Shown here: in pieces, positions 1 through 64,000 of the stretch
Position numbering within the stretch: the stretch's first letter is position 1
Layout of the letters: each line of letters opens with the position of its first letter
Assembly: GCA_021234155.1 (NCBI GenBank)
Contig: JAJEKV010000030.1
Location: 1,498,901 to 1,562,900 of the forward strand
Direction of reading: 5' to 3'
DNA: 64,000 nt
Source of the DNA: Isoetes taiwanensis
Taxonomy: Eukaryota; Streptophyta; Lycopodiopsida; Isoetales; Isoetaceae
Notes under the pieces: model-generated
What the model was told of the DNA's origin: nothing
The model's input: the letters and a program-made list of their open reading frames with translations, nothing else
The model's database searches: none
Position numbers and translations under genes: made by a program

Positions 1-748
1 TCGATTGGCCAGCATGGGGATGCTAACTTGGGGCATCAACATTGAACCCTTGTCCCATTTGGCCCCAGAATCGAACCAGGAGGAGCAGCCTGAGCGCCCA
101 AGTGTTGCTGAACACCCAAGTTGCTGAAGTTGTTGCTGAACACCCAAGTTATTGAAAGATGGAAGTGCCCCATGATAACGGATCTAGCAGAAACTCGGGT
201 TAGTGGGTGAGAAACTCTGGAGCAGGCTCGAAGGGTGATACCTTGAGTCTGCGTCTCCGGAAGGCTATAGTGATGCCATAACATGATTCGACTCATCTGC
301 AAAGTGTGCACAGGAGGGGCGGATGGAGTGGACAACCCTAGCTGATGTTCTATGCCAGCCAACGCCATGCCAAGATTCGGTCTGCTGATCTCTTGAGACC
401 TAGCCATCAGTCGACCCTCACTGGAGTCTGAGCCGGTGTAGAACCATGGGTTTGGGGTGTTTTCTCTAGTATTAAATGTATCTTCTCTGTTATTATCAGT
501 TGGATGGATGTGCCACCCTTCGTGGTGGTGTTTATGATATGATTATGCTGTATGCTGACCTTGTATTCACGCTTAAGCGACATAGGAGCCCCATCGAAGG
601 CGTGGGCCGAATGACCCCTCTGTATCCTTCACCCGAGCATGGCCCGAGTTAGACGGAGGGCCCTACTCATGGCGAGATGGTTGCCATGGGAGGGGAAAGT
701 CCCCGTATGTATACGCCCATGTGTCTTATATGTTCTGGGAGCGTCACA
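1..748 (+). repeat. 5' LTR (partial, left end outside window)
   Basis: Positions 1-208 match about 5058-5262 of the 3' LTR. Positions 209-340 match 5891-6020, and about 555-748 match 6020-6227. Relative to the 3' LTR this copy lacks about 628 bp (5263-5890) and has about 215 bp (341-555) that the 3' copy lacks. It ends in CGTCACA. The next bases, from 749, begin GTGGTCTTGG. A primer-binding site normally starts TGG just after the LTR, but this one does not match the common initiator-Met site and I cannot assign its tRNA. Confidence 0.85.
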
Positions 749-1127
749 GTGGTCTTGGAACGAAGAACTATATAGTTTCATTTTCGAGAATATTCCACCT
801 AGTTTCACCCAGGACCGCATGGACCTCGTGCAAGCTAACATGCGAGCTCACCCGGCCCGGTACCATACCGAGATTGCAAGGCGAATACAAGTGCGCCAGG
901 ATAAAGAGGCCTGGGATGCTGAGAGAGAGAGTCTCCGTAAAGCAGAGGAGGATGCCCAAAACCAGCAGGGCGTGGATCAAACTGTTGTCCAGCAAGAAGA
1001 TCAACATGTGGCACACGAGGAGGTAGCACAGAATGATGTTCCGGAGAAGGAGCAGCGCTGGGGTAACCGAAAAAGGAAGCTGACGAAGCCAACGAGGGGC
1101 GGCGTCAACTACAAGACCCGGCTGTAG
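639..1127 (+). CDS. ORF1 of the LTR element, charged coiled-coil-like protein
   Basis: A 162-codon ORF with no family I recognise. It starts with ATG inside the 5' LTR; an internal ATG at 819 (residue 61) is an alternative start outside the LTR. The N-terminus is Arg-rich (MARVRRRALL). Residues 60-100 are rich in Arg/Glu/Lys and look helical, residues 100-140 are Gln/Glu-rich, and the C-terminus is basic (RKRKLTKPTRGG). It ends at a single TAG (1125-1127). The same frame stays open after it and reads into the H3-like domain, so ORF1 and H3 may form one protein by stop readthrough. The bases just before the codon after TAG (ctgtag) also resemble a 3' splice site. The 3' LTR copy of the start differs by a short insertion (ATCTTTCCATAG-like) before ATG. 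Confidence 0.5.
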   Translation: MARVRRRALLMARWLPWEGKVPVCIRPCVLYVLGASQWSWNEELYSFIFENIPPSFTQDRMDLVQANMRAHPARYHTEIARRIQVRQDKEAWDAERESLRKAEEDAQNQQGVDQTVVQQEDQHVAHEEVAQNDVPEKEQRWGNRKRKLTKPTRGGVNYKTRL

Positions 1128-1550
1128 AAGGACGCCCAAATCGGAAAGAACACGCCGGCTCAGCGTCGGAAGCAGATCGTGCAACGGGCGAAACATCCCT
1201 CGACCGGCGGGAAGTCCGTGCCCTTGCTCAGGGCAACTGTCAAGCCAAGGAAGCCCCATCAGTTCCGACCGGGCACAGTAGCTCTTCGCGAGATACGTAA
1301 GTATCAGAAGACTATTGAGCCATTGATACGCCAGCTACCTTTTCAGCGGCTTGTCCGTGAAATCGCCCAAGAATTCAAAACCGACCTGAGGTTTCAGGCC
1401 TTTGCCATACTCGCACTCCAGGAAGCTGCCGAGGCCTACCTCATAGAGATCTTGAGCGATGCCAACCTCTGCGCCATCCATGCAAAGAGGGTTACCATAA
1501 TGCCCAAGGATATCCAGCTCGCAAGGAGGATCCGAGGGGAGTTTCGGTGA
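1128..1550 (+). CDS. Histone H3-like domain inside the LTR element
   Basis: The reading frame after the TAG encodes a clear histone H3. Core motifs include [46 protein letters not shown] and [19 protein letters not shown], ending RRIRGEFR. The loop 1 and alpha-2 regions are of canonical length, so it is not a CENH3. Tail homology begins before the GTG at 1179: the K4-Q5 pair is visible in RRKQ and the K9-STGGK14 block in AKHPSTGGK, with a two-residue HP insertion. About 12 residues corresponding to K23-K27-S28 through G34 are missing. There is no ATG in this frame after the TAG, so translation would need fusion with ORF1, splicing or a non-AUG start. Substitutions cluster around the K56 region and alpha-2 ([26 protein letters not shown]). 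H3 identity is very sure; function is inference. Confidence 0.85.
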
Positions 1551-1813
1551 CTATGGGACTCTCTTTGCTTTGTTGTAACATTTTGGGGATCTATCTATGT
1601 AAAATATTCTTTTTGTGAAGCTGTAAATAAAAAAAGTGTCTCTTTCCGCCACTTGGTGTGTATTTAAATATAAATTATTAACTAAATAATAATTTTTAAT
1701 AATAACCTCGGAAAACGTGCCGAAAAGTATAAAGCCACTTTTTGGCCCATTAGGGTTTCATTTTCGTTTTTGCTTTTAGCATTTTTCTCCTCCTCCCTTG
1801 CGCCTTCTTCCTC
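1551..1813 (+). promoter_or_regulatory. AT-rich spacer with TATA box and telo-box
   Basis: After the H3 stop the sequence turns AT-rich, with an AATAAA-type signal near 1626. TATAAAG occurs at 1728-1734 and TTAGGGTTT, a plant telo-box type element, at 1750-1758. A pyrimidine-rich leader then precedes the ATG at 1814. In plants, telo-boxes with TATA boxes are typical of promoters of translation-related and some histone genes. This arrangement suggests a captured host promoter rather than a purely retroviral layout. I infer promoter activity only from these motifs. Confidence 0.45.
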
Positions 1814-3107
1814 ATGGCTCACCCAACGCTACAGCAGTGGTACCTGGATGGCGAACACTGGGACCCCCCGGTTCCCTTTGATCTTCTTCATCCTCATCTG
1901 CTCCAGCAAGTGGACCTCGTCCAGAACATCAGGCGCACCCCGACTACGCTGCTTTCCTTCAGTTCTACTGTGAGGAGATCGTGCCTGCATGTGTCTTCAA
2001 TGAAGACGACTCACAGCTCTACCTCGACTTCCACACCTTGCTCGAGATGTTAGGAGGCGATTAACATGCCCGGAATGTCATTAAGGGCATAAGGAGGAGA
2101 GGGACCGACCTCCTTATCGTTACCATAGATCGGGAAGTCTGTTTTGAGGCTCGATTCGCGCTGGCCATCATCATGGACCAGTACATTAAGGATGAGCCGA
2201 TAGCGGCCGAGCAGTCTTCTACACCAGTACCCCCTGACCCAGAAGACGATGAAGTCGTCGACGAGCAGGACTTTGTAAGGTGGAAGGAACTAGCCACCGA
2301 AGCACCGGCCGGTCGAGATAAAAGCCCTCGAGCTCGAAGGGCTAAACCTCCTCCCTACTCTACGACCTTGCCGAGTACTGCCAGGATGACTTCCTCGACT
2401 TTACAACACCCATTGTGCATCCGCCACAAGTCGAGAACTTGTTAGTATATCGGCCAGAAGAGCTAGAGCCCGTTGAGACCCTCTTGTCTCTTCGGCAGTT
2501 CCTATTGACTGATGCACCCCAGCCTCCTGAGGAGCAGCTTGCGGCTCACCTGCGCCCTCCTCCTGCAGTTCAGCCTTTACAGATCACTATGGGAGGGGAG
2601 GATCAAGAGGAGGAAGACCTTTGGGACACCAAGATAAGCCTTAGGGATGACAAAGAAGAAGCAGAGCAGGAGAAGATCCCTGTTAATTTGGAAAAGAAAG
2701 CAGAGACCTCCAGGGATCCCCAAATTCGGGCAATGGGCAACCATTTGACCCGATTCTTCCTTTCAGCCTTCTGGCAAGGTGAGGTCTTGTTCTTCTCCAA
2801 GAACTTGGGGCCATCTTCTGAAGCTTCTTGGTGGGCGCTCCGTGCGTTATCCACCTTGGCGGGCCATAAGAAGATTGATTATCATGCCACCACTATCACT
2901 CTGGTCCGACGGGATCTGGCTATAGTGGCATTGGGGGACGTGGCAGGCTGCGCTAGTATGTGACTCCTTGTGGCGGCACCCTTGGCCACTTGCTTGCCAC
3001 CGGAGGCAACAGCTCGAGCCGCCCTCTCTGCTAGCCCCAGCACCACCTTGATGCGCTACCGACCACCTCCTCAGCCTATGGACGAAGAGGAGGAACCTAG
3101 TTCTTAG
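1814..3107 (+). pseudogene. ORF2 of the LTR element, frameshifted acidic protein of unknown family
   Basis: Reading starts at ATG 1814 (MAHPTLQQWYLDG) and stays plausible only if the frame changes near 1920. It reaches a TAA near 2060, remains open through 2445 (DPEDDEVVDEQDFVRW), and changes again near 2350 into the frame ending at 2963 (VENLLVYRPEELEPVETLL, then FFLSAFWQGEVLFF). An in-frame TGA is followed by a Pro-rich, acidic end near 3107. At least two frameshifts and two stops make it a pseudogene or a spliced/recoded gene. Pro- and Glu-rich linkers separate helical blocks. The block at about 2745-2945 ends LAGHKKIDYHATTI...RRDLAIVAL, which weakly recalls the end of a histone fold, but this is not enough to name it. 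Confidence 0.4.
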
Positions 3108-3325
3108 ATATCTTTTTATCATTATAAATCTTTATATTCCGTATGGATGTAATCTTTGATTGGCATTTTTCTTAAGCCATCATATAATATATGTGCTATT
3201 TTCTTATGCTTTATAATTATTGTATCGTTGGCTCCGATTAAATTGTGTCCCTATGATACTTGTTTGTCTCTTTTAGAGTATAAGAAATTGTTCAATACTG
3301 TATATTCATTCTTGCCGTCTTACAG
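3108..3325 (+). other. AT-rich intron-like spacer
   Basis: An AT-rich stretch of 218 bp between ORF2 and ORF3. It ends in a pyrimidine-rich run followed by cttacag, a good 3' splice-site match, directly before the acidic ORF3 frame. No clear 5' splice site is assigned. I see no coding sequence in it. Confidence 0.3.
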
Positions 3326-3785
3326 ACGATGAGCTCGAAGAAATCGAGGACAGATTAATCAACGAATTACGGAGGGACGATCAGGGACCTCTCGACCAAG
3401 ACTACGGTCAACGGTATGCGGAGTATCCGGATCGGAATGATGATTGCGAAGCAGGGGGCCCATAGAAGAAGGAGAGCCCTATGATTCAACTAAGGGCTTG
3501 GAGATTGTCAATATCCTCCGGGAGCGTGCTTTCGAGCATCTACAACAAACTCTTCATCGTACCTGGGATTACTGGGATATGACGAAGCACGAGGCTTACG
3601 CCGACGCAAATGATCACTTATGGCAGATCTTTTATGCGTTAAGGGACCTCTTCAATCTCCTTATCATTAGTCCCACGTTAGACTACCAGTACGTTATCAT
3701 CCAGGCATGGGCTCGCTACAAGGTAGTCAGGGCAATACAGGAGAGCGTCCGTTACTCTATCATATACCCTTTCGCGCAGCCCTAG
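3326..3785 (+). pseudogene. ORF3 of the LTR element, helical protein with one frameshift
   Basis: From the splice-site-like cttacag the frame reads an acidic segment (DDELEEIEDRLINELRRDD) to a TAG near 3462. The overlapping frame from 3444 continues to 3785 (GLEIVNILRERAFEHLQQTL ... YALRDLFNLL). One frameshift near 3450 would join them. The second half is strongly helical and rich in aromatic residues (WDYWDMTKHEAY). I do not recognise the family. AT-rich sequence follows (3786-4019), including an AATAAA-like site near 3904. Confidence 0.35.
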
Positions 3786-4019
3786 GCCTGATCTCCTCAG
3801 TTTCTCTTTGTGGCTAAGTATGTGTTGATAAAGAACTGTCCAATGTGTAATCACTGTTTTTGTATTGTACACCATCTTCAATGTAACTTCACTGTAACTT
3901 TATAATAAAGTTCTTTTCCTTAATTCTCTTGTACTGTCTTTATTATTGTTTCCTAATACTACTTAAAATGATCTTCTTTGTGACACTGGGTATCACAATA
4001 GTTCTGCTGATACCTTCTT

Positions 4020-4538
4020 ATGGTCAATATAGATGGTGCACGTAACGCCTCATGGCAGACACCTTCGAATGCTAGCAGATTAACACCTGAGCAGGAACTC
4101 ATGTTGATGAAGCGACAGTCAGTAGAGCTGCAGGCTTATGTGTTAAATGCCAACCCACCACAGCATATGCAGGAGGACGGACCGGAGTTACCTCCGTTAC
4201 CCCCAAGTCCACCACCACTGCAGCCACTTGCACCGGAACCAGGCCCTGTACCCGCACCAAGGAGGCACCGTTCCAAACGTCGTCGAAGCTCGTCGACGGA
4301 TAGTGCCACATCCTCACGGTCAGCCACTTCTGTGTCTTCAGAGTCATCCATATCGTCTGGTGACCATGCAAAGGCCCGGGACAAGGAGTACCGTAAGACG
4401 GTTGATACGGCCATTACCAGTATATGGAAAAACAGGAAATTGGCTCAGTTTGATGGAAAATCCAGAGGCGGCCTGAACGCAGAGTCTTGGTTGGACGAGA
4501 TGAAGGAGTTTGGGAAATCCTATGGGATGATGGAGTAG
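4020..4538 (+). CDS. Gag-like protein, truncated
   Basis: A 172-codon ORF from ATG. It begins with a low-complexity region, then has a Pro-rich stretch (residues 50-80, PPLPPSPPPLQP), an Arg/Ser-rich stretch (80-115) and a C-terminal block (residues 125-172). That block has TAITSIWKNRKLAQFDGKS and AESWLDEMKEF, resembling the start of Ty3/gypsy gag domains (a short FDG motif, then a W-containing helix). It stops at TAG just where a normal capsid domain would continue, so the capsid and all of pol are missing. The gag assignment rests on this short match and its position. Confidence 0.45.
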   Translation: MVNIDGARNASWQTPSNASRLTPEQELMLMKRQSVELQAYVLNANPPQHMQEDGPELPPLPPSPPPLQPLAPEPGPVPAPRRHRSKRRRSSSTDSATSSRSATSVSSESSISSGDHAKARDKEYRKTVDTAITSIWKNRKLAQFDGKSRGGLNAESWLDEMKEFGKSYGMME

Positions 4539-4823
4539 AGGGTTGCTGATGGCCCGACTTCTTCAGTTTTATCTTATCTACATGTGTTACCTTTTTGTCA
4601 CTGTGATGTTTGATATTGGACTTCGGTCCTTAAACTTTTTATGATAAGTATCTGAAATGCACCTTGGTGCTTAAACTCTTATATGTTTTAAACTTCAATG
4701 TTATTACCTTCGGAAATAAGGAATTACCTTCCTTTCTTATTATGTTTACTTTCTTCTATTTCAGTTCTTTGATTAACCGTCACTGGTTTAACTAATACTA
4801 ATGCTGAGGACAGCATTATTTCT
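4539..4823 (+). other. Non-coding 3' region of the LTR element
   Basis: T-rich sequence between the gag-like ORF and the polypurine tract. It contains short degenerate repeats around cttcggtcctt / ccttggtgctt. No ORF is supported. This is where pol would be expected to follow in an autonomous element. Confidence 0.4.
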
Positions 4824-4836
4824 AAGGAGGGGAGAA
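4824..4836 (+). promoter_or_regulatory. Polypurine tract
   Basis: AAGGAGGGGAGAA lies directly before the TGTGACG start of the 3' LTR. This is the normal place and composition of the plus-strand primer of LTR retrotransposons. Confidence 0.85.
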
Positions 4837-6227
4837 TGTGACGTTCCAAGTATTTATACGGTATACGTATAAATATACTGACACGTTACGCAGTAAGGAT
4901 ACGCCACCATGGGGTACTTTAACCTAGGGGGTTGACCTAAAAGGGATTAATTTAGCTATGCTAAATTAATTATTAAAAGATAATTAAGGAAATAATACCT
5001 AAATTGGTTTAATTAGGATAATGGATTAATTAGGAAGGCACCATTTGGCCAAACTTGATTGGCCAGCATGGGGATGCTAACTTGGGGCATCAACATTGAA
5101 CCCTTGTCCCATTTGGCCCCAGAATCGAACCAGGAGGAGCAGCCTGAGTGCCCAAGTGTTGCTGAACACCCAAGTTGCTGAAGTTGTTGCTGAACACCCA
5201 AGTTACTGAAAGATGGAAGTGCCCCATGATAACGGATCTAGCAGAAACTCGGGTTAGTGGGTAGTCTAGTTTGAGCTTCTAGGATAGCTCCTCAGTTAGT
5301 CTTCTCTGGTTATCTCTGTTAAGATTAACCCTTCTTTGATACTTAGGATTATATTTCAATTATGGATTATGCTTTGTTATGGATGGATAGATGAATCTAT
5401 GAAAGTATCTCTGTTAGATTCCGTAAAGCGGGGATTAAGGGGAGGGGGGGAGGGGAGGTAGAGACCTCTGAGCCCATGTATTGTAGTATGCTCCTAGATA
5501 GAGCCTTGTATTATTTCCATTAGATGCGGCCTGTGCACAAGAGACCACCGAGTCGTGGATGTTATGGAATTACTTAGCACCAGAGAAGGGACGCAGTGGT
5601 GAAGTGGGGGTGGGGTCTTGCATGAACATAAAAGGCTCCTGAGACTCCTACAGTGGGCTAGGCCTGATAGCCGGTCACGTAGAGGGCCGGGTATGGGTCT
5701 GACACTCCCTGGGTGTAGAGGTGTGACCCGTATGGGGCATCTTGCACTTTGAAGATAAAGTTAGGGGAGTAGGTCGGGTACGGATGCGGGGGTCACTGAT
5801 GCGGCACGTATTCTCTAGCTCACCCATGGAACCGCTGTGATCCTGGAAGGGGACACTTCCCTGATCTGCCTCATCAGACCAGGTCTTCATGAAACCTGGA
5901 GCAGGCTCGAAGGGTGATACCTTGAGTCTGCATCTCCGGAAGGCTATAGTGATGCCATAACATGATTCGACTCATCTGCAAAGTGTGCACAGGAGGGGCG
6001 GATGGAATGGACAACCCTAGCTTGACCTTGTATTCACGCTTCTGCGACATAGGAGCCCCATCGAAGGCGTGGGCCGAATGACCCCTCTGTGTCCTTCACC
6101 CGAGCATCTTTCCATAGATGGCCCGAGTTAGACGGAGGGCCCTGCTCATGGCGAGATGGTTGCCATGGGAAGGGAAAGTCCCCGTATGTATACGCCCGTC
6201 TGTCGTATATGTTCTGAGAGCGTCACA
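4837..6227 (+). repeat. 3' LTR (1391 bp)
   Basis: Starts TGTGACGTTCC and ends CGTCACA. It matches the 5' LTR in three blocks. It contains a purine-rich run near 5440-5460 and carries the 5263-5890 segment missing from the 5' LTR. Its first bases match the minus-strand LTR ending at 19323, and its middle part (gcctgtgcacaagag ... gggctaggcctgatagc) is recognisable in reverse near 18400-18700. The LTRs are therefore one family with several copies in this window. Confidence 0.9.
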
Positions 6228-6916
6228 GATCACTGCTTAATGCAGTGAGATCTATGCTCAAACATGTTGGCCTGCCAAATTTCTCAATGGGAGGAAGCTC
6301 TCAAATCTGCAGCAAACATGCAGAATAAACTACCCACAAGGAGTACAAATGGAGAAGCACCGGATAAATTATGGTATGGGACTGATCCTTCTTTAAAGAC
6401 TATAGAGTGTATGTATGTGCAGCATATGCTCATATACCAGAAGAAGTTAGGAAGAAATTAGAAGATAGGGCCTGCTTGTGCTATCTCATAGGTTATGATG
6501 AACATTCAAAAGGTTACCAATTACATGAGCCTACAAAGAAGAGAATTATATTAAGTAGAGATGTAACTTTTGATGAGAGTACTCTAGATAAGCATAGAGA
6601 AAAGGAAAAACAGAAGGAAATTGAAAAAACAAACAAAGAAACTAAACTTGCAGATTTGGATAATGATCATGCAAGGTCATTAATTTTTGATAGTGAAGAC
6701 ATTAATGGAGACAATTTTGAATATATGACAGACATTCAGCAGGCTGAAAATGAAAGGAATGGGATGGATGAGAAAATTCAGTCTACTATGAATCATGAGA
6801 GCAATATGCTGAAAAATAGGAAAAGGAAAACAGAAGCAGAAAAACTCAAGGATGACTTGAAAATTGATACAAACAAATATGGGCACAGTGATGAAGGAAC
6901 AGCAAAGCTATGCTAA
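6228..6916 (+). pseudogene. Ty1/copia integrase C-terminal part, broken
   Basis: Two overlapping frames (6264-6461 and 6407-6916) read as copia integrase. The first has EALKSAANMQNKLPTRSTNG and APDKLWYG. The second has AAYAHIPEEVRKKLEDRACL, CYLIGYDEHSKGYQLHEP and RIILSRDVTFDES, the usual end of copia integrase, then a Lys/Glu-rich linker to RT. A one-base shift near 6410 breaks the frame. The LTR element above is inserted at 6228, so the 5' part of this copia copy must lie left of the window if it survives. Confidence 0.85.
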
Positions 6917-7808
6917 AGGAGAAATTTAAAATGACTGACCTAGGTAAGCTAAAGAAGTTTTTGGGAATCGAAGTACATAGGGGCAGAAAAAATAGGAAGC
7001 TTATTCTCACACAAACATCAAACATTCAAAGCATATAGAGAGATTTGGAATGAATGATTGTAAGACAGTTGACACTCCTTTAGTACCTAGTCATGCAATA
7101 TCAGAGGACATGTGTCCTAAAACTGCTACAGAATTAAGAGAAATGGAAGAGACACCATACAGGGAATTATTAGGCTGCCTACTATATGTTAGCAATTGTA
7201 CATGTCCTGATAAGGGAAATGGAAGAGACACCATACAGGCAGGAAGCAACACTGGATAGCAGCAAAAAGGATTTTGAGATTTATTAAGGGAACTCAAGAG
7301 CAAGGTCTGTGCTATTCAAATGATGATCTAATCCTCAAGGGATACTGTGATGCAGACTGGGGCTCAGACTTGGACAACTGGAAATCCACATCAGGGTTCT
7401 CATTAATGCTTGGAGGAGCAGCTATAATATGGAAATAAAAAAAAACAAGCAAGCACTGCCATGTCCTCAGCCGAGGCTGAATATGTAGCCATCACACTTG
7501 CTGCTAAGGAGATTGTTTGGGCTAGACGATTACTCAATGAGTTAGGCATAATTCAAGTAAGTGCTACTGTTTTATTATGTGATAGTCAAAGTTGCATTGC
7601 TATTACAAAAAATCCTGTATTGTATCAAAGGACCAAACACATTGAACATATGCACTTTATTAGGGAAATGGTTGCAAAGAAATATGTATCAGTGGAATTT
7701 AGAAGCACTCAAGACCAAGCTGCAGACATCTTGACAAAAGCCCTGACACAAGTTAATTTCAGGAATTTCAAAGCTTTGCTTGGAATTGCAGGATATAATG
7801 TTCCCTAG
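6917..7808 (+). pseudogene. Ty1/copia RT end and RNase H, internally deleted
   Basis: The catalytic RT core is absent. The sequence joins at the C-terminal RT motif MTDLGKLKKFLGIEV (about 6930), followed by stops. 7050-7259 gives NDCKTVDTPLVPSH and PYRELLGCLLYVSNCTCPD, with an internal duplicated piece (gggaaatggaagagacaccataca also at 7140). 7461-7808 is a good RNase H: SSAEAEYVAITLAAKEIVW, LLCDSQSCIAI, HIEHMHFIREMV and QAADILTKAL. Deletion, stops and a frame break near 7437 make it inactive. Confidence 0.9.
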
Positions 7809-7877
7809 TCAACATTCAGCCAATGTCAGCAACTCTCTGGAAGCTTATACAATTATCTGTTAATGGAGAATATTATC

Positions 7878-7888
7878 TAATGGGGGAA
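7878..7888 (+). promoter_or_regulatory. Copia polypurine tract
   Basis: TAATGGGGGAA precedes TGTTGTATGA, the probable start of the copia 3' LTR, about 80 bp after the RNase H stop. This is the usual spacing. Confidence 0.6.
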
Positions 7889-8440
7889 TGTTGTATGATA
7901 GTCAGACAGTATTCACAGAATAAGTTGGTGATTCTGCAAAGCTATGGTTCAGTGCAAGGTTATTGTTTTGCAAATCATAGTAGCATTTTATTGGCTACAT
8001 ATGATCAATAGTTACATGGGGCGACTTATTGATCTAGAAATACCATTAGGTTAAAGCCTAATACTGAAGATTTTCAAATGCTTAAGAAAACTTGTTTCCT
8101 ATTAAAGCTAGCAAATAGTATCGAGGCATGTCTCGATTTGAATGCTCGGTGGAGGTAAAACCGTCGGAGCTGAGAAACTCGGTTCCCTAACCGCCGGATG
8201 CATTGAGCTATGAATCACAGACCTGCAGATCGAACTCTGAGTGAGCCAGATCTACCAGATAAGTGTTCAACAAGTATGGTCAATGAGCTACAGTAATCAG
8301 GTCAATACCAAAGCTATAGTAAATTTGAAAATGTGTCGTTCAATGGTTTAATGGTATTTGATTATCTAAGCTATTATAAGATTGAAGTATTAACTTGTTA
8401 GTGGATAATTTGCTTCATTGAACATTGAATTGTTATAGAC
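7889..8440 (+). repeat. Copia 3' LTR (right end uncertain)
   Basis: Starts TGTTGTATGATAG after the polypurine tract. The right boundary is not sharp; I see no CA end followed by a target repeat and place it near 8440 because LINE-like sequence begins soon after. No second copy exists in the window for comparison. Confidence 0.45.
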
Positions 8441-8459
8441 AAGTTGAACTAACTACAAA

Positions 8460-11165
8460 ATGTTGTTCGAAGCCTCGGGGTCCTTCAGCCGAAGCCCCTG
8501 TCGCTCGTGGTCATGTTTCCACTTTGCCTGCTCCTGCTACATGTCCAGCTCCGGCTGCCGTACTTGCCACTGCCCGTCCGCTGTATGCTACTTCCACTCC
8601 TGTTCCCTCACATTCTGCTGCCACAACTTAATTTGCATTCTGCATCTATCGCCATCGAATAGAAATTGTGCCTTTGTGTGGTCTCCTAAAATTGTCAGGG
8701 CTTCCCATAGAAGGGAGATAGTCTCAACTCCATTGTTGCATGTATGGACCTCATCTTCCTTAGGAAGATATGGGAGCATGCAGGGCACATGCTACTCGAC
8801 CTGCTAGGCTACTAGCATTACTCGAACTTCAATAACAGCACAGGAAAGTAGGGGCCCAAGGGAGGGGGAGGGGGAAGGGGAGGGAGGGGAGGTGCTTGCT
8901 CTTACGAACAATCTTAGCACATTCAATCTCCATATACAAGATAGACAGAACTGGTACATGTGGGTACGGGTGCAAAATTCAAATGGCATCCCTCTCTTTT
9001 GGCTGTCTGCATGTAAAAAGTAGCTTCTGTTACACCCATTCGAATGTAGATATGCTGGATCCATATGTAAATCTATATGATGACATAGAACAGCACAAGC
9101 AAGTGTCATAATCCTTGAAAACTTTGATGTACAGACAGGGGTGGAACAACTCATGAAATTTGATCCCTTGGCCGAAGATTTGTTGCAGTTGTACCCTGCA
9201 GAAGTGGCTTAGCCGCGGGCATTAGATGACATCCAAATCATACACTATGATATGCAGGAGAACTAGGGGGTCGATCCAATGTGATGGACTATGTGTTAGT
9301 GACTGAACAGGATATACATGTGGTCAATCACTTCCACATGGGCACGGACAGTAGAGATGGGAAAGTCGACTCGAACCACCTATGTTTGTACCTGCAGCTG
9401 GCTTAGTAGGCTATTTGAACCCCCCGAGTGCGACATCTCCTTGCATTTCTCATCTTCTTTGGATTATGAACATGTAGAGGCTTATGCCTGGATTCTCACA
9501 GATGACCTAGCAGGAATTTTGTAGTTCCTCATGCTAGAGCAACATATGGGCTAATTGATTGATGTACTTGGGACTGCTGTAGAGAGGTTCTTTGAGAGAA
9601 GTGATCCTTGATGAATCTCGAAGACCACAACCTTCCCACACAAACAGTGGTTTGATGTTGGGTGCAAGGAACTCAGATGTTGCCTCTGCCATATTACAAA
9701 TCCTGTTCTATGCCCACACTCGGCCAGACAGCACCACGCTTTTCTCAACACTAAGAAAGCCAGGTACATCGTGGAGCATCAAAGGGAAATGTTTTCCTCT
9801 TGGACCATCACCCCAGGACCTTCTAATGAAGGATGCATCAAAAGCCAATACAGCCTGCAGGGGACATCACTTTCAAGCAGTGAATGCAATATTTGCATAG
9901 CTCTATGGTCCTCAGAGTGCTCGAGCAGCAATACCCCTACAAGAAGGCCCGATACTGAGAGGTGGATGTAGTCCAAGGTTTACAGCATCTTGTGACTTGG
10001 ACTGTATGCAGGCGAAGTTACTCAAGTATGGGCAGGGCTGTCAATAGTACTGGCCCTAACTGCCTTGTTCAACATGACGTTCTAGGAAGGCTTCCTGTCG
10101 TAGTGGACAACTAGCAGGGTTATTTCCATCTACAATGCAGGTGATCAGCACTACCCAACCAGTTACCAAACAATCATCGCCAGTTTGGTGCTTGCAAAAC
10201 TTCTAGCTAGCATTCTCGAGCAATAGTTGACAGGACGGGTAGAGGCAGCAAAAAAGTGGGCCCTCACACAGGCAGGACTCAGGCCCTAAAATTAACAATT
10301 GATCATATCTTTACACTGTGAACTTTGGTTAAAGACAGTAGGAACTGACGACAAGACCTGTATTGTTGTTTTCTTGACTTCGCCAAGGCTTTCAACACTG
10401 TGTCTTGGAAAAAGCTATGGGCGAGATTGCGATAACTGGGGCTCCCTGTGGTCTGCAGAATGTGGTGTACAAACTATATGAGACATGCTCAGGTCTGGTT
10501 GAAACCGACAGATCAACCATTTGTCAATAGTATTTCGGTTCGCCAGGAATGCCCTTTCTTTCCAACACCATTTGGCTCTACGTTGATTAGTTGAAAAGCT
10601 GGCTTGCTGACAATAGGGATGGTGGAGCTCAACTTTTGCACCTCCTGGCTTATGATATGGACCTCCTAGCTTATACCTTGGAGGACATGTAGGATTATCT
10701 AGATGCCTTGAACAAATTCTGCCAGTCCACTGATATGCATGTCAATCTGGAAAGACTAAGGTGGTCCTCATATCATCCTCACGTCAGCCAACATCTTCCT
10801 CATTCAGTTACCAAGGGTAAAACGTGGAGGTGACGCACACCTACAAGTATTTGGAAGTGGAGTTCCCTTCTACAATGCGTGGGGATACTTCCATCTAGTT
10901 ATGAGTGACAGCGGGCTGTAAAGCAAAGTATGCAATGCAGAACAATAATCACAAAGTGGAACTTGTGATTGGGCCCATTAGTCGCACTTGTTTAGGTTTT
11001 TAGTGAAGCCTGTTCTTCTACATGTGGTCGAAATCTGGGGTCTGGTGATGTCCTTGCTATCTTGAATGACTTGGAGTAGGTGCAGAAAGCCTTCTTATCA
11101 TGGGCTCTAGAAGTGAAATCCACAAGCCCATATCAAATTCTACTCAAGATCATGAAACAAGAACA
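8460..11165 (+). pseudogene. Decayed LINE (endonuclease and reverse transcriptase remnants), plus strand
   Basis: Many stops and shifts, but it follows the minus-strand LINE at 38781-42960 block by block. The endonuclease start (8665-8780) matches 42210-42110 reversed. 8990-9110 reads YTHSNVDMLDPYVNLYDDIE against the LINE's YNTHSGVDRLEPYGDLYDD. About 9300-9400 matches the SDHQPLF region. 10030-10240 matches the RT region (KALQEGFPPQWTTSRVVPIY), 10365-10440 the FAKTFDT motif, 10640-10790 the YADD region and 10840-11160 the RT thumb. It begins with a Pro/Ala/Thr-rich segment (8460-8640) resembling a LINE ORF1-to-EN linker. No 3' tail is visible. Confidence 0.85.
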
Positions 11166-14100
11166 AAGGACAGAAGTATGTATACAAAATATGGGAAATG
11201 TGTGTAAATGAAGCTCTCAAAAAATGAAATCAAACATAAGTACATCTGAAGAAAAATCGGAACATGCATTTCGTCCTAAAGCTATTTCATAACGCATTAT
11301 TCGACATGCTAAAGCTCGAGTGATATACGCAAGGTCGAAACATATTCTTCAAGAAGGGTGAGGTAATTTCCCATGGGTTTTCTAATTTTCTCAGCTAGAG
11401 ACTGTCCAAAGATCCGATATACCCCTGGTTAGGCTAGGTTAAATTACCAGTTTTAACTGTTATTACCTTCACACTACAAGTTAAGTTAGTTAAATGATTT
11501 TTTAACGACAAACTCTAACAAACATACCTTTTTAGACAAGACATCATTGTTGACATCCAGTCAAAGCGAAAAAGAATTAAATGTTAACAAGAAATAAATC
11601 ATTTGAACAAGGCCATTTATGACCAGTTAATGATATGGTGGTGCTTGGAGGAATCGCTATGGGAGCAAAAGAAAGAGAGTCTAGAAAGAAAGAAAGAATG
11701 TCTATGCCAAATCTCGTACCCAAATATCCTCTTCAATATTCTGCCATCAAGCAACATCTCCACTATATCCGCAAGGTGCATCACATGGATGATGATAGGT
11801 ACCCTCTTCTCGTGCTTAAATGATATAGAAAAGGAGTCTTTGAATTCATTTTGTACCATTCCAATCCCGATAATAGAATTCATGGACCGAGAATTTGAAT
11901 AGGGAATGGCTCGAAAACTATTGGACCATATATCCCTATAATCAAACTTTAATTTGGATGATGACTATAAATAAGTCGTGATATTTATCATCCCTAATAT
12001 ATTAGTGTCTTTCAGACCACTAATAATAAAAGAACCACCATGGTCTTTCAGCATCAGCTTTTGGTTATAATAGGACCTGTAGAAATATCACTTGTTTTCA
12101 TGTGCATCTGTATTCTATATCATACTCTAAGATTATAATATTAACTTCAAACTCCTACAGACTTATCTTACTTCTTTTCATTCAGTTGGATTATTCCTTG
12201 GAGGTACTAGCTTTATATATGGTCAACAAGTATCCTAGTAATGATTCCTTCTTAGCAAGGTTATCAATCTCACCAAGTGGTTTCAATATGTTGGATGTCT
12301 ATTAACAATCGTGTATAATTTTAGTTACTTCAATGCATTTCCTCCCCAATTGTTGACGCTTAGTTCAACTTGGGGCAATCCTTTCACGAGAAAATCTAGA
12401 AATGCCTTCGAACCCCATTATGGATGTTATCATCCATAAGCCTATCCTACTCGACTATATGATCGTAGCTCCTCCATCTTGCTAGCAGTTCATCCACTTG
12501 TTGCCTTCTTGAACCAGCAATGTAACATTCTTCCGAGTTGCTCGAGACTCTGGGCTCCTCCTCGATGTAGAGGTCAACTTTCTTCATTAGAGGCCTCCCA
12601 TTGTTGGTGGTTTTGATGGCATAGTTGACCACTTGGAATCTTCTTTGTCTTCTCGAAATCCTGAAGGTGGTGGTGTTGCAAAACATCCTCCACGTTGAAT
12701 TCTTCATCTTGACGGCTAAATGATAGCTCTAGATATGATATTATTGTGCCAACTCCATCAATATCTCCCACTTCGAGTCCTTCTCTTGTAGCAGCATGTT
12801 GCCAGATGAGTGTTGAGGCTGTTGATTTCTTCACCCCTTTGAATTGCTCAACATCTCTTTCTTTTGATATGTTACACTATGGGAGGGAGGGAATAATAAG
12901 GGGATATCCATGCAAGGCATATAGCTTATACAATTATAAATACTACTTAAGCTATTAGGTCTCCTTGGTATCTCGCTGCGAGGTGCACACGTACTCTACG
13001 GCAGTGTTGTCGATGTTCCTCCTTGTGCGAAGGTGTTAAAGATCTATATACTTCTATTTGTATGTCATGTTCGTGCCCTGAATAGACTCATTGATATGCT
13101 CTCCAATGTCTCCTGGCTACGGCACAACATGCTTTTGCTTCACCTCTAACTAGGGGTGCGACGGATGTTGATGCTTCGGTGTTCCGGTCTGCTTCCTAAT
13201 CTTGTTCTTGGGCAATTATTCCCCCCCCCCTCCACAATGTCTGAAGATCTTTGAAGTCGTCTCTTGAAGTTGTGCGCAATTCCTTTGGCTAGACTTCTAA
13301 AGAGTTGTTCTCTTCACTCATTGTCCTTCGAATTTTTAATCCTTGGGTTCGCCAAGTTGCATGCAAGTTGCCGTACTCTGATGAGGTTTCTAGTTTAATC
13401 GTCGAGTCCAGTTTGGTTTGCCTAGTTGCTTCTCCATCGAGGTTGCAATCTTGCATGTGGGTCCCCTTGATTTGGATGTTGTTGCGTTCTAATGTGCTAT
13501 GCTGCCTTCTAGTCTTGTGGTACCTTCTAGTTGCACTTGATCACGCTCTATAGTTTTGAACCTCATATTGCATCTAAGGAGGTCGTGGAAGTGCTAACAA
13601 TTCTCCAGCTTCCAGTTTATGGCCTTTGTCCCTCAATACATGTGTGTTTCCCTGGCGAGTAAAGCTTCATGGCTCTCCTCCTTGATTGCTTTGCTGGCAT
13701 GGATGATGGATCCTTATCTACTTAGCTTGACCCTTGAGTTGACGAAGTTTCTGCCTTAGATCTACTCTTGTCCTTGAATAGCTTGGCTATTGTTTTGAAC
13801 TCTCTTTTTGCCGAAGGTGATTTGGTTGCTATCCTTGTCATTAAGGTGTCAAATGCTTCTATCTTGCACGTTGAGGTCTGTCATATCAGAGATACGTTCT
13901 TCTAATTGTTGGTAGGAGTACCTGACGAAGCCCTCACCTAGTTATTGATGTCATATCTCACTGCCGTGGTACCTTTGTAAGCGTATCTCCGTCTAACACG
14001 TATGTCACAAGCATCTCCATCTAACACACATGTCACATGTTGGCTTGAGGTCATGGCCACGATTTCTGAAGATGTCTAGTCGTTCCTCCTCCTATTGTTG

Positions 14101-16580
14101 AGGATACTCATGTCATAAGGTTGTTAGGAGGTAGAGTTGTGTCCCGAAGATTTCGTCGTGCAAAATCTAGATGGTGCAGCGCTAATTATCTTGACATGAC
14201 TGGCATTGTCTCTCATCCTGACATTGTGTTGGACGAGTGATCTTCTACTTGGGCCCACTTCCCGAAGTGTTTGGAGTCAAAGCCTTGCTTGGGCTCTGGT
14301 CATTTCTCCCTCGTACTTGCTCTTCCATTCGAAAACTTGACCTTGGCCTATAGCTGTGCTTCTTTATTTTATCCTTTGGCCGTTGAAATGATGGAGACTC
14401 TCGATCCAAATGCTAAACCCCTAAAACATGACTCTAAACTCATGTTTCTACACTATATGTGTGAGCACTCGAGATCTACAATAGGCATACACACACTTAC
14501 ATTGGGATTTTAATTCATCCACTTTTCTAATTTATATAAGAAGATATGCTTAAATGTTTATACTCCTTTAAAATTTTCCCTCCTTCTATCGCGTTTGATT
14601 CTTCGGTTTTGCTGCATATTCCTCGTTCTGATTGACTCCGGGGTTCGTTGAGGTGCTGCTACTATAGTTGACCATATCTGATCTGAGGTTGTCATCCCAT
14701 GTTGAAAAGAACGTTCCTCGATGTGAACCCTTGAGGGAAAAATGCTCCTTCTTAATGTGTTTATCTGTCATGTGGAGTGCAGTGATAGCTTGGCGTCACT
14801 ACATGCAGTTGTCATTTCAAGGTTGAAGATGTGCAGTGCCATTGATCGCTTGAGTAGGATCATTTGGTTGTTGCAGTCAGGCATTCTGGCATGCCTTCGA
14901 AGCTATGAGATGGCGATCGGTATAAATAGTGTCATTTCTCCACTAGTTGAATTTGTGAGCACGACTTCTGTTGCTTAAACTTTAGCGTTGCGAGATGCCT
15001 CCCCAGTGCCTGAAAGTGTGGTCATCTCCATTGCACATACCATTGCTCCTCTGGGTTGCCTTTGAGAAGTCTGTGAATGTTGGCTAGGTCGGCTCCTCTA
15101 TCCTTTGGGTCCGATCCACTCGAGTCTCCAACTACTTGACTGAAGCACTGAAGTCATCCATCCCTGGGTTTGCAGGCATTTTTGGATCTGGAATTCTTGT
15201 TCGAACTGACTATGCTTCTCCTTGAACTGGCCCCTGATGTTGATATAGGCCTTCAAGTCAGATATGTCCCTCCCCTGATATATGTCTCTTTTCCTTTCTC
15301 CATCATGATCCCCTATTTTTGAAATCGATGAAGTCATTACCGTCTTCCTACTGGTGCAAGGGAGCTAGGAGCTCGTCATGGCTGGACTTGGGTGTTTTGT
15401 AGTTGTCTAGCTTCGTTGCACCTTTTGTTGATGTCCGGTTGAGCTGCTAGGCTGCGAGATCGTGGTGGCCTTCCGCCAATTTCTATATGCTCCTGTGTTG
15501 CTATGAATTGTTGTTTCGACGACAGACTATGCTCTTTAACCCTAATTTGTGATGGTAGGAATATATTTATGCTTTCAAAATTCAGCTTTTAGTCATTTCA
15601 ATAATAGTTTTAATTTGCTTAAATGAGATGCAACGAGTGCTTGACATATTACAGAACAAAGTTTGATTCTTCACTGTTTCTGGTAGGTGTTCATTAGGAC
15701 TAAAGGCTCTGCACATGAAGTAAAGCACATTTCATATGTTGCAAACAACTGACAACTGATGCTTGGAAGAAAAGCATTATCTGGGTTTTATAATGCCCCG
15801 ATACAATTTGATGGAAGGCCAAGCAGCTGTAGATAGCTCTAGATGCAGGTGGTTTTGGCCTTACCAATGTATTGACAAGTGCATTGATGTTTATGGTGTC
15901 ATGCAGGTAACCTATCCTTGACCAGTGACAATGTTATCGACAATTAGTGGCATCAGAAAAATGGGGTCTATTTTGCATGCTCATTTGAATGCTTACATCC
16001 GTTCGACATATTCCTACCTGTATGTTTCTTCCTTGTGTTCTTCCCTTTGAACTCGTGTGCACTGAGTCGGTGAAGGGGTCGAGATCTTCTTTTTGTGAGC
16101 TCATGGATGCGACAGCCGGGTGTTTGACAGTCCCGAAAATTGTTGATGTGGATGATTAACATATGTTTTCCATTCAATGAAGATTACTGATAGGCCGGTG
16201 GTGCCCCGTACTACTCGTTCCGTTGGTAGAGGTGTTTGTGATTGTGCTTCGCTCTCTTGGGTTTGCCTTTTCACTCTCTTCCCTTCATTTGTCAGTACAT
16301 CGCCTGGGTCTTCAATGTCTTCAAGAAGTTGTGCATCTTGCTCTTCTGTAGCTCTAGCCTCGTAATCCAAAGCTCATATATCCTAGAGTCTAAAGGTTCA
16401 AAGGTTCTCCTACAATATTCTGGGCTTTATAAGCAAGCAAGATGGTTCAGGTAGTATTAATAGAGACATACATATAGCCTTCAAGTCTATGGATATTAGG
16501 ATATGTGGTCTTGGCATGAATTGAGCTTTGTTTTACAAAGGCTTCATGATGTTTGGGACATACTCTAAGATCCTAAAAAG
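11166..16580. other. No gene seen; degenerate, probably old repeat sequence
   Basis: 11166-12960 is AT-rich with only short chance ORFs. 12961-15560 is less AT-rich and reads like decayed coding sequence on the minus strand (charged peptides such as 16370-16101 reversed, EEQDAQLLEDIEDPGDVLTN). It may be internal sequence of the minus-strand LTR element whose LTR lies at 17796-19323, but I could not find gag, RT or integrase motifs. A C-run lies at 13220-13230. Confidence 0.3.
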
Positions 16581-16583
16581 GGG

Positions 16584-16607
16584 TTTTTTTTTTTTTTTTT
16601 TTTTTTT
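16584..16607. repeat. Poly(T) tract, 24 T
   Basis: A pure T run, equal to a poly(A) run on the minus strand. It could mark the 3' end of a minus-strand retroposed copy, but I cannot identify that copy. Confidence 0.7.
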
Positions 16608-17073
16608 GGGGGCTCCAATACTCTACACATGGAGTGACTTGGGCATCTTTAGACTCTAGCTTCTTTCTAGATATCCTAGCAATAGGGAGTGTCAACGTGG
16701 TAGCTAAGTCAAATTCTATTGGAAAGACAACAGAGTTAGGTCAAGGTTTATGCCTTTGGCGTGAGAAGAGGTGATGTACCAACACTTGAACTTGTGTTGC
16801 TATGCTGAGGGTCTAGATGACTATAACAAAGGAATGTTCTTGAGCACTTCTATCCAGGAGTAAGGCATCAACTTTGATCTGAGAGAAGGATTTGCGAGGT
16901 CCCAATGGGGTATTACTTCTATTTCTAAACAAACCCTATTTTGGAAAAAATTATATTTTGAACAATTTTGATCATTTTAAGGTGGTTTTTAGCCTAATTT
17001 GAGGTCATAAATGGATTCTAGACTGTCTAACGGTCCTATTGCAACAAATTTCAGGCAATTTGGAGTGGTCTAG

Positions 17074-17554
17074 CTCACATAGTGCGCCAAAGGAAGGGAG
17101 CAATTTTAGATAGAGCTCCAGGCGCACTCTGTAAGTGGTGGCCACCTGTTTAGGTCCTAGATAACTCCAAAATCTTGATATGAGGGCATTTTCCTGCTTT
17201 ATTCGATGAGGAGAGTCGGAATTCATCTTTACTTTCCAGTTTTGGGTTCATTTTGATACAATTTGGAGGTCAAGTACTTACACAGTGCGCCAGAGGAAGG
17301 GAGCTAAATTTTAGGTAGGGCCCCAGGCACATTCTATGAGTAGTCACCTATTCTTGACTCTATTTTATGTTTTCTAGACACTTTCTTAGGGGTATGATAG
17401 ATTTTTCTAGCTTAATGTTTTATTTTAAGCCTCCTTATACTATCAAATTACTCTAATGATCTATATTTCTTGGTGATCTATGGTCAAATACTCACACAGT
17501 GCGCGAGAGCCCCGAGCTAAATTCTAGCTAAGGCCCCAGACGCACTCTGTGAGT
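17074..17554. repeat. Three spaced imperfect hairpin repeats, about 200-bp period
   Basis: Units lie at 17074-17135, 17275-17342 and 17490-17554. Each reads roughly CTCACACAGTGCGCC, then a purine-rich loop with gagctaaatttta, then GGCGCACTCTGTGAG, so its ends pair (one or two mismatches in each unit). The intervening ~140 bp are unlike each other. They lie 240-720 bp inside the minus-strand element, on the leader side of its PBS, so they may be in its 5' untranslated RNA. Confidence 0.6.
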
Positions 17555-17782
17555 AGTCACCCTCTAGTGGCCAATTTTTTTTAAGTTTTACTAGAATTTC
17601 ATACTTACTTTTGCTAACTAATTCTTTTGCTTAGTTCTTTTACACTACTGATGGAAAAAAAATTCCTCCTTCCCGTTTCCCGAGGTTCATGCTTGGGGAT
17701 TTCAACTCCAAGACTGAAGATCTAGACTGTTAGTACTACTAAGAAAATGGCCAGTGCTCGATCGTAGTCCTCTAATATCATT

Positions 17783-17794
17783 GCTGTGATACCA
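17783..17794 (-). promoter_or_regulatory. Primer-binding site, tRNA-iMet type
   Basis: Read on the minus strand the bases are TGGTATCACAGC, one mismatch from the initiator-Met site TGGTATCAGAGC. They lie one base after the CGTCACA end of the minus-strand LTR. This shows that 17796-19323 is a 5' LTR of an element whose internal region runs to lower coordinates. Confidence 0.75.
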
Positions 17795-17795
17795 T

Positions 17796-19323
17796 TGTGA
17801 CGTCCCCTTCTCGTATATGATGCTCCCATCGTACAAAACCAGAGTTCATTTCTCCTGTCATTGCCCTTGCTGACATGAGGCCATCCACCTAACATCAGAT
17901 CCCTGCTAACAGACAAGAATCAAATGGGGAAGAATGGACGTGTCATTCATCCTGTCTCCCTCGGGACCTACCTAGCTATGGAAGCACATCAAACATGAGC
18001 ACATTGCATTAAATTAACATACATATCCACCTCGAAGGGTGGCTCATCATAACATAATATCTGTAACAACAACATCAATAACGTCAACATAAGGGGAATT
18101 CTACCCAAGACTCAGATTCATGGGGATCGACTGACGGCTTTGGTCTCCAGAAGTCAATGCAGACAGAATTCATGGCAAATAGATTGGGCTGGCATAGGAA
18201 TATGGCCGTTGGGTATTCCACTCCATCTGCCCCTCTTATGCATACTGTTGATAAGTTTTGGAGCCTGACCATAGCCTGCCGGGTGCATAGCCAAAAGGCC
18301 TACTACTGGGTTATATCTCCCCAGTTCCTGATGAGGCAGGAAGAGATCACTCCGTGCATGCCAGTTACAGGCAGGCTAGAGAGCCACTGCTCGTCTATGA
18401 CTTCAATCCTATTGAAGGTGACGCATCACCCAAGAGGTGTCGAGCCCATACCTTGCCCACACTCAGTGGCAAGCTATTAAGCCTAGCCCACAGTGTTCCC
18501 TGGTAAGCTTTACACACCAGAGGGATCAACTGTAGCCAGACAAGTCTTCCTTGTCAGCCGGTCTAGCTCCGCCACCCAGAGCCAGACGTGCTCTTATGCA
18601 CAGGCCACATTAATTGGGAATTAATGAGGCTATCTAGGTACGTCATCTACTAAGGCTGTCAGGGTCTCTACCCCCCCTTCCCAATACACAGGAGAGCGCA
18701 CAGAGATAGAACATCATCATCCATAGAATTGAAATATACAATAACATCTAATCTATCTATCTAAATATATGTGGTTAGCTTCCTTCATTAGAGGCTGAGA
18801 TCTAAGGATATAGAGGTCCTCTAAGGCTAAGAAAAGATGCAAACTCGGCCTAATGCTGGTCGAAAAGTCGGCATTGATCTACGTACCAGATCCTTGGCCC
18901 TTCCCAACTCCTCGGAAGGTGTCCATGCTCTCAAACTGGTCTGAGACGGTTGAATTTGGGCAATCTGTTGGGCAATGCGAGCTTCACGGTGGCTGGTAAG
19001 GCAGACTAGATCTGGAGCTTGGGCAATATACGCTTCTGAGGCTGGAATCCGAAAAGGAAACACCTTTAGGTTCCTGCCTCTTTATGCCCACATTTTAGAG
19101 TTAGGGTCTAATGGGCCATATGGCTCATATGAAGTATTGCCATGTGGCAATATAGGATATATTCACATGTTGCATAACATGTGCAATATAATGGGTTCCA
19201 ATGGTTGTGCCCATGGTACAACCCTTTACGGTTGCCGTGTACATGTCGTCGTAGTCGACATGTATTAGTGACATGGTAGTATAATATATGTATTTATACC
19301 ATATATTATGCTGGAACGTCACA
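17796..19323 (-). repeat. 5' LTR of a minus-strand LTR retrotransposon (1528 bp)
   Basis: On the minus strand it starts TGTGACGTTCCAGC at 19323 and ends CGTCACA at 17796. Its first 60 bases resemble the start of the LTR at 4837 (TATA-rich TATAAATA segment), and 18400-18700 resembles 5460-5720. It is thus the same broad family as the H3-carrying element but well diverged. The flanking pentamers (ACCAT and GGCTA) do not match, as expected for an LTR bordered internally by a PBS. I found no matching 3' LTR. Confidence 0.8.
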
Positions 19324-19324
19324 G

Positions 19325-19420
19325 GCTAGGGACGAAGGCGCTAGAGAGAAAATGTGGACGTAGGCACTAGGGAGAGAATGTGGATGCAGACGCTAGGGAG
19401 GCAGGTGCTAGGGACAAAGA
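19325..19420. repeat. Tandem repeat, about 26-bp unit, 3-4 copies
   Basis: Units follow the pattern GGACGNAGGCNCTAGGGAGAG plus AATGT. They start directly at the outer LTR edge. The last unit is shortened. Confidence 0.7.
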
Positions 19421-20909
19421 ACAACATACGAGCATATTGTAGAAGAAAGAGTATTTATGGCATTTTCTATTGCTACATTTTGAATAGACCCAATCCCAAC
19501 CATCAGTTCAAGAACTGTTTGTGATGGCCTCTAAACCATCTCTCTTTCCTAAATGTAGGGGCATCAATATAGAGAAATGTTCACAGAGGTCACCTTCGCC
19601 ATGATAAATATTTTGAAAAAGTAAATCCAATGCATTATTGGTATGTTAATGTCATATCGTTGATGTGTATTAGGTGAATTTATAATATTCATCCATATAT
19701 CCACATCATTAAACATAATAATTGCAAAAGGTGTGGGTACTTGATCCTCGATATGGACATTTTTGTATGAGTATATGTGTCAATAGTATAGTCATTTTAG
19801 GCTTCTTGTTGATTGCATCCCTAGTTCCTAAGCTCCACCTTGAGAAGGCCCTCACATTGCTTGCATTTCCCTGGCTATGGTTAAACTTCTTAGTTTAAGT
19901 CTAGAATGGTCAGGAATGTGCCTCCCTTGGCTATGGTAAAATTTATTAGTTTAAGTTTGGATGTTTCATATTCTACATGTAAAAGTCGAGTTTTGTGTTT
20001 GTTCAAATGTGGTGTGATTCTCTCTTGTTATTTGATGCATGCAAAGTTGTTGTGTTGATTCATCATGCATGCAGAGAAGGATTGCTACTCTAGGACAGTT
20101 AGATCCCCGGCTTGAGATTACAAGATGAATTTAAGTAGTGTGCTCTTAGTCTAGAGGCCTTGAACCCATTTAGGTCCCAAGTCAAACCCACCTGCCAATG
20201 TGATCTGAATATCTTCCCTGGAGGATTTGATCATATGTGATAGCATTATATGAGGTAAGTCTTAGCATGGTAGAAGATTCTGACAATAATCAATAGATCC
20301 TAGGCCTAACTCTACATGAAAGCATTTATGGATCGGATGGAGGTTCTACCAGAGGGATTAGTCTGTCGTGATCATGCATGCAAGATTACCAATGTGGCTA
20401 TTGAATTGTACATTGATTGATACCTCTGATGCCATGCTCAGATTGGGTCATCTGGCTCCTTTAAGGGCTCTCAAACTAGATGATACCCAGACGTATTGAG
20501 GCAGTACTATGGGCTCTGTGTGAGCGCTATGGTCTCCTAGCCTAATGTCTTATCTTATATGAGATATAATGGACCTTGCACAGGGCTTAGTAGAGGGGCA
20601 GACAAATGTGGAACCGTAGCCATTATGCATTTAAACGATCATCCTTGTCACAGTAACACTTCTTGTCTTTTTAGGAAAGGACGCGAGCCTCAGTAACCAA
20701 CATCTTCCTTAATTGGGGTCTAACATGTAAGGTAGAGTATTTTATCATCATAAGTGTATATGAAGATAAGGCTATATCCCTTGTATATCAGCTTATATCT
20801 TTCCATTGGCTGGAAAAGTGAGTGAGTGCAACTCTCATCAGATGTAGTATGTGCTAAGAATGAAAGTCGATGAATCTGTGTCTAAGAATGAAGTGTCATA
20901 TGTCCTATA
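19421..20909. other. No gene seen
   Basis: AT-rich sequence without supported ORFs. A diverged direct repeat (ctggctatggttaaa...cttagtttaagt) occurs at about 19870-19905 and 19925-19960. 19573-19612 resembles the flanks of the GC-rich palindrome at 36408-36450 (AGAGAAATGTTC ... CCTT ... GATAAAT) but has lost the pairing. Confidence 0.4.
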
Positions 20910-20942
20910 AGTAACTAATTAACTAACTAGTTAGCTAGCTAG

Positions 20943-20989
<47 letters not shown>

Positions 20990-20990
20990 C
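20910..20990. repeat. (AACT)n microsatellite with palindromic centre
   Basis: Runs of CTAA on one side and GTTA/GCTA near 20926-20942 meet, so the left part can fold on itself (ACTAACTAGTTAGCT). Confidence 0.85.
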
Positions 20991-22690
20991 TGCGGGGTTC
21001 AGGCACACCCACATATTTTCCGTCTGTGTAATTGCTCCATGGCAGTTGTTTACGTATAAGGTTAGGAATGTTTCAGGCCTAAACATGAGTTTTATAAGTA
21101 CAGATAGCCGTTGTGTTCCGTGCATGGATAACTTAGTTGTATTCCACCAAATAAAGTGCTTCTATAACCTTTTATAACATCATTCCAAGCTTCTAAGGCA
21201 GAAGCAGGAATCCCAATTGGGATGGCAAGTAGCCTTGTGGTCCTGCCATATGGAAGCACCTTCCAGATGTCCAAGACATAAGAATGGATAGGATTGTCTA
21301 GTGCCCACAAAATGGTGCACCTTTGTTAGCCCACAAGCATCCCTAATGCTAAGGAAACTATATCCAATGATAGTTTAACATTGTGAATATTCGCAGCCTC
21401 ACTCATATGGACTTGAGAACCATTAGTCATTGGATAACTTTAAATGATGCCATCTTGGAGAAAAGTTGGGATATCTTAGCCACAATTATGATGTCTATAA
21501 AGGGGTTTACAGCTATTTCTAACAAGATTTCACTACCAATAACTTGGAGCTATTGCCATGAGAGAGATTCTGTAAGTGTTGTCAGCTACAAATTAAAACT
21601 AGTTACTGAATATTTTGAAGCTGCATTTATTATTGAACCTGCTTGAGATTAAAGTTGCAAAAAACTTTACCCTTCAAAGTAGATACGTACAATACCTTAA
21701 AGTTTCTTCAATCCAACTTTGTTAAGCTGCAAGTCAGACACTCCTATGCACCTCATGATGAAGACGAACATCAGCTTAACAGGCAAAATGTAGATTGGCA
21801 GTGAAGTTTGGCCATCCTTCTCTTACCATAACCAAAAATTTAAAGATTCATAGAATGAGGCGAGTACATCCACATGAATCATATCAAACCTCGGCGTACA
21901 CTAACACTATGCAATGTTCACAATTCAAAAGCATGCTCACCCATCGCTCGCATCACCATCCATTGACTTAATTTTGCTCTGCAATAATAAAGAACAAGGA
22001 TAAAATGACCTTCCGAAGGCAGATCTAGGGTCATACTCCCACCATGCAAATCAATAAAGCTGTATATACTGGACATTCATAGCCGCGTTAACCGATACAA
22101 AATTGAAGGCATATGAGAGATGTATATAGGATGATAGCCGTAAGATGAGAAAACCTGCTATGGACATTGGATAAAAAGAAGGAAATGGAACAAGGAACAG
22201 AGATCTTGACCTCCATAAGAATATTGACTTGCAACAGCAGGTTTAGGTTTAGGTCGGTTAGTGGGAGCATCGGGGCATATACCCAGTATATTCCCACATA
22301 TCAACACGAGCATAGGTCGGTTAGTGGGAACATCCGGGGTTGACTACCGACAACCCAAACTGCTAAATATAATAATAGGCCAAAATGCCATGGTTCATGT
22401 CCATGGACAAAATTCATGTCCATGGAAAGAAAATAGAAAGGCTATGTTGCGAAATTCCGCGGAAGTGCTGTAAGCCCGGAGATTTAGCTGTTTACTGTAG
22501 AAAGGCAAGGAGATTTTTCTGCTAGCTTGTTGGATCGTATTTATTTTTAAAGGCATTTGGGTTTCGCTTCGGTTTCTGATCGCCTTTTTTTTTGTTTCTG
22601 ATCGCCTTTTCATAAATCGTTACCTTAATAGCTAATTGCCTTTATAGCAAATGGGAGATTGGGAAAAAAGGTTAAGGAAGCCTTTTTTTT
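20991..22690. other. No gene seen upstream of the E4 gene
   Basis: AT-rich. A short direct repeat, ggtcggttagtgggancatc, occurs at about 22253 and 22316. Inverted pieces (gtccatggacaaaattcatgtccatgg, split across two palindromes) lie near 22399-22426. No ORF is convincing. Confidence 0.35.
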
Positions 22691-22693
22691 CCC

Positions 22694-22700
22694 TTATATA
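22694..22700 (+). promoter_or_regulatory. TATA-like box of the E4 gene
   Basis: TTATATA lies 39-45 bp before the ATG at 22739. If it is the real TATA box, transcription would start close to the ATG and skip the out-of-frame ATG at 22711. With a longer leader, that ATG would open a 23-codon overlapping upstream ORF. Confidence 0.35.
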
Positions 22701-22738
22701 CACACCTCAGATGCCGATTCTACACATCGGTGAAGAAG

Positions 22739-25651
22739 ATGCAGATGACAATAGAGGAGACGGTGGACTTGGTATCACGTAGAATTTTTCAAGTGACACT
22801 TATGCCTCCATCTTTATATGAGCAGAATTTAGTCTATCTAGAAGTCCTAGCATATGAGTTGAATGCAGAAGGTCGCCCTCTTCTTATCACTACAGATTTG
22901 CTAGGTAGATTGTTGATAGAAAGGTTTAAATTTTGTTCCAAGTTTGATAAACCTTTGGAGTATCTAGTTGCATGTTATAAACGTGCAGTAGAAGAGCACT
23001 ACAGGTGTGCATTGGAGTCACAAAATGTGAAGAAAATGAGGATTGAAATATTGGAGCTCTTTAGCGAGGCTAAGAAATTGGCATTGATATGTGCAGAACA
23101 GATTTTTCGCGATCCTGGATTGTTTTCCCAGTATGAACATCCATCTCTACTGCATGTAGTTCTAAACACAGCAGATCCAGGTTTTCAAGACGCAGTTATT
23201 CCTCCAGAATTTCTGGATCACATGTTCAATCATCTTGATAGGAGAACGTTAGACACATTCTTTCAAGATTTTAGGGCGCTTGTGTGCATTATTCCCTTCT
23301 TTCACCAATTCCAAAAGCCACTTAATGCTTTGGGAATGTTGGTTTCATCATGTCCATTGGCTGCAAAGATTCTTGTACATCACTCAACATGGCATCCAAA
23401 GGGAAACCATGTCAATGGAAGGGACTTAGAAAATTTAACATTTTTAGGTGCATTTTTTCGCATCAATGTCATTCCAAATTCAGATGCTTCAACTTATGGT
23501 CAGGATATGCCATCTAAGAGTACTATACAGGCCACCATGCAGCAGTTATACGATGGTTTGCATAAAGTCTTGCTAGCTTTGCTGGATAGTCCAGAGACTC
23601 AAGAGCATGTTTTGGAATTACTAGCTGACATTGTTGAGAAGAATGCATCTCGGGCGCGCACAAGGGTAGATTTTTCAATAAATGCAAGCACAGGAATGTT
23701 TGTTACTTTGAGTGTTGTCATGCTCAAGTTATGCAAAACGTTTTCGAGGCGACCAGGTTTCAAAATGGTTATAGGTGACCTCAATTATGTGTTAAGGAAT
23801 GGACGTGTTAATTTTACTAACTTAACTGCCATTCATGCAACCTCTGAGGAGCAAGCTGAATGGGTTGACAAGCAGTGCGCTCAAATGTATAGCAAAGAAG
23901 GGTTCGCGCAAGATCAGCTACGGTATGAGCAAGATAAAATCTATGGACTCCAATCAAAAGATTCATCACCTCTTCATTTTTCAGAATATGATGCCTTATT
24001 TGGTTCCTATGAAGCTTTACCTACATCTTCTGCTTATTCACTTGATTGTGAATGTTTTTTTCTTGCTGCACGGGTGCTTCATTTAGGCCTTCTTCAAGCA
24101 TTGTATGAGCTCAAGGAACTTGAACGAAAAATTGTACGCTCGAAGGCTTCTTTAAATAAGCTTAAAGCATTAAGGGAGTTTGGACAATTCCATGAATTGA
24201 ATGAAGCAATTTTGAAATCAGAGGCCACTATAGAGAAAATGATGCTAGATAAGTATTGCTATGAAGCGCAGCTAAAGGATACAGGTATATTGAGGCTAGG
24301 AATGACCTATTATGAGTTGATGTTTGAGTGGTTTGTGTCTCCCTTTGGTGGATTCCGAGACACCCTTCCAGCAAGTTGCCCAATGCAGTTCGCTTCTATT
24401 CCAGAACATTTTGTTGAAGATGCAATGGATTTTCTTACATTTACTGCAAGTGTTCCGAATGCCATGCATGGAATCATGCCCAATAATTCCATGAGTTTTA
24501 TTGTGATGTTTATTTGGAGTCCTCACTATGTGAAAAATCCGTACCTAAGGGCAAAAATGGTTAAAGTTCTTAATGCTTGGATGCTATTAGAAATCAATAA
24601 TCCAAGATTAGCAAGTCCAATGTTTGGAGAACATCATCTAGCAAGGCGCCTTCTTGTTCCCAATCTTCTAAGGTTGTATGTCGACATCGAATGTGCAGGA
24701 AATGGAAATGACAAATATGTCATTAAGATTAAACATGAAATTTGTGAGTTACTAAAGTATTTGTGGACAATGCCTAGCCATCAAGAGACATGGAAGAGCT
24801 TTGCGCTTAGGGAGAAAAATAGATTTTATTTGAAATTTTTGAATCTGCTCATCAATGACATTACTTTTTTGTTGGATACAAGCTTCCAACATATACGAAT
24901 GTTAAAAGAAGTGGAAGTCCTTCAAATAGAGGGAACGATGCAGATAGTTAAGCAAGCTAAGCAAGTTAAACAGGTTGCAAGGACTTACATGACATCGGCT
25001 AATCAATGTGTTAAGATGCTATGCTATACCACATTGGAAATAACTTCTTCCTTGCTCGTGCCAGAAATGGTAGGAAAGGTTGCTTCTATGCTCAATTATT
25101 TTCTGTTGCAACTTGTTTGCAAGAGTGAAGAATTGAACATAAAACAACCAAATGAATGCGGATTCAACCCACAACTATTACTGGTTCAGGTTGCACAAAT
25201 CTATGTAAACATTGCAAGTGGGGATAGACATGGAATTTTTGCAAAGGCCATTTGTACTGACAATATGTCGTATAGGGATGAATTGATTTCAAAGGCAATT
25301 GTGTTGCTAAGGAGCAAAGGACATGAAAACTCATCCATAAACAAGTTTGAAGATCTTGGAAGAAAGGTTGCCATCGCTGCAGATAAAGCTCTTGTTGAAG
25401 AGGCCATGTTAGGAGAAATACCAGATGAGTTCCTTGATCCAATACAATGCACTTTGATGATAGATCCTGTTATCTTGCCATCTTCGAAGGCAACTATTGA
25501 CAGAACAACCATCCAAAGGCACCTTTTAAGTGACCAAACAGATCCATTCAATCGTTCTCTTCTTACTCCAGATATGCTTATTCCTAATGTACAATTGAAA
25601 GCTATGATTGACGAGTTTCTTCAAAGTAGCACGAAAAAGAGGAAGAGGTAA
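22739..25651 (+). CDS. UFD2-type E4 ubiquitin ligase with C-terminal U-box, single exon
   Basis: An intact 970-residue ORF. I chose ATG 22739 because the preceding codons from 22730 begin with GTG. The protein matches plant UFD2/E4 (Arabidopsis PUB1 type, about 1040 aa) along its length: NASRARTRV near residue 300, a PEHFVEDAMDFL motif near 555, NPYLRAKMVKVLNAWM near 600, and a U-box at about 890-965 (DEFLDPI, DPVILPSS, DRTTIQRHLLS, DPFNRSLLTPDMLIPN). The end, KKRKR, may be a nuclear signal. E4 enzymes extend ubiquitin chains on substrates together with E1, E2 and Cdc48/p97. Plant UFD2 genes normally contain introns, so a single exon here suggests a retrogene. I see no poly(A) tail or target repeats, and the intact frame argues for selection. 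It is shorter than PUB1, mostly in the variable region before the core. Confidence 0.93.
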   Translation: MQMTIEETVDLVSRRIFQVTLMPPSLYEQNLVYLEVLAYELNAEGRPLLITTDLLGRLLIERFKFCSKFDKPLEYLVACYKRAVEEHYRCALESQNVKKMRIEILELFSEAKKLALICAEQIFRDPGLFSQYEHPSLLHVVLNTADPGFQDAVIPPEFLDHMFNHLDRRTLDTFFQDFRALVCIIPFFHQFQKPLNALGMLVSSCPLAAKILVHHSTWHPKGNHVNGRDLENLTFLGAFFRINVIPNSDASTYGQDMPSKSTIQATMQQLYDGLHKVLLALLDSPETQEHVLELLADIVEKNASRARTRVDFSINASTGMFVTLSVVMLKLCKTFSRRPGFKMVIGDLNYVLRNGRVNFTNLTAIHATSEEQAEWVDKQCAQMYSKEGFAQDQLRYEQDKIYGLQSKDSSPLHFSEYDALFGSYEALPTSSAYSLDCECFFLAARVLHLGLLQALYELKELERKIVRSKASLNKLKALREFGQFHELNEAILKSEATIEKMMLDKYCYEAQLKDTGILRLGMTYYELMFEWFVSPFGGFRDTLPASCPMQFASIPEHFVEDAMDFLTFTASVPNAMHGIMPNNSMSFIVMFIWSPHYVKNPYLRAKMVKVLNAWMLLEINNPRLASPMFGEHHLARRLLVPNLLRLYVDIECAGNGNDKYVIKIKHEICELLKYLWTMPSHQETWKSFALREKNRFYLKFLNLLINDITFLLDTSFQHIRMLKEVEVLQIEGTMQIVKQAKQVKQVARTYMTSANQCVKMLCYTTLEITSSLLVPEMVGKVASMLNYFLLQLVCKSEELNIKQPNECGFNPQLLLVQVAQIYVNIASGDRHGIFAKAICTDNMSYRDELISKAIVLLRSKGHENSSINKFEDLGRKVAIAADKALVEEAMLGEIPDEFLDPIQCTLMIDPVILPSSKATIDRTTIQRHLLSDQTDPFNRSLLTPDMLIPNVQLKAMIDEFLQSSTKKRKR

Positions 25652-25870
25652 ATGTAAATGAGGAGGAAGAAGCAAGAAAAAGAAAAAACATGTAAATTTA
25701 TCTTGTACATTGTGTTGTAAAATTCAAATTTGATATTTGTGAATGCATGAAGCGTTTTCTTTTTCTTTCTTATGGTATCTAGGAGGTGGTCTTCCTATAA
25801 AGCATCATTGAAATATGTTTTATTTATTTAGGATTTTTGGGTTGACCTTAGAGGGCGAACCCTCGCTCAT
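25652..25870. other. 3' flank of the E4 gene
   Basis: An A-rich, purine-rich stretch follows the stop (aagaaaaagaaaaaacatg), with no clear AATAAA signal. The A-rich part could be the decayed tail of a retrocopy. Confidence 0.35.
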
Positions 25871-25954
25871 GTGGGTTTCCGACATATTCTAAGTATATGC
25901 TGTGGGTTTCCGACATATTCTAAGTATATGCTGAAATATGCCTAGAATATGTCG
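25871..25954. repeat. 31-bp tandem duplication and 12-bp stem hairpin
   Basis: A 31-bp unit starting GTGGGTTTCCGAC is present twice (25871-25901, 25902-25932). The second copy pairs with 25943-25954: CGACATATTCTA with TAGAATATGTCG, loop 20 bases. Role unknown. Confidence 0.85.
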
Positions 25955-27117
25955 AAACTGGCGGTCGCTGTGTAACCCGCACCGCCATAATTTGAGGAGA
26001 GCTAGATGTGCCATAGTTTGAGGAGAGCTAGATGCAATAGTCAAACCAGAATCGTAATTTCAAGAGCTTTGCAGAAGCGCCAACCTTTCCAGCCTTGAAA
26101 AGAGTTGGGAACATTTTGAAATGTGATTTCACATTAAAGAGGCCGCAGATTTTGAATCTAGGAAAGCCTTTGTGTATAGATGAAAAGACTGGTTTTTATG
26201 CAATGTTTTCTTTTCTCTTCCTATGCATATCCAAAATCTATATTGGGATTAGAGGAGGACATGGTCCTGGACGTGCCTCTATCTCAAACGGGCACTACGA
26301 GCAGTCGTTATTTCCAGTACAACCGGTTGGATAGCCACTGCTTTCACGCTGATGAGACACTTCAGTGACACCATCTTGGTCTTTTTAATTTAGTGGCCAA
26401 TCTTTGTAAATGTTAAAGAGTTTCGTCTGCCGTTAAGAAGATAGTAGAGGCTAGATGCATGAGGCTTCTTATTTTGCATTTGCATTTAAGGGTGCAAAAG
26501 GACGTTATAGAGAAAGCTGGGCATTCTGGAATGACCGAGATTGCCATATGCTAGAGCATCAAAGGCATCTAGGATGTCTGCAATCACTTGTTGAACAAAG
26601 GAACAATGTATTGCTTATATTTGCACTGGTGCTTCAGATGAAGCTCAATCTTCTCACAAGGACAGGCTCCCATTGGTTTCTTAATGTGTCATATAGTCAA
26701 TTTCTGTGAAGGAAAAACTAGCTCTATTTTCATAGTTTGCCTGATCCAAAATTATCTCTGAGCCAAAACATACCTGAGGAGTGCAAATTCCTTTGGTCAT
26801 TACTTCTATATTATTTGTTTGGATTGGAGAGCTATTGATGGGTAATGAAATTACGGGATTGGCCATGATGCTGTATTTTCACAGTTTGCCTGATTCATGT
26901 GAAGAAACATTTCTGAGCCAATGCACACCGGAGATGTGGGGACTTATTTAATTTTTGTTTGATGTTTCTATCTTATTTTCTTCTTGATTGGAGTTGATTT
27001 TAAATAACGAGTTATTGATATAATTCTTTGAGGGTTTGTCCAAGAAAAATCAGTTCTGAGCTAAGATATAGCTGAAAGATAATTGGTTTATTGCTTTTAT
27101 TAATTTGTTCTTGATTC

Positions 27118-27345
27118 AAGGCCAACTATTCATTTTGTTGATGAAATATATGACCATGGTCGAATCCTGGCTCAACGTGTTGTTTCAGTTTCAGCAGATG
27201 ATACATTGAATGCACTTCCAACGAGAGTTCTTGAACAGGTGGCATTTTTAATCCTTTTAGAAAATCTTGTTCTTTGATACTTATTGTCCTTGGGTCTTGA
27301 GTAGATATAGTACTTCATTTTTGTAGGAACATGTAGTTTATGTAT
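27118..27345 (+). pseudogene. PurN (glycinamide ribonucleotide formyltransferase) exon fragments
   Basis: 27121-27237 reads PTIHFVDEIYDHGRILAQRV, then VSVSADDTLNALPTRVLEQ, a good match to the C-terminal part of plant PurN, which transfers formyl from 10-formyl-THF in purine synthesis. A GT donor follows at 27238. 27329-27345 (after a tgtag acceptor) gives EHVVYV, the next PurN segment, then a stop. No other PurN exon is visible, so this is a fragment. Beta-amylase sequence begins within about 15 bp of the second piece. Confidence 0.65.
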
Positions 27346-27357
27346 AGTTTATGTAGT

Positions 27358-28452
<1,095 letters not shown>

Positions 28453-28956
28453 TGAATTTCGTTTGGCAGTGATCTAATCTTAAGTTGGATATGGCATTGA
28501 GATTGTTATTCGATGTGTCACATGATTGTTGAGAGCTAGATAGAATTTAAGTGGTCCTATCATTCAAGATCATTTAGTAGATGATAAGATCTACACCTCT
28601 TTGGCTGGAAGATTTAAAAACTTTTGAGCTTGCAAGTACAGCCAGAATGCCTTCTGTTCCTATCTTTTGCATTAGGCTAAATTCATCCTTGCATCAAGTG
28701 CTTGGGCTTTGTTTTGGATTTCTTAAAGTTCTCACAATGTTGCCCAGGTCTTGTTACTTATATGATCCATTCAGGAAGCATTTTTTTCCTCTAAATATGT
28801 CAGACATCACTATCCACGTGATTAAATGTGCACTTTCACCTGTAGATGTTGCTTCTATAGTACATCTCTGATTTCTATAAGGACATCGTTCCCTTTTCAG
28901 CCACCAATGACTACTCTCCTTCAAACTGGCCCTCCTGCAACCATCCAATCCTTTTA

Positions 28957-29140
28957 ATCCATCTATACATGATGAATGACCATCCATCCTCTTATTGCAT
29001 TCACGCGTTCATGGCTATCTGTGTTCACTGGCTAGATATCCACTGCTTCACACATCAGCAACCATCCGTCCTTTTTGTCCTTCTATACATGATGAATGAT
29101 CATCCATCCTCTTCTTGCTTTTCACACAATCATGGCGATA
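28957..29140. repeat. Diverged tandem duplication, about 125-bp period
   Basis: TACATGATGAATGA(C/T)CATCC appears at 28966 and 29090 with similar sequence around it (catccgtcctttttgtcc/catccaatccttttaatcc). No gene is supported. Confidence 0.6.
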
Positions 29141-29281
29141 TCCGCTATAATCCTTTTCTATGTTTTTCTGCTCTTCTTGAGGAGCCGGATTCCAACCACT
29201 ATGCAGACAAAAGAAAGGTTTAAAGATGTATTTTACAATCAAGTTCTGAAGATTGCAATATTCTCCTCAAGTTATGCAGCA

Positions 29282-29960
29282 CAAAATGCTAATAGATGCT
29301 ACCCTTGAGGAATTGTTTGATGAAGAATTGCCAACTCTTTGTGTGGCAAGACTAGAGGAACATGAAGGTATGCTTGACTTCATGTTTCTCAAGGGTTCCT
29401 CAAGAAGCAAAAAGACGGGGATATCAATGAAGTAAATACGTTGTTGGCAAATATTAGGTTGCCAAGCCTTCAAGAATTGTTTCATGAAGACCTGCCTACG
29501 CTTTGTGAGGTAAGTCTAGAGGAATATGGGGACATGCTTGAAGGGGACATTGCCGAAGTAGATGGCTTGTTGTCAAAGATAGACTTGCCAGTTGACGAAG
29601 ACTTGCCAACATTTTATGATGCAAAACTACAGCAATCAAGAGCCTCGTCACAAGAAAATGATCATGAAGATATGCCTGGCTTGATTAAGTCAGCAATAAG
29701 AAGCAAAAGGAAGCAAGCAGGGATGATGATGAGACATCTTGTTGGGATAAATTCGATGCCACGTTGATAGGAATAGAAGAACATAGGGATGATGAAGCAG
29801 CAATGCAAGAAGCATCATGTTGCTAAGATGAGTTTGATGGCGTGTTGGCACAAACAGAAGATAGGGATGACGAAGAAGCAACTCAAGAAGTAGCATGCTG
29901 CTGGGATGAGTTTGATGCCATCTTGGCACAGGCAATTGCCAGCTCCTGGCGTGGATTTGT
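29282..29960 (+). pseudogene. Broken acidic repeat ORFs, unknown family
   Basis: Three frames give the same kinds of short repeats. 29305-29435 has EELFDEELPTLCVARLEEH, 29441-29767 has LQELFHEDLPTLCEVSLEEY and later DEDLPTFYDAKL. 29725-29960 has three copies of a CWDEFDA unit with DDEA(T/A)QE linkers, crossed by a TAA. The frame changes near 29410 and 29765. The repeats are acidic and Leu-rich. I cannot name the family. Stops and shifts suggest decay of one former reading frame. Confidence 0.4.
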
Positions 29961-31127
29961 TTTTTCCATGTTGCATGGCATGGCACAATGCTGGTATAGA
30001 GAGATCCAATATGGATTTGTTTTTTTCCATGTTGCATACCATGGAATGTATCCAAGAATTTAAGTTATCATCTTTGTTGAATTGCATGCAAGCTTGAAAA
30101 CGTGGACCATTATTATTTCTTATTTACTCTGATGCTTAGTTCCATGCTTGATGGTTCTTGGATCATCAATCATTTTCTCATCCATTTTTAACATTTGATA
30201 TATTTAACATCAATATTAAGAGCCATGCTTAGCTTGCTTTCGCAGTAGGTAATGCCTTGCTGATTTTGAACTCTGATGCTAAGTAATCTTTAGCAAGCTT
30301 GCTTCTTGACATACTTAATTACCTTAATTACCTTAATTACCAGTGATTTCATAGTAAGGTTGCCCTTTGAATACTTTTTTGCTTGTTTAAGTTCATTTCG
30401 CTCTTGTGTTGTTACTTATTTAGGTAGGAATTGGCAATGAAAATGTTCAAGTATGTGGTACCAGCTATAAGTAGTTTGCTCCATCCATTTGAATACATTT
30501 TCTGCATTACTAACAAATCCACTTTGGCTGCTTTACATCGTTGTGACCCAAATGCCTCAATCGCCCACTGTATCTCCAAACTAAGTGACTTTGAAGCAGT
30601 GTGCAATTACTAAGTTCTGTGTATTCATATCCCATGCCGTATAAAACTTACTCTGTAGACTAGTAGCCTCCAAAGTGGAACCAATTTGAGTTGTTTACAT
30701 TATAGAAGTACAAAGTAAATCCAGGTGTATAGTGTTTTTGCCCTTTTTATGGTGACTTCCAAGAAAATGATGACCTTCAAGAACTATACGAGTTTTGATG
30801 GGCTTTTCTCCATTTTCTTATTTAGCATCCTCATTTGCAACACAATTCTCAATCAGGCTGTATGTCCCTGGCTTATCTTTAGGAGCTCAAGGGTAAGTTG
30901 AAAAGGGAGTTTGATATGTTGGGGTTGTAGTTTACCCTTTCCTAGTAAGTGATTGGATGAGCTTCCTTATCTTTGGGATTCTCAGAATCCTTTATACCCT
31001 GCTATTATTGTCTGAGTATTATATGAGTCTAATTATAGTTAAATCCTTTTCCCTTTTTCCCCCCCATTTTCCAATCTTTTCTTTGTTCCTTTGTGGGAGG
31101 TAAGACTATTTGTCGACTCATTCCAAT
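29961..31127. other. No gene seen
   Basis: Contains a 35-bp near-duplicate (gatttgtttttttccatgttgcat) at 29953 and 30013, but otherwise only AT-rich sequence and chance ORFs. Confidence 0.4.
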
Positions 31128-32640
31128 TGTGATGCTCCCTGAACCTATGCGGTGCTCCCATCATATAAACATGAGAAATTCCCCTCCCATGGCAACTCAA
31201 TCACCAGGAAAAGGCCCTGAGTTGTACTTGGACCACTTGTAATGGCCAAATTCCGGGTGAAGGGCACGGAGGTGTCATTCGTCCCATGCCTTCTATGGGA
31301 TATCCTATATGGCGAAAGCATACGCACATGTAGCACTAGTGACAATACACATAAATAATATGCCACCACGAAGGTAGCATATCCATCATCCATACGAACA
31401 ACAACATATAACACAACATATAAAATGCATCATAAATGAGGGTTCTACCCTGGGCTCAGACTCAAGGGGTCGACTGACATTCAGGGTCTCCGGATAACAA
31501 CAGACGGAATCATGACAATGGCATTGGCTGGCATAGAGACACTTTGCAGATAGACTAACACATGCTATGGCGTGATTGTAGCCTTTCGGAGACATAATCT
31601 CATGGAATCACCCTCTGAGACTACTCCAGTTTGCATCTCCCCGGTCCAATGAGGCAGGAAAGAGACGAATCCCCTCCCAGAGCACAATGATTCTATGGGT
31701 GGCTAGAGGATCATGGCACCACTGGCGCCCATGCATCCGTACCCGACTTACCCCCCAAAATCCATAGGTCAGCTTACCACACCTATCGAGCCCAGAACGT
31801 CCCACTGGGCAGTGCCTGCGACATAGGGAGTGTTAGACCCATACCCGACCCACACGTGGTGACCGACTATAAGCCTAGCACACTATAGGAGCCACAGTAG
31901 CCACGCTCAACAAGGCTCTACCTCCACTTCACCATTATGTCCGTTGTATGGTGCTCAATCTTGGCATAGCAACCACAGCCAGGTGGGTTCTTGTGCAAAG
32001 GCCGGGTTTATTAAGATTTATGGGTTTCTAGATAGAAGCATCTCTATTCCTACTAGCGGTCTCTACCACCCTTATCCCACAAGCACAAGAGGTGCAACAA
32101 AAGAACTACCGTAGATCCACTCATAACTTCAAATAGAGCATCAATAAGAGATTAATCACCCATCTAAACAAACAGGGGTTAATCTCTATATAGAATCTCA
32201 AGCTAACTAAGCCTACTAACCTATATCTTAGCTAGATCCCCATATCTCTTAGGTTCTCCATGCTCTGCTGGTTGAATAGGCTCCTTCTCCAATTGGCCCC
32301 AAATCAAATTGGGGCAAATTAGGGATGAAGCTCCAATTTGGCTGAAGGCAGTTCTTCCTTGCCCAACCGATTTGGACTAGGTGGCAATTTCCTAAACTAA
32401 ACTATTGAAAATTAAATTTTAATTGAATTATGGGTTAACATATGCCTCCTTAAAATTAGAGTTTTGCCCTAATTTCGAATTAGGGTTTGGGGCTAATGCA
32501 AATGGCAAGTTTAACTTGTCCAACCAGTTGGTGCCATGTAATGCCTAGGTCCCCATAATTAATTAACATAGCTAATGCTAATTATTATGCCTAAAATCAA
32601 TTTAATGTACTACTCCATTAAGTCAACACAAAAATGGTGC
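31128..32640 (-). repeat. Diverged LTR of the TGTGACG family, minus strand (left start degraded)
   Basis: The right-hand sequence, read on the minus strand, resembles the first 250 bp of the LTR at 4837: a GGTTGACTTAATG segment, ATTAATTATG-rich part, then GGACAAGTTAAACTTG. The minus-strand end near 31128 is GGAGCATCACA. 31800-31960 resembles 18470-18600 (gtgcacaagag region and gggctaggct). The starting TGTGACG is not recognisable. The adjacent sequence below 31128 does not give a convincing PBS. Confidence 0.6.
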
Positions 32641-34850
32641 ATGGTAAGGATTTAGGTGCATGGTAAGGATTTAGAATATCCTGCAAGAGTATATGGGATT
32701 CACGTTGCATGATTCTCTTCTGACTGCATGTTGAAATGATTTAGATTATCCTGCAAGTTTTATGGGATTTATGTTGCATCACAAAGATGCCAAAAATTTG
32801 TAAAAACAATTATATTCCAACTCTTTTAGACATAAGTTCCAGAATTTGTAGACTAACAGACTGAACTACAAGATAGACTATTCTGTAATCACTTCCATGT
32901 AACTTTCATGCTTGAGAAAGTATAATCTATGTTGTGTTGAGAACGTAAAGCTTTATGACAAACTAGATACTTCATCCCTGATCATATATCTACATGTTTT
33001 CTGAAACTTCACATGTTTGTAACAACACATAATCATCTGCATGAGTAGCAAAATTGTAAGAAATACCTTGGCATTGTGGACTTCAGAGTTTTTTGAATAT
33101 GTTGAAGATGATCTAATAACTAGTGATGGATTCCTAAAATATTGTACAAACTACTTTGGTAGGCTTGTTTGGCACCAAAATGTTAACAACCTTGGCCTGA
33201 TCTAACTGTCAGTTGATTCCCTTCTATTCCAATCCTTATCTTCAACAATGTCAACATCTATTGAAATATGGTGAACAAACTCATTTTAAAACTACTTATT
33301 ATCAACTATGCTTAATTGCAATAAGAGCGCTAAATCATTTTCATTAAATATCAAGGCATTGAAAAGGTTTTCGCTCAAGAATATTAGTGTCTTAATATCT
33401 TAGATCATTATTATTAAATACCATCTATCAAGGCAGTGGTAGGTCTCAGTGTGAGGGCAAAGATATTAGTATCTTGATACCTTCATTGCAAGGAACCGAA
33501 TGAGTGCTATTTGTTAATAATCACAACTGCAGGAAAAGACCTTTCCTAAAGGATACTTTAAGCTAGAGCACAAAAAGTAGGCGCATAAAAGGTTGAGATT
33601 TAGAGGTTGGTACTAAACAAGGTTTATGATTGTGAATGAATAGGTTATTTAATGCTACATTGGAATTTAAAGTGGAGTCATAGCTTAGCATTCCACAATT
33701 GTTAAACTCATGTCTATCACGATTTATATATTGGATGCTTATGATTTTAGTTATTCTTTGCAGATATCCTTTTGGAGTTGATAATTAAATATGGAGAAGA
33801 ATCAAACATGTTGTAATGCTATGGGTATTATATTATGGCAGTTGTCCCTTAATGTGTTCCCTACAGGTAAAACTATCATAGGAGGAAACACAGCGTGGAC
33901 AACTAACAAACATCTACAACAACCATCTGACTCAATCAACACGAAACATCAATGCAAAAAACATCCAAACACACCCTCCGGGCACAGGAATGCAATCCTC
34001 TGTGCGCAGCACCTTGTTTTTGTTGACAAAGATAGACTACTGAGGAAAAGTTGAAAAATAAATAATCAATGTGATAAAGTGTGAAAGATACGTGCTAACC
34101 AAAAAATGACTTGGCTGATTTGTCAAAAATATGTGCTACTAACCCTTTTTATGTCACAATGTCACTTACATGACATGCGTGTTTACTAAATCAATGCATA
34201 GAATTCGTACTAAGATCATGACATATATATTTACTAGATTGATGCATAAACATTACGATGTCAACTGGAGGACCTGCCCTTACTTATTGAATGAGACACA
34301 CACTATACATGATAACTCTTGCACTTTAGTAGGACTAAAGATTCAAAATGTGAAAAGTATGGTGAGGCATTGATTCAATGCGTGGAAGGTTTTTTGCCAA
34401 TTCTCGAGCAAGCTTCAGACTAAAGTGAAAGCACTAAGAACTAAACTGAAAGGGACTGACTTGTTTAATTTTCACTTACATGACATATAAATATTTACTA
34501 GCGGTACAAACATTCATATGAGACAATCAGAGCTTGCTAGACCTTTATTTATTGAATTAGATGCACACTACCAACTTTTCCTATCCAATGGTAGCCAAGA
34601 GGTTTTGAACCTAGTCTAGAGGCCTACACCAATGGACCAATTTTCAGACTTGGATGAATTAGTGTGTGAAAGCATGGTATATTTTGATTGAGTACGTGGA
34701 TGATATTTCTATCATGACATATATAAAGCAGCTTCATTTTTTGTTTGAGAAAATAAGTTTGTAATATTTCCGTCGTGAGAAGTCCTCTCCAATTGACACG
34801 TTAGGTTTTTGAGCCATTTTTGTTTTTTCTTTTTGCCTTATTTTCTTTGA
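32641..34850. other. No gene seen
   Basis: AT-rich, short ORFs only. A direct repeat (gtgcatggtaaggatttag) occurs at 32638 and 32657, and a diverged copy of 32690-32730 follows at 32745-32780. Another similar pair lies at about 34170-34270 and 34480-34560 (cttacatgacat...tttactag). Confidence 0.35.
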
Positions 34851-34859
34851 CCTACACGT

Positions 34860-35364
34860 GGTATCCCTGTTCTTTACACCGCATCCCTGTTCCGCCATAA
34901 CCAGAAGCATTAGAATCAAATGTAATATAAGCCTTTGACCGAATCTCATAAGGCCTGTCATTTGAATGCGCACAGCATGTTAGATAATCTGCTACATTCC
35001 CACTATTGCCCTGGGAGCTTGCTGAGTAATAGGATCCTTGTGAGAATTTGCCTCTCGATTTAGCATTATAGCAGCAGCAACGGCTTCCAGCCATTTCCAA
35101 GTATATTCTCTTCTCTCCTCAGAACCTTTGGCCTTTGCTCCATCTTCCTGAGCTTTCCGCTGGCACTCCTGGAAAAGCTCTTGATCCATTTCAAGAAACA
35201 TCTTTCTAACATTTAAAGTTAGCCCGTGCACCGTCTGATTCCAATGAGTTTTGGTGTTCTTCTCTGATGCACCAATTACAAGTGGCAAAATAACCTGTTT
35301 ATTTTGTGTAACCAGACTAACAATGTGATCATTATTCCACAGGAACAAAGCTCGCTCTGCAACC
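34860..35364 (-). pseudogene. PP2A regulatory B' (B56) subunit, last exon, probably a fragment
   Basis: On the minus strand an acceptor TTTCTGCAG precedes 35364, then QVAERALFLWNNDHIVSLV, QNKQVILPLVIGASEKNTK, HWNQTVHGLTLNVRKMFLEM and ELFQECQRK follow, a strong B56 match to its C-terminal helical repeats. Basic and Glu-rich text follows (REYTWKWLEAVAAA). The frame then ends at 34992; another frame stays open to 34852, so a one-base shift near 35060 is possible. B' subunits select substrates for PP2A. No upstream exons are visible to about 38 kb, so I call it a fragment. Confidence 0.8.
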
Positions 35365-35399
35365 TGCAGAAAGCACTTAGAGTCACTCATCAAAGTCAA

Positions 35400-36407
35400 T
35401 ATAATCCAGCAGAAACAAATATATCCTTTTTATGAATCCGATAAGCCCATATAATAAGTTTATCTGCCTAAAGCAATTGCATTATGCAGGAATAAGAAAG
35501 CCGTCTAGCGCATCGAATAAGAAAGCCCATTAAGTTAACATATGTCATGTTATTTGTCTGGTGGTTGACTCAAGCAGCTCCATTTTCTATTTTACGTGTC
35601 TTCTTTAATATTATGCAAACTTTATGCACCAGACGCAATACAGCCTATTCTTCTAAGTCTTTCAAAATATGGTGTTCCTTTTTTTTGCCACTAGATGATA
35701 TGGTAGTCCAAGTAAATGGTCTTCATGCATCTAACTTTTTTCATCTCATAAAATATCATTCACATGAATTGTGGTTATTTTTTTCAAGATCACCATAGAT
35801 GTCGACGGGCGCCGAGTGCTTTGTTGCTACCTAAATCTGGCACCAACAAAACTAACAAAACTGGAGATCTTCTCTTGGCCCTTAAAGACTGGTTGAGAGG
35901 CGGTTGCCTGTAGCCGCTTTATCATTGTTACACTAAAATAGTTAATAAAGAAATAAATAAAGGCCTTTTCCCTTAGTAGTGGTCTTTACTTATCTAAAGC
36001 ATTAGGGTAAAATCATTGCCTACAATGTGGCCATTACCAAGACAGATAGTGAACGAAACCACTGTCCTGGACCGTCCACCATCGTGGCTTTTCTTGCACC
36101 ACTATAAGCACACAACTATTAGGAAAAAGAAGAAGAAGAAACTTGAGTTATAATCGGATTCAAGGGAAAGCATTCAAGTGAAGATGGATGTTTACAACAT
36201 CAATGCTGCTACATATTAAAAGCTTCATTTGTTTTAACTTGCCTAAAGCATTCCATTTTAGTAGATTCTTTGATACTTTAATTAGGTACTCACATAAGCA
36301 TTTTGAAACCAAATCCAAAATAATTGTTGCCACATAAGCCACAACAAATTCTATAAAAGGATCCTTTATCATCTCACCCACCTGTGTATATACACGAGGT
36401 CAGGTAA
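35400..36407. other. No gene seen
   Basis: AT-rich. A minus-strand ORF at 36381-36160 (hydrophobic, EFVVAYVATIILDLVSKCL) has no recognisable family and could be chance. Confidence 0.3.
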
Positions 36408-36417
36408 GAGAAATGTT

Positions 36418-36439
36418 CGCGGCGGCCTTGGCCGCCGCG
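36418..36439. repeat. GC-rich perfect palindrome
   Basis: CGCGGCGGCC-TT-GGCCGCCGCG: a 10-bp perfect stem with a 2-base loop, in an AT-rich setting. Outer bases (AGAAAT before, ATTTCT after, at 36408-36450) also pair with a short mismatch gap. Confidence 0.9.
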
Positions 36440-36966
36440 ATAAATTTCTTGTAAATATAATGTTGTTGAGCAAACTTCAAACTAAAATGAATTGAAAAGG
36501 GGTTTCTCATTTAATGTTCACATGCCATTTCATTAATTCATATACCATTTCACAATTATAATCAATGAAATCCCCCTTGACTATTCGAAATGTTGTTGTT
36601 ATTACCAATAGTACTTTGATAGATATAACATTTGCAGTTGAAGGTTCAAGTATATTTATAACATATGATTTGCAATGGTTAGTGGGGTGTATTCATATGA
36701 AAATACATAGAAAAGGTGACGTGGCTAGGGTTTATTATTCCATAGTCTGTATGCCGGATTTAGAAAGAATGGCAGGCCGAAGTTAGAAGGTGACAAGCTG
36801 CCTTATCTGCTTCTGCTCCTCCATAACTTCTAGCAGAGGCGCCTAGGAGGCCGTTCGATGCATTAGATGTTGATGCTAAGCCTTGATGCAGGAACGCGGC
36901 AAGCTGAAGGGCCATTGAGTGATTTGTAAGTAGATAAGCTAAGAGAAATACTGGAAGGGGGGGTTG

Positions 36967-36989
36967 TTTTTTTTTTTTTTTTTTTTTTT
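36967..36989. repeat. Poly(T) tract, 23 T
   Basis: A pure T run, equal to poly(A) on the minus strand. Minus-strand ORF text around it (KKKKKK) is a product of the run. No retroposed gene is identifiable. Confidence 0.7.
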
Positions 36990-37465
36990 GTCTTTTTCTC
37001 TCCAATAGTAGAATATTCAAAAATATTCTATGTCATAACATATGAAGAATAGTAGTGGTTGAACTAATTATAATGGATGGAGGGTGCACATTCTTCAAGG
37101 TTCATAGATGGATTATATATTTTTTAAGATGCTCCCAATTGCATGTCGACCAATAATGATTATCCTTTTAGCCAATTGTTTGTAATGGAACTATTATTGC
37201 AGGGTAAAGCTATAACTGTCCAATTGTTGAAAAGTGGTATGGACGTTATTCCATCATGCATATATTCCCATGTTTCAAAAATACGCCTATTATGCGTTAA
37301 GTCCATAACGCTAACCAACCGAACAATCAAAAGTGGAGGATGCCTAGTGACTCCTAGCCTCTTCAAGTTTTCTCACCGGCAACCTACACTTCCAATCATT
37401 GATCCTCTTTTTGGGATGCTCTCCCCTCAAAGGTGTAAACACCTCTATAGGGAATTGATTGTTGA

Positions 37466-37640
37466 GCTCTGATGCCAAATGTTACACATAAATTCATAGC
37501 GCTAACTAAACACCCAAAGGTGGAGGATCCTTAATGGGCTCTAAGATCCTCAAGTTTTACCACATACACTCATATGCATCCCTCAATTCGTATGAGCTTC
37601 ATCCATCATTGATGCTCTCCAAAATAAGAACAGACTCACA
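37466..37640 (-). repeat. Probable LTR edge with tRNA-iMet-type PBS, minus strand
   Basis: The minus strand reads TGGCATCAGAGC at 37477-37466, close to the initiator-Met PBS. Two bases away, at 37480, plus-strand TGTTACACATA matches an LTR terminus (minus-strand ...TGTGTAACA). The same tract is followed by a diverged duplicate of 37290-37440 (aacgctaac...ctcaagtttt), seen again at 37500-37620. The far LTR end and element body are not clear. Confidence 0.45.
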
Positions 37641-38685
37641 AAGTTACAAGAAAGGACGAAGGGGATGGCAGGTTTCCATTGCTACCATATGTATAGTTTT
37701 TGGTTGACAATGAAAAGGATGTCAAATTCTATTAAAAGTGGAAGTTTAAGTCACTAAAAGAACTCACAACACCATAACATAAAGCCTTCACATATTGCAA
37801 TAGAAGCTATAAGCAAGTCTCTATTAGTAACGGTTGATTGACATCTATATTTGCAAATAGACTTTGACCAAAAATTCCTTATAACTTATGTTTTTCAAGG
37901 TAGGAAACTTTCCTTCTCTTCGAACTTTGTGAAGCCTAGAGAATAGACTTTGATTTGGCATGCTCGTATGTTTTTCTCCTCGATTAATAACGCATTTGTC
38001 TTGGGTTCAATAAGCCTACTATTTTTGTTTCAATGTCCTTGCTCTGATATACTCCAGTCTCCACTTCTCTATATAATATTTTTGTTTGTTGAAGTGTTGG
38101 TCATGCCTCATAGTGGTCTTGGAAGAACTCACTTTCTAGGCTAAAGGTGGCCTTGTGCAGGATGGAGGAGGATGTCAAATGCTTTGAGAACACTTTTGAC
38201 TACTGTTGCTAATTTAACCTTTGGTGTTCATACCTTTAGCAACCTACCATATCCAACAGGTTTTATCAGTGGTTCAGTAAGTGAATGTCTGGGAATTGTA
38301 TGTCAAGAACATAAATATTGCTCTTGTTGCCCCCCCCTAAACCACTGAATCCCAAAATAACAGGGGGCAATTACCGATTTAAACCCTTATTTTCCAAGCC
38401 CTATTAGTCCTACTCATCATGCCTATGCATTTCACTTGCCTTTTTACTTCGGTTCTCCTCAATGCCCAACTTGTAAAGTGAATTTTACCATTGATCACAT
38501 GCAGTTACGTGTATTTTGGATACAACATGTTAGTTCTTGGAGTCAGGCAAAGATCCTTTATCTACCGCTAGTTATAACACAGAATCCCTTCATTGTTCCA
38601 CCACTGCCTCTGTGTATGATAAAGTAATTTTACATAATCATTTTATTTCAAACTATTTTGAAGGCAAGATATTTAGATTTGATTA

Positions 38686-38780
38686 AGAATAGAATAGAAT
38701 AGAATAGAATAGAATAGAATAGAATAGAATAGAATAGAATAGAATAGAATAGAATAGAATAGAATAGAATAGAATAGAAT
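38686..38780. repeat. (AGAAT)n microsatellite at the LINE 3' end
   Basis: About 19 units. It is directly next to LINE 3' sequence, and on the minus strand reads (ATTCT)n, so it is the LINE's 3' tail. Microsatellite-like 3' tails are known for several non-LTR clades. Confidence 0.9.
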
Positions 38781-38847
38781 AGATTTTTTATCGTCCACGG
38801 AGACCAATTGGCCTATGGGGCCCAAACAAAAAGATAGCAACAAACGT

Positions 38848-38912
38848 ATTACTGTCAGGATTAAAAAACCCCCGCCCCGAAGGGTTTTCGAGGAAAAAAC
38901 CTTAACAGTAAT
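38848..38912 (-). ncRNA. Structured 3' UTR module of the LINE
   Basis: Outer stem ATTACTGT (38848-38855) with ACAGTAAT (38905-38912). Inside, on the plus strand, AAAACCC and GGGTTTT form one arm (loop CCGCCCCGAA) and another AAAACC follows. Two other copies (43341-43417, 60410-60489) have the same core but different, equally complementary outer stems. LINE RTs often recognise a 3' RNA structure, so this could be the recognition site. Confidence 0.7.
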
Positions 38913-38952
38913 AAGTATGCTACACTGTACAATTCTATAGGACAGTTCAATA

Positions 38953-39279
38953 CTATCCCGGAGGACACAACTGAGTCCGTGCATCCATAACTTCCTGGAG
39001 GTATGACCCCAACAAGCCCACTGATGCCGTATTCAATAACTTATGCAACGGCTGACCAGGCACTAGTAATCGAACATACCACGCTCGGATATGGGCAAAC
39101 GCTGGGCAAATCTGGAGGGCATGACATTCATCTTCAATGGCGCCCTGGTGGCAACACTGGCAAAGCCTTTCCTCCCGTGCTTCCCGAGCCCAACCTCCTG
39201 TCTCAATGCGGAGACGATGTGCACCCGTGCGAATGGAAGCTATAAGTCTGTGCTTCTTCATGGGCATATGGGTGTACAA
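38953..39279 (-). pseudogene. LINE C-terminal CCHC zinc-knuckle (zf-RVT)
   Basis: LCQCCHQGAIEDECHALQIC gives the Cys-Cys-His-Cys spacing found after the RT of many LINEs. Preceding text (LIASIRTGAHRLRIETGGW) is the usual lead-in. It ends shortly before the structured 3' UTR. Confidence 0.8.
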
Positions 39280-39363
39280 GTACTGGTGTGGGCCTCTCGT
39301 GAGCCTAGGATTGACTTGCTGCTGATAGTGTGCCAGCTTAACGTGCGTCAGAGCATCTTCATC

Positions 39364-40826
39364 CTAGAGCTTGCGAAGGAAAGTAACATCTAGGTACAGC
39401 TTAAGTGCATTGTGATCCTTCTTTGTCCTTACATGTACGCATCTGTTTGCCTGTACACCCCAACGTGAGAACCACCGAGCTTGCTTGTCCTTCCAGCAGG
39501 CTTTGAGGCGTTGGGGACCCATCGCTACGACCAAAGCAAGGCTGGGCAAACGTGTATCACCCATAGTGACTACCTTCTGGAAGTAAATAATATGGCGTTC
39601 CAATGCAGCCCATTGAAGGGGTAAAAAACCTGTCTCTTGGAGTAGAATCTGGTATGGAACTGTGGACTTTACCCCAAAGGCTCGTGCCAAGAAGACTTTC
39701 TGCACCTGCTCGAGGTCATTCCAGGTGTTGAGGGATATGATCGGACCCCACACTTGTGCCCCATACAAGAGGACCGGCTCGACTAAGGCCCTAAACAAGT
39801 GTGACTGGTGGCCCCGGGCATACAACTCTGCCTTGTGGCCGTTGTTTTGCATGGCATATAGTGCTTTCCAACCCGCTGTGACCCGCAACCTGATGGCAGC
39901 ATCCCATGGGTGGTAGTAGAGAACTCGATCCCCAAGTACTTGTAGGTCGGAGCCACCTCTACATCTTGTCCCTGGCAAAAGAATGAGGGAAGCCTTGGCT
40001 GACGGGATGACGAAACTAGCAGCACCCTAGTTTTGGCCAAGTTAACTCGCATGCCAGTGAATTGGCAAAAAGTGTCAAGAGCATCCATGTGATATTGTAT
40101 GTCCTCTGGAGTATAGGCCAGGAGGTTGACATCGTCAGCATATATGAGTTGCTGGATTGTGTAATGCATGAGATGACCTCCGTGCTCAGAAAGCCAATCT
40201 TTCAGCTAAAGAGTGTAGGCTAAAGAGTGTAGGGAAGAGGGGGCAACCCTGACGTACTCCAATACTAATGATTACCGGCATGATGTGATACGGCCTGAGC
40301 ATGCCTCGTATAGCCTGCATATTACGTTCTGCAAGTCAGGGGAGGTCCCCAGCTGCCATAATCTGTTCCATAACTTGTCCCGGGGCATTGTGTCAAAAGT
40401 TTTTGCGAAATCCACGAAACAACAGTACAGGTTTTGTCGGCGCCTGCTATCCTCAATCAGTGTGCGCAGAGTGAAGATACGATCAATGGTGGAATGCCTG
40501 GGTTGAAAGCCTGCTTGTGTGAGAGCTCGCACATCTGCCTTCTCTGCCCATATTGTCAGCCGCTGCTCAAGGATGCCAGCCAACAATTTTGCAAAGAGAG
40601 AGCTAACCATAATAGTACGATAGTTGGCTGGGCATTGAGGGTCCCCTGCCTTGTATATGGGCACAACTCTACTAGTGGTCCACTGTGGAGGGAAGCCTTC
40701 TTGCAATGCTTTATTGAACAATGCCATGAGGACAGGCACCAGTAGAGGCCCAGCCCATTTCAGAAGTTTCGCCTGCATGCCATCTAAATCTGCTGCCTTC
40801 TTATTAGCTAGGCGTTGCAGGCCCAT
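39364..40826 (-). pseudogene. LINE reverse transcriptase
   Basis: 40826-40272: KKAADLDGMQAKLLKWAGPL, RVVPIYKAGD, NYRTIMVSSLFAKLLAG and CCFVDFAKTFDTMPRDKLW (motif A, with Asp in VDF). 40169-39783: QQLIYADDVNLLAYTPED (motif C, YADD) and NLAKTRVLLVS. 39978-39364 gives the thumb (WKALYAMQNNGHKAELYARG, VLLYGAQVWGP). Frames break near 40270 and 39960. The region between motifs A and C is shortened. Confidence 0.9.
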
Positions 40827-41524
40827 GATGACATCCCGGCCCCTCTGTGATGACCAGAACCATGCCCATCTGTGGAGGCACTAGTGCCCGGCCCCTGAGT
40901 GGGTCGTAAAGCTGTTGCAAGTACTGTACCCATTGCTCCGAAGTGATGCTCCCTGTGGGCTGTACAACCTTGCTCAATACCTTTTTCTATAATATCTTGC
41001 CGATACAGGAGACCGAACATCTGTTGCTGGTGCTCTGTGAGATATCTGGCTTTCTTGTTCTTGAGGAAGGAGCAGTATTGACTGATGGCCTGTGAGCGGG
41101 ACGTGGGATCAGTGACTTGCGGGAGTTCACGTTTGAGCTCCTGACACTCATCATCGAACCATCTATTGCGGGGGAAGGTGGCAGCGCCCGAGGTTCTCCG
41201 CGAGTGGCCTCTCCCAAAGCATCTTTCGCCACCGCCGAAGCGGTGTGAGTCACCGGAACATTGTTCGCCGGGTGTGGGGAGCTGCAGTAGTCCCGCCAGA
41301 TCATGCTTAAGCATCTGGCCATAGCTCCCTTCACGGTCGTAGTCCAGGCGCAGCTGGGGCACCTGGCATGTTGAGGCAGTGGATGCACGGGGAGCCTGCC
41401 AATGTATATGCACGAACAGGGGCTGGTGGTCTGAGTCCACTTCCTCATCCCGAGTGTCTGTTCCAATGGAAAAATGGCTAACCAAGTGCAGATTATGTCC
41501 GTCGACAAACGAGTAATCCATCAC
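40808..41524 (-). pseudogene. LINE endonuclease C-terminal part and linker
   Basis: MMDYSFVDGHNLHLVSHFS, then DEEVDSDHQPLFVHI: the SDH motif completes the APE-type endonuclease. A long Arg- and Gln-rich linker follows up to the RT start near 40826 with another frame (41508-40987) overlapping. The frame break near 41220 marks a shift. Confidence 0.8.
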
Positions 41525-41721
41525 ACTGGAGCCGCCCCCTTAGTTCTCCTGTCTACAAGTGTAGCGGCTGGAAGACGGCCATTTTGCCAACTCATTACAA
41601 AGAACCAGGTCAAAGATACTACCTAGCAGCAACAACTGCCTGCCATAGCGTGAAATATGGTTGTCATTTGATATCCTTGACCAAGCTACCTCTGCGGGGT
41701 TCAATTGCAAGACGTCCTCTG

Positions 41722-42180
41722 CTAGGGGCTCAGGACCTGCTCGGCTCCTGTGCGTGCATTAAAGTCTCCAAGCAGCATAACCTTGCCCAACTGTTTGTGC
41801 TGCTGTATGTCATCATATAGATCGCCATAGGGCTCCAATCTATCCACACCCGAATGAGTGTTATAAAAGTTGCTCTCGGCATGTGGAAAGTAGCATGCTG
41901 CTACGAAGAGGATGCTGCCATTGTCATGCTGCACGCGCACCCACAAGTAGCGATTGTATCTATGTCTGTTTTGTGCAGCGAGACTGACTGCCCCAAAGTT
42001 GCACAATAGTAGCAGGCAACCCCCCATGCCCTCGCTTGCCTGTGGACTCGTTGAACACCGAACAATGCAGATAGCCTGGTAGGTTCGGCAGCCTATGCTC
42101 TGCATGTTCCCATGTTTCCATGAGGAAAATGAGATTCATATCTGGTGCAATAGAGTTGAGACTCTCCCCTTTCTGCCAAG
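41722..42180 (-). pseudogene. LINE AP-endonuclease, N-terminal part
   Basis: The frame 42105-41722 has WVRVQHDNGSILFVAACYFP and KVMLLGDFNARTGAEQ, where GDFNA is the endonuclease motif. An in-frame part before it (about 42180) has a SWNYRG-like start. It precedes the SDH part at 41524. Confidence 0.85.
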
Positions 42181-42223
42181 GGAAGCCCCGATAGTTCCAA
42201 GATATTATCCAGAGGCACAGTTT

Positions 42224-42880
42224 CTATTTATTGGCATTTGATGTAGACGCACGATGATCTGTTCCGGTTGCGGGGAGGCGGTGTGCCGCTACCGGCGATT
42301 CGCGGGAGCGGGAGCAAATGAGCGGCGGGGAGCAAGAGGTGCAGTAGGGGTACTGGTGGCAGTAGTAGGAGTTGCAGCCAGTGGGTGGCTCCTGTAGCGG
42401 TAGCAATGGGGCGTCTGGATGCTGTAGCAACTTGATGCATTGCATCAATGACCTCAACAGGCGCCCGCCTGAAAATGCGTAGCTTGCCTCGGACCAATCC
42501 TGCAGCATCCCTCGACGGCGGACGTCCCTGACTTGAGCCAGTTGTTGCCGGCAGGACTCCTGTTGCATCGGAGTAAGATCCTGGTCACCATACAGGGTAG
42601 TCCCCTTCAATTGCCTACTCTGACGCAAAATTGCCTCATGCACTCGCATGTCTGCAACCGTGAAGGTGACAACGCGTGGGCGATCTGTACGTTGAGCCCC
42701 AAGGCGGCTTGCTCGGACAATGTGGACTGTGGTCTAAAATGCCATGAAATGCCATGCACTTGGTGAGATCCTCTCCTACTTCCTCTGAGAGTCCACGTAC
42801 CACCACATTATGACATCGTCGGCCCTGCTCTTGCTGCTCACTGAGTCGCGGGGCAACATTGGCTATCCAAATAGGTGATG
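42224..42880 (-). pseudogene. LINE ORF1-like region
   Basis: On the minus strand, reading from about 42880, the text NVVVRGLSEEVGEDLTKC resembles the RRM-like or L1 ORF1 RNA-binding segment. The ORF from 42649 (RVHEAILRQSRQLKGTTLYG) gives a charged tail, followed by a Pro-rich part running into EN. Frames shift near 42720 and 42420. ORF1 proteins of LINEs bind the element RNA. Confidence 0.45.
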
Positions 42881-43030
42881 CCTGTTGTCTGGAGTGTGTG
42901 GGCTGTTCACAGCAAGGGCGGTGTGGTGTTCGAGATGTAGCAGGTGTTGTCTATCTGAGAAAAAATGGTATACAAACCTTATCTATAAGCCTCTCAACAT
43001 GCTGGATAGGAAATATTTACACAGTCAGAT

Positions 43031-43054
43031 CAAACAACCATTATATAAGTAAAG
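43031..43054. repeat. 24-bp direct repeat, left copy
   Basis: Matches 44333-44356 with a single mismatch (C/T at position 9). It looks like a target-site duplication around the 43055-44332 element, longer than usual. Confidence 0.75.
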
Positions 43055-43178
43055 CCTTAGATAAACATAGAAGAGGATTACAAAAGAATAAATTACTATA
43101 AAAATAAAAGCTTGATTAACTTTTTCTTTGATAGTTGTTATGAGCATTCTATTTTGACTTATGTTTTGAACATTGGCC

Positions 43179-43179
43179 G

Positions 43180-43216
<37 letters not shown>
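43179..43216. repeat. (GATA)n microsatellite
   Basis: About 9 units. On the minus strand it reads (TATC)n and follows the element's 3' end, like the tail of the LINE. Confidence 0.9.
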
Positions 43217-43265
43217 GCTTGTCATTCATCACAGCAGCAATATACAATGTTTTGAAGAATAGAGA

Positions 43266-43302
43266 GGGGTAGCCGACCATAGGAACAATATCGGACTACC
43301 CC
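43266..43302 (-). ncRNA. Tail hairpin
   Basis: GGGGTAGCCGA pairs with TCGGACTACCCC. The counterpart at 60299-60329 is GTGGGTAG...CTACCCAC, with inner CGC/GCG pairs instead of CGA/TCG, so pairing is kept while sequence changes. Confidence 0.75.
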
Positions 43303-43340
43303 GTAAAAAGAAATGTGCACAGGCAATATAGAAGGGTAAT

Positions 43341-43417
43341 GGCGACAACTTCTCACCGGGATAAAAAACCCCGCCCTTTCGGGTTTTCGAGGAAAACCCT
43401 AATGAGAAATGGTCGCC
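43341..43417 (-). ncRNA. Structured 3' module, copy in the hairpin-rich element
   Basis: Outer pairs GGCGAC with GTCGCC and TTCTCA with TGAGAA enclose the conserved core (CGGGATAAAAAACCCCG ... CCCTTTCGGGTTTTCGAGG ... AAAACCCT). GGGTTTT can pair with either flanking AAAACCC, so two alternative folds are possible. Confidence 0.75.
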
Positions 43418-43784
43418 AACAACCTTGAATGTGTTGCCTGGAAAACCGAAGGAGATGGATTGATGGCGAACACAAATATAGCAGGACCCCAGAAGACGGC
43501 AGAATCCCCGAATGTGTTGCCTGGAGAGCCGAAAAGGTGGGTTGATGGCGAACACAAATATAGCAGGACCCCAGAAGACGGCGGAAGCCGGAGATACGAA
43601 GGAGACATGTGGATGGCGAAGCCAAGAAAGCAGGACCCTAGAAGACCGCGGAAAACCTGCAGCAACTCAAAAGAACCCTAAAAATACCCGTGAATGGTTA
43701 GAAAAACTACCATGAATGGCAGGGACAAGGCAAGCCGCACAATAAAAAACCTGCAAAGAAGAGCAAATTAGAAACATAAAAAGC

Positions 43785-44060
43785 AGCACCCAAAAGGTGG
43801 AGAAGCATCACCCAGCGGGTGGAAAACAATTATGCGTCACCCTCAAGGTGGAAATAAATAGCATCACCCTCAAGGTGGAAATAAATAGCATCACCCTCAA
43901 GGTGGAAATAAACAGCATCACCCTCAAGGTGGAAATAAATAGCGTCACCCTCAAGGTGGAAATAAATAGCATCACCCTCAAGGTGGAAATAAATAGCATC
44001 ACCCACAGGTGGAGATAGCATCACCTGAAAGGTGGAGAAAGCATCACCCAACGGGTGGAA
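43785..44060 (-). repeat. Tandem hairpin array; six 27-bp units at 43834-43995 plus variants
   Basis: The plus-strand unit is GCATCACC...GGTGGAAATAAATA, near identical six times. Variant units on both sides have hairpins with different arms and loops: CACCC/GGGTG (loops AGC, AAC), CACCT-type AGGTG with changed partner, CACC/GGTG (CTCAA, CAAAA). Stems stay complementary. The same hairpin occurs twice near 60626-60660. Confidence 0.85.
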
Positions 44061-44280
44061 AATAACATATGAAAAAATGACATGATAGTGAAGCAAAAAC
44101 ATTATTATAGTAAATGCAAAGTGAACAACAACAAAAGTGCAAGGCCCAAAAACACAAATGAAACAGACGCGTCCCCACTGAGCAGGGCGGGAAGGGAGGG
44201 AAGCTACGAGAAGGAAGGAAGCTGCTGTGAGAAGACGCCGATAACCGGTCCTGAAGGGGAAAGAGCCTTATATAATGGCT

Positions 44281-44332
44281 CGTCCCTCCCCAGAATGGCG
44301 ATCCGAGGGATCGATGCGATTATATAGGACAA
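44281..44332 (-). ncRNA. Conserved end hairpin motif
   Basis: Plus strand: CCAGAATGGCGATCCGAGGGATCGATGCG. GATCC and GGATC pair. Copies at 60867-60894 and 61172-61199 have a longer GATCCGA/TCGGATC stem. Outer TATATAAT/ATTATATA also pairs (about 44272 and 44319-44326). Confidence 0.65.
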
Positions 44333-44356
44333 CAAACAACTATTATATAAGTAAAG
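44333..44356. repeat. 24-bp direct repeat, right copy
   Basis: One mismatch to 43031-43054. It directly adjoins the conserved end motif of the inserted element. Confidence 0.75.
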
Positions 44357-44421
44357 TCAAGCCTTTAGCTATTATGTAAAGAACCCCTAGTGTATCTCTT
44401 ACGCAACCACGAGAGTAGTTG

Positions 44422-44447
44422 TTTTTTTTTTTTTTTTTTTTTTTTTT
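44422..44447. repeat. Poly(T) tract, 26 T
   Basis: Directly adjoins the left edge of the first 2.07-kb duplicated copy, so on the minus strand that copy is followed by a poly(A) run. The second copy has no such run at this edge. Confidence 0.85.
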
Positions 44448-44945
44448 ATAAATATACTGATATATGCATACATACAACATGTTGTGAATTGGAGCCAATA
44501 GGTTTGGACCTTTGTCCCTATGTAAACGTTGGGAGCGTATCCCTAGTGGTATGGCCAATATACTATAATCCTAAATATTACGAATATTCTATAGTCAAAG
44601 CAAAGGCAATGGCTAATGAACATGGAAACTTGGTAAGTTGAAAAGACATCTCAGATGAGGTAAAGACATCTCATGTCAATGTTAAAGCAGTAACCAGTTA
44701 TTTGAGGCTATTTAGGAAAAGACCATGGTAATGTCACATTCGTCGAATGAGTTTGAATAGGTAAACGTTGAAAGGCTACCACATGGTGCAATTCTGCATA
44801 TGAATTTATAAGCAAAGCCATTGGACGTTTAAAGGCAAATGTAAAATCAAGGTATATTTATGTGGACGGGAATGTTACCTTCGGGAAAATGGGTGACATA
44901 AGAAGATAAGAAAAAATATAATGTTTTGTTGTATAATTAACAAAC

Positions 44946-45025
44946 GTTAGGGTTCCGTCCATGCCTTGGACGAAACTGAAGATAGGTTAGGGTTCCGTCC
45001 ATGCCTTGGACGAAACCGAAGATAG
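44946..45025. repeat. 40-bp tandem repeat with telo-box-like motif
   Basis: Two units of GTTAGGGTTCCGTCCATGCC followed by TTGGACGAAACTGAAGATAG. TTAGGGTT is telo-box-like, and GTCCA/TGGAC can form a small hairpin. The same pair occurs in copy 2 at about 48114-48193. Confidence 0.85.
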
Positions 45026-45177
45026 CTTCTGATGGCTGATGACCTACACTGGCTTTCGAAATTAGAAGATAAGATTTACAGGCTGGATTTTTGCAGAATA
45101 GATTTTTTCCTAAGGGCCGTTGCAGACCATAAGCCCGAAAGTAAGTACACTTTTCTCAGTTGAGCATAAATAGCAGA

Positions 45178-45377
45178 TGCTCGGCCAGTTGTGGTCTCAA
45201 TTTCGCTATCTCTATCAAAGATATTTGTGATTTTGGGCATGGCAAATTTGTGAGAGACAAGCAAACTGGAGTTGATGGTGTAATTGATCCTGAAGTTGCA
45301 AATAATTTGCAAGCAAACTGCATGCAAATATGGAAAACAACGCAGGAGCTATCCATGGAGGACTCGTCAATCAGGTT
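45178..45377 (+). CDS. Exon-like ORF, family not recognised (copy 1)
   Basis: The reading frame gives DFGHGKFVRDKQTGVDGVID and PEVANNLQANCMQIWKTTQE, then ELSMEDSSIR before a good CAG|GT-type donor near 45377. Composition looks like real coding sequence rather than a chance ORF. No start or upstream exon is certain. The same frame is kept in copy 2 (48345-48544), where a 5-bp difference upstream alters the first residues. Confidence 0.35.
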
Positions 45378-46517
45378 TTTATTTTTGTTTAGTCAGCTTA
45401 TTTTGGCTCATATCTGATCAATAGTTATTGGCTAACTTTAAGAGAAGTAGATCCGATATGCCTATTTCCAAGCTTGCTAGCTATTATGATCTTGAGTAGA
45501 TCCGGACTTGGTCTTGCCGCCTATTATGAAATTTCTGCAGTTGTAACATGATAAACAAGTCTGTGCATTGGCAATTCATGTAAAATTATTTAATGTAGAT
45601 CTGCGTATTGTGCTTGTTGTAGATGAGAATATGCATAAACGTCCTTAGGCTGCTCATTGCTAGAAGTCCTACTGACTTATATAACTGAAAGATGCATTTC
45701 TTTTCTGAGGCAAATAATAATGGTCATAGGGATGTGATCTAAATGTTACTCTAAATGTTAAGGCTATGGAGCCCATCATGTGTATTAATAAGGGGCTGTC
45801 CAGGGAAAAGGGGACTGCCAGACACACCAGTATAATGGCATAAAGAAGAATGGATAGGCCACTAAAATTTTGTGTTATACTAACCCTTTTTGGTCTGGTT
45901 GCCTTAGAATTCCAGTAGGAAAATGGAACTGATATACTCCTGATTAAGAACAGGGATATTAATGGAGCTGCCATTGTAATGTAGCTGTTTCTAACCTTTA
46001 TTGTGCTTTGACATGCTTTATGGTATGGTACATCTTTTTAAACATGGTGAAGGGGATAACCCAAGAAACCTAATGCTTACCTGTCAGTGCTGTCATTATT
46101 ACCCTTCTTAGGCTAATTTTTGGCTGGTTTACTGCAGGTAACAAGGTTTCTTGCTCCATGCTTTGATGTATCTATTTGTCTAAGCTGATGGTTCAAGCAA
46201 TACAAGACTTCAAGTAAGATTATTCCTATGGGACAACAAGATCTATATCTGGAACTCATTTATGTGTTATATTACTGTCCTAAGATGTTCTTATAGATGT
46301 TTATTTCTGAAAACAGTGTGCTACTGTCTACTCTTATGTAACTATATGAATTTTAATGAATGATTTTCAAAGTAAAGTGTATAATGGTTAAAATTATTTA
46401 ATGTCCTTTTCTTGGCCTAGTAAAATGTTCCTGTCATTTTGTCTAGGACTGCTAAAGGCAGACTTAGTATTTTCAAAGGGAAATATTAAGTTTGGAAGTC
46501 TGGTTTCAGATTTGAGG

Positions 46518-47613
46518 TTTTTTTTGTTAAACTCAGTTTTCTAGTTATACTAGAAACCAAGATTAGGACTAATACTACAGGAACAAAACATTTTCTAATG
46601 CATTTGCTTATGACTATAGGCTGAGGTCAGAGTTGATGATAATAACTATTGGATCAAAGAGCTCATTCTACTAAGTATCATGAATGTGGGATTGAAAGCA
46701 CTAGGCACTAGAAACCAGGTTTGGGCAAATATTACAGGAGAACCTTATTCTAATGCATTTGCCTATGTTTATAGGGAAAAAAATAGATGGAGGAACGGGT
46801 ATATTTCAAATAACATGGACATGTTAGTGGCAGCCCAAATCCGGCAGTATAAGTCATCTTACCATGTGGCTGCACATAAATATGAAAGGCATTCGCCAAT
46901 GAGATAAATCATGTTCCAGATTTTGGCACTTGCCATGTGGTTAAATCATATCCCTGATTTTGACTTTTGCCACGCAAAGATGAACATAATTATGTCCACA
47001 AGGCCCTGATGATATTTACTTAAGGCATATGCAGAAATCCAAACTGGAGCAATATGTGAAGCCAACAATTGGGCAAAATACAGTAACGGATCTGGGAATT
47101 TCCACAACACATAACTAAAAAGGCATTTGCCAAGGGTTTAATCATATCCCATTTTGTGGTTGTAGCATTCAGGGTATCATTGTGGATCTAGAAAGCAAGG
47201 TTTCTGGAGACATTTGCCAAGAGTTAAATCGTGCTCCGGATTCGAGCTTATGCATGAAAAAGATGGGAGACGTTGAAAGTCTTGAACAGACTAATAGGAA
47301 AGAAAAAGAGCATATACATGTTTTGGCAAAAAAGAAATATACAAAATTGTCCTGAGATACGTGAACAAGGAACAATCCTCTTGGTTACTATAGAATCATG
47401 GAGATAGGGTACATGCGACATATGGAGTTCATAAGAAGACATGTAACAATAAAGTGCAGAATTGCAAAAAGCAGTTAAAAGCATTGTGAGGGCAGGGCCT
47501 ATGCATACAGCAAGGCCCTGCACTCCTTGCTGTATATATTGCTGTTAAAAGTTTTGTAAGTAAAACTAGCAATAGCCCCACCTGAACAACGGTTGGAGGA
47601 AGGATTTATTTTA
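46518..47613. other. Single-copy segment between the two duplicates
   Basis: Contains a diverged 65-bp direct repeat (gaaaccaagattaggactaa... at 46553 and gaaaccaggtttgggcaaat at 46711), both ending in ctatagg/tatagg. An ORF at 46680-46907 (GLKALGTRNQVWANITGEPY) follows an acceptor-like tatag and could be an exon. I do not recognise it. Confidence 0.35.
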
Positions 47614-49684
47614 TTATAAATATACTGATATATGCATACATACAACATGTTGTGAATTGGAGCCAATAGGTTTGGACCTTTGTCCCTATGTAAACGTTGG
47701 GAGCGTATCCCTAGTGGTATGGCCAATATACTATAATCCTAAATATTACGAATATTCTATAGTCAAAGCAAAGGCAATGGCTAATGAACATGGAAACTTG
47801 GTAAGTTGAAAAGACATCTCAGATGAGGTAAAGACATCTCATGTCAATGTTAAAGCAGTAACCAGTTATTTGAGGCTATTTAGGAAAAGACCATGGTAAT
47901 GTCACATTCGTCGAATGAGTTTGAATAGGTAAACGTTGAAAGGCTACCACATGGTGCAATTCTGCATATGAATTTATAAGCAAAGCCATTGGACGTTTAA
48001 AGGCAAATGTAAAATCAAGGTATATTTATGTGGACGGGAATGTTACCTTCGGGAAAATGGGTGACATAAGAAGATAAGAAAAAATATAATGTTTTGTTGT
48101 ATAATTAACAAACGTTAGGGTTCCGTCCATGCCTTGGACGAAACTGAAGATAGGTTAGGGTTCCGTCCATGCCTTGGACGAAACTGAAGATAGCTTCTGA
48201 TGGCTGATGACCTACACTGGCTTTCGAAATTAGAAGATAAGATTTACAGGCTGGATTTTTGCAGAATAGATTTTTTCCTAAGGGCCGTTGCAGACCATAA
48301 GCCCGAAAGTAAGTACACTTTTCTCAGTTGAGCATAAATAGCAGATGCTCGGCCAGTTGTGGTCTCAATTTCGCTATCTCTATCAGCATATTTGTGATTT
48401 TGGGCATGGCAAATTTGTGAGAGACAAGCAAACTGGAGTTGATGGTGTAATTGATCCTGAAGTTGCAAATAATTTGCAAGCAAACTGCATGCAAATATGG
48501 AAAACAACGCAGGAGCTATCCATGGAGGACTCGTCAATCAGGTTTTTATTTTTGTTTAGTCAGCTTATTTTGGCTCATATCTGATCAATAGTTATTGGCT
48601 AACTTTAAGAGAAGTAGATCTGGATATGCCTATTTCCAGCTTGCTAGCTATTATGATCTTGAGTAGATCTGGACTTGGTCTTGCCGTCTATTATGAAATT
48701 TCTGCAGTTGTAACATGATAAACAAGTCTGTGCATTGGCAATTCATGTAAAATTATTTAATGTAGATCTGCGTATTGTGCTTGTTGTAGATGAGAATATG
48801 CATAAACGTCCTTAGGCTGCTCATTGCTAGAAGTCCTACTGACTTATATAACTGAAAGATGCATTTCTTTTCTGAGGCAAATAATAATGGTCATAGGGAT
48901 GTGATCTAAATGTTACTCTAAATGTTAAGGCTATGGAGCCCATCATGTGTATTAATAAGGGGCTGTCCAGGGAAAAGGGGACTGCCAGACACACCAGTAT
49001 AATGGCATAAAGAAGAATGGATAGGCCACTAAAATTTTGTGTTATACTAACCCTTTTTGGTCTGGTTGCCTTAGAATTCCAGTAGGAAAATGGAACTGAT
49101 ATACTCCTGATTAAGAACAGGGATATTAATGGAGCTGCCATTGTAATGTAGCTGTTTCTAACCTTTATTGTGCTTTGACATGCTTTATGTTATGGTACAT
49201 CTTTTTAAACATTGTGAAGGGGATAACACAAGAAACCTAATGCTTACCTGTCAGTGCTGTCATTATTGCCCTTCTTAGGCTAATTTTTGGCTGGTTTACT
49301 GCAGGTAACAAGGTTTCTTGCTCCATGCTTTGATGTATCTATTTGTCTAAGCTGATGGTTCAAGCAATACAAGACTTCAAGTAAGATTATTCCTATGGGA
49401 CAACAAGATCTATATCTGGAACTCATTTATGTGTTATATTACTGTCCTAAGATGTTCTTATAGATGTTTATTTCTGAAAACAGTGTGCTACTGTCTACTC
49501 TTATGTAACTATATGAATTTTAATGAATGATTTTCAAAGTAAAGTGTATAATGGTTAAAATTATTTAATGTCCTTTTCTTGGCCTAGTAAAATGTTCCTG
49601 TCATTTTGTCTAGGACTGCTAAAGGCAGACTTAGTATTTTCAAAGGGAAATATTAAGTTTGGAAGTCTGGTTTCAGATTTGAGG
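47614..49684. repeat. 2.07-kb duplication, copy 2
   Basis: Same as copy 1 in order and orientation. It ends at 49684 where the LINE poly(A) edge begins (poly T on the plus strand), so the duplicate may once have continued. Confidence 0.9.
48345..48544 (+). CDS. Exon-like ORF, family not recognised (copy 2)
   Basis: The frame of 45178-45377 is repeated, with identical FVRDKQTGVDGVIDPEVANN and TTQELSMEDSSIR text. Conservation over a recent duplication says little about selection. Confidence 0.35.
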
Positions 49685-50270
49685 TTTTTTTTTTTTTGAG
49701 GAAAAGGAAGGGTTTGATATTAATCATAACTTAAAAACATACAAAAAATAGAAGGGCTCAGAGCCCGAATAGAAAGTAACTGAATACAATGACAACTAGA
49801 ATCCAAGATCATTTCTGACACTCTGATATATTCTTCAGCTTCATAGCCAAATACCACTTGCCGGAGCCGAATTCTGAGAGGGGGAGGTTTGAATCGGAAG
49901 AGAAGACAGATTAAAAAGGGAGGCTGGAATAGCAGGTAAATCAGGGAAAGAGTGGGTGGCATTGAGAGGCATGGCAAAGGATGGTGGGGCAATCCAATTA
50001 ATCTCAGACCAGGAAGGGGTAAGCAGCAACAATTCATCCAGGGGAACTTGGATTATGTCGAGAAGAACACCAGCAGCTGCTTCACATCTGCCTTTATGAT
50101 AATAGTACATCGACCTCAGACATGAGAATTGCCTTTCTGTGAGCAGGCGGTTGTTGTTACCAATGAATTTGTGTAGGATATGCGCATTATAAGCTTTCTT
50201 GAGGAGGAATTTGAGCCTAAAGGTTTCTCTCACTGCTTGTCTTGGAGTTCCCGAGTGGTGCACAGGGACA

Positions 50271-52517
50271 TCATCCGGTAGTATCGTCCCCCTGAAGACT
50301 TGGACCACACTGTTCAAAAAGGCTGCAATCCACAAATGAGTTCAAGTCAATCAAGGAGTCAAACCGAACAATGAAAAAATCAGACTTGAAGGCCCCCCAA
50401 GGCAACCAATCCGTATCATATTTTTCCAGCTTAGAGGCCTTATGGGCCATAGCACATCTAATAAGCTCAAATTGGAAATTAAGCTTCATCCAAATAAGAT
50501 CACACTTCCTATTTGCCATAGCCACATTATTCCTGTGTTTCCAGACAATCCACAAGGCTAAATGCAAGATAGAGGAGTCAACTCTGGATTTCTGAAGATT
50601 GAAGAATTGAGCCATACTAGAGATGGAGTCCATGTCAGGGATACTCAATTTAGAGCCAATCTGAGACAACCACCTCCAGAAATCTTGGATCATAGGACAA
50701 GTAAAAATGTGAAGAACTGTCTCATCCTGACTGTTACACAGGGGGCATAAGGGGCTGTGAACATTATTAAACTGTCTCTTGATCATATTTGTATTACTTA
50801 GCAGGGCATTGTGCAGGATCAGCCAGGCAAACACTTTGATTTTAGGACAGGAATAGGACTGCCAAATTGAAGAAAGAGTCTTCTTGAAGTTCTTGGAAGA
50901 TAGGCCATGGAAAGCAGCATACTTTCTTCTCTTCTGAGGAAGACAGGCATGATAAATTTTGGAGACCTTATAGCTCCTTTTTACTTTGAAGAACCAGTTC
51001 AGAGGGGAGTGGCTCTCCCCCTTACCATCCTTTCCCAGGACAGAAGAGTAGGCTTGGACAACCTGTTTATAGATCAATCTGTTGGTTACCCCTCCCCCAA
51101 CTTTTCTTTTGATAGACTCCCAAGGAATCCAATTATCATTCTCATCAATCAAATCCCTCACATATAAAATATTGGCTCTATGCCACTTCATGTAACAGGT
51201 AGGGTGGCAAATAGCCATGGCCGAGTAGGATGGGGGGGCTAGGATAGGAGACCAAAAAATTGAGGTATCCCTAACAGAATTGGTGATTTTATCATGGGTG
51301 AACTTACTAGCCACCATCTCCCAGGCCCTGAAAATGCTCCTAAGAAGGGAGGAAGTGTTAGAAGCACACTTGAAATCATAGAAGGCTGAATCTAGAAGTT
51401 GATGTCTTAAGGTGGCACTCCCTAGGGGTTTACTCTTGTTGAACCAAAATCTAATGAAGTCCATTGCAGGGGACTGAAAACCAGAAATGGCCTTCCATAC
51501 ATTCTTGGCCCCTAAGATCTGAGCCTGTAGGAAAAGAGATTTACATCCCAGACCACCAGCCTTCCTGCTATGGGTGAGCTCCTCCCAAGCAGACAAGTGA
51601 GTCCCCTGCCAAATATATTCTTTAATGCATTGTTCAATCTTGTTGTAAGAAGCTTTGTCAGCAATCAGAGCAGAGGAGAAGTAAACATGGCTGCTGGCCA
51701 AGACAGAGTTGGCAATTAGGATTCTACCAGCCAGAGAAAGTGATCCTTTAAGGATTAACAGTTTTTTCCGAATCCTGTTAATCAAGGGTTGCCAGGCCAC
51801 TTTGTGGGACATCTGAATAGCAAGGGGGAGTCCCAGGAGGATCAGGTATTGTCCCTCAGGAACAAATTTGATACCATGGGTATGGAGATGAGGGTATGAA
51901 CTGTCAGAGAGAATGGAACACTTAGCAAAGTTGAGGTGAATCCCAGAGGCAGCTCCAAACCTGGTTATACACTCCATCAAATTATCCAGGCAAGCATTAT
52001 CAGCTTTGGTCATGATGAAAGTATCATCAGCATACTGGAGGATGGACAACTGATTATCAGATTGAGGCATCTGGAGGCCATGGATCAGGCCCTTATCCTG
52101 ATATGAAGAAACCATTTTGGTGAGAATTTCAGCAGCAATAATGAAGAGGTAAGGGGCCAAAGGGCACCCTTGTCTCACTCCTCTCTGGATAGGGAAAAAA
52201 TCAGTGGGAGCTCCATTAATAATGACACATGAGGAAGCATTCTGATTTATGCCCATGATAAGGTTGATGAGGTAGGGATGAATGCCTATGTGGCTGAGGG
52301 ACTTCTCCAGAAACTTCCAGGAAATACAATCATAAGCTCTCTTAAAGTCTAATTTAAGAAGAATGCAGCCTTGCTTGGATAGCTTATTCCAGTGAAGAGC
52401 TTCATTAGCTGCTATGTAGTTGTCCAGTATAGATCTGTTGGGCAGGAAGGCAGATTGGCAAGCATTAATCTTATTTTGGAGATGCACCACCATCCTACCA
52501 GCAATGATTTTAGCCAC
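50271..52517 (-). CDS. LINE ORF2 reverse transcriptase and CCHC end, long open frame
   Basis: 748 codons. Motifs in order: LKLDFKRAYDCISWKFLEKS (A), RGVRQGCPLAPYLF (B), LSILQYADDTFIM (C), LILLGLPLAIQMSHK, then a thumb and a long connection, and CPLCNSQDETVLHIFTCP (zf-RVT), near residue 605. The first ~80 RT codons are out of frame upstream: WRPISLTTTLYKLVAKI reads in another frame near 52500-52550. So it is a nearly intact but interrupted copy. Confidence 0.92.
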   Translation of the reverse strand: MAKIIAGRMVVHLQNKINACQSAFLPNRSILDNYIAANEALHWNKLSKQGCILLKLDFKRAYDCISWKFLEKSLSHIGIHPYLINLIMGINQNASSCVIINGAPTDFFPIQRGVRQGCPLAPYLFIIAAEILTKMVSSYQDKGLIHGLQMPQSDNQLSILQYADDTFIMTKADNACLDNLMECITRFGAASGIHLNFAKCSILSDSSYPHLHTHGIKFVPEGQYLILLGLPLAIQMSHKVAWQPLINRIRKKLLILKGSLSLAGRILIANSVLASSHVYFSSALIADKASYNKIEQCIKEYIWQGTHLSAWEELTHSRKAGGLGCKSLFLQAQILGAKNVWKAISGFQSPAMDFIRFWFNKSKPLGSATLRHQLLDSAFYDFKCASNTSSLLRSIFRAWEMVASKFTHDKITNSVRDTSIFWSPILAPPSYSAMAICHPTCYMKWHRANILYVRDLIDENDNWIPWESIKRKVGGGVTNRLIYKQVVQAYSSVLGKDGKGESHSPLNWFFKVKRSYKVSKIYHACLPQKRRKYAAFHGLSSKNFKKTLSSIWQSYSCPKIKVFAWLILHNALLSNTNMIKRQFNNVHSPLCPLCNSQDETVLHIFTCPMIQDFWRWLSQIGSKLSIPDMDSISSMAQFFNLQKSRVDSSILHLALWIVWKHRNNVAMANRKCDLIWMKLNFQFELIRCAMAHKASKLEKYDTDWLPWGAFKSDFFIVRFDSLIDLNSFVDCSLFEQCGPSLQGDDTTG

Positions 52518-53070
52518 CAGTTTGTATAGGGTGGTAGTTAAAGAGATAGGGCGCCACTCATTTGTCTTGGACGGGGGAATCGAGTCTTAGGAATGAGGGA
52601 GATGACCCCAACATTATAAGTAGGATAGATGGATTTTGCTCTCCAAATCCCCGGATGAAGTGGACAATGTCATCCTTCATAATGGGCCGAATTCCACAAA
52701 GAATTCTGGCTGAAAACCATCAATACCCGGCTTTTCCCCTTTTTCATACTTTTAAGGGTTTCAAAGATTTCGTGCGCCGGTTCAGGTCTGGATCCAATCC
52801 TCCTCCATCACATCATTAGGGGGCCCTATATCATCAAAAACCTCCTCAGATTTTACTTTCCTCTATGTTTTCATCTTTGAAAAGGTCTGAATAGAATTTA
52901 TAGAATGCGAGAGGCAATCTCCTTTTCATCTTTGTGTGTAAGACCACGATCGGGTCTCCAACCGAGTAATGGAATTGTTTATAAGCCTATTCCTAGCTAC
53001 TCTAAAAACATTTGGAACTCTCATGGTCTAACCGATTGTGCAATTTGATCTTGCTTCTTAAAGCCATCCC

Positions 53071-53745
53071 CTAACCTCGATGCTCCTCCAAGGTCTTAAT
53101 CTGAATTTCCAACTGCTCTTCCTTCAAATGTAAAGCATTATCATTGGGATTTTTTTCAATGAGGGATCTAACATCCTTGATCTGTTCCATGAAGTTATCC
53201 CTAATAGCCTTTCTTTTCTGGGCTAAGTCCTTACCCCATTTCTTCACCCAATCCTTAACTTTCTTCATCTTATCATTAAAGTTTTTCATGGATTGATGCT
53301 GCCCAATTTTGGGAAGGGAAAGGTAGAAAGAAGTGAAGTCTTGGCAGAAAGATTTCATCTGGAGCAGGGAAGTATTAAATTTAAATGGGGTATTCCTCCC
53401 TTTAGTTCCCAGAGGAAGACTTTTAGTATCCAGAAAGTGAGGCTGATGGTCAGAAATAGTGCTGGCAATATCCCCTGTAACAATGCAGTTATCCAGCCAG
53501 CTAGCAGAGTTATGAATATAGAACCTGTCCAACATGCAAAAGGTTCTCTGGTCCCCTTTTCTCTTGTTATTCCAAGAGAATTTGGTATTGGAGGAAGGGA
53601 TATAAATCAGGTCTTGATCAGTGTGCCATTGCTCCCAGGAGTATCTCTCATTCCTAGACATGTTAATTTTATTGCCAAGTTTCATGTCACAGTTGGGGGT
53701 ATTATTGAAGTCGCCTGTGATTATCCAATTCTCAATATCCTGCAT
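53071..53745 (-). pseudogene. LINE AP-endonuclease C-terminal part
   Basis: WIITGDFNNTPNCDMKLGNK, then RYSWEQWHTDQDLIYIPSSN, LDRFYIHNSASW and STISDHQPHFLD: the GDFNN and SDH motifs of an APE-type endonuclease. The N-terminal part (NxxG, ETK) is missing at 53745, consistent with 5' truncation. Lys-rich linker follows toward the RT, with breaks between 52517 and 53071. Confidence 0.85.
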
Positions 53746-55107
53746 TAGTTAAAAAATTGTTTTGACATATTTTTGTCATATCCGACCATCCAGCTGTGAT
53801 TATTTATTGATTTTCCAACTTTTCTTTTTTTTCTTTTTGGAGAAAAATGTTTGAAACTTTTCCAATTGATGTTTGTAAGGTTTTTTGTTTTTTCTCGAAG
53901 TAAATAAGCTTTGGAAGTAAATAAATGAAATTCTCCTTTTATACTTCTTCTAAGGAGGTCAAACCAGATGAAAAGTGCCAGAGGCTGCCCGTCCTTGCTA
54001 GATATGAGCTTAGAACACTCTAAATAAAAATTATTATCAAAATTTTAATTTGATGGGATGCTTGCTTAACAATGCCATCGTTGAAGTAATAAAATTGGAC
54101 AACCTTCAAAACTTTTGTCCATAATCCACCTCTGCATCACAATAGTTCTAGTAATGGACTCCAAAAAAACACAATCTTCAAAACTAGATATGCATTGTTG
54201 TTCCAATTTCTAGAATGAATGTATAGGATCTTGAACCTCAATGGAGATGCATGGATCTTGAGCATTTTTGCAACAAAAATTCTTTCATGACATTTCCATT
54301 CTTTATGCAGGCTCTATGGTGCAAATGCAAACTGCCATATTGGAGTATTTCTTGATTATTCCAAGGCAATGATCACATATTTGTCTTGAATTCTTTGCTA
54401 GAGCAAATATTAGCTCTTCACATTCTTTTTAGGATGAGACATTGTAGATTAAATCTGAACTTTGGATGTTTGCATCAAATCATTGGTAAGTTTTTTTACA
54501 ATGGGTAAAACTGAAATATTAAAGTTGCCTTCATTTGCTTGAAAGCTCAAAGAGGTTATATGCAAGTGTTACATTATTTAGGGTACTGCAAAATGCAATT
54601 TGTTTTTTCCAGATTTCAAATATGTCTAGCTTTTAGGTAGCCATGTCCATAGAGGAGCTTATTAGATTTTGTAAGGCCCTTCAAAGCCGTTTTTTGCAGC
54701 CTTTCCCTAGAGAAATAAGGTGATTGTGCACATTCTTTTATGCAACAATATAGCGCAATTGATATGCAAGATAAAGGGGTGTGCTAAATGATCAATGCGA
54801 AGAAGATTGAAGACTATTCGTGCTTTATTCTGTGTAGCACCAATGATGTCGATATTAAAAATAGTCATTCAGATCGAAAAGCAAATATTGTATCTGCGAG
54901 CTTCAATTGATTTCTTGATTTAGTTATTTTCTTATTTTAAAGCATTGCCTCCTAGAGATAGCAACACACGGTATAATTTTAAAGCCATGATTGCCCTTAA
55001 GACCAATTCTTTGCAAGCATAATATAGAAGGTTGAGCAAATAGTAAAAGTTTTGCAAACTTTTTCTAAAAATCAATGTTTTACATAGAAATCTAGGGCAA
55101 GACTTAA
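53746..55107. other. No gene seen
   Basis: AT-rich sequence without supported ORFs or long repeats. Confidence 0.4.
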
Positions 55108-55200
55108 GTAGTTTTTCTTTCTCTTTTCTTTTCTTTTTTCCTTTTCCTTTTCCTTTTTTTTTCTTTTCCCCCTTTTTTTTTCTTTTTCTTTTTCTTTTCA
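55108..55200. repeat. Polypyrimidine tract
   Basis: T and C blocks (ttcttttcccttttccttttcc-like) for about 90 bp. The minus-strand KRKRKK peptide ORF comes from it. Such tracts may form triplex DNA. Confidence 0.8.
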
Positions 55201-55459
55201 AGTATTTGGTAAGAAAGCTACTTTCACCTATAGTTAGTCAAGTGCACAAACACATTATGACTATAGTTGCATGATGCACACCACAATTCAACCATCGAAA
55301 ATGTGAAAGTGGCAATGTTCTTGTATAATTATTAAAAAAGCTCTAGCAAATCATCAATCCTGCAATGTCTTACTAGCCAGTCAAGTAATGCCCCTTTTTT
55401 GGTTGTTTATTAGAGCCACATAATAGCCACACAAATAGTAATGCATTTGAATTGCATTA

Positions 55460-55585
55460 TAATAGCCACACAAATAGTTCTTAAAATTCTCATATGTACC
55501 TTGGATAGATATTTTTTGTTTTTCACAAATAGTTCTTAAAATTCTCATATGTACCTTGGATAGATATTTTTTGTTTTTCGAAGGT
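55460..55585. repeat. About 57-bp tandem duplication
   Basis: CACAAATAGTTCTTAAAATTC and the following GGATAGATATTTTTTG text occur at about 55468 and 55525. A third, shorter CACAAATAGT lies at 55431. The sequence after 55586 up to 55830 has no supported gene. Confidence 0.85.
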
Positions 55586-56155
55586 AAGAACTTTTTGTAT
55601 TGATTAGATTGGAGGAATTACAATACAAAGACCCCTCATGGATCAGATTGATTTAAATATAGAGGAACCTCTGCGGATCTGAGTTATACCTGCAGTTATA
55701 GTACTCATAAGTTTCTCTCAACTTCTTCTTCTATAAACCTCTTGCAAAGTTAGAGATGAAGAGAAACAAGACGAATAATAACCTCAACAATCTCCCGCAC
55801 TACTCAAAGAAGCTAATATGTTTCAAACTATGATCAAGTCCTGCAACCCTACTACTAAATGTGGGACTAAAAGGAGATTTGCATTGTTGGGATGCGCCAG
55901 TCAGCCAACCTGCAATAAGCTAGACACACAACCGAACCACCAAAATTCTCCTCTAAAATTCGATTCATGATATTCGGTTGACATAGAAGCATCTTCCTGG
56001 ACACAATCAGATTCCCTTGATAATTTCAAATATCTAGCACAATAACAGGGGTTTTTTTTTGTGTTTTTGTATGCTTTTCACTAAGGTTTTCCTATGATTT
56101 CGTGATGTATTCAAATTGATGTACTAATGCGTACATCTAGAGTGCACCATTTTTG
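55586..56155. other. No gene seen
   Basis: Mostly AT-rich, a T run with GT dinucleotides at 56050. An A-rich part (55760-55830) could belong to an old transposon but has no landmarks. Confidence 0.35.
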
Positions 56156-56362
56156 AGCCATTGATTTTAGCCTTTTTTTTTCAATGGTCAACAACCACAA
56201 TGGCTCACAACAAAAGCCCTTTTTTTGTGCGTGTGGTGCATAATGGGCACATGAAGGCCATTGATTTTAGCCTTTTTTTTTCAATAGTCAACAATCAATT
56301 TCTCACAACAAAAGCCCTCTTTTTGTGTGTGTGTGGTGCATAATAGGCACATGAAGGGCTTG
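56156..56362. repeat. About 105-bp tandem duplication
   Basis: CCATTGATTTTAGCC starts both units (56158, 56261). Each continues through TCAA(T/C)(A/G)GTCAACAA, CTCACAACAAAAGCCC and GTGGTGCATAAT(G/A)GGCACATGAAGG. Differences are few. Confidence 0.85.
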
Positions 56363-57474
56363 AAGGGCGCATCTAGTGCAGTTTCCCCGCCGGCAACACA
56401 TTTCTTATCATAACTTTTGATCCAGGGCCCTGTTTGAGATGATTTTCATTGCTTGGAAAGCTCTCTCCGAGATCTTTTTGATAGTGTATGATATGGATAT
56501 GTTTGGTTAAGTTATCTATGCTAAAACAGCAATTTTTCGGCCGGGTTTGGTAGGCTTTCACATCCTACCAGCTGATTAATACAGGATTGCGTTATTGGAT
56601 ATTGTTTTATGGCTCATTCCGAATGAAGCTTGCAAAAAATTACCATGCATTTTTAGATTTTGAGGCAGTTATTAAGCAAATTCCAAGGCTTCTAGATTCT
56701 TGTGCTAACAAGCAGAAAAGTTTCCCACTTTGGTTTCTCACCACAAGAATCCATGGAGGCCAAAGGCTGCTGTTAAATTCCAGTTGAAAAATGTTTGTGT
56801 ATGGGTGTTGCAAACTTTATGACTTTCAGAATAATGGGATCAATCTGCTCTATCTTTATGGTAACTTTTACTTATGTTCTATTTGTTTTATTGTGATCAA
56901 ATTCAAAAGCTACAGGTGATGAAAGCCTCAAATGAATTCTAGTTTTTTTCTGGTTTGAATTCTAAATTTTTTGTTTGTGCCTCTTTATTTTCTGTCCTTT
57001 CACTAATGCATCTCGCATTTGGATCTTAGTCATGACTTATCTGTTGGCCGCCTAATGTTTAGGGACTAGAATTGGCAAGAAAGCTTGAAACATATATAAT
57101 TTGGCGTGTTGCAATGAGCAGATTCACACTTTGCTTAAAGCTGTTTCAAATTAAATTCTTATTATCAAGCAAATGCTTAGTTTTATGTAGCTTCACATTC
57201 ATTGAGTTTAAATTGTTGGACTCAAAGGCCTTAGTGCTAAAGCAAAACACATTTGCACTATTGAAACTTCATGTTAAATTGTTTGATTCAAAGTTGTTAG
57301 TGTTAAAATAAAGCACAAAGGATATGCGGGGTTCAATCCCCATGACATGACCTAACGGTCATCTTCTTAACAAATGTTTTTTATTCCATTGAGTAATAAC
57401 TCTTCTAAATTACTTTAATAACCTGTTGACCTTTTTTGAGGCTCCACAATTGCTATATATAATTTTTTGTTGTT

Positions 57475-57745
57475 ATGTTGTCCATCTCCAAGGCCCCGAA
57501 GGGGCCAAAAAAAATTCTAGACAACACAAACCATTACATACAACACTTTTAAATTAAAATCCCCCTAAAACCCCCTATGGTTTGGGTGCATATTCACACG
57601 GGGGGGTGGTGGCGTCCCTAAGGCCCCGGCGGGCCAAATTTTTTTACAACACAAACCATTAACATCCAACATATAAAAATTAAATCCCCCCTAAAACCCC
57701 TGGTGGTTTGGGTGCATATTCACACGGGGGGTGACGTAGGGTAGC
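57475..57745. repeat. About 135-bp tandem duplication with GGCCCC-type hairpins
   Basis: Units begin AAGGCCCCGAAGGGGCC (57492) and AAGGCCCCGGCGGGCC (57620), then share ACACAAACCATTA, ATCCCCCCTAAAACCCC and GTTTGGGTGCATATTCACACGG. The GGCCCC/GGGGCC part can fold back. Between 56363 and 57474 I see no gene; a 45-bp duplicate (ttaaattgtttgattcaaag) is at 57205 and 57265. Confidence 0.8.
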
Positions 57746-58761
57746 GAGAGCCCTTTTTATACTGCCTAAAATGGTATAATACATGTTTGAAATCAACACC
57801 ATTAAGTATATTGCACCAAACCTTATAGTATTTCACAAGTCTTGCTATTCAGTATAAAAAAACTTGTACGAGCATACCCCACAAACGAGGATCGCTATCA
57901 TTTTCTTACTATGCCTTGGGTCATGTATGTATCTTAAAGATGTATTTGCATGGTATTTTCGCGAGCCTAGGCATGCACACGTCAAGCAACCAATTTTTAG
58001 GGTTGTCTTGCCCATGGCTGCGGTGCTGCCTAGCATGAGATATTTGGTTTGGTTCTCCTCAGTCTTTCTCTTCTCCAGTTTTTCATTCTAGAATTTTCTT
58101 GCCTTCTTATTGAGTTCCTCAAAATCTTGCTTCCGAATTCTCTGGCAGTAGACCTCAGTTCTTACACTCAATGGAGGTAATTATCTTGAACTTGAGTATA
58201 TTTTTTACTTGGTCTCTTTGAGCAAAAGAACAATAGTCATAACCATGAGTTATATTTTACTGCAATTGCATACGTGAGGCTAGTATCTTATAAAGTGTTG
58301 GATCCTTATATTTCATGTTTGTAGATTAGAATGCATCAGTATTATCCTGTGAATATTATACAAGGCATACTTTCTCCGGATTATGTATATTCAGTCTGTT
58401 TCTGGGAATCATTGAATGTTCCTAGAGCTGCTTCTTTTCTACAAATTCGTGTTCCCTGTGATGGAGATTGAAATTCTACCTATGCCAGTAAGCTATTTGA
58501 TCTTTTTTCAAATCTTATTGTTAAAGTGCGCTGCTCTCATTCTTGTTCACATATTGCATCTCACCTAAACAATTATGGATAGAGGCGTTATGCAAGCTAG
58601 CATAGTATTTCTCCTACTTGTTTTTCAGTCAAGTAACGCCTTTTTTTAGTGGTGACAAATTGATCGACACATCACATAGACATCTTGTATACGAATCCTT
58701 AATATGGGAATCCTTACTATGGGTTAACACTCGCTATGGTTTAACTCCTTTTGTCTTCCAG
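57746..58761. other. No gene seen; intron-like sequence before the PIMT fragment
   Basis: AT-rich and T-rich, ending in tgtcttccag, an acceptor-like run at 58752-58761. ORFs here are short. Confidence 0.35.
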
Positions 58762-59010
58762 CTCTTTTGAAGAGCTCAAGCCAAGGACAACAAGGGGCTG
58801 ACTGAAATGTTGCAGCGGAATGGGGCCATAAAATCAAGAAAATTGGTTGAAATCATGGAGCTCATTGATCGAGGTTTGTTTGTTCCAGAAGTTGAAATGG
58901 CCTATGTCGATAGCCCAATGCCAATTGGGTATAATGCAACGATATCTCCCTGCACATGCATGGTGCCTGCCTTGAGCTATTATAGAATTGAGAAAATGGG
59001 AAATGTTAAT
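58762..59010 (+). pseudogene. Protein-L-isoaspartate O-methyltransferase (PIMT) exon fragment
   Basis: After the acceptor the frame reads DNKGLTEMLQRNGAIKSRK, then IDRGLFVPEVEMAYVDSPMP and IGYNATIS, a good match to the N-terminal region of plant PIMT, which repairs isoaspartyl residues. After ATIS the frame shifts: the PIMT text HMHGACLELL continues one base off and meets TAG. There is no SAM-binding domain. The start of PIMT before this exon is not seen. The last ~75 bp are also part of arm 1 of the inverted repeat. Confidence 0.8.
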
Positions 59011-59325
59011 GTCATGTAGTAGTAAAGGACTACTATAAATGTTGTCTGTTATATGGTATTTAAATGCTTCACAATTATAAATGTCTGTATCAAACAAATG
59101 TAATAACAAAAGACTTGACTATAGGTCGTGAATGCCTCTTTGTTTGGCGTTTGTCCATCAATTAACAAACCCTTAACTCTTCGCCCCGAAGGGCATGTAT
59201 AGTATGTTTCGTACATATTTCGTGCATATTCCGTACAACTATTATGCATATTCTATACAACTAAACCATTGAAAGGGGCATATGACACAGTAGGAAATTA
59301 AACCATTGAATTACCCCCCCCCACG
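58931..59325 (+). repeat. Inverted repeat, arm 1
   Basis: Pairs with 59576-59978 (reverse complement). It includes the end of the PIMT exon, then a ~300-bp A/T-rich part with repeated cgtacatat/cgtgcatat words. The arms differ by small substitutions and indels (estimate 10-15%). Confidence 0.85.
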
Positions 59326-59575
59326 GAGTAAAAAGTTGTTTTTACTGATATTTGTGCACGGGCATCCAACCATCGGCGAGGAGTTCCAAATATATATGCC
59401 CGTACATATATACAATGCGCTTCACAACCTCTGGTTTAATTCTGTATTTGAAACTAACAGTTAACTAAAACTTGCTAAATAAGTCGCACGCTTAACAATG
59501 GCCAAGATCCCAAAACCGACGTCCAACAGTTTGAGCTTACTGATGCACGCCCTACACTAGTATCAACAAAGACAA

Positions 59576-59978
59576 TTGGGGTGACTTGGGTTTAATTCAA
59601 TGGTTTAATTTCCTAGTGTGTCAAATGACCCTTTTACGGAATACATATATAATAGTTGCACGGAATATGTACAAAATATACTATGCATGTGTACAATTAT
59701 TATTTTTTGGGCCCCTTTGAAAAAAGAGTTTAGGATTTGTTAACTGATCGATAAATGCTAAACAAAAAAGCATTCAAGACTTGTAATCAAGTCATTTGTT
59801 ATTACATTTGCTTGATAGAGACATTTATAATTGTGAAGCATTTAGATACCATATAATAGACAACATTTATAGTAGTCCTTTACTACTACATGACATTAAC
59901 ATTTCCCATTTTCTCAAATTTTTTAGCAGCTCAAGGCAGGCATCATGCATGTGCGGGGCAGATATTGTTGCATTTATA
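59576..59978 (-). repeat. Inverted repeat, arm 2, with antisense PIMT sequence
   Basis: Read on the minus strand it gives TISAPHMHDACLELLKNLRK from 59970 to about 59910, the PIMT frame without the frameshift and stop seen in arm 1. It therefore retains the better version of this exon part. The loop between arms is about 250 bp. Confidence 0.85.
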
Positions 59979-60298
59979 AATGCACTTGATCTATTTGCAA
60001 TCACAAAACCTCTTGAATGTATGCATTAATTGACCCTGAATGCAACTTAGTCTAGATATGGTGTAGAATTTAGACCTACAGAGTGAGATATGATGTAATT
60101 TAGCCCACAATATGCTTTTGATAAACAATTTGCCTTGAAATTTCGTTTTCACCTTATTGTTTTACCTTACTTTGAAAGTTGAGTGCAAATTAAACTCAGA
60201 TATATCACCAAGGGTCGGATTCTGGGAAAGGACTCGCAAGAGACACAAAACCGGCGGGCTTCTCATTCATCTCAGCAGATTTTCTACAATGGTGGACA

Positions 60299-60329
60299 GT
60301 GGGTAGCCGCACACATGCGAACTACCCAC
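60299..60329 (-). ncRNA. Tail hairpin of unit 1
   Basis: GTGGGTAG pairs with CTACCCAC around an inner CGC/GCG pair set; counterpart of 43266-43302. Confidence 0.75.
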
Positions 60330-60409
60330 GAAACATAAAGGGAAAATCCAATTATATCATTTGGACCCCAAAAAAATACAATGCTAATAGATGAGTGGCT
60401 GATGTACCT

Positions 60410-60489
60410 GCCGAAAGCTTATCACCGGGATTAAAAAACCCCGCCCTTTCGGGTTTTCGAGGAAAAACCCTAGTGATAAGCCTTCCGGC
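60410..60489 (-). ncRNA. Structured 3' module, copy in unit 1
   Basis: Outer stem GCTTATCAC with GTGATAAGC, extended by GCCG with CGGC across a small mismatch. The inner core matches that at 43341-43417 nearly base for base. Confidence 0.75.
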
Positions 60490-61203
60490 AAGGGCTAGAC
60501 AAACGTAAGGCATAGAATCGCCCCCAAAACCCCGTATGGAGAAGTCGAAACAGATGCCGCCGCCAACCCAGACCGCACATCACCAACACAACAAACGAGA
60601 AAACATACCGGAGAATAGCATCACCCAATGGGTGAAAAAAAATCACCCAAATGGGTGGAAAACATGATAAACGAACTTGTACAAAATACAATAAACAAAG
60701 AAGGGGGGAGGGTGGGTTCAAAGAGAAAAGGTAAATCTTGAGAGAGAAGAGGAAGCGCCGATGAGACGAGGATGCAGAAACGCGCCTGAAATAGCGAACT
60801 CCCAACCAAAACGGGCATGCGCCGCCCGCATGCATGCATCACATGCATGCTCGTCCCATTCTAGAATGGCGATCCGATGTCTCGGATCGATGCGATTCTA
60901 GAATGGGACTCGCAAGAAACCAACAAACCGCCCGACTACCAGAGAACTTCCTTACAAACTAGGATCGAGGACGAAGGTCACAGGACGAGGCCAACGGCCG
61001 GTAAAGGATAGCATGAAAGATATGCCAAATTGACTAAACCAGGCAGGAAGAAGCCCCTCCCCTGCCTGGAAACAATTCAAAGAGAAAAGGTACTGCTGAG
61101 AGAAGAGGAAGCAACGAGAATAGAAGAAGAGCTGCTGTGAGAAGACGCCGAGCAGCTCGTCCTTTCCCAGAATGGCGATCCGATGGCTCGGATCGATGCT
61201 ATT

Positions 61204-62649
61204 TTCATTCATCTCAATGTCACACAATCTTAAAACAGATTCTCAAGCTCTGTAGTCTTGGGCACAGGATCAAAACAATCTTCAATAAGCAAATAAGGTG
61301 GTATCATCATGTAATCCATAGATTCTAAAGCTCGGAAGGTAGATTCAAGCAAGAGTCCTTCAAAAACCGATCTCAAAACGAGTAATATTGATCTATTCTC
61401 GCGCCCAAAGCCTTCAAAATTTCTCTGTGAACAATTCCCCTTTTCAAAATGCTATGTTTCGGTCTGTTCTTGGCAATTCCGAATCATAATCTTGTCTTTT
61501 AGTTTAGTTTTGTAGTTCTTGGCCTGGAATGAGTAGATCCGAGGATGGTCCGCCATGATTAGGTGGTTAATTCAGAAGAAAAGGTCGGATCTTGGCATGA
61601 ATCGGATTTTGGGTTCTTGAGAGTTTTGTGCACAGTATCCCACATGCATTTTTCATGACTATTAATATTACGTGCTATGCCCACGTGGGATTCGGTCCTT
61701 TACCGCCCCACACGCCCGGGTGTACAACGTGGCAGGGGGAGATTAGATGGGGAGAGCCTTTTTTTAAGGGGTGGTAGATAGGTTTTTTTTTTTTTTTTTT
61801 TTTTTTTTTACGCTTCTCAATAACTCAAAAATGAAGGTCTAAACAAGGTTTTTGGAAATTATTTTTTGCACATGGAATCTTTTTTGATGCTCTATGACAT
61901 GGAAAAATCTTTTTTGCAAAAAGAACATTTGGCTTTTTTAACTCAAAATGGGGAAAAATATAATGAAGTGGCAAGTTGGTATGGTGAGTTGGCAAATGGA
62001 GGAGGCAGTATGGGATGATGATGTGTCAAACAAGTTGGCAAAATGTCTTTTTTCTAGTCAAAACTTTTTTGTGAGGTGGAAATGACACGTGTAGGGTGAT
62101 GTGGAGGCATTGGTGATGATGTGGCACAATGTGATGATGACATGTCCCCTTAAGTGTCAAAATGACTTTACTTAGGCCAAATTTTGAAAGAATGAATTTT
62201 TATGAAGGGTGACATGTATGTGATGACATGGCAAGTCTTGGTGGTAATGTGGATGATGATTTGGCAATTTTGGATGGTGACATGGATCAATTTGGCACTA
62301 ATGCACATGAGCTTGCAACTTTTGTGTAACAACTTGTTTGTTTGCCTTTTTCATGCTTTTCTTGGAAATTTTGTGCACTTTCTCTTTCTAATTTGACTTT
62401 TAGAAAGAGAATATGATCTTAGATCATGGGAGAGGCTAAATTGAGTGGAATTTTTTGCTTGTGGTGGTGGCATAATGAGTGTGTGATGTGTGAATGGTGC
62501 ATGAATGATATGTTTTGACTAGAGAAAAGGCTATTTGCCAAATTTACAAAGAGATATGAAGGTGAGACATGGAATATGAGGCAAGTGGGGTGTTTTTGGT
62601 GATGAACTCTAGAGGTGAATCATGTGAAATGGTACTCATGCCAAGAACT
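61204..62649. other. No gene seen
   Basis: AT-rich sequence. From 61960 to 62300 there are repeated words GATGATGTGG/GTGACATG(G/T), a degenerate simple repeat. A poly(T) run of 27 lies at 61783-61809. Confidence 0.4.
61783..61809. repeat. Poly(T) tract, 27 T
   Basis: A pure T run, could mark the tail of a minus-strand retrocopy. Nothing recognisable adjoins it. Confidence 0.7.
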
Positions 62650-63259
62650 CAAAAATTAGCTACATACCAAGTCAATTTGAGGGGTCTTCCAATGTTCAAA
62701 TAGACTGTGATATTTTCTAGCAGCGCTAGAATATGCTCTAGATCATCAAATGCTTTATCTAATCTCATGCTTTCACCACTTTCATGTCTTCCATATTGCC
62801 CTTCAACAATTCTAATACTTTCTTTGAGTCTTTCAACTTGTGTTTTTCTCTTTTTAGCGAGCATTTGCTTCTCTGCATTTGCTGGATTTTTAAGTTCTGA
62901 TGTATTAAGGTTTTAAGCATTCAGATCACCAAATACCTTATCCTGGTTATGAGAATCAATAAACATCTCCTCTTTCTCTTCATCACTATCATTAACAATA
63001 TCATATTTCCTTTTCCCAGTGGCTTCTATAACTGTTTTCCTTGTTTGTGCATTCCCATGTGCATTTCTATCCTTATACAATGTATCCTCATCAAAAACAA
63101 TGTCTCTACTGATAATTGATTTGATTTGAGAACATACATTCTATATCCCTTTGACTCTTCGTCATAACCAACAAGGTATCCTACATCAGCCTTATCATCC
63201 AATTTCTTTCTAGTTTCCTTGGGTACATGAACGTAACCCAAACATCCATAAGTTTTCAA
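62650..63259 (-). pseudogene. Ty1/copia integrase C-terminal part and linker, minus strand
   Basis: 63259 down: YGCLGYVHVPKETRKKLDDK, then VGYLVGYDEESKGYRMYV, followed by a frameshift and RDIVFDEDTLYKDRNA-like text, matching the integrase end at 6407-6600. A charged linker and (62864-62649) a helical Leu/Glu-rich ORF follow. The upstream copia part stops at 63260 and the RT is absent, so it is a fragment. Confidence 0.8.
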
Positions 63260-63404
63260 GAAATCATCTTTTTATATAATAAAAATATAGCGTGTGTCTT
63301 CCATGGAGACCTAAATCGAACGGTTGAGGATTTGATCGACCAACGGTGAAGATGACATGTGCGCGACTTCAACCAAGATTAACTCAATCCGACAGTCAAG
63401 GGGT

Positions 63405-63795
63405 GAAATGGGAAAGGGAAAAGGGAAAAGAAAGGGAAAATGGAGAAAAAAGGAAAAGGGAGGGGAAAAGGACAAAAGGAAAGGGAGAACGGAAAAAGGG
63501 GAAATAGAAAAATAAAAATAAAAAAGGAAAAGGACGAAAATAGAGAAAGGAAAAGGGAAAAGGAGAAAAGAACAAAGAAATAGAGTAGAAAGGGAAAGGG
63601 GAGGAGAAAATGATAAAGGGAAGGCAAAAGGTCCGAAGGAAAAGGGAAGACAAAAGGGCCGAAGGAAAAGGGAAGGAAAAAAGGAGAAATGAGAAAAAGT
63701 GGAGAAAAGGGAAGAAAAAAGGGAAGGCAAAATGGCCGAAGGAAAAGGGAAGACAAAAGGGCCGAAGGAAAAGGGAAGGGGACAAGGGAAGGAAA
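63405..63795. repeat. Polypurine tract, about 390 bp
   Basis: Mostly A and G with internal ~24-bp repeats (aaaagggaaggcaaaaggcc and gccgaaggaaaagggaag). The minus-strand ORFs (Phe/Pro/Ser-rich) follow from this composition. It ends before a short GC-rich segment (63800-63845). Confidence 0.85.
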
Positions 63796-64000
63796 ACAAG
63801 GTGCTGCGCACGGAGGGTTGCCCTCAAGTGCCCCGAGGGTGGGCTTTCTTATTTTTTTTGTCATAGTTTCGTGTTGGAATTCAAGGAAGCAGCTTGTATT
63901 AAGCCAGAACGATGTATGCTCTGAGAGGATGCTTGATTGAAGTATTTTAGCATATAAACTAGGTCGGGAGATGGAATTGCACTTGTTTATGGATCAAGTT

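Follow-up and report, generated by a model that had tools for sequence, protein, structure and literature searches.

A conserved histone H3 core at the C-terminal end of an open reading frame in a chromovirus-type LTR retrotransposon lineage of Isoetes taiwanensis

A lineage of Ty3/gypsy chromovirus-type LTR retrotransposons in the genome of Isoetes taiwanensis carries a histone H3 core as the C-terminal part of its first open reading frame, ORF1. One partly deleted copy was present in the window, the whole 64,000-nucleotide stretch of DNA that was analysed. The sequence-only reading had described an H3-like domain carried by a compact LTR element; the finding is larger, as the H3 fusion is conserved across a chromovirus lineage and occupies at least 285 places in the assembly. 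Considered jointly, a chromovirus ORF1-H3 fusion that goes back to a single capture, is held by purifying selection, may act as a chromatin tether and is represented in the window by a relic was given a slightly better than even chance.

The element copy in the window

The H3 segment of ORF1 was located at positions 1128-1550 (+), based on Pfam Histone, PDB H3 chains, core alignment and genome matches. It consisted of a diverged tail (1128-1250), the H3 core (1251-1547) and a TGA stop codon (1548-1550), all on the forward strand. Translation of 1128-1547 gave 140 residues without a stop. Residues 21-136 of this frame matched Pfam Histone with E=1.2e-43, sequence matches to PDB H3 chains reached E values down to 4.5e-50 and 81 of 99 core positions were identical to plant H3.3. 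An unmistakable H3 core had been claimed for this segment, and the open frame, the Pfam match and the core identity bear the claim out. From base composition alone, a stop-free frame of 140 codons is expected with p of about 0.004; it is the homology, and not the frame length alone, that puts the H3 assignment beyond doubt.

Judged by sequence, the protein is predicted to fold as an H3 histone and keeps the residues presumed to contact H4, H3' and DNA. The tail was diverged and aligned poorly to canonical H3. A canonical N-terminal tail with K4, K9, K27 and K36 was not found, and neither ARTKQ nor ARKS was present in the window copy. CENH3 proteins stand apart from H3 by an extended loop 1 and a low sequence identity; here loop 1 (KTDLRFQ) had no insertion and the core identity to H3.3 was high, so that neither CENH3 feature was seen. 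Among the 120 best of 8000 scored entries of the protein collection, no convincingly similar tail was detected (best tail score 56, many 40), and the ORF upstream of H3 in the window had 0 relatives in that collection. A viral origin of the H3 element was rejected, as viral contigs held 0 confirmed relatives of the H3, the ORF B piece or the gag piece. Tests on the window copy as a single sequence gave weak signals of constraint (permutation p 0.098 and 0.042) and of conservative change (p 0.053, 0.014 and 0.072).

The H3 segment lies between two LTRs, as had been noted from the sequence. The 5' LTR (1-749, +), detected by blastn against 4837-6228, ends in ..GCGTCACA, and its true start lies outside the window together with the 5' target duplication. 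The 3' LTR, TGTGACGTTCC...GCGTCACA, covers 4837-6228 (+) with TGTGACGTTCC at 4837. It is adjoined by a polypurine tract at 4824-4836 (+), identified from its sequence and found at the same position in the complete copy described below. Over 532 aligned sites the K2P distance of the LTR pair was 0.025. The two LTRs differ in their large gaps: the 5' copy has no counterpart of 5263-5890, and the 3' copy none of 344-555. Parts of both blocks were matched by a related LTR fragment at 31179-32004 (-), and therefore the ancestral LTR probably contained both.

Upstream of H3, an ORF1 remnant at 750-1124 (+, ATG at 819) comprises the end of the N-domain and a charged linker in an open frame that is in frame with H3. 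It showed a tblastn match to the N-terminal part of ORF1 in the complete copy, where window position 758 corresponds to L031 position 6091. The H3 frame is open upstream from 750, and its sole interruption is an in-frame TAG at 1125-1127 (+) that divides the remnant from the H3 segment. In a comparison of 30 loci, TAG occupied this position in 2, including the window copy, and a sense codon in the other 28, which makes a stop that arose in the window copy or its near kin a simpler explanation than readthrough. Readthrough of the TAG was also rejected as a candidate because the downstream structure was not unusual (z -0.6 to +0.5 versus mononucleotide shuffles). The first in-frame ATG after the TAG lies at about residue 125 of 140, and the ORF1 fusion is not producible from one AUG in the window copy.

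Downstream of H3 follow an ORF B remnant with frameshifts and stops (1814-3104, +; about 483 codons open in other copies), an ORF C remnant of approximate start (3330-3785, +; about 165-171 aa in other copies) and the N-terminal part of gag (4020-4535, +). The remaining gag-pol is deleted at the junction 4535/4536, which matches L032 2175/6751; a Retrotrans_gag domain (E=9.2e-16) was detected in the next stretch of L032, beyond the gag part kept in the window. A second loss is seen at about 753/758, corresponding to L031 4940/6091, where the PBS with the leader and the ORF1 N-domain are missing, and for this reason the 5' LTR abuts the ORF. By alignment to the complete copy, the window copy is thus a deletion relic of a larger element. 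The description as a compact element without visible pol holds for this copy and fails for the family, in which gag-pol is present in L032. By eye, pyrimidine-rich stretches followed by AG were noticed before ORF B and ORF C (about 1757-1812 and 3309-3325); they resemble 3' splice sites, and the downstream ORFs may be expressed from spliced mRNAs.

Other features of the window were an SH3_retrovirus match beyond the 3' LTR (6386-6913), a retroelement remnant that looked copia-like by eye, and two ORFs with RVT_1 at 40275-40880 (-) and 50274-52586 (-), the second also with zf-RVT, as in LINEs. A long single open frame at 22676-25648 (+) encodes a UFD2/E4-type ubiquitin ligase (Ufd2P_core 3.8e-121, U-box). 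Its nearest sequence among the seven relatives listed was that of the lycophyte Diphasiastrum with 46% identity.

The complete element and its family

A complete copy was found on contig C949 and read in two separate stretches, L031 and L032. Its LTRs, each about 1.6 kb long, delimit about 10 kb with the order ORF1, ORF B, ORF C, gag, protease, RT, RNase H, integrase and chromodomain. The LTRs were 94.7% identical with TG..CA terminal inverted ends, as expected of an LTR retrotransposon, and a target-site duplication GATTC (5 bp) was present at both ends. The 5' LTR is followed by the PBS TGGTATCAGAGC, which we take to be an initiator-Met-type tRNA primer site, and the PPT is AAGAAGGGGAGAA. 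Pfam domains in L032 were gag, RVP_2, RVT_1, RT_RNaseH, Integrase_H2C2 and rve in Ty3/gypsy order. A Chromo domain followed SH3_Tf2-1 (E=3.2e-8, 33.8 bits, cut-off 25.1), the chromodomain being based on this one copy by Pfam and on a tblastn match in locus L082. The gag region gave a weak CCHC zinc-knuckle match below the cut-off (E=0.024). In its LTRs, PBS, PPT, 5-bp duplication and domain order up to the chromodomain, the element resembles Ty3/gypsy chromoviruses; it is unlike them in having three additional ORFs before gag, with H3 at the end of the first. Judged by these features, it is a Ty3/gypsy chromovirus with three extra ORFs. Its gag-pol is spread over several frames, and intactness is not claimed.

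ORF1 consists of an N-domain, a variable linker and the C-terminal H3, together about 410-450 aa. In the C949 copy it comprised 470 open codons, with Pfam Histone on residues 351-466 of 470 (1.9e-41). No recognised relative of the N-domain was found by Pfam on the complete copy or by a further search. ORF B (about 483 aa) and ORF C (about 165-171 aa) gave no significant Pfam match, though both are conserved upstream of gag; their coordinates in the complete copy are L031:7139-7825 and L032:289-693 and 865-1377. In the genome search with ORF B, the best 150 of 3579 candidates were scored. A second histone in ORF B was considered on account of an H3 alpha-3-like stretch (..YHATTITLVRRDLAIV..) and rejected: phmmer against one H3, H4, H2A and H2B gave 0.3 bits, less than the best of 200 shuffles (up to 7.2). 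For the ORF B piece, Pfam gave nothing and the PDB search no histone. AlphaFold pLDDT was 51 for the ORF B piece and 60 for ORF C.

The order ORF1-H3, ORF B, ORF C and gag-pol was the same in two subfamilies, A and B. A subfamily B copy on contig C1018 had LTRs of 95.3% identity, a PBS, ORF1-H3, ORF B, ORF C and a gag-pol with RT deleted. By eye, ORF1 of subfamily B (L069-L080) often starts with MA(N/I/P)TK, faintly like ARTK of H3, and the linker in these loci contains (R/H)K(S/A)GSQYKEKL, faintly like ARKS.

A lower bound for family size was obtained in the assembly, whose 1110 contigs add up to 1,658,258,908 bases. In a search with the window H3, the best 150 of 8681 candidates (window included) were 83-100% identical; 122 of these 150 places had no internal stop, and open frames reached up to 485 codons. 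With a canonical plant H3 as query, the best 150 of 9060 candidates comprised 15 host-type places of full length with 96-98% identity and 135 places with 68-86% identity, frames of 120 to 567 codons and a stop in 11 of the 135. The 150 and 135 places did not overlap, giving at least 285 distinct places with element-type H3. DNA was read for 30 of the 150 and 12 of the 135, and all 42 carried element-type H3; 6 of the 15 host-type places were also read, and the others were counted by score only. The search for H3 with an open frame in other copies, proposed as a check of the sequence-only reading, thus turned out in its favour.

Linkage to pol was evident from the RT genes. For at least 36 of the best 123 of 34,119 RT candidates, an H3 from the lists above lay 2.5-9.5 kb upstream in the same orientation, mostly at a distance of 5-6 kb; the count is a minimum, since each H3 list comprised the best 150 matches. 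With shifts of 30 or 60 kb either way, or downstream, 0 H3 were found near RT. Stretches of 1.6 kb were read at six RT places picked regardless of H3. Three of the six contained H3, with the match split between frames; the other three were an LTR (L083), nothing recognisable (L086) and an LTR with leader followed by ORF B (L087). In L087 (G000:C1060:423200-424800), the ORF B relative stands directly after the LTR and leader, representing either a deletion or an H3-less relative, and ORF1 is accordingly not part of every copy. At 30 loci selected by ORF B, an H3 match was detected in 26, several of them partial or decayed. At the remaining four, the resemblance to the complete copy ended at or near the H3 end, and one of these (L048) had an H3 4.6 kb further upstream.

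It is extremely improbable that a host histone-variant gene or a processed pseudogene came to lie inside an LTR element by chance. Such an origin would fit the intronless frame and, behind it at about 1625, a stretch resembling AATAAA with a run of A. It is contradicted by the co-location of H3 with ORF B and pol: there are at least 285 places, 27 of 30 H3 loci had ORF B downstream at a constant spacing, and RT lay 5-6 kb away in most of the 36 linked cases. The genome also holds the 15 separate full-length canonical H3 places (among the best 150 matches). A processed-pseudogene origin was rejected, as no duplication of at least 8 nt was found between the H3 flanks.

Selection on the H3 core and origin of the capture

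dN/dS was calculated by the Nei-Gojobori method with pooled pairs. Thirty copies chosen by H3 score gave 0.052 for the core (bootstrap 0.032-0.080) and 0.168 for the tail, with a ranking by protein score that lowers dN. Seventeen copies chosen by ORF B, whose ranking favours intact copies, gave 0.072 for the core (bootstrap 0.045-0.106), 0.215 for the tail and 0.124 overall; a stop was present in 2 of the 17. These were the full ungapped sequences among 30 loci, the 13 excluded being 4 without H3 and 9 that were partial, gapped, in pieces or unalignable, and 6 of the 17 were also in the H3-chosen sample (identical cores). Nearest pairs gave 0.12 and 0.11 for the core and 0.27 and 0.35 for the tail. 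Overall, nearest-pair values (0.11-0.19) were above the pooled values for whole segment or core (0.03-0.12), which is expected if many copies decay, since nearest pairs weigh recent decay more. A Ka/Ks below 1, which had been named as support for a maintained H3, was obtained either way.

Core dN/dS was 0.075 in subfamily A (n=41), 0.032 in subfamily B (n=12; selected for an open frame and for resemblance to canonical H3, a choice that lowers dN) and 0.033 in host H3 (n=6). The subfamily A cores came from 60 loci, 50 of them with a recognisable core, after 6 identical and 3 unalignable sequences were dropped. Between groups, dS was saturated and dN was 0.115-0.152. Uninterrupted ORF1s (6 of 30 in A, 9 of 12 in B) gave 0.047/0.042 (A/B) for the H3 core, 0.155/0.088 for the N-domain and 0.197/0.258 for the linker, so that the H3 core was the most constrained part of ORF1 in both subfamilies. 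Residues R42, T45, R49, R63, R69, R72, R83, H113, K115, R116, D123 and L126, presumably H4-, H3'- and DNA-contact positions, were each kept in at least 37 of 41 A and at least 11 of 12 B cores.

LTR K2P was 0.027 in the C949 copy and 0.029 in the C1018 copy, and together with the window copy the range of 0.025-0.029 dates only the insertions, which by this measure are fairly recent. Core dS within the element samples was 0.34-0.68. The LTR divergence being far smaller, selection appears to have acted over many transposition rounds and not just since the last insertion. On these substitution patterns, the element H3 is under strong purifying selection as a part of the element. A functionless host H3 fragment carried as a passenger, its conservation an artefact of choosing the best-scoring copies, is thus very improbable. 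Two points count for a passenger: plant LTR elements commonly capture genes, according to the accessible parts of PMC3726574 and PMC13317346, and the ranking by protein score of the copies found with the H3 query lowers dN. Against it, the core remained constrained in the ORF-B-chosen sample, the domain order is common to two subfamilies with saturated dS, and H3 is more constrained than its neighbours in uninterrupted ORF1s.

In a tree rooted on host H3 by choice, the 53 element cores formed one group versus 6 host cores with a support of 0.996; subfamily B had a support of 0.991 and subfamily A of only 0.36. F87 and A107 were found in 41 of 41 A and 12 of 12 B cores and in 0 of 6 host cores. 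E77 was present in 6 of 6 host cores and was the commonest residue in both element groups; most plant H3 compared have D77. The group support, the two shared residues and E77 fit the capture of a host H3 from this lineage, which probably happened once, before the split of A and B. By these sequence comparisons, the capture is old and kept by selection, and the insertion of the window copy is recent. Of the earlier alternative that the H3 is recent or maintained, maintenance was upheld, and recency applies to the window insertion and not to the capture. The proposal of an LTR retrotransposon with a captured H3 is well supported by the open copies, the dN/dS below 1 and the complete chromovirus copy.

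Possible roles and known systems

Chromoviruses carry an integrase chromodomain that reads H3 tails. By analogy to chromodomain targeting, the H3 end of ORF1 may pair with host H4 and tether a complex of the element to chromatin; taken on its own, this mechanism is tentative and falls somewhat short of an even chance. ORF1 would be translated from the LTR transcript, and its H3 core with the kept contact residues would dimerise with host H4 and be handled by host histone chaperones. The N-domain and its cargo, which might be the gag particle, the integrase-cDNA complex or the element RNA, would thereby be attached to chromatin. ORF1 H3 would act alongside the integrase chromodomain in nuclear retention or target choice. 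The constant position of H3 at the C-terminus of a large fusion was the reason for ranking this tether above anti-silencing and packaging. It is rather doubtful that ORF1 supplies host nucleosomes on or close to the element with an H3 that lacks the usual tail and is joined to a novel effector domain. If it does, a histone and, in the chromodomain, a reader of histones would be combined in one element, which could thereby label its own targets or evade silencing.

With the usual K4, K9 and K27 motifs missing from its tail, the element H3 could also weaken silencing of the H3K9/K27 type, either by deposition on or near new insertions or by competing for modifiers. The tail has diverged while the nucleosome-forming core was held, and tail and linker evolve faster (0.17-0.35), which would suit this role. 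The fast tail evolution equally fits a plain linker, however, and H3 is fused behind about 270-310 residues in an arrangement that does not require free nucleosome entry; an anti-silencing role is accordingly unlikely. Still less likely is packaging, in which H3, with or without host H4, would condense the element cDNA or RNA in the particle, like viral histones. The position of ORF1 before the other extra ORFs and gag would suit such a role, as would the presumed DNA-contact arginines, kept in nearly all copies counted. H3 alone folds poorly without H4, and the gag region already has its weak zinc-knuckle match, both of which count against packaging.

Virus-encoded histones include the doublets of Marseilleviridae and the H4 of bracoviruses. 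The element is like them in being a mobile or viral genome with a core-histone fold; unlike these DNA viruses, it is a retroelement with an H3 fusion. It also resembles the grass elements Retrosat2, RIRE3 and RIRE8, as described in the accessible text of PMC3485330, in being a large LTR element with an extra ORF upstream of gag-pol and short inverted repeats at the LTR ends. According to the same text, ORF0 of these elements was not found outside grasses and evolves faster than gag-pol. In contrast to ORF0, ORF1 evolves most slowly at its H3 end, a comparison made within ORF1 only. Host coding sequence inside the element is shared with maize Bs1 and other gene-capturing LTR elements (accessible parts of PMC13317346 and PMC3726574). 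Bs1 carries gene fragments according to these sources, whereas a complete histone-fold core lies in an element ORF here. Unlike Bs1, the H3 fusion is common to two diverged subfamilies and under purifying selection.

Full-text searches of the open-access literature (PMC subset) brought up no earlier description of an LTR element with an H3. The word 'histone' was absent from the main text, as far as available, of the Isoetes genome papers PMC8566536 and PMC10541799 and of the gene-capture papers PMC13317346 and PMC3726574, and from the accessible text of PMC3485330 on Retrosat2.

Altogether, a chromovirus lineage encodes its own H3, whose core dN/dS in the broader samples (0.072-0.075) is roughly double the host value of 0.033 (n=6). 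A core histone can turn into a standing part of a retroelement, as this lineage shows. Searches for H3 domains in such genomes can collect hundreds of element copies and call for caution. The lineage offers a natural system for the use of chromatin by retroelements, in nuclear entry, target choice and escape from silencing.
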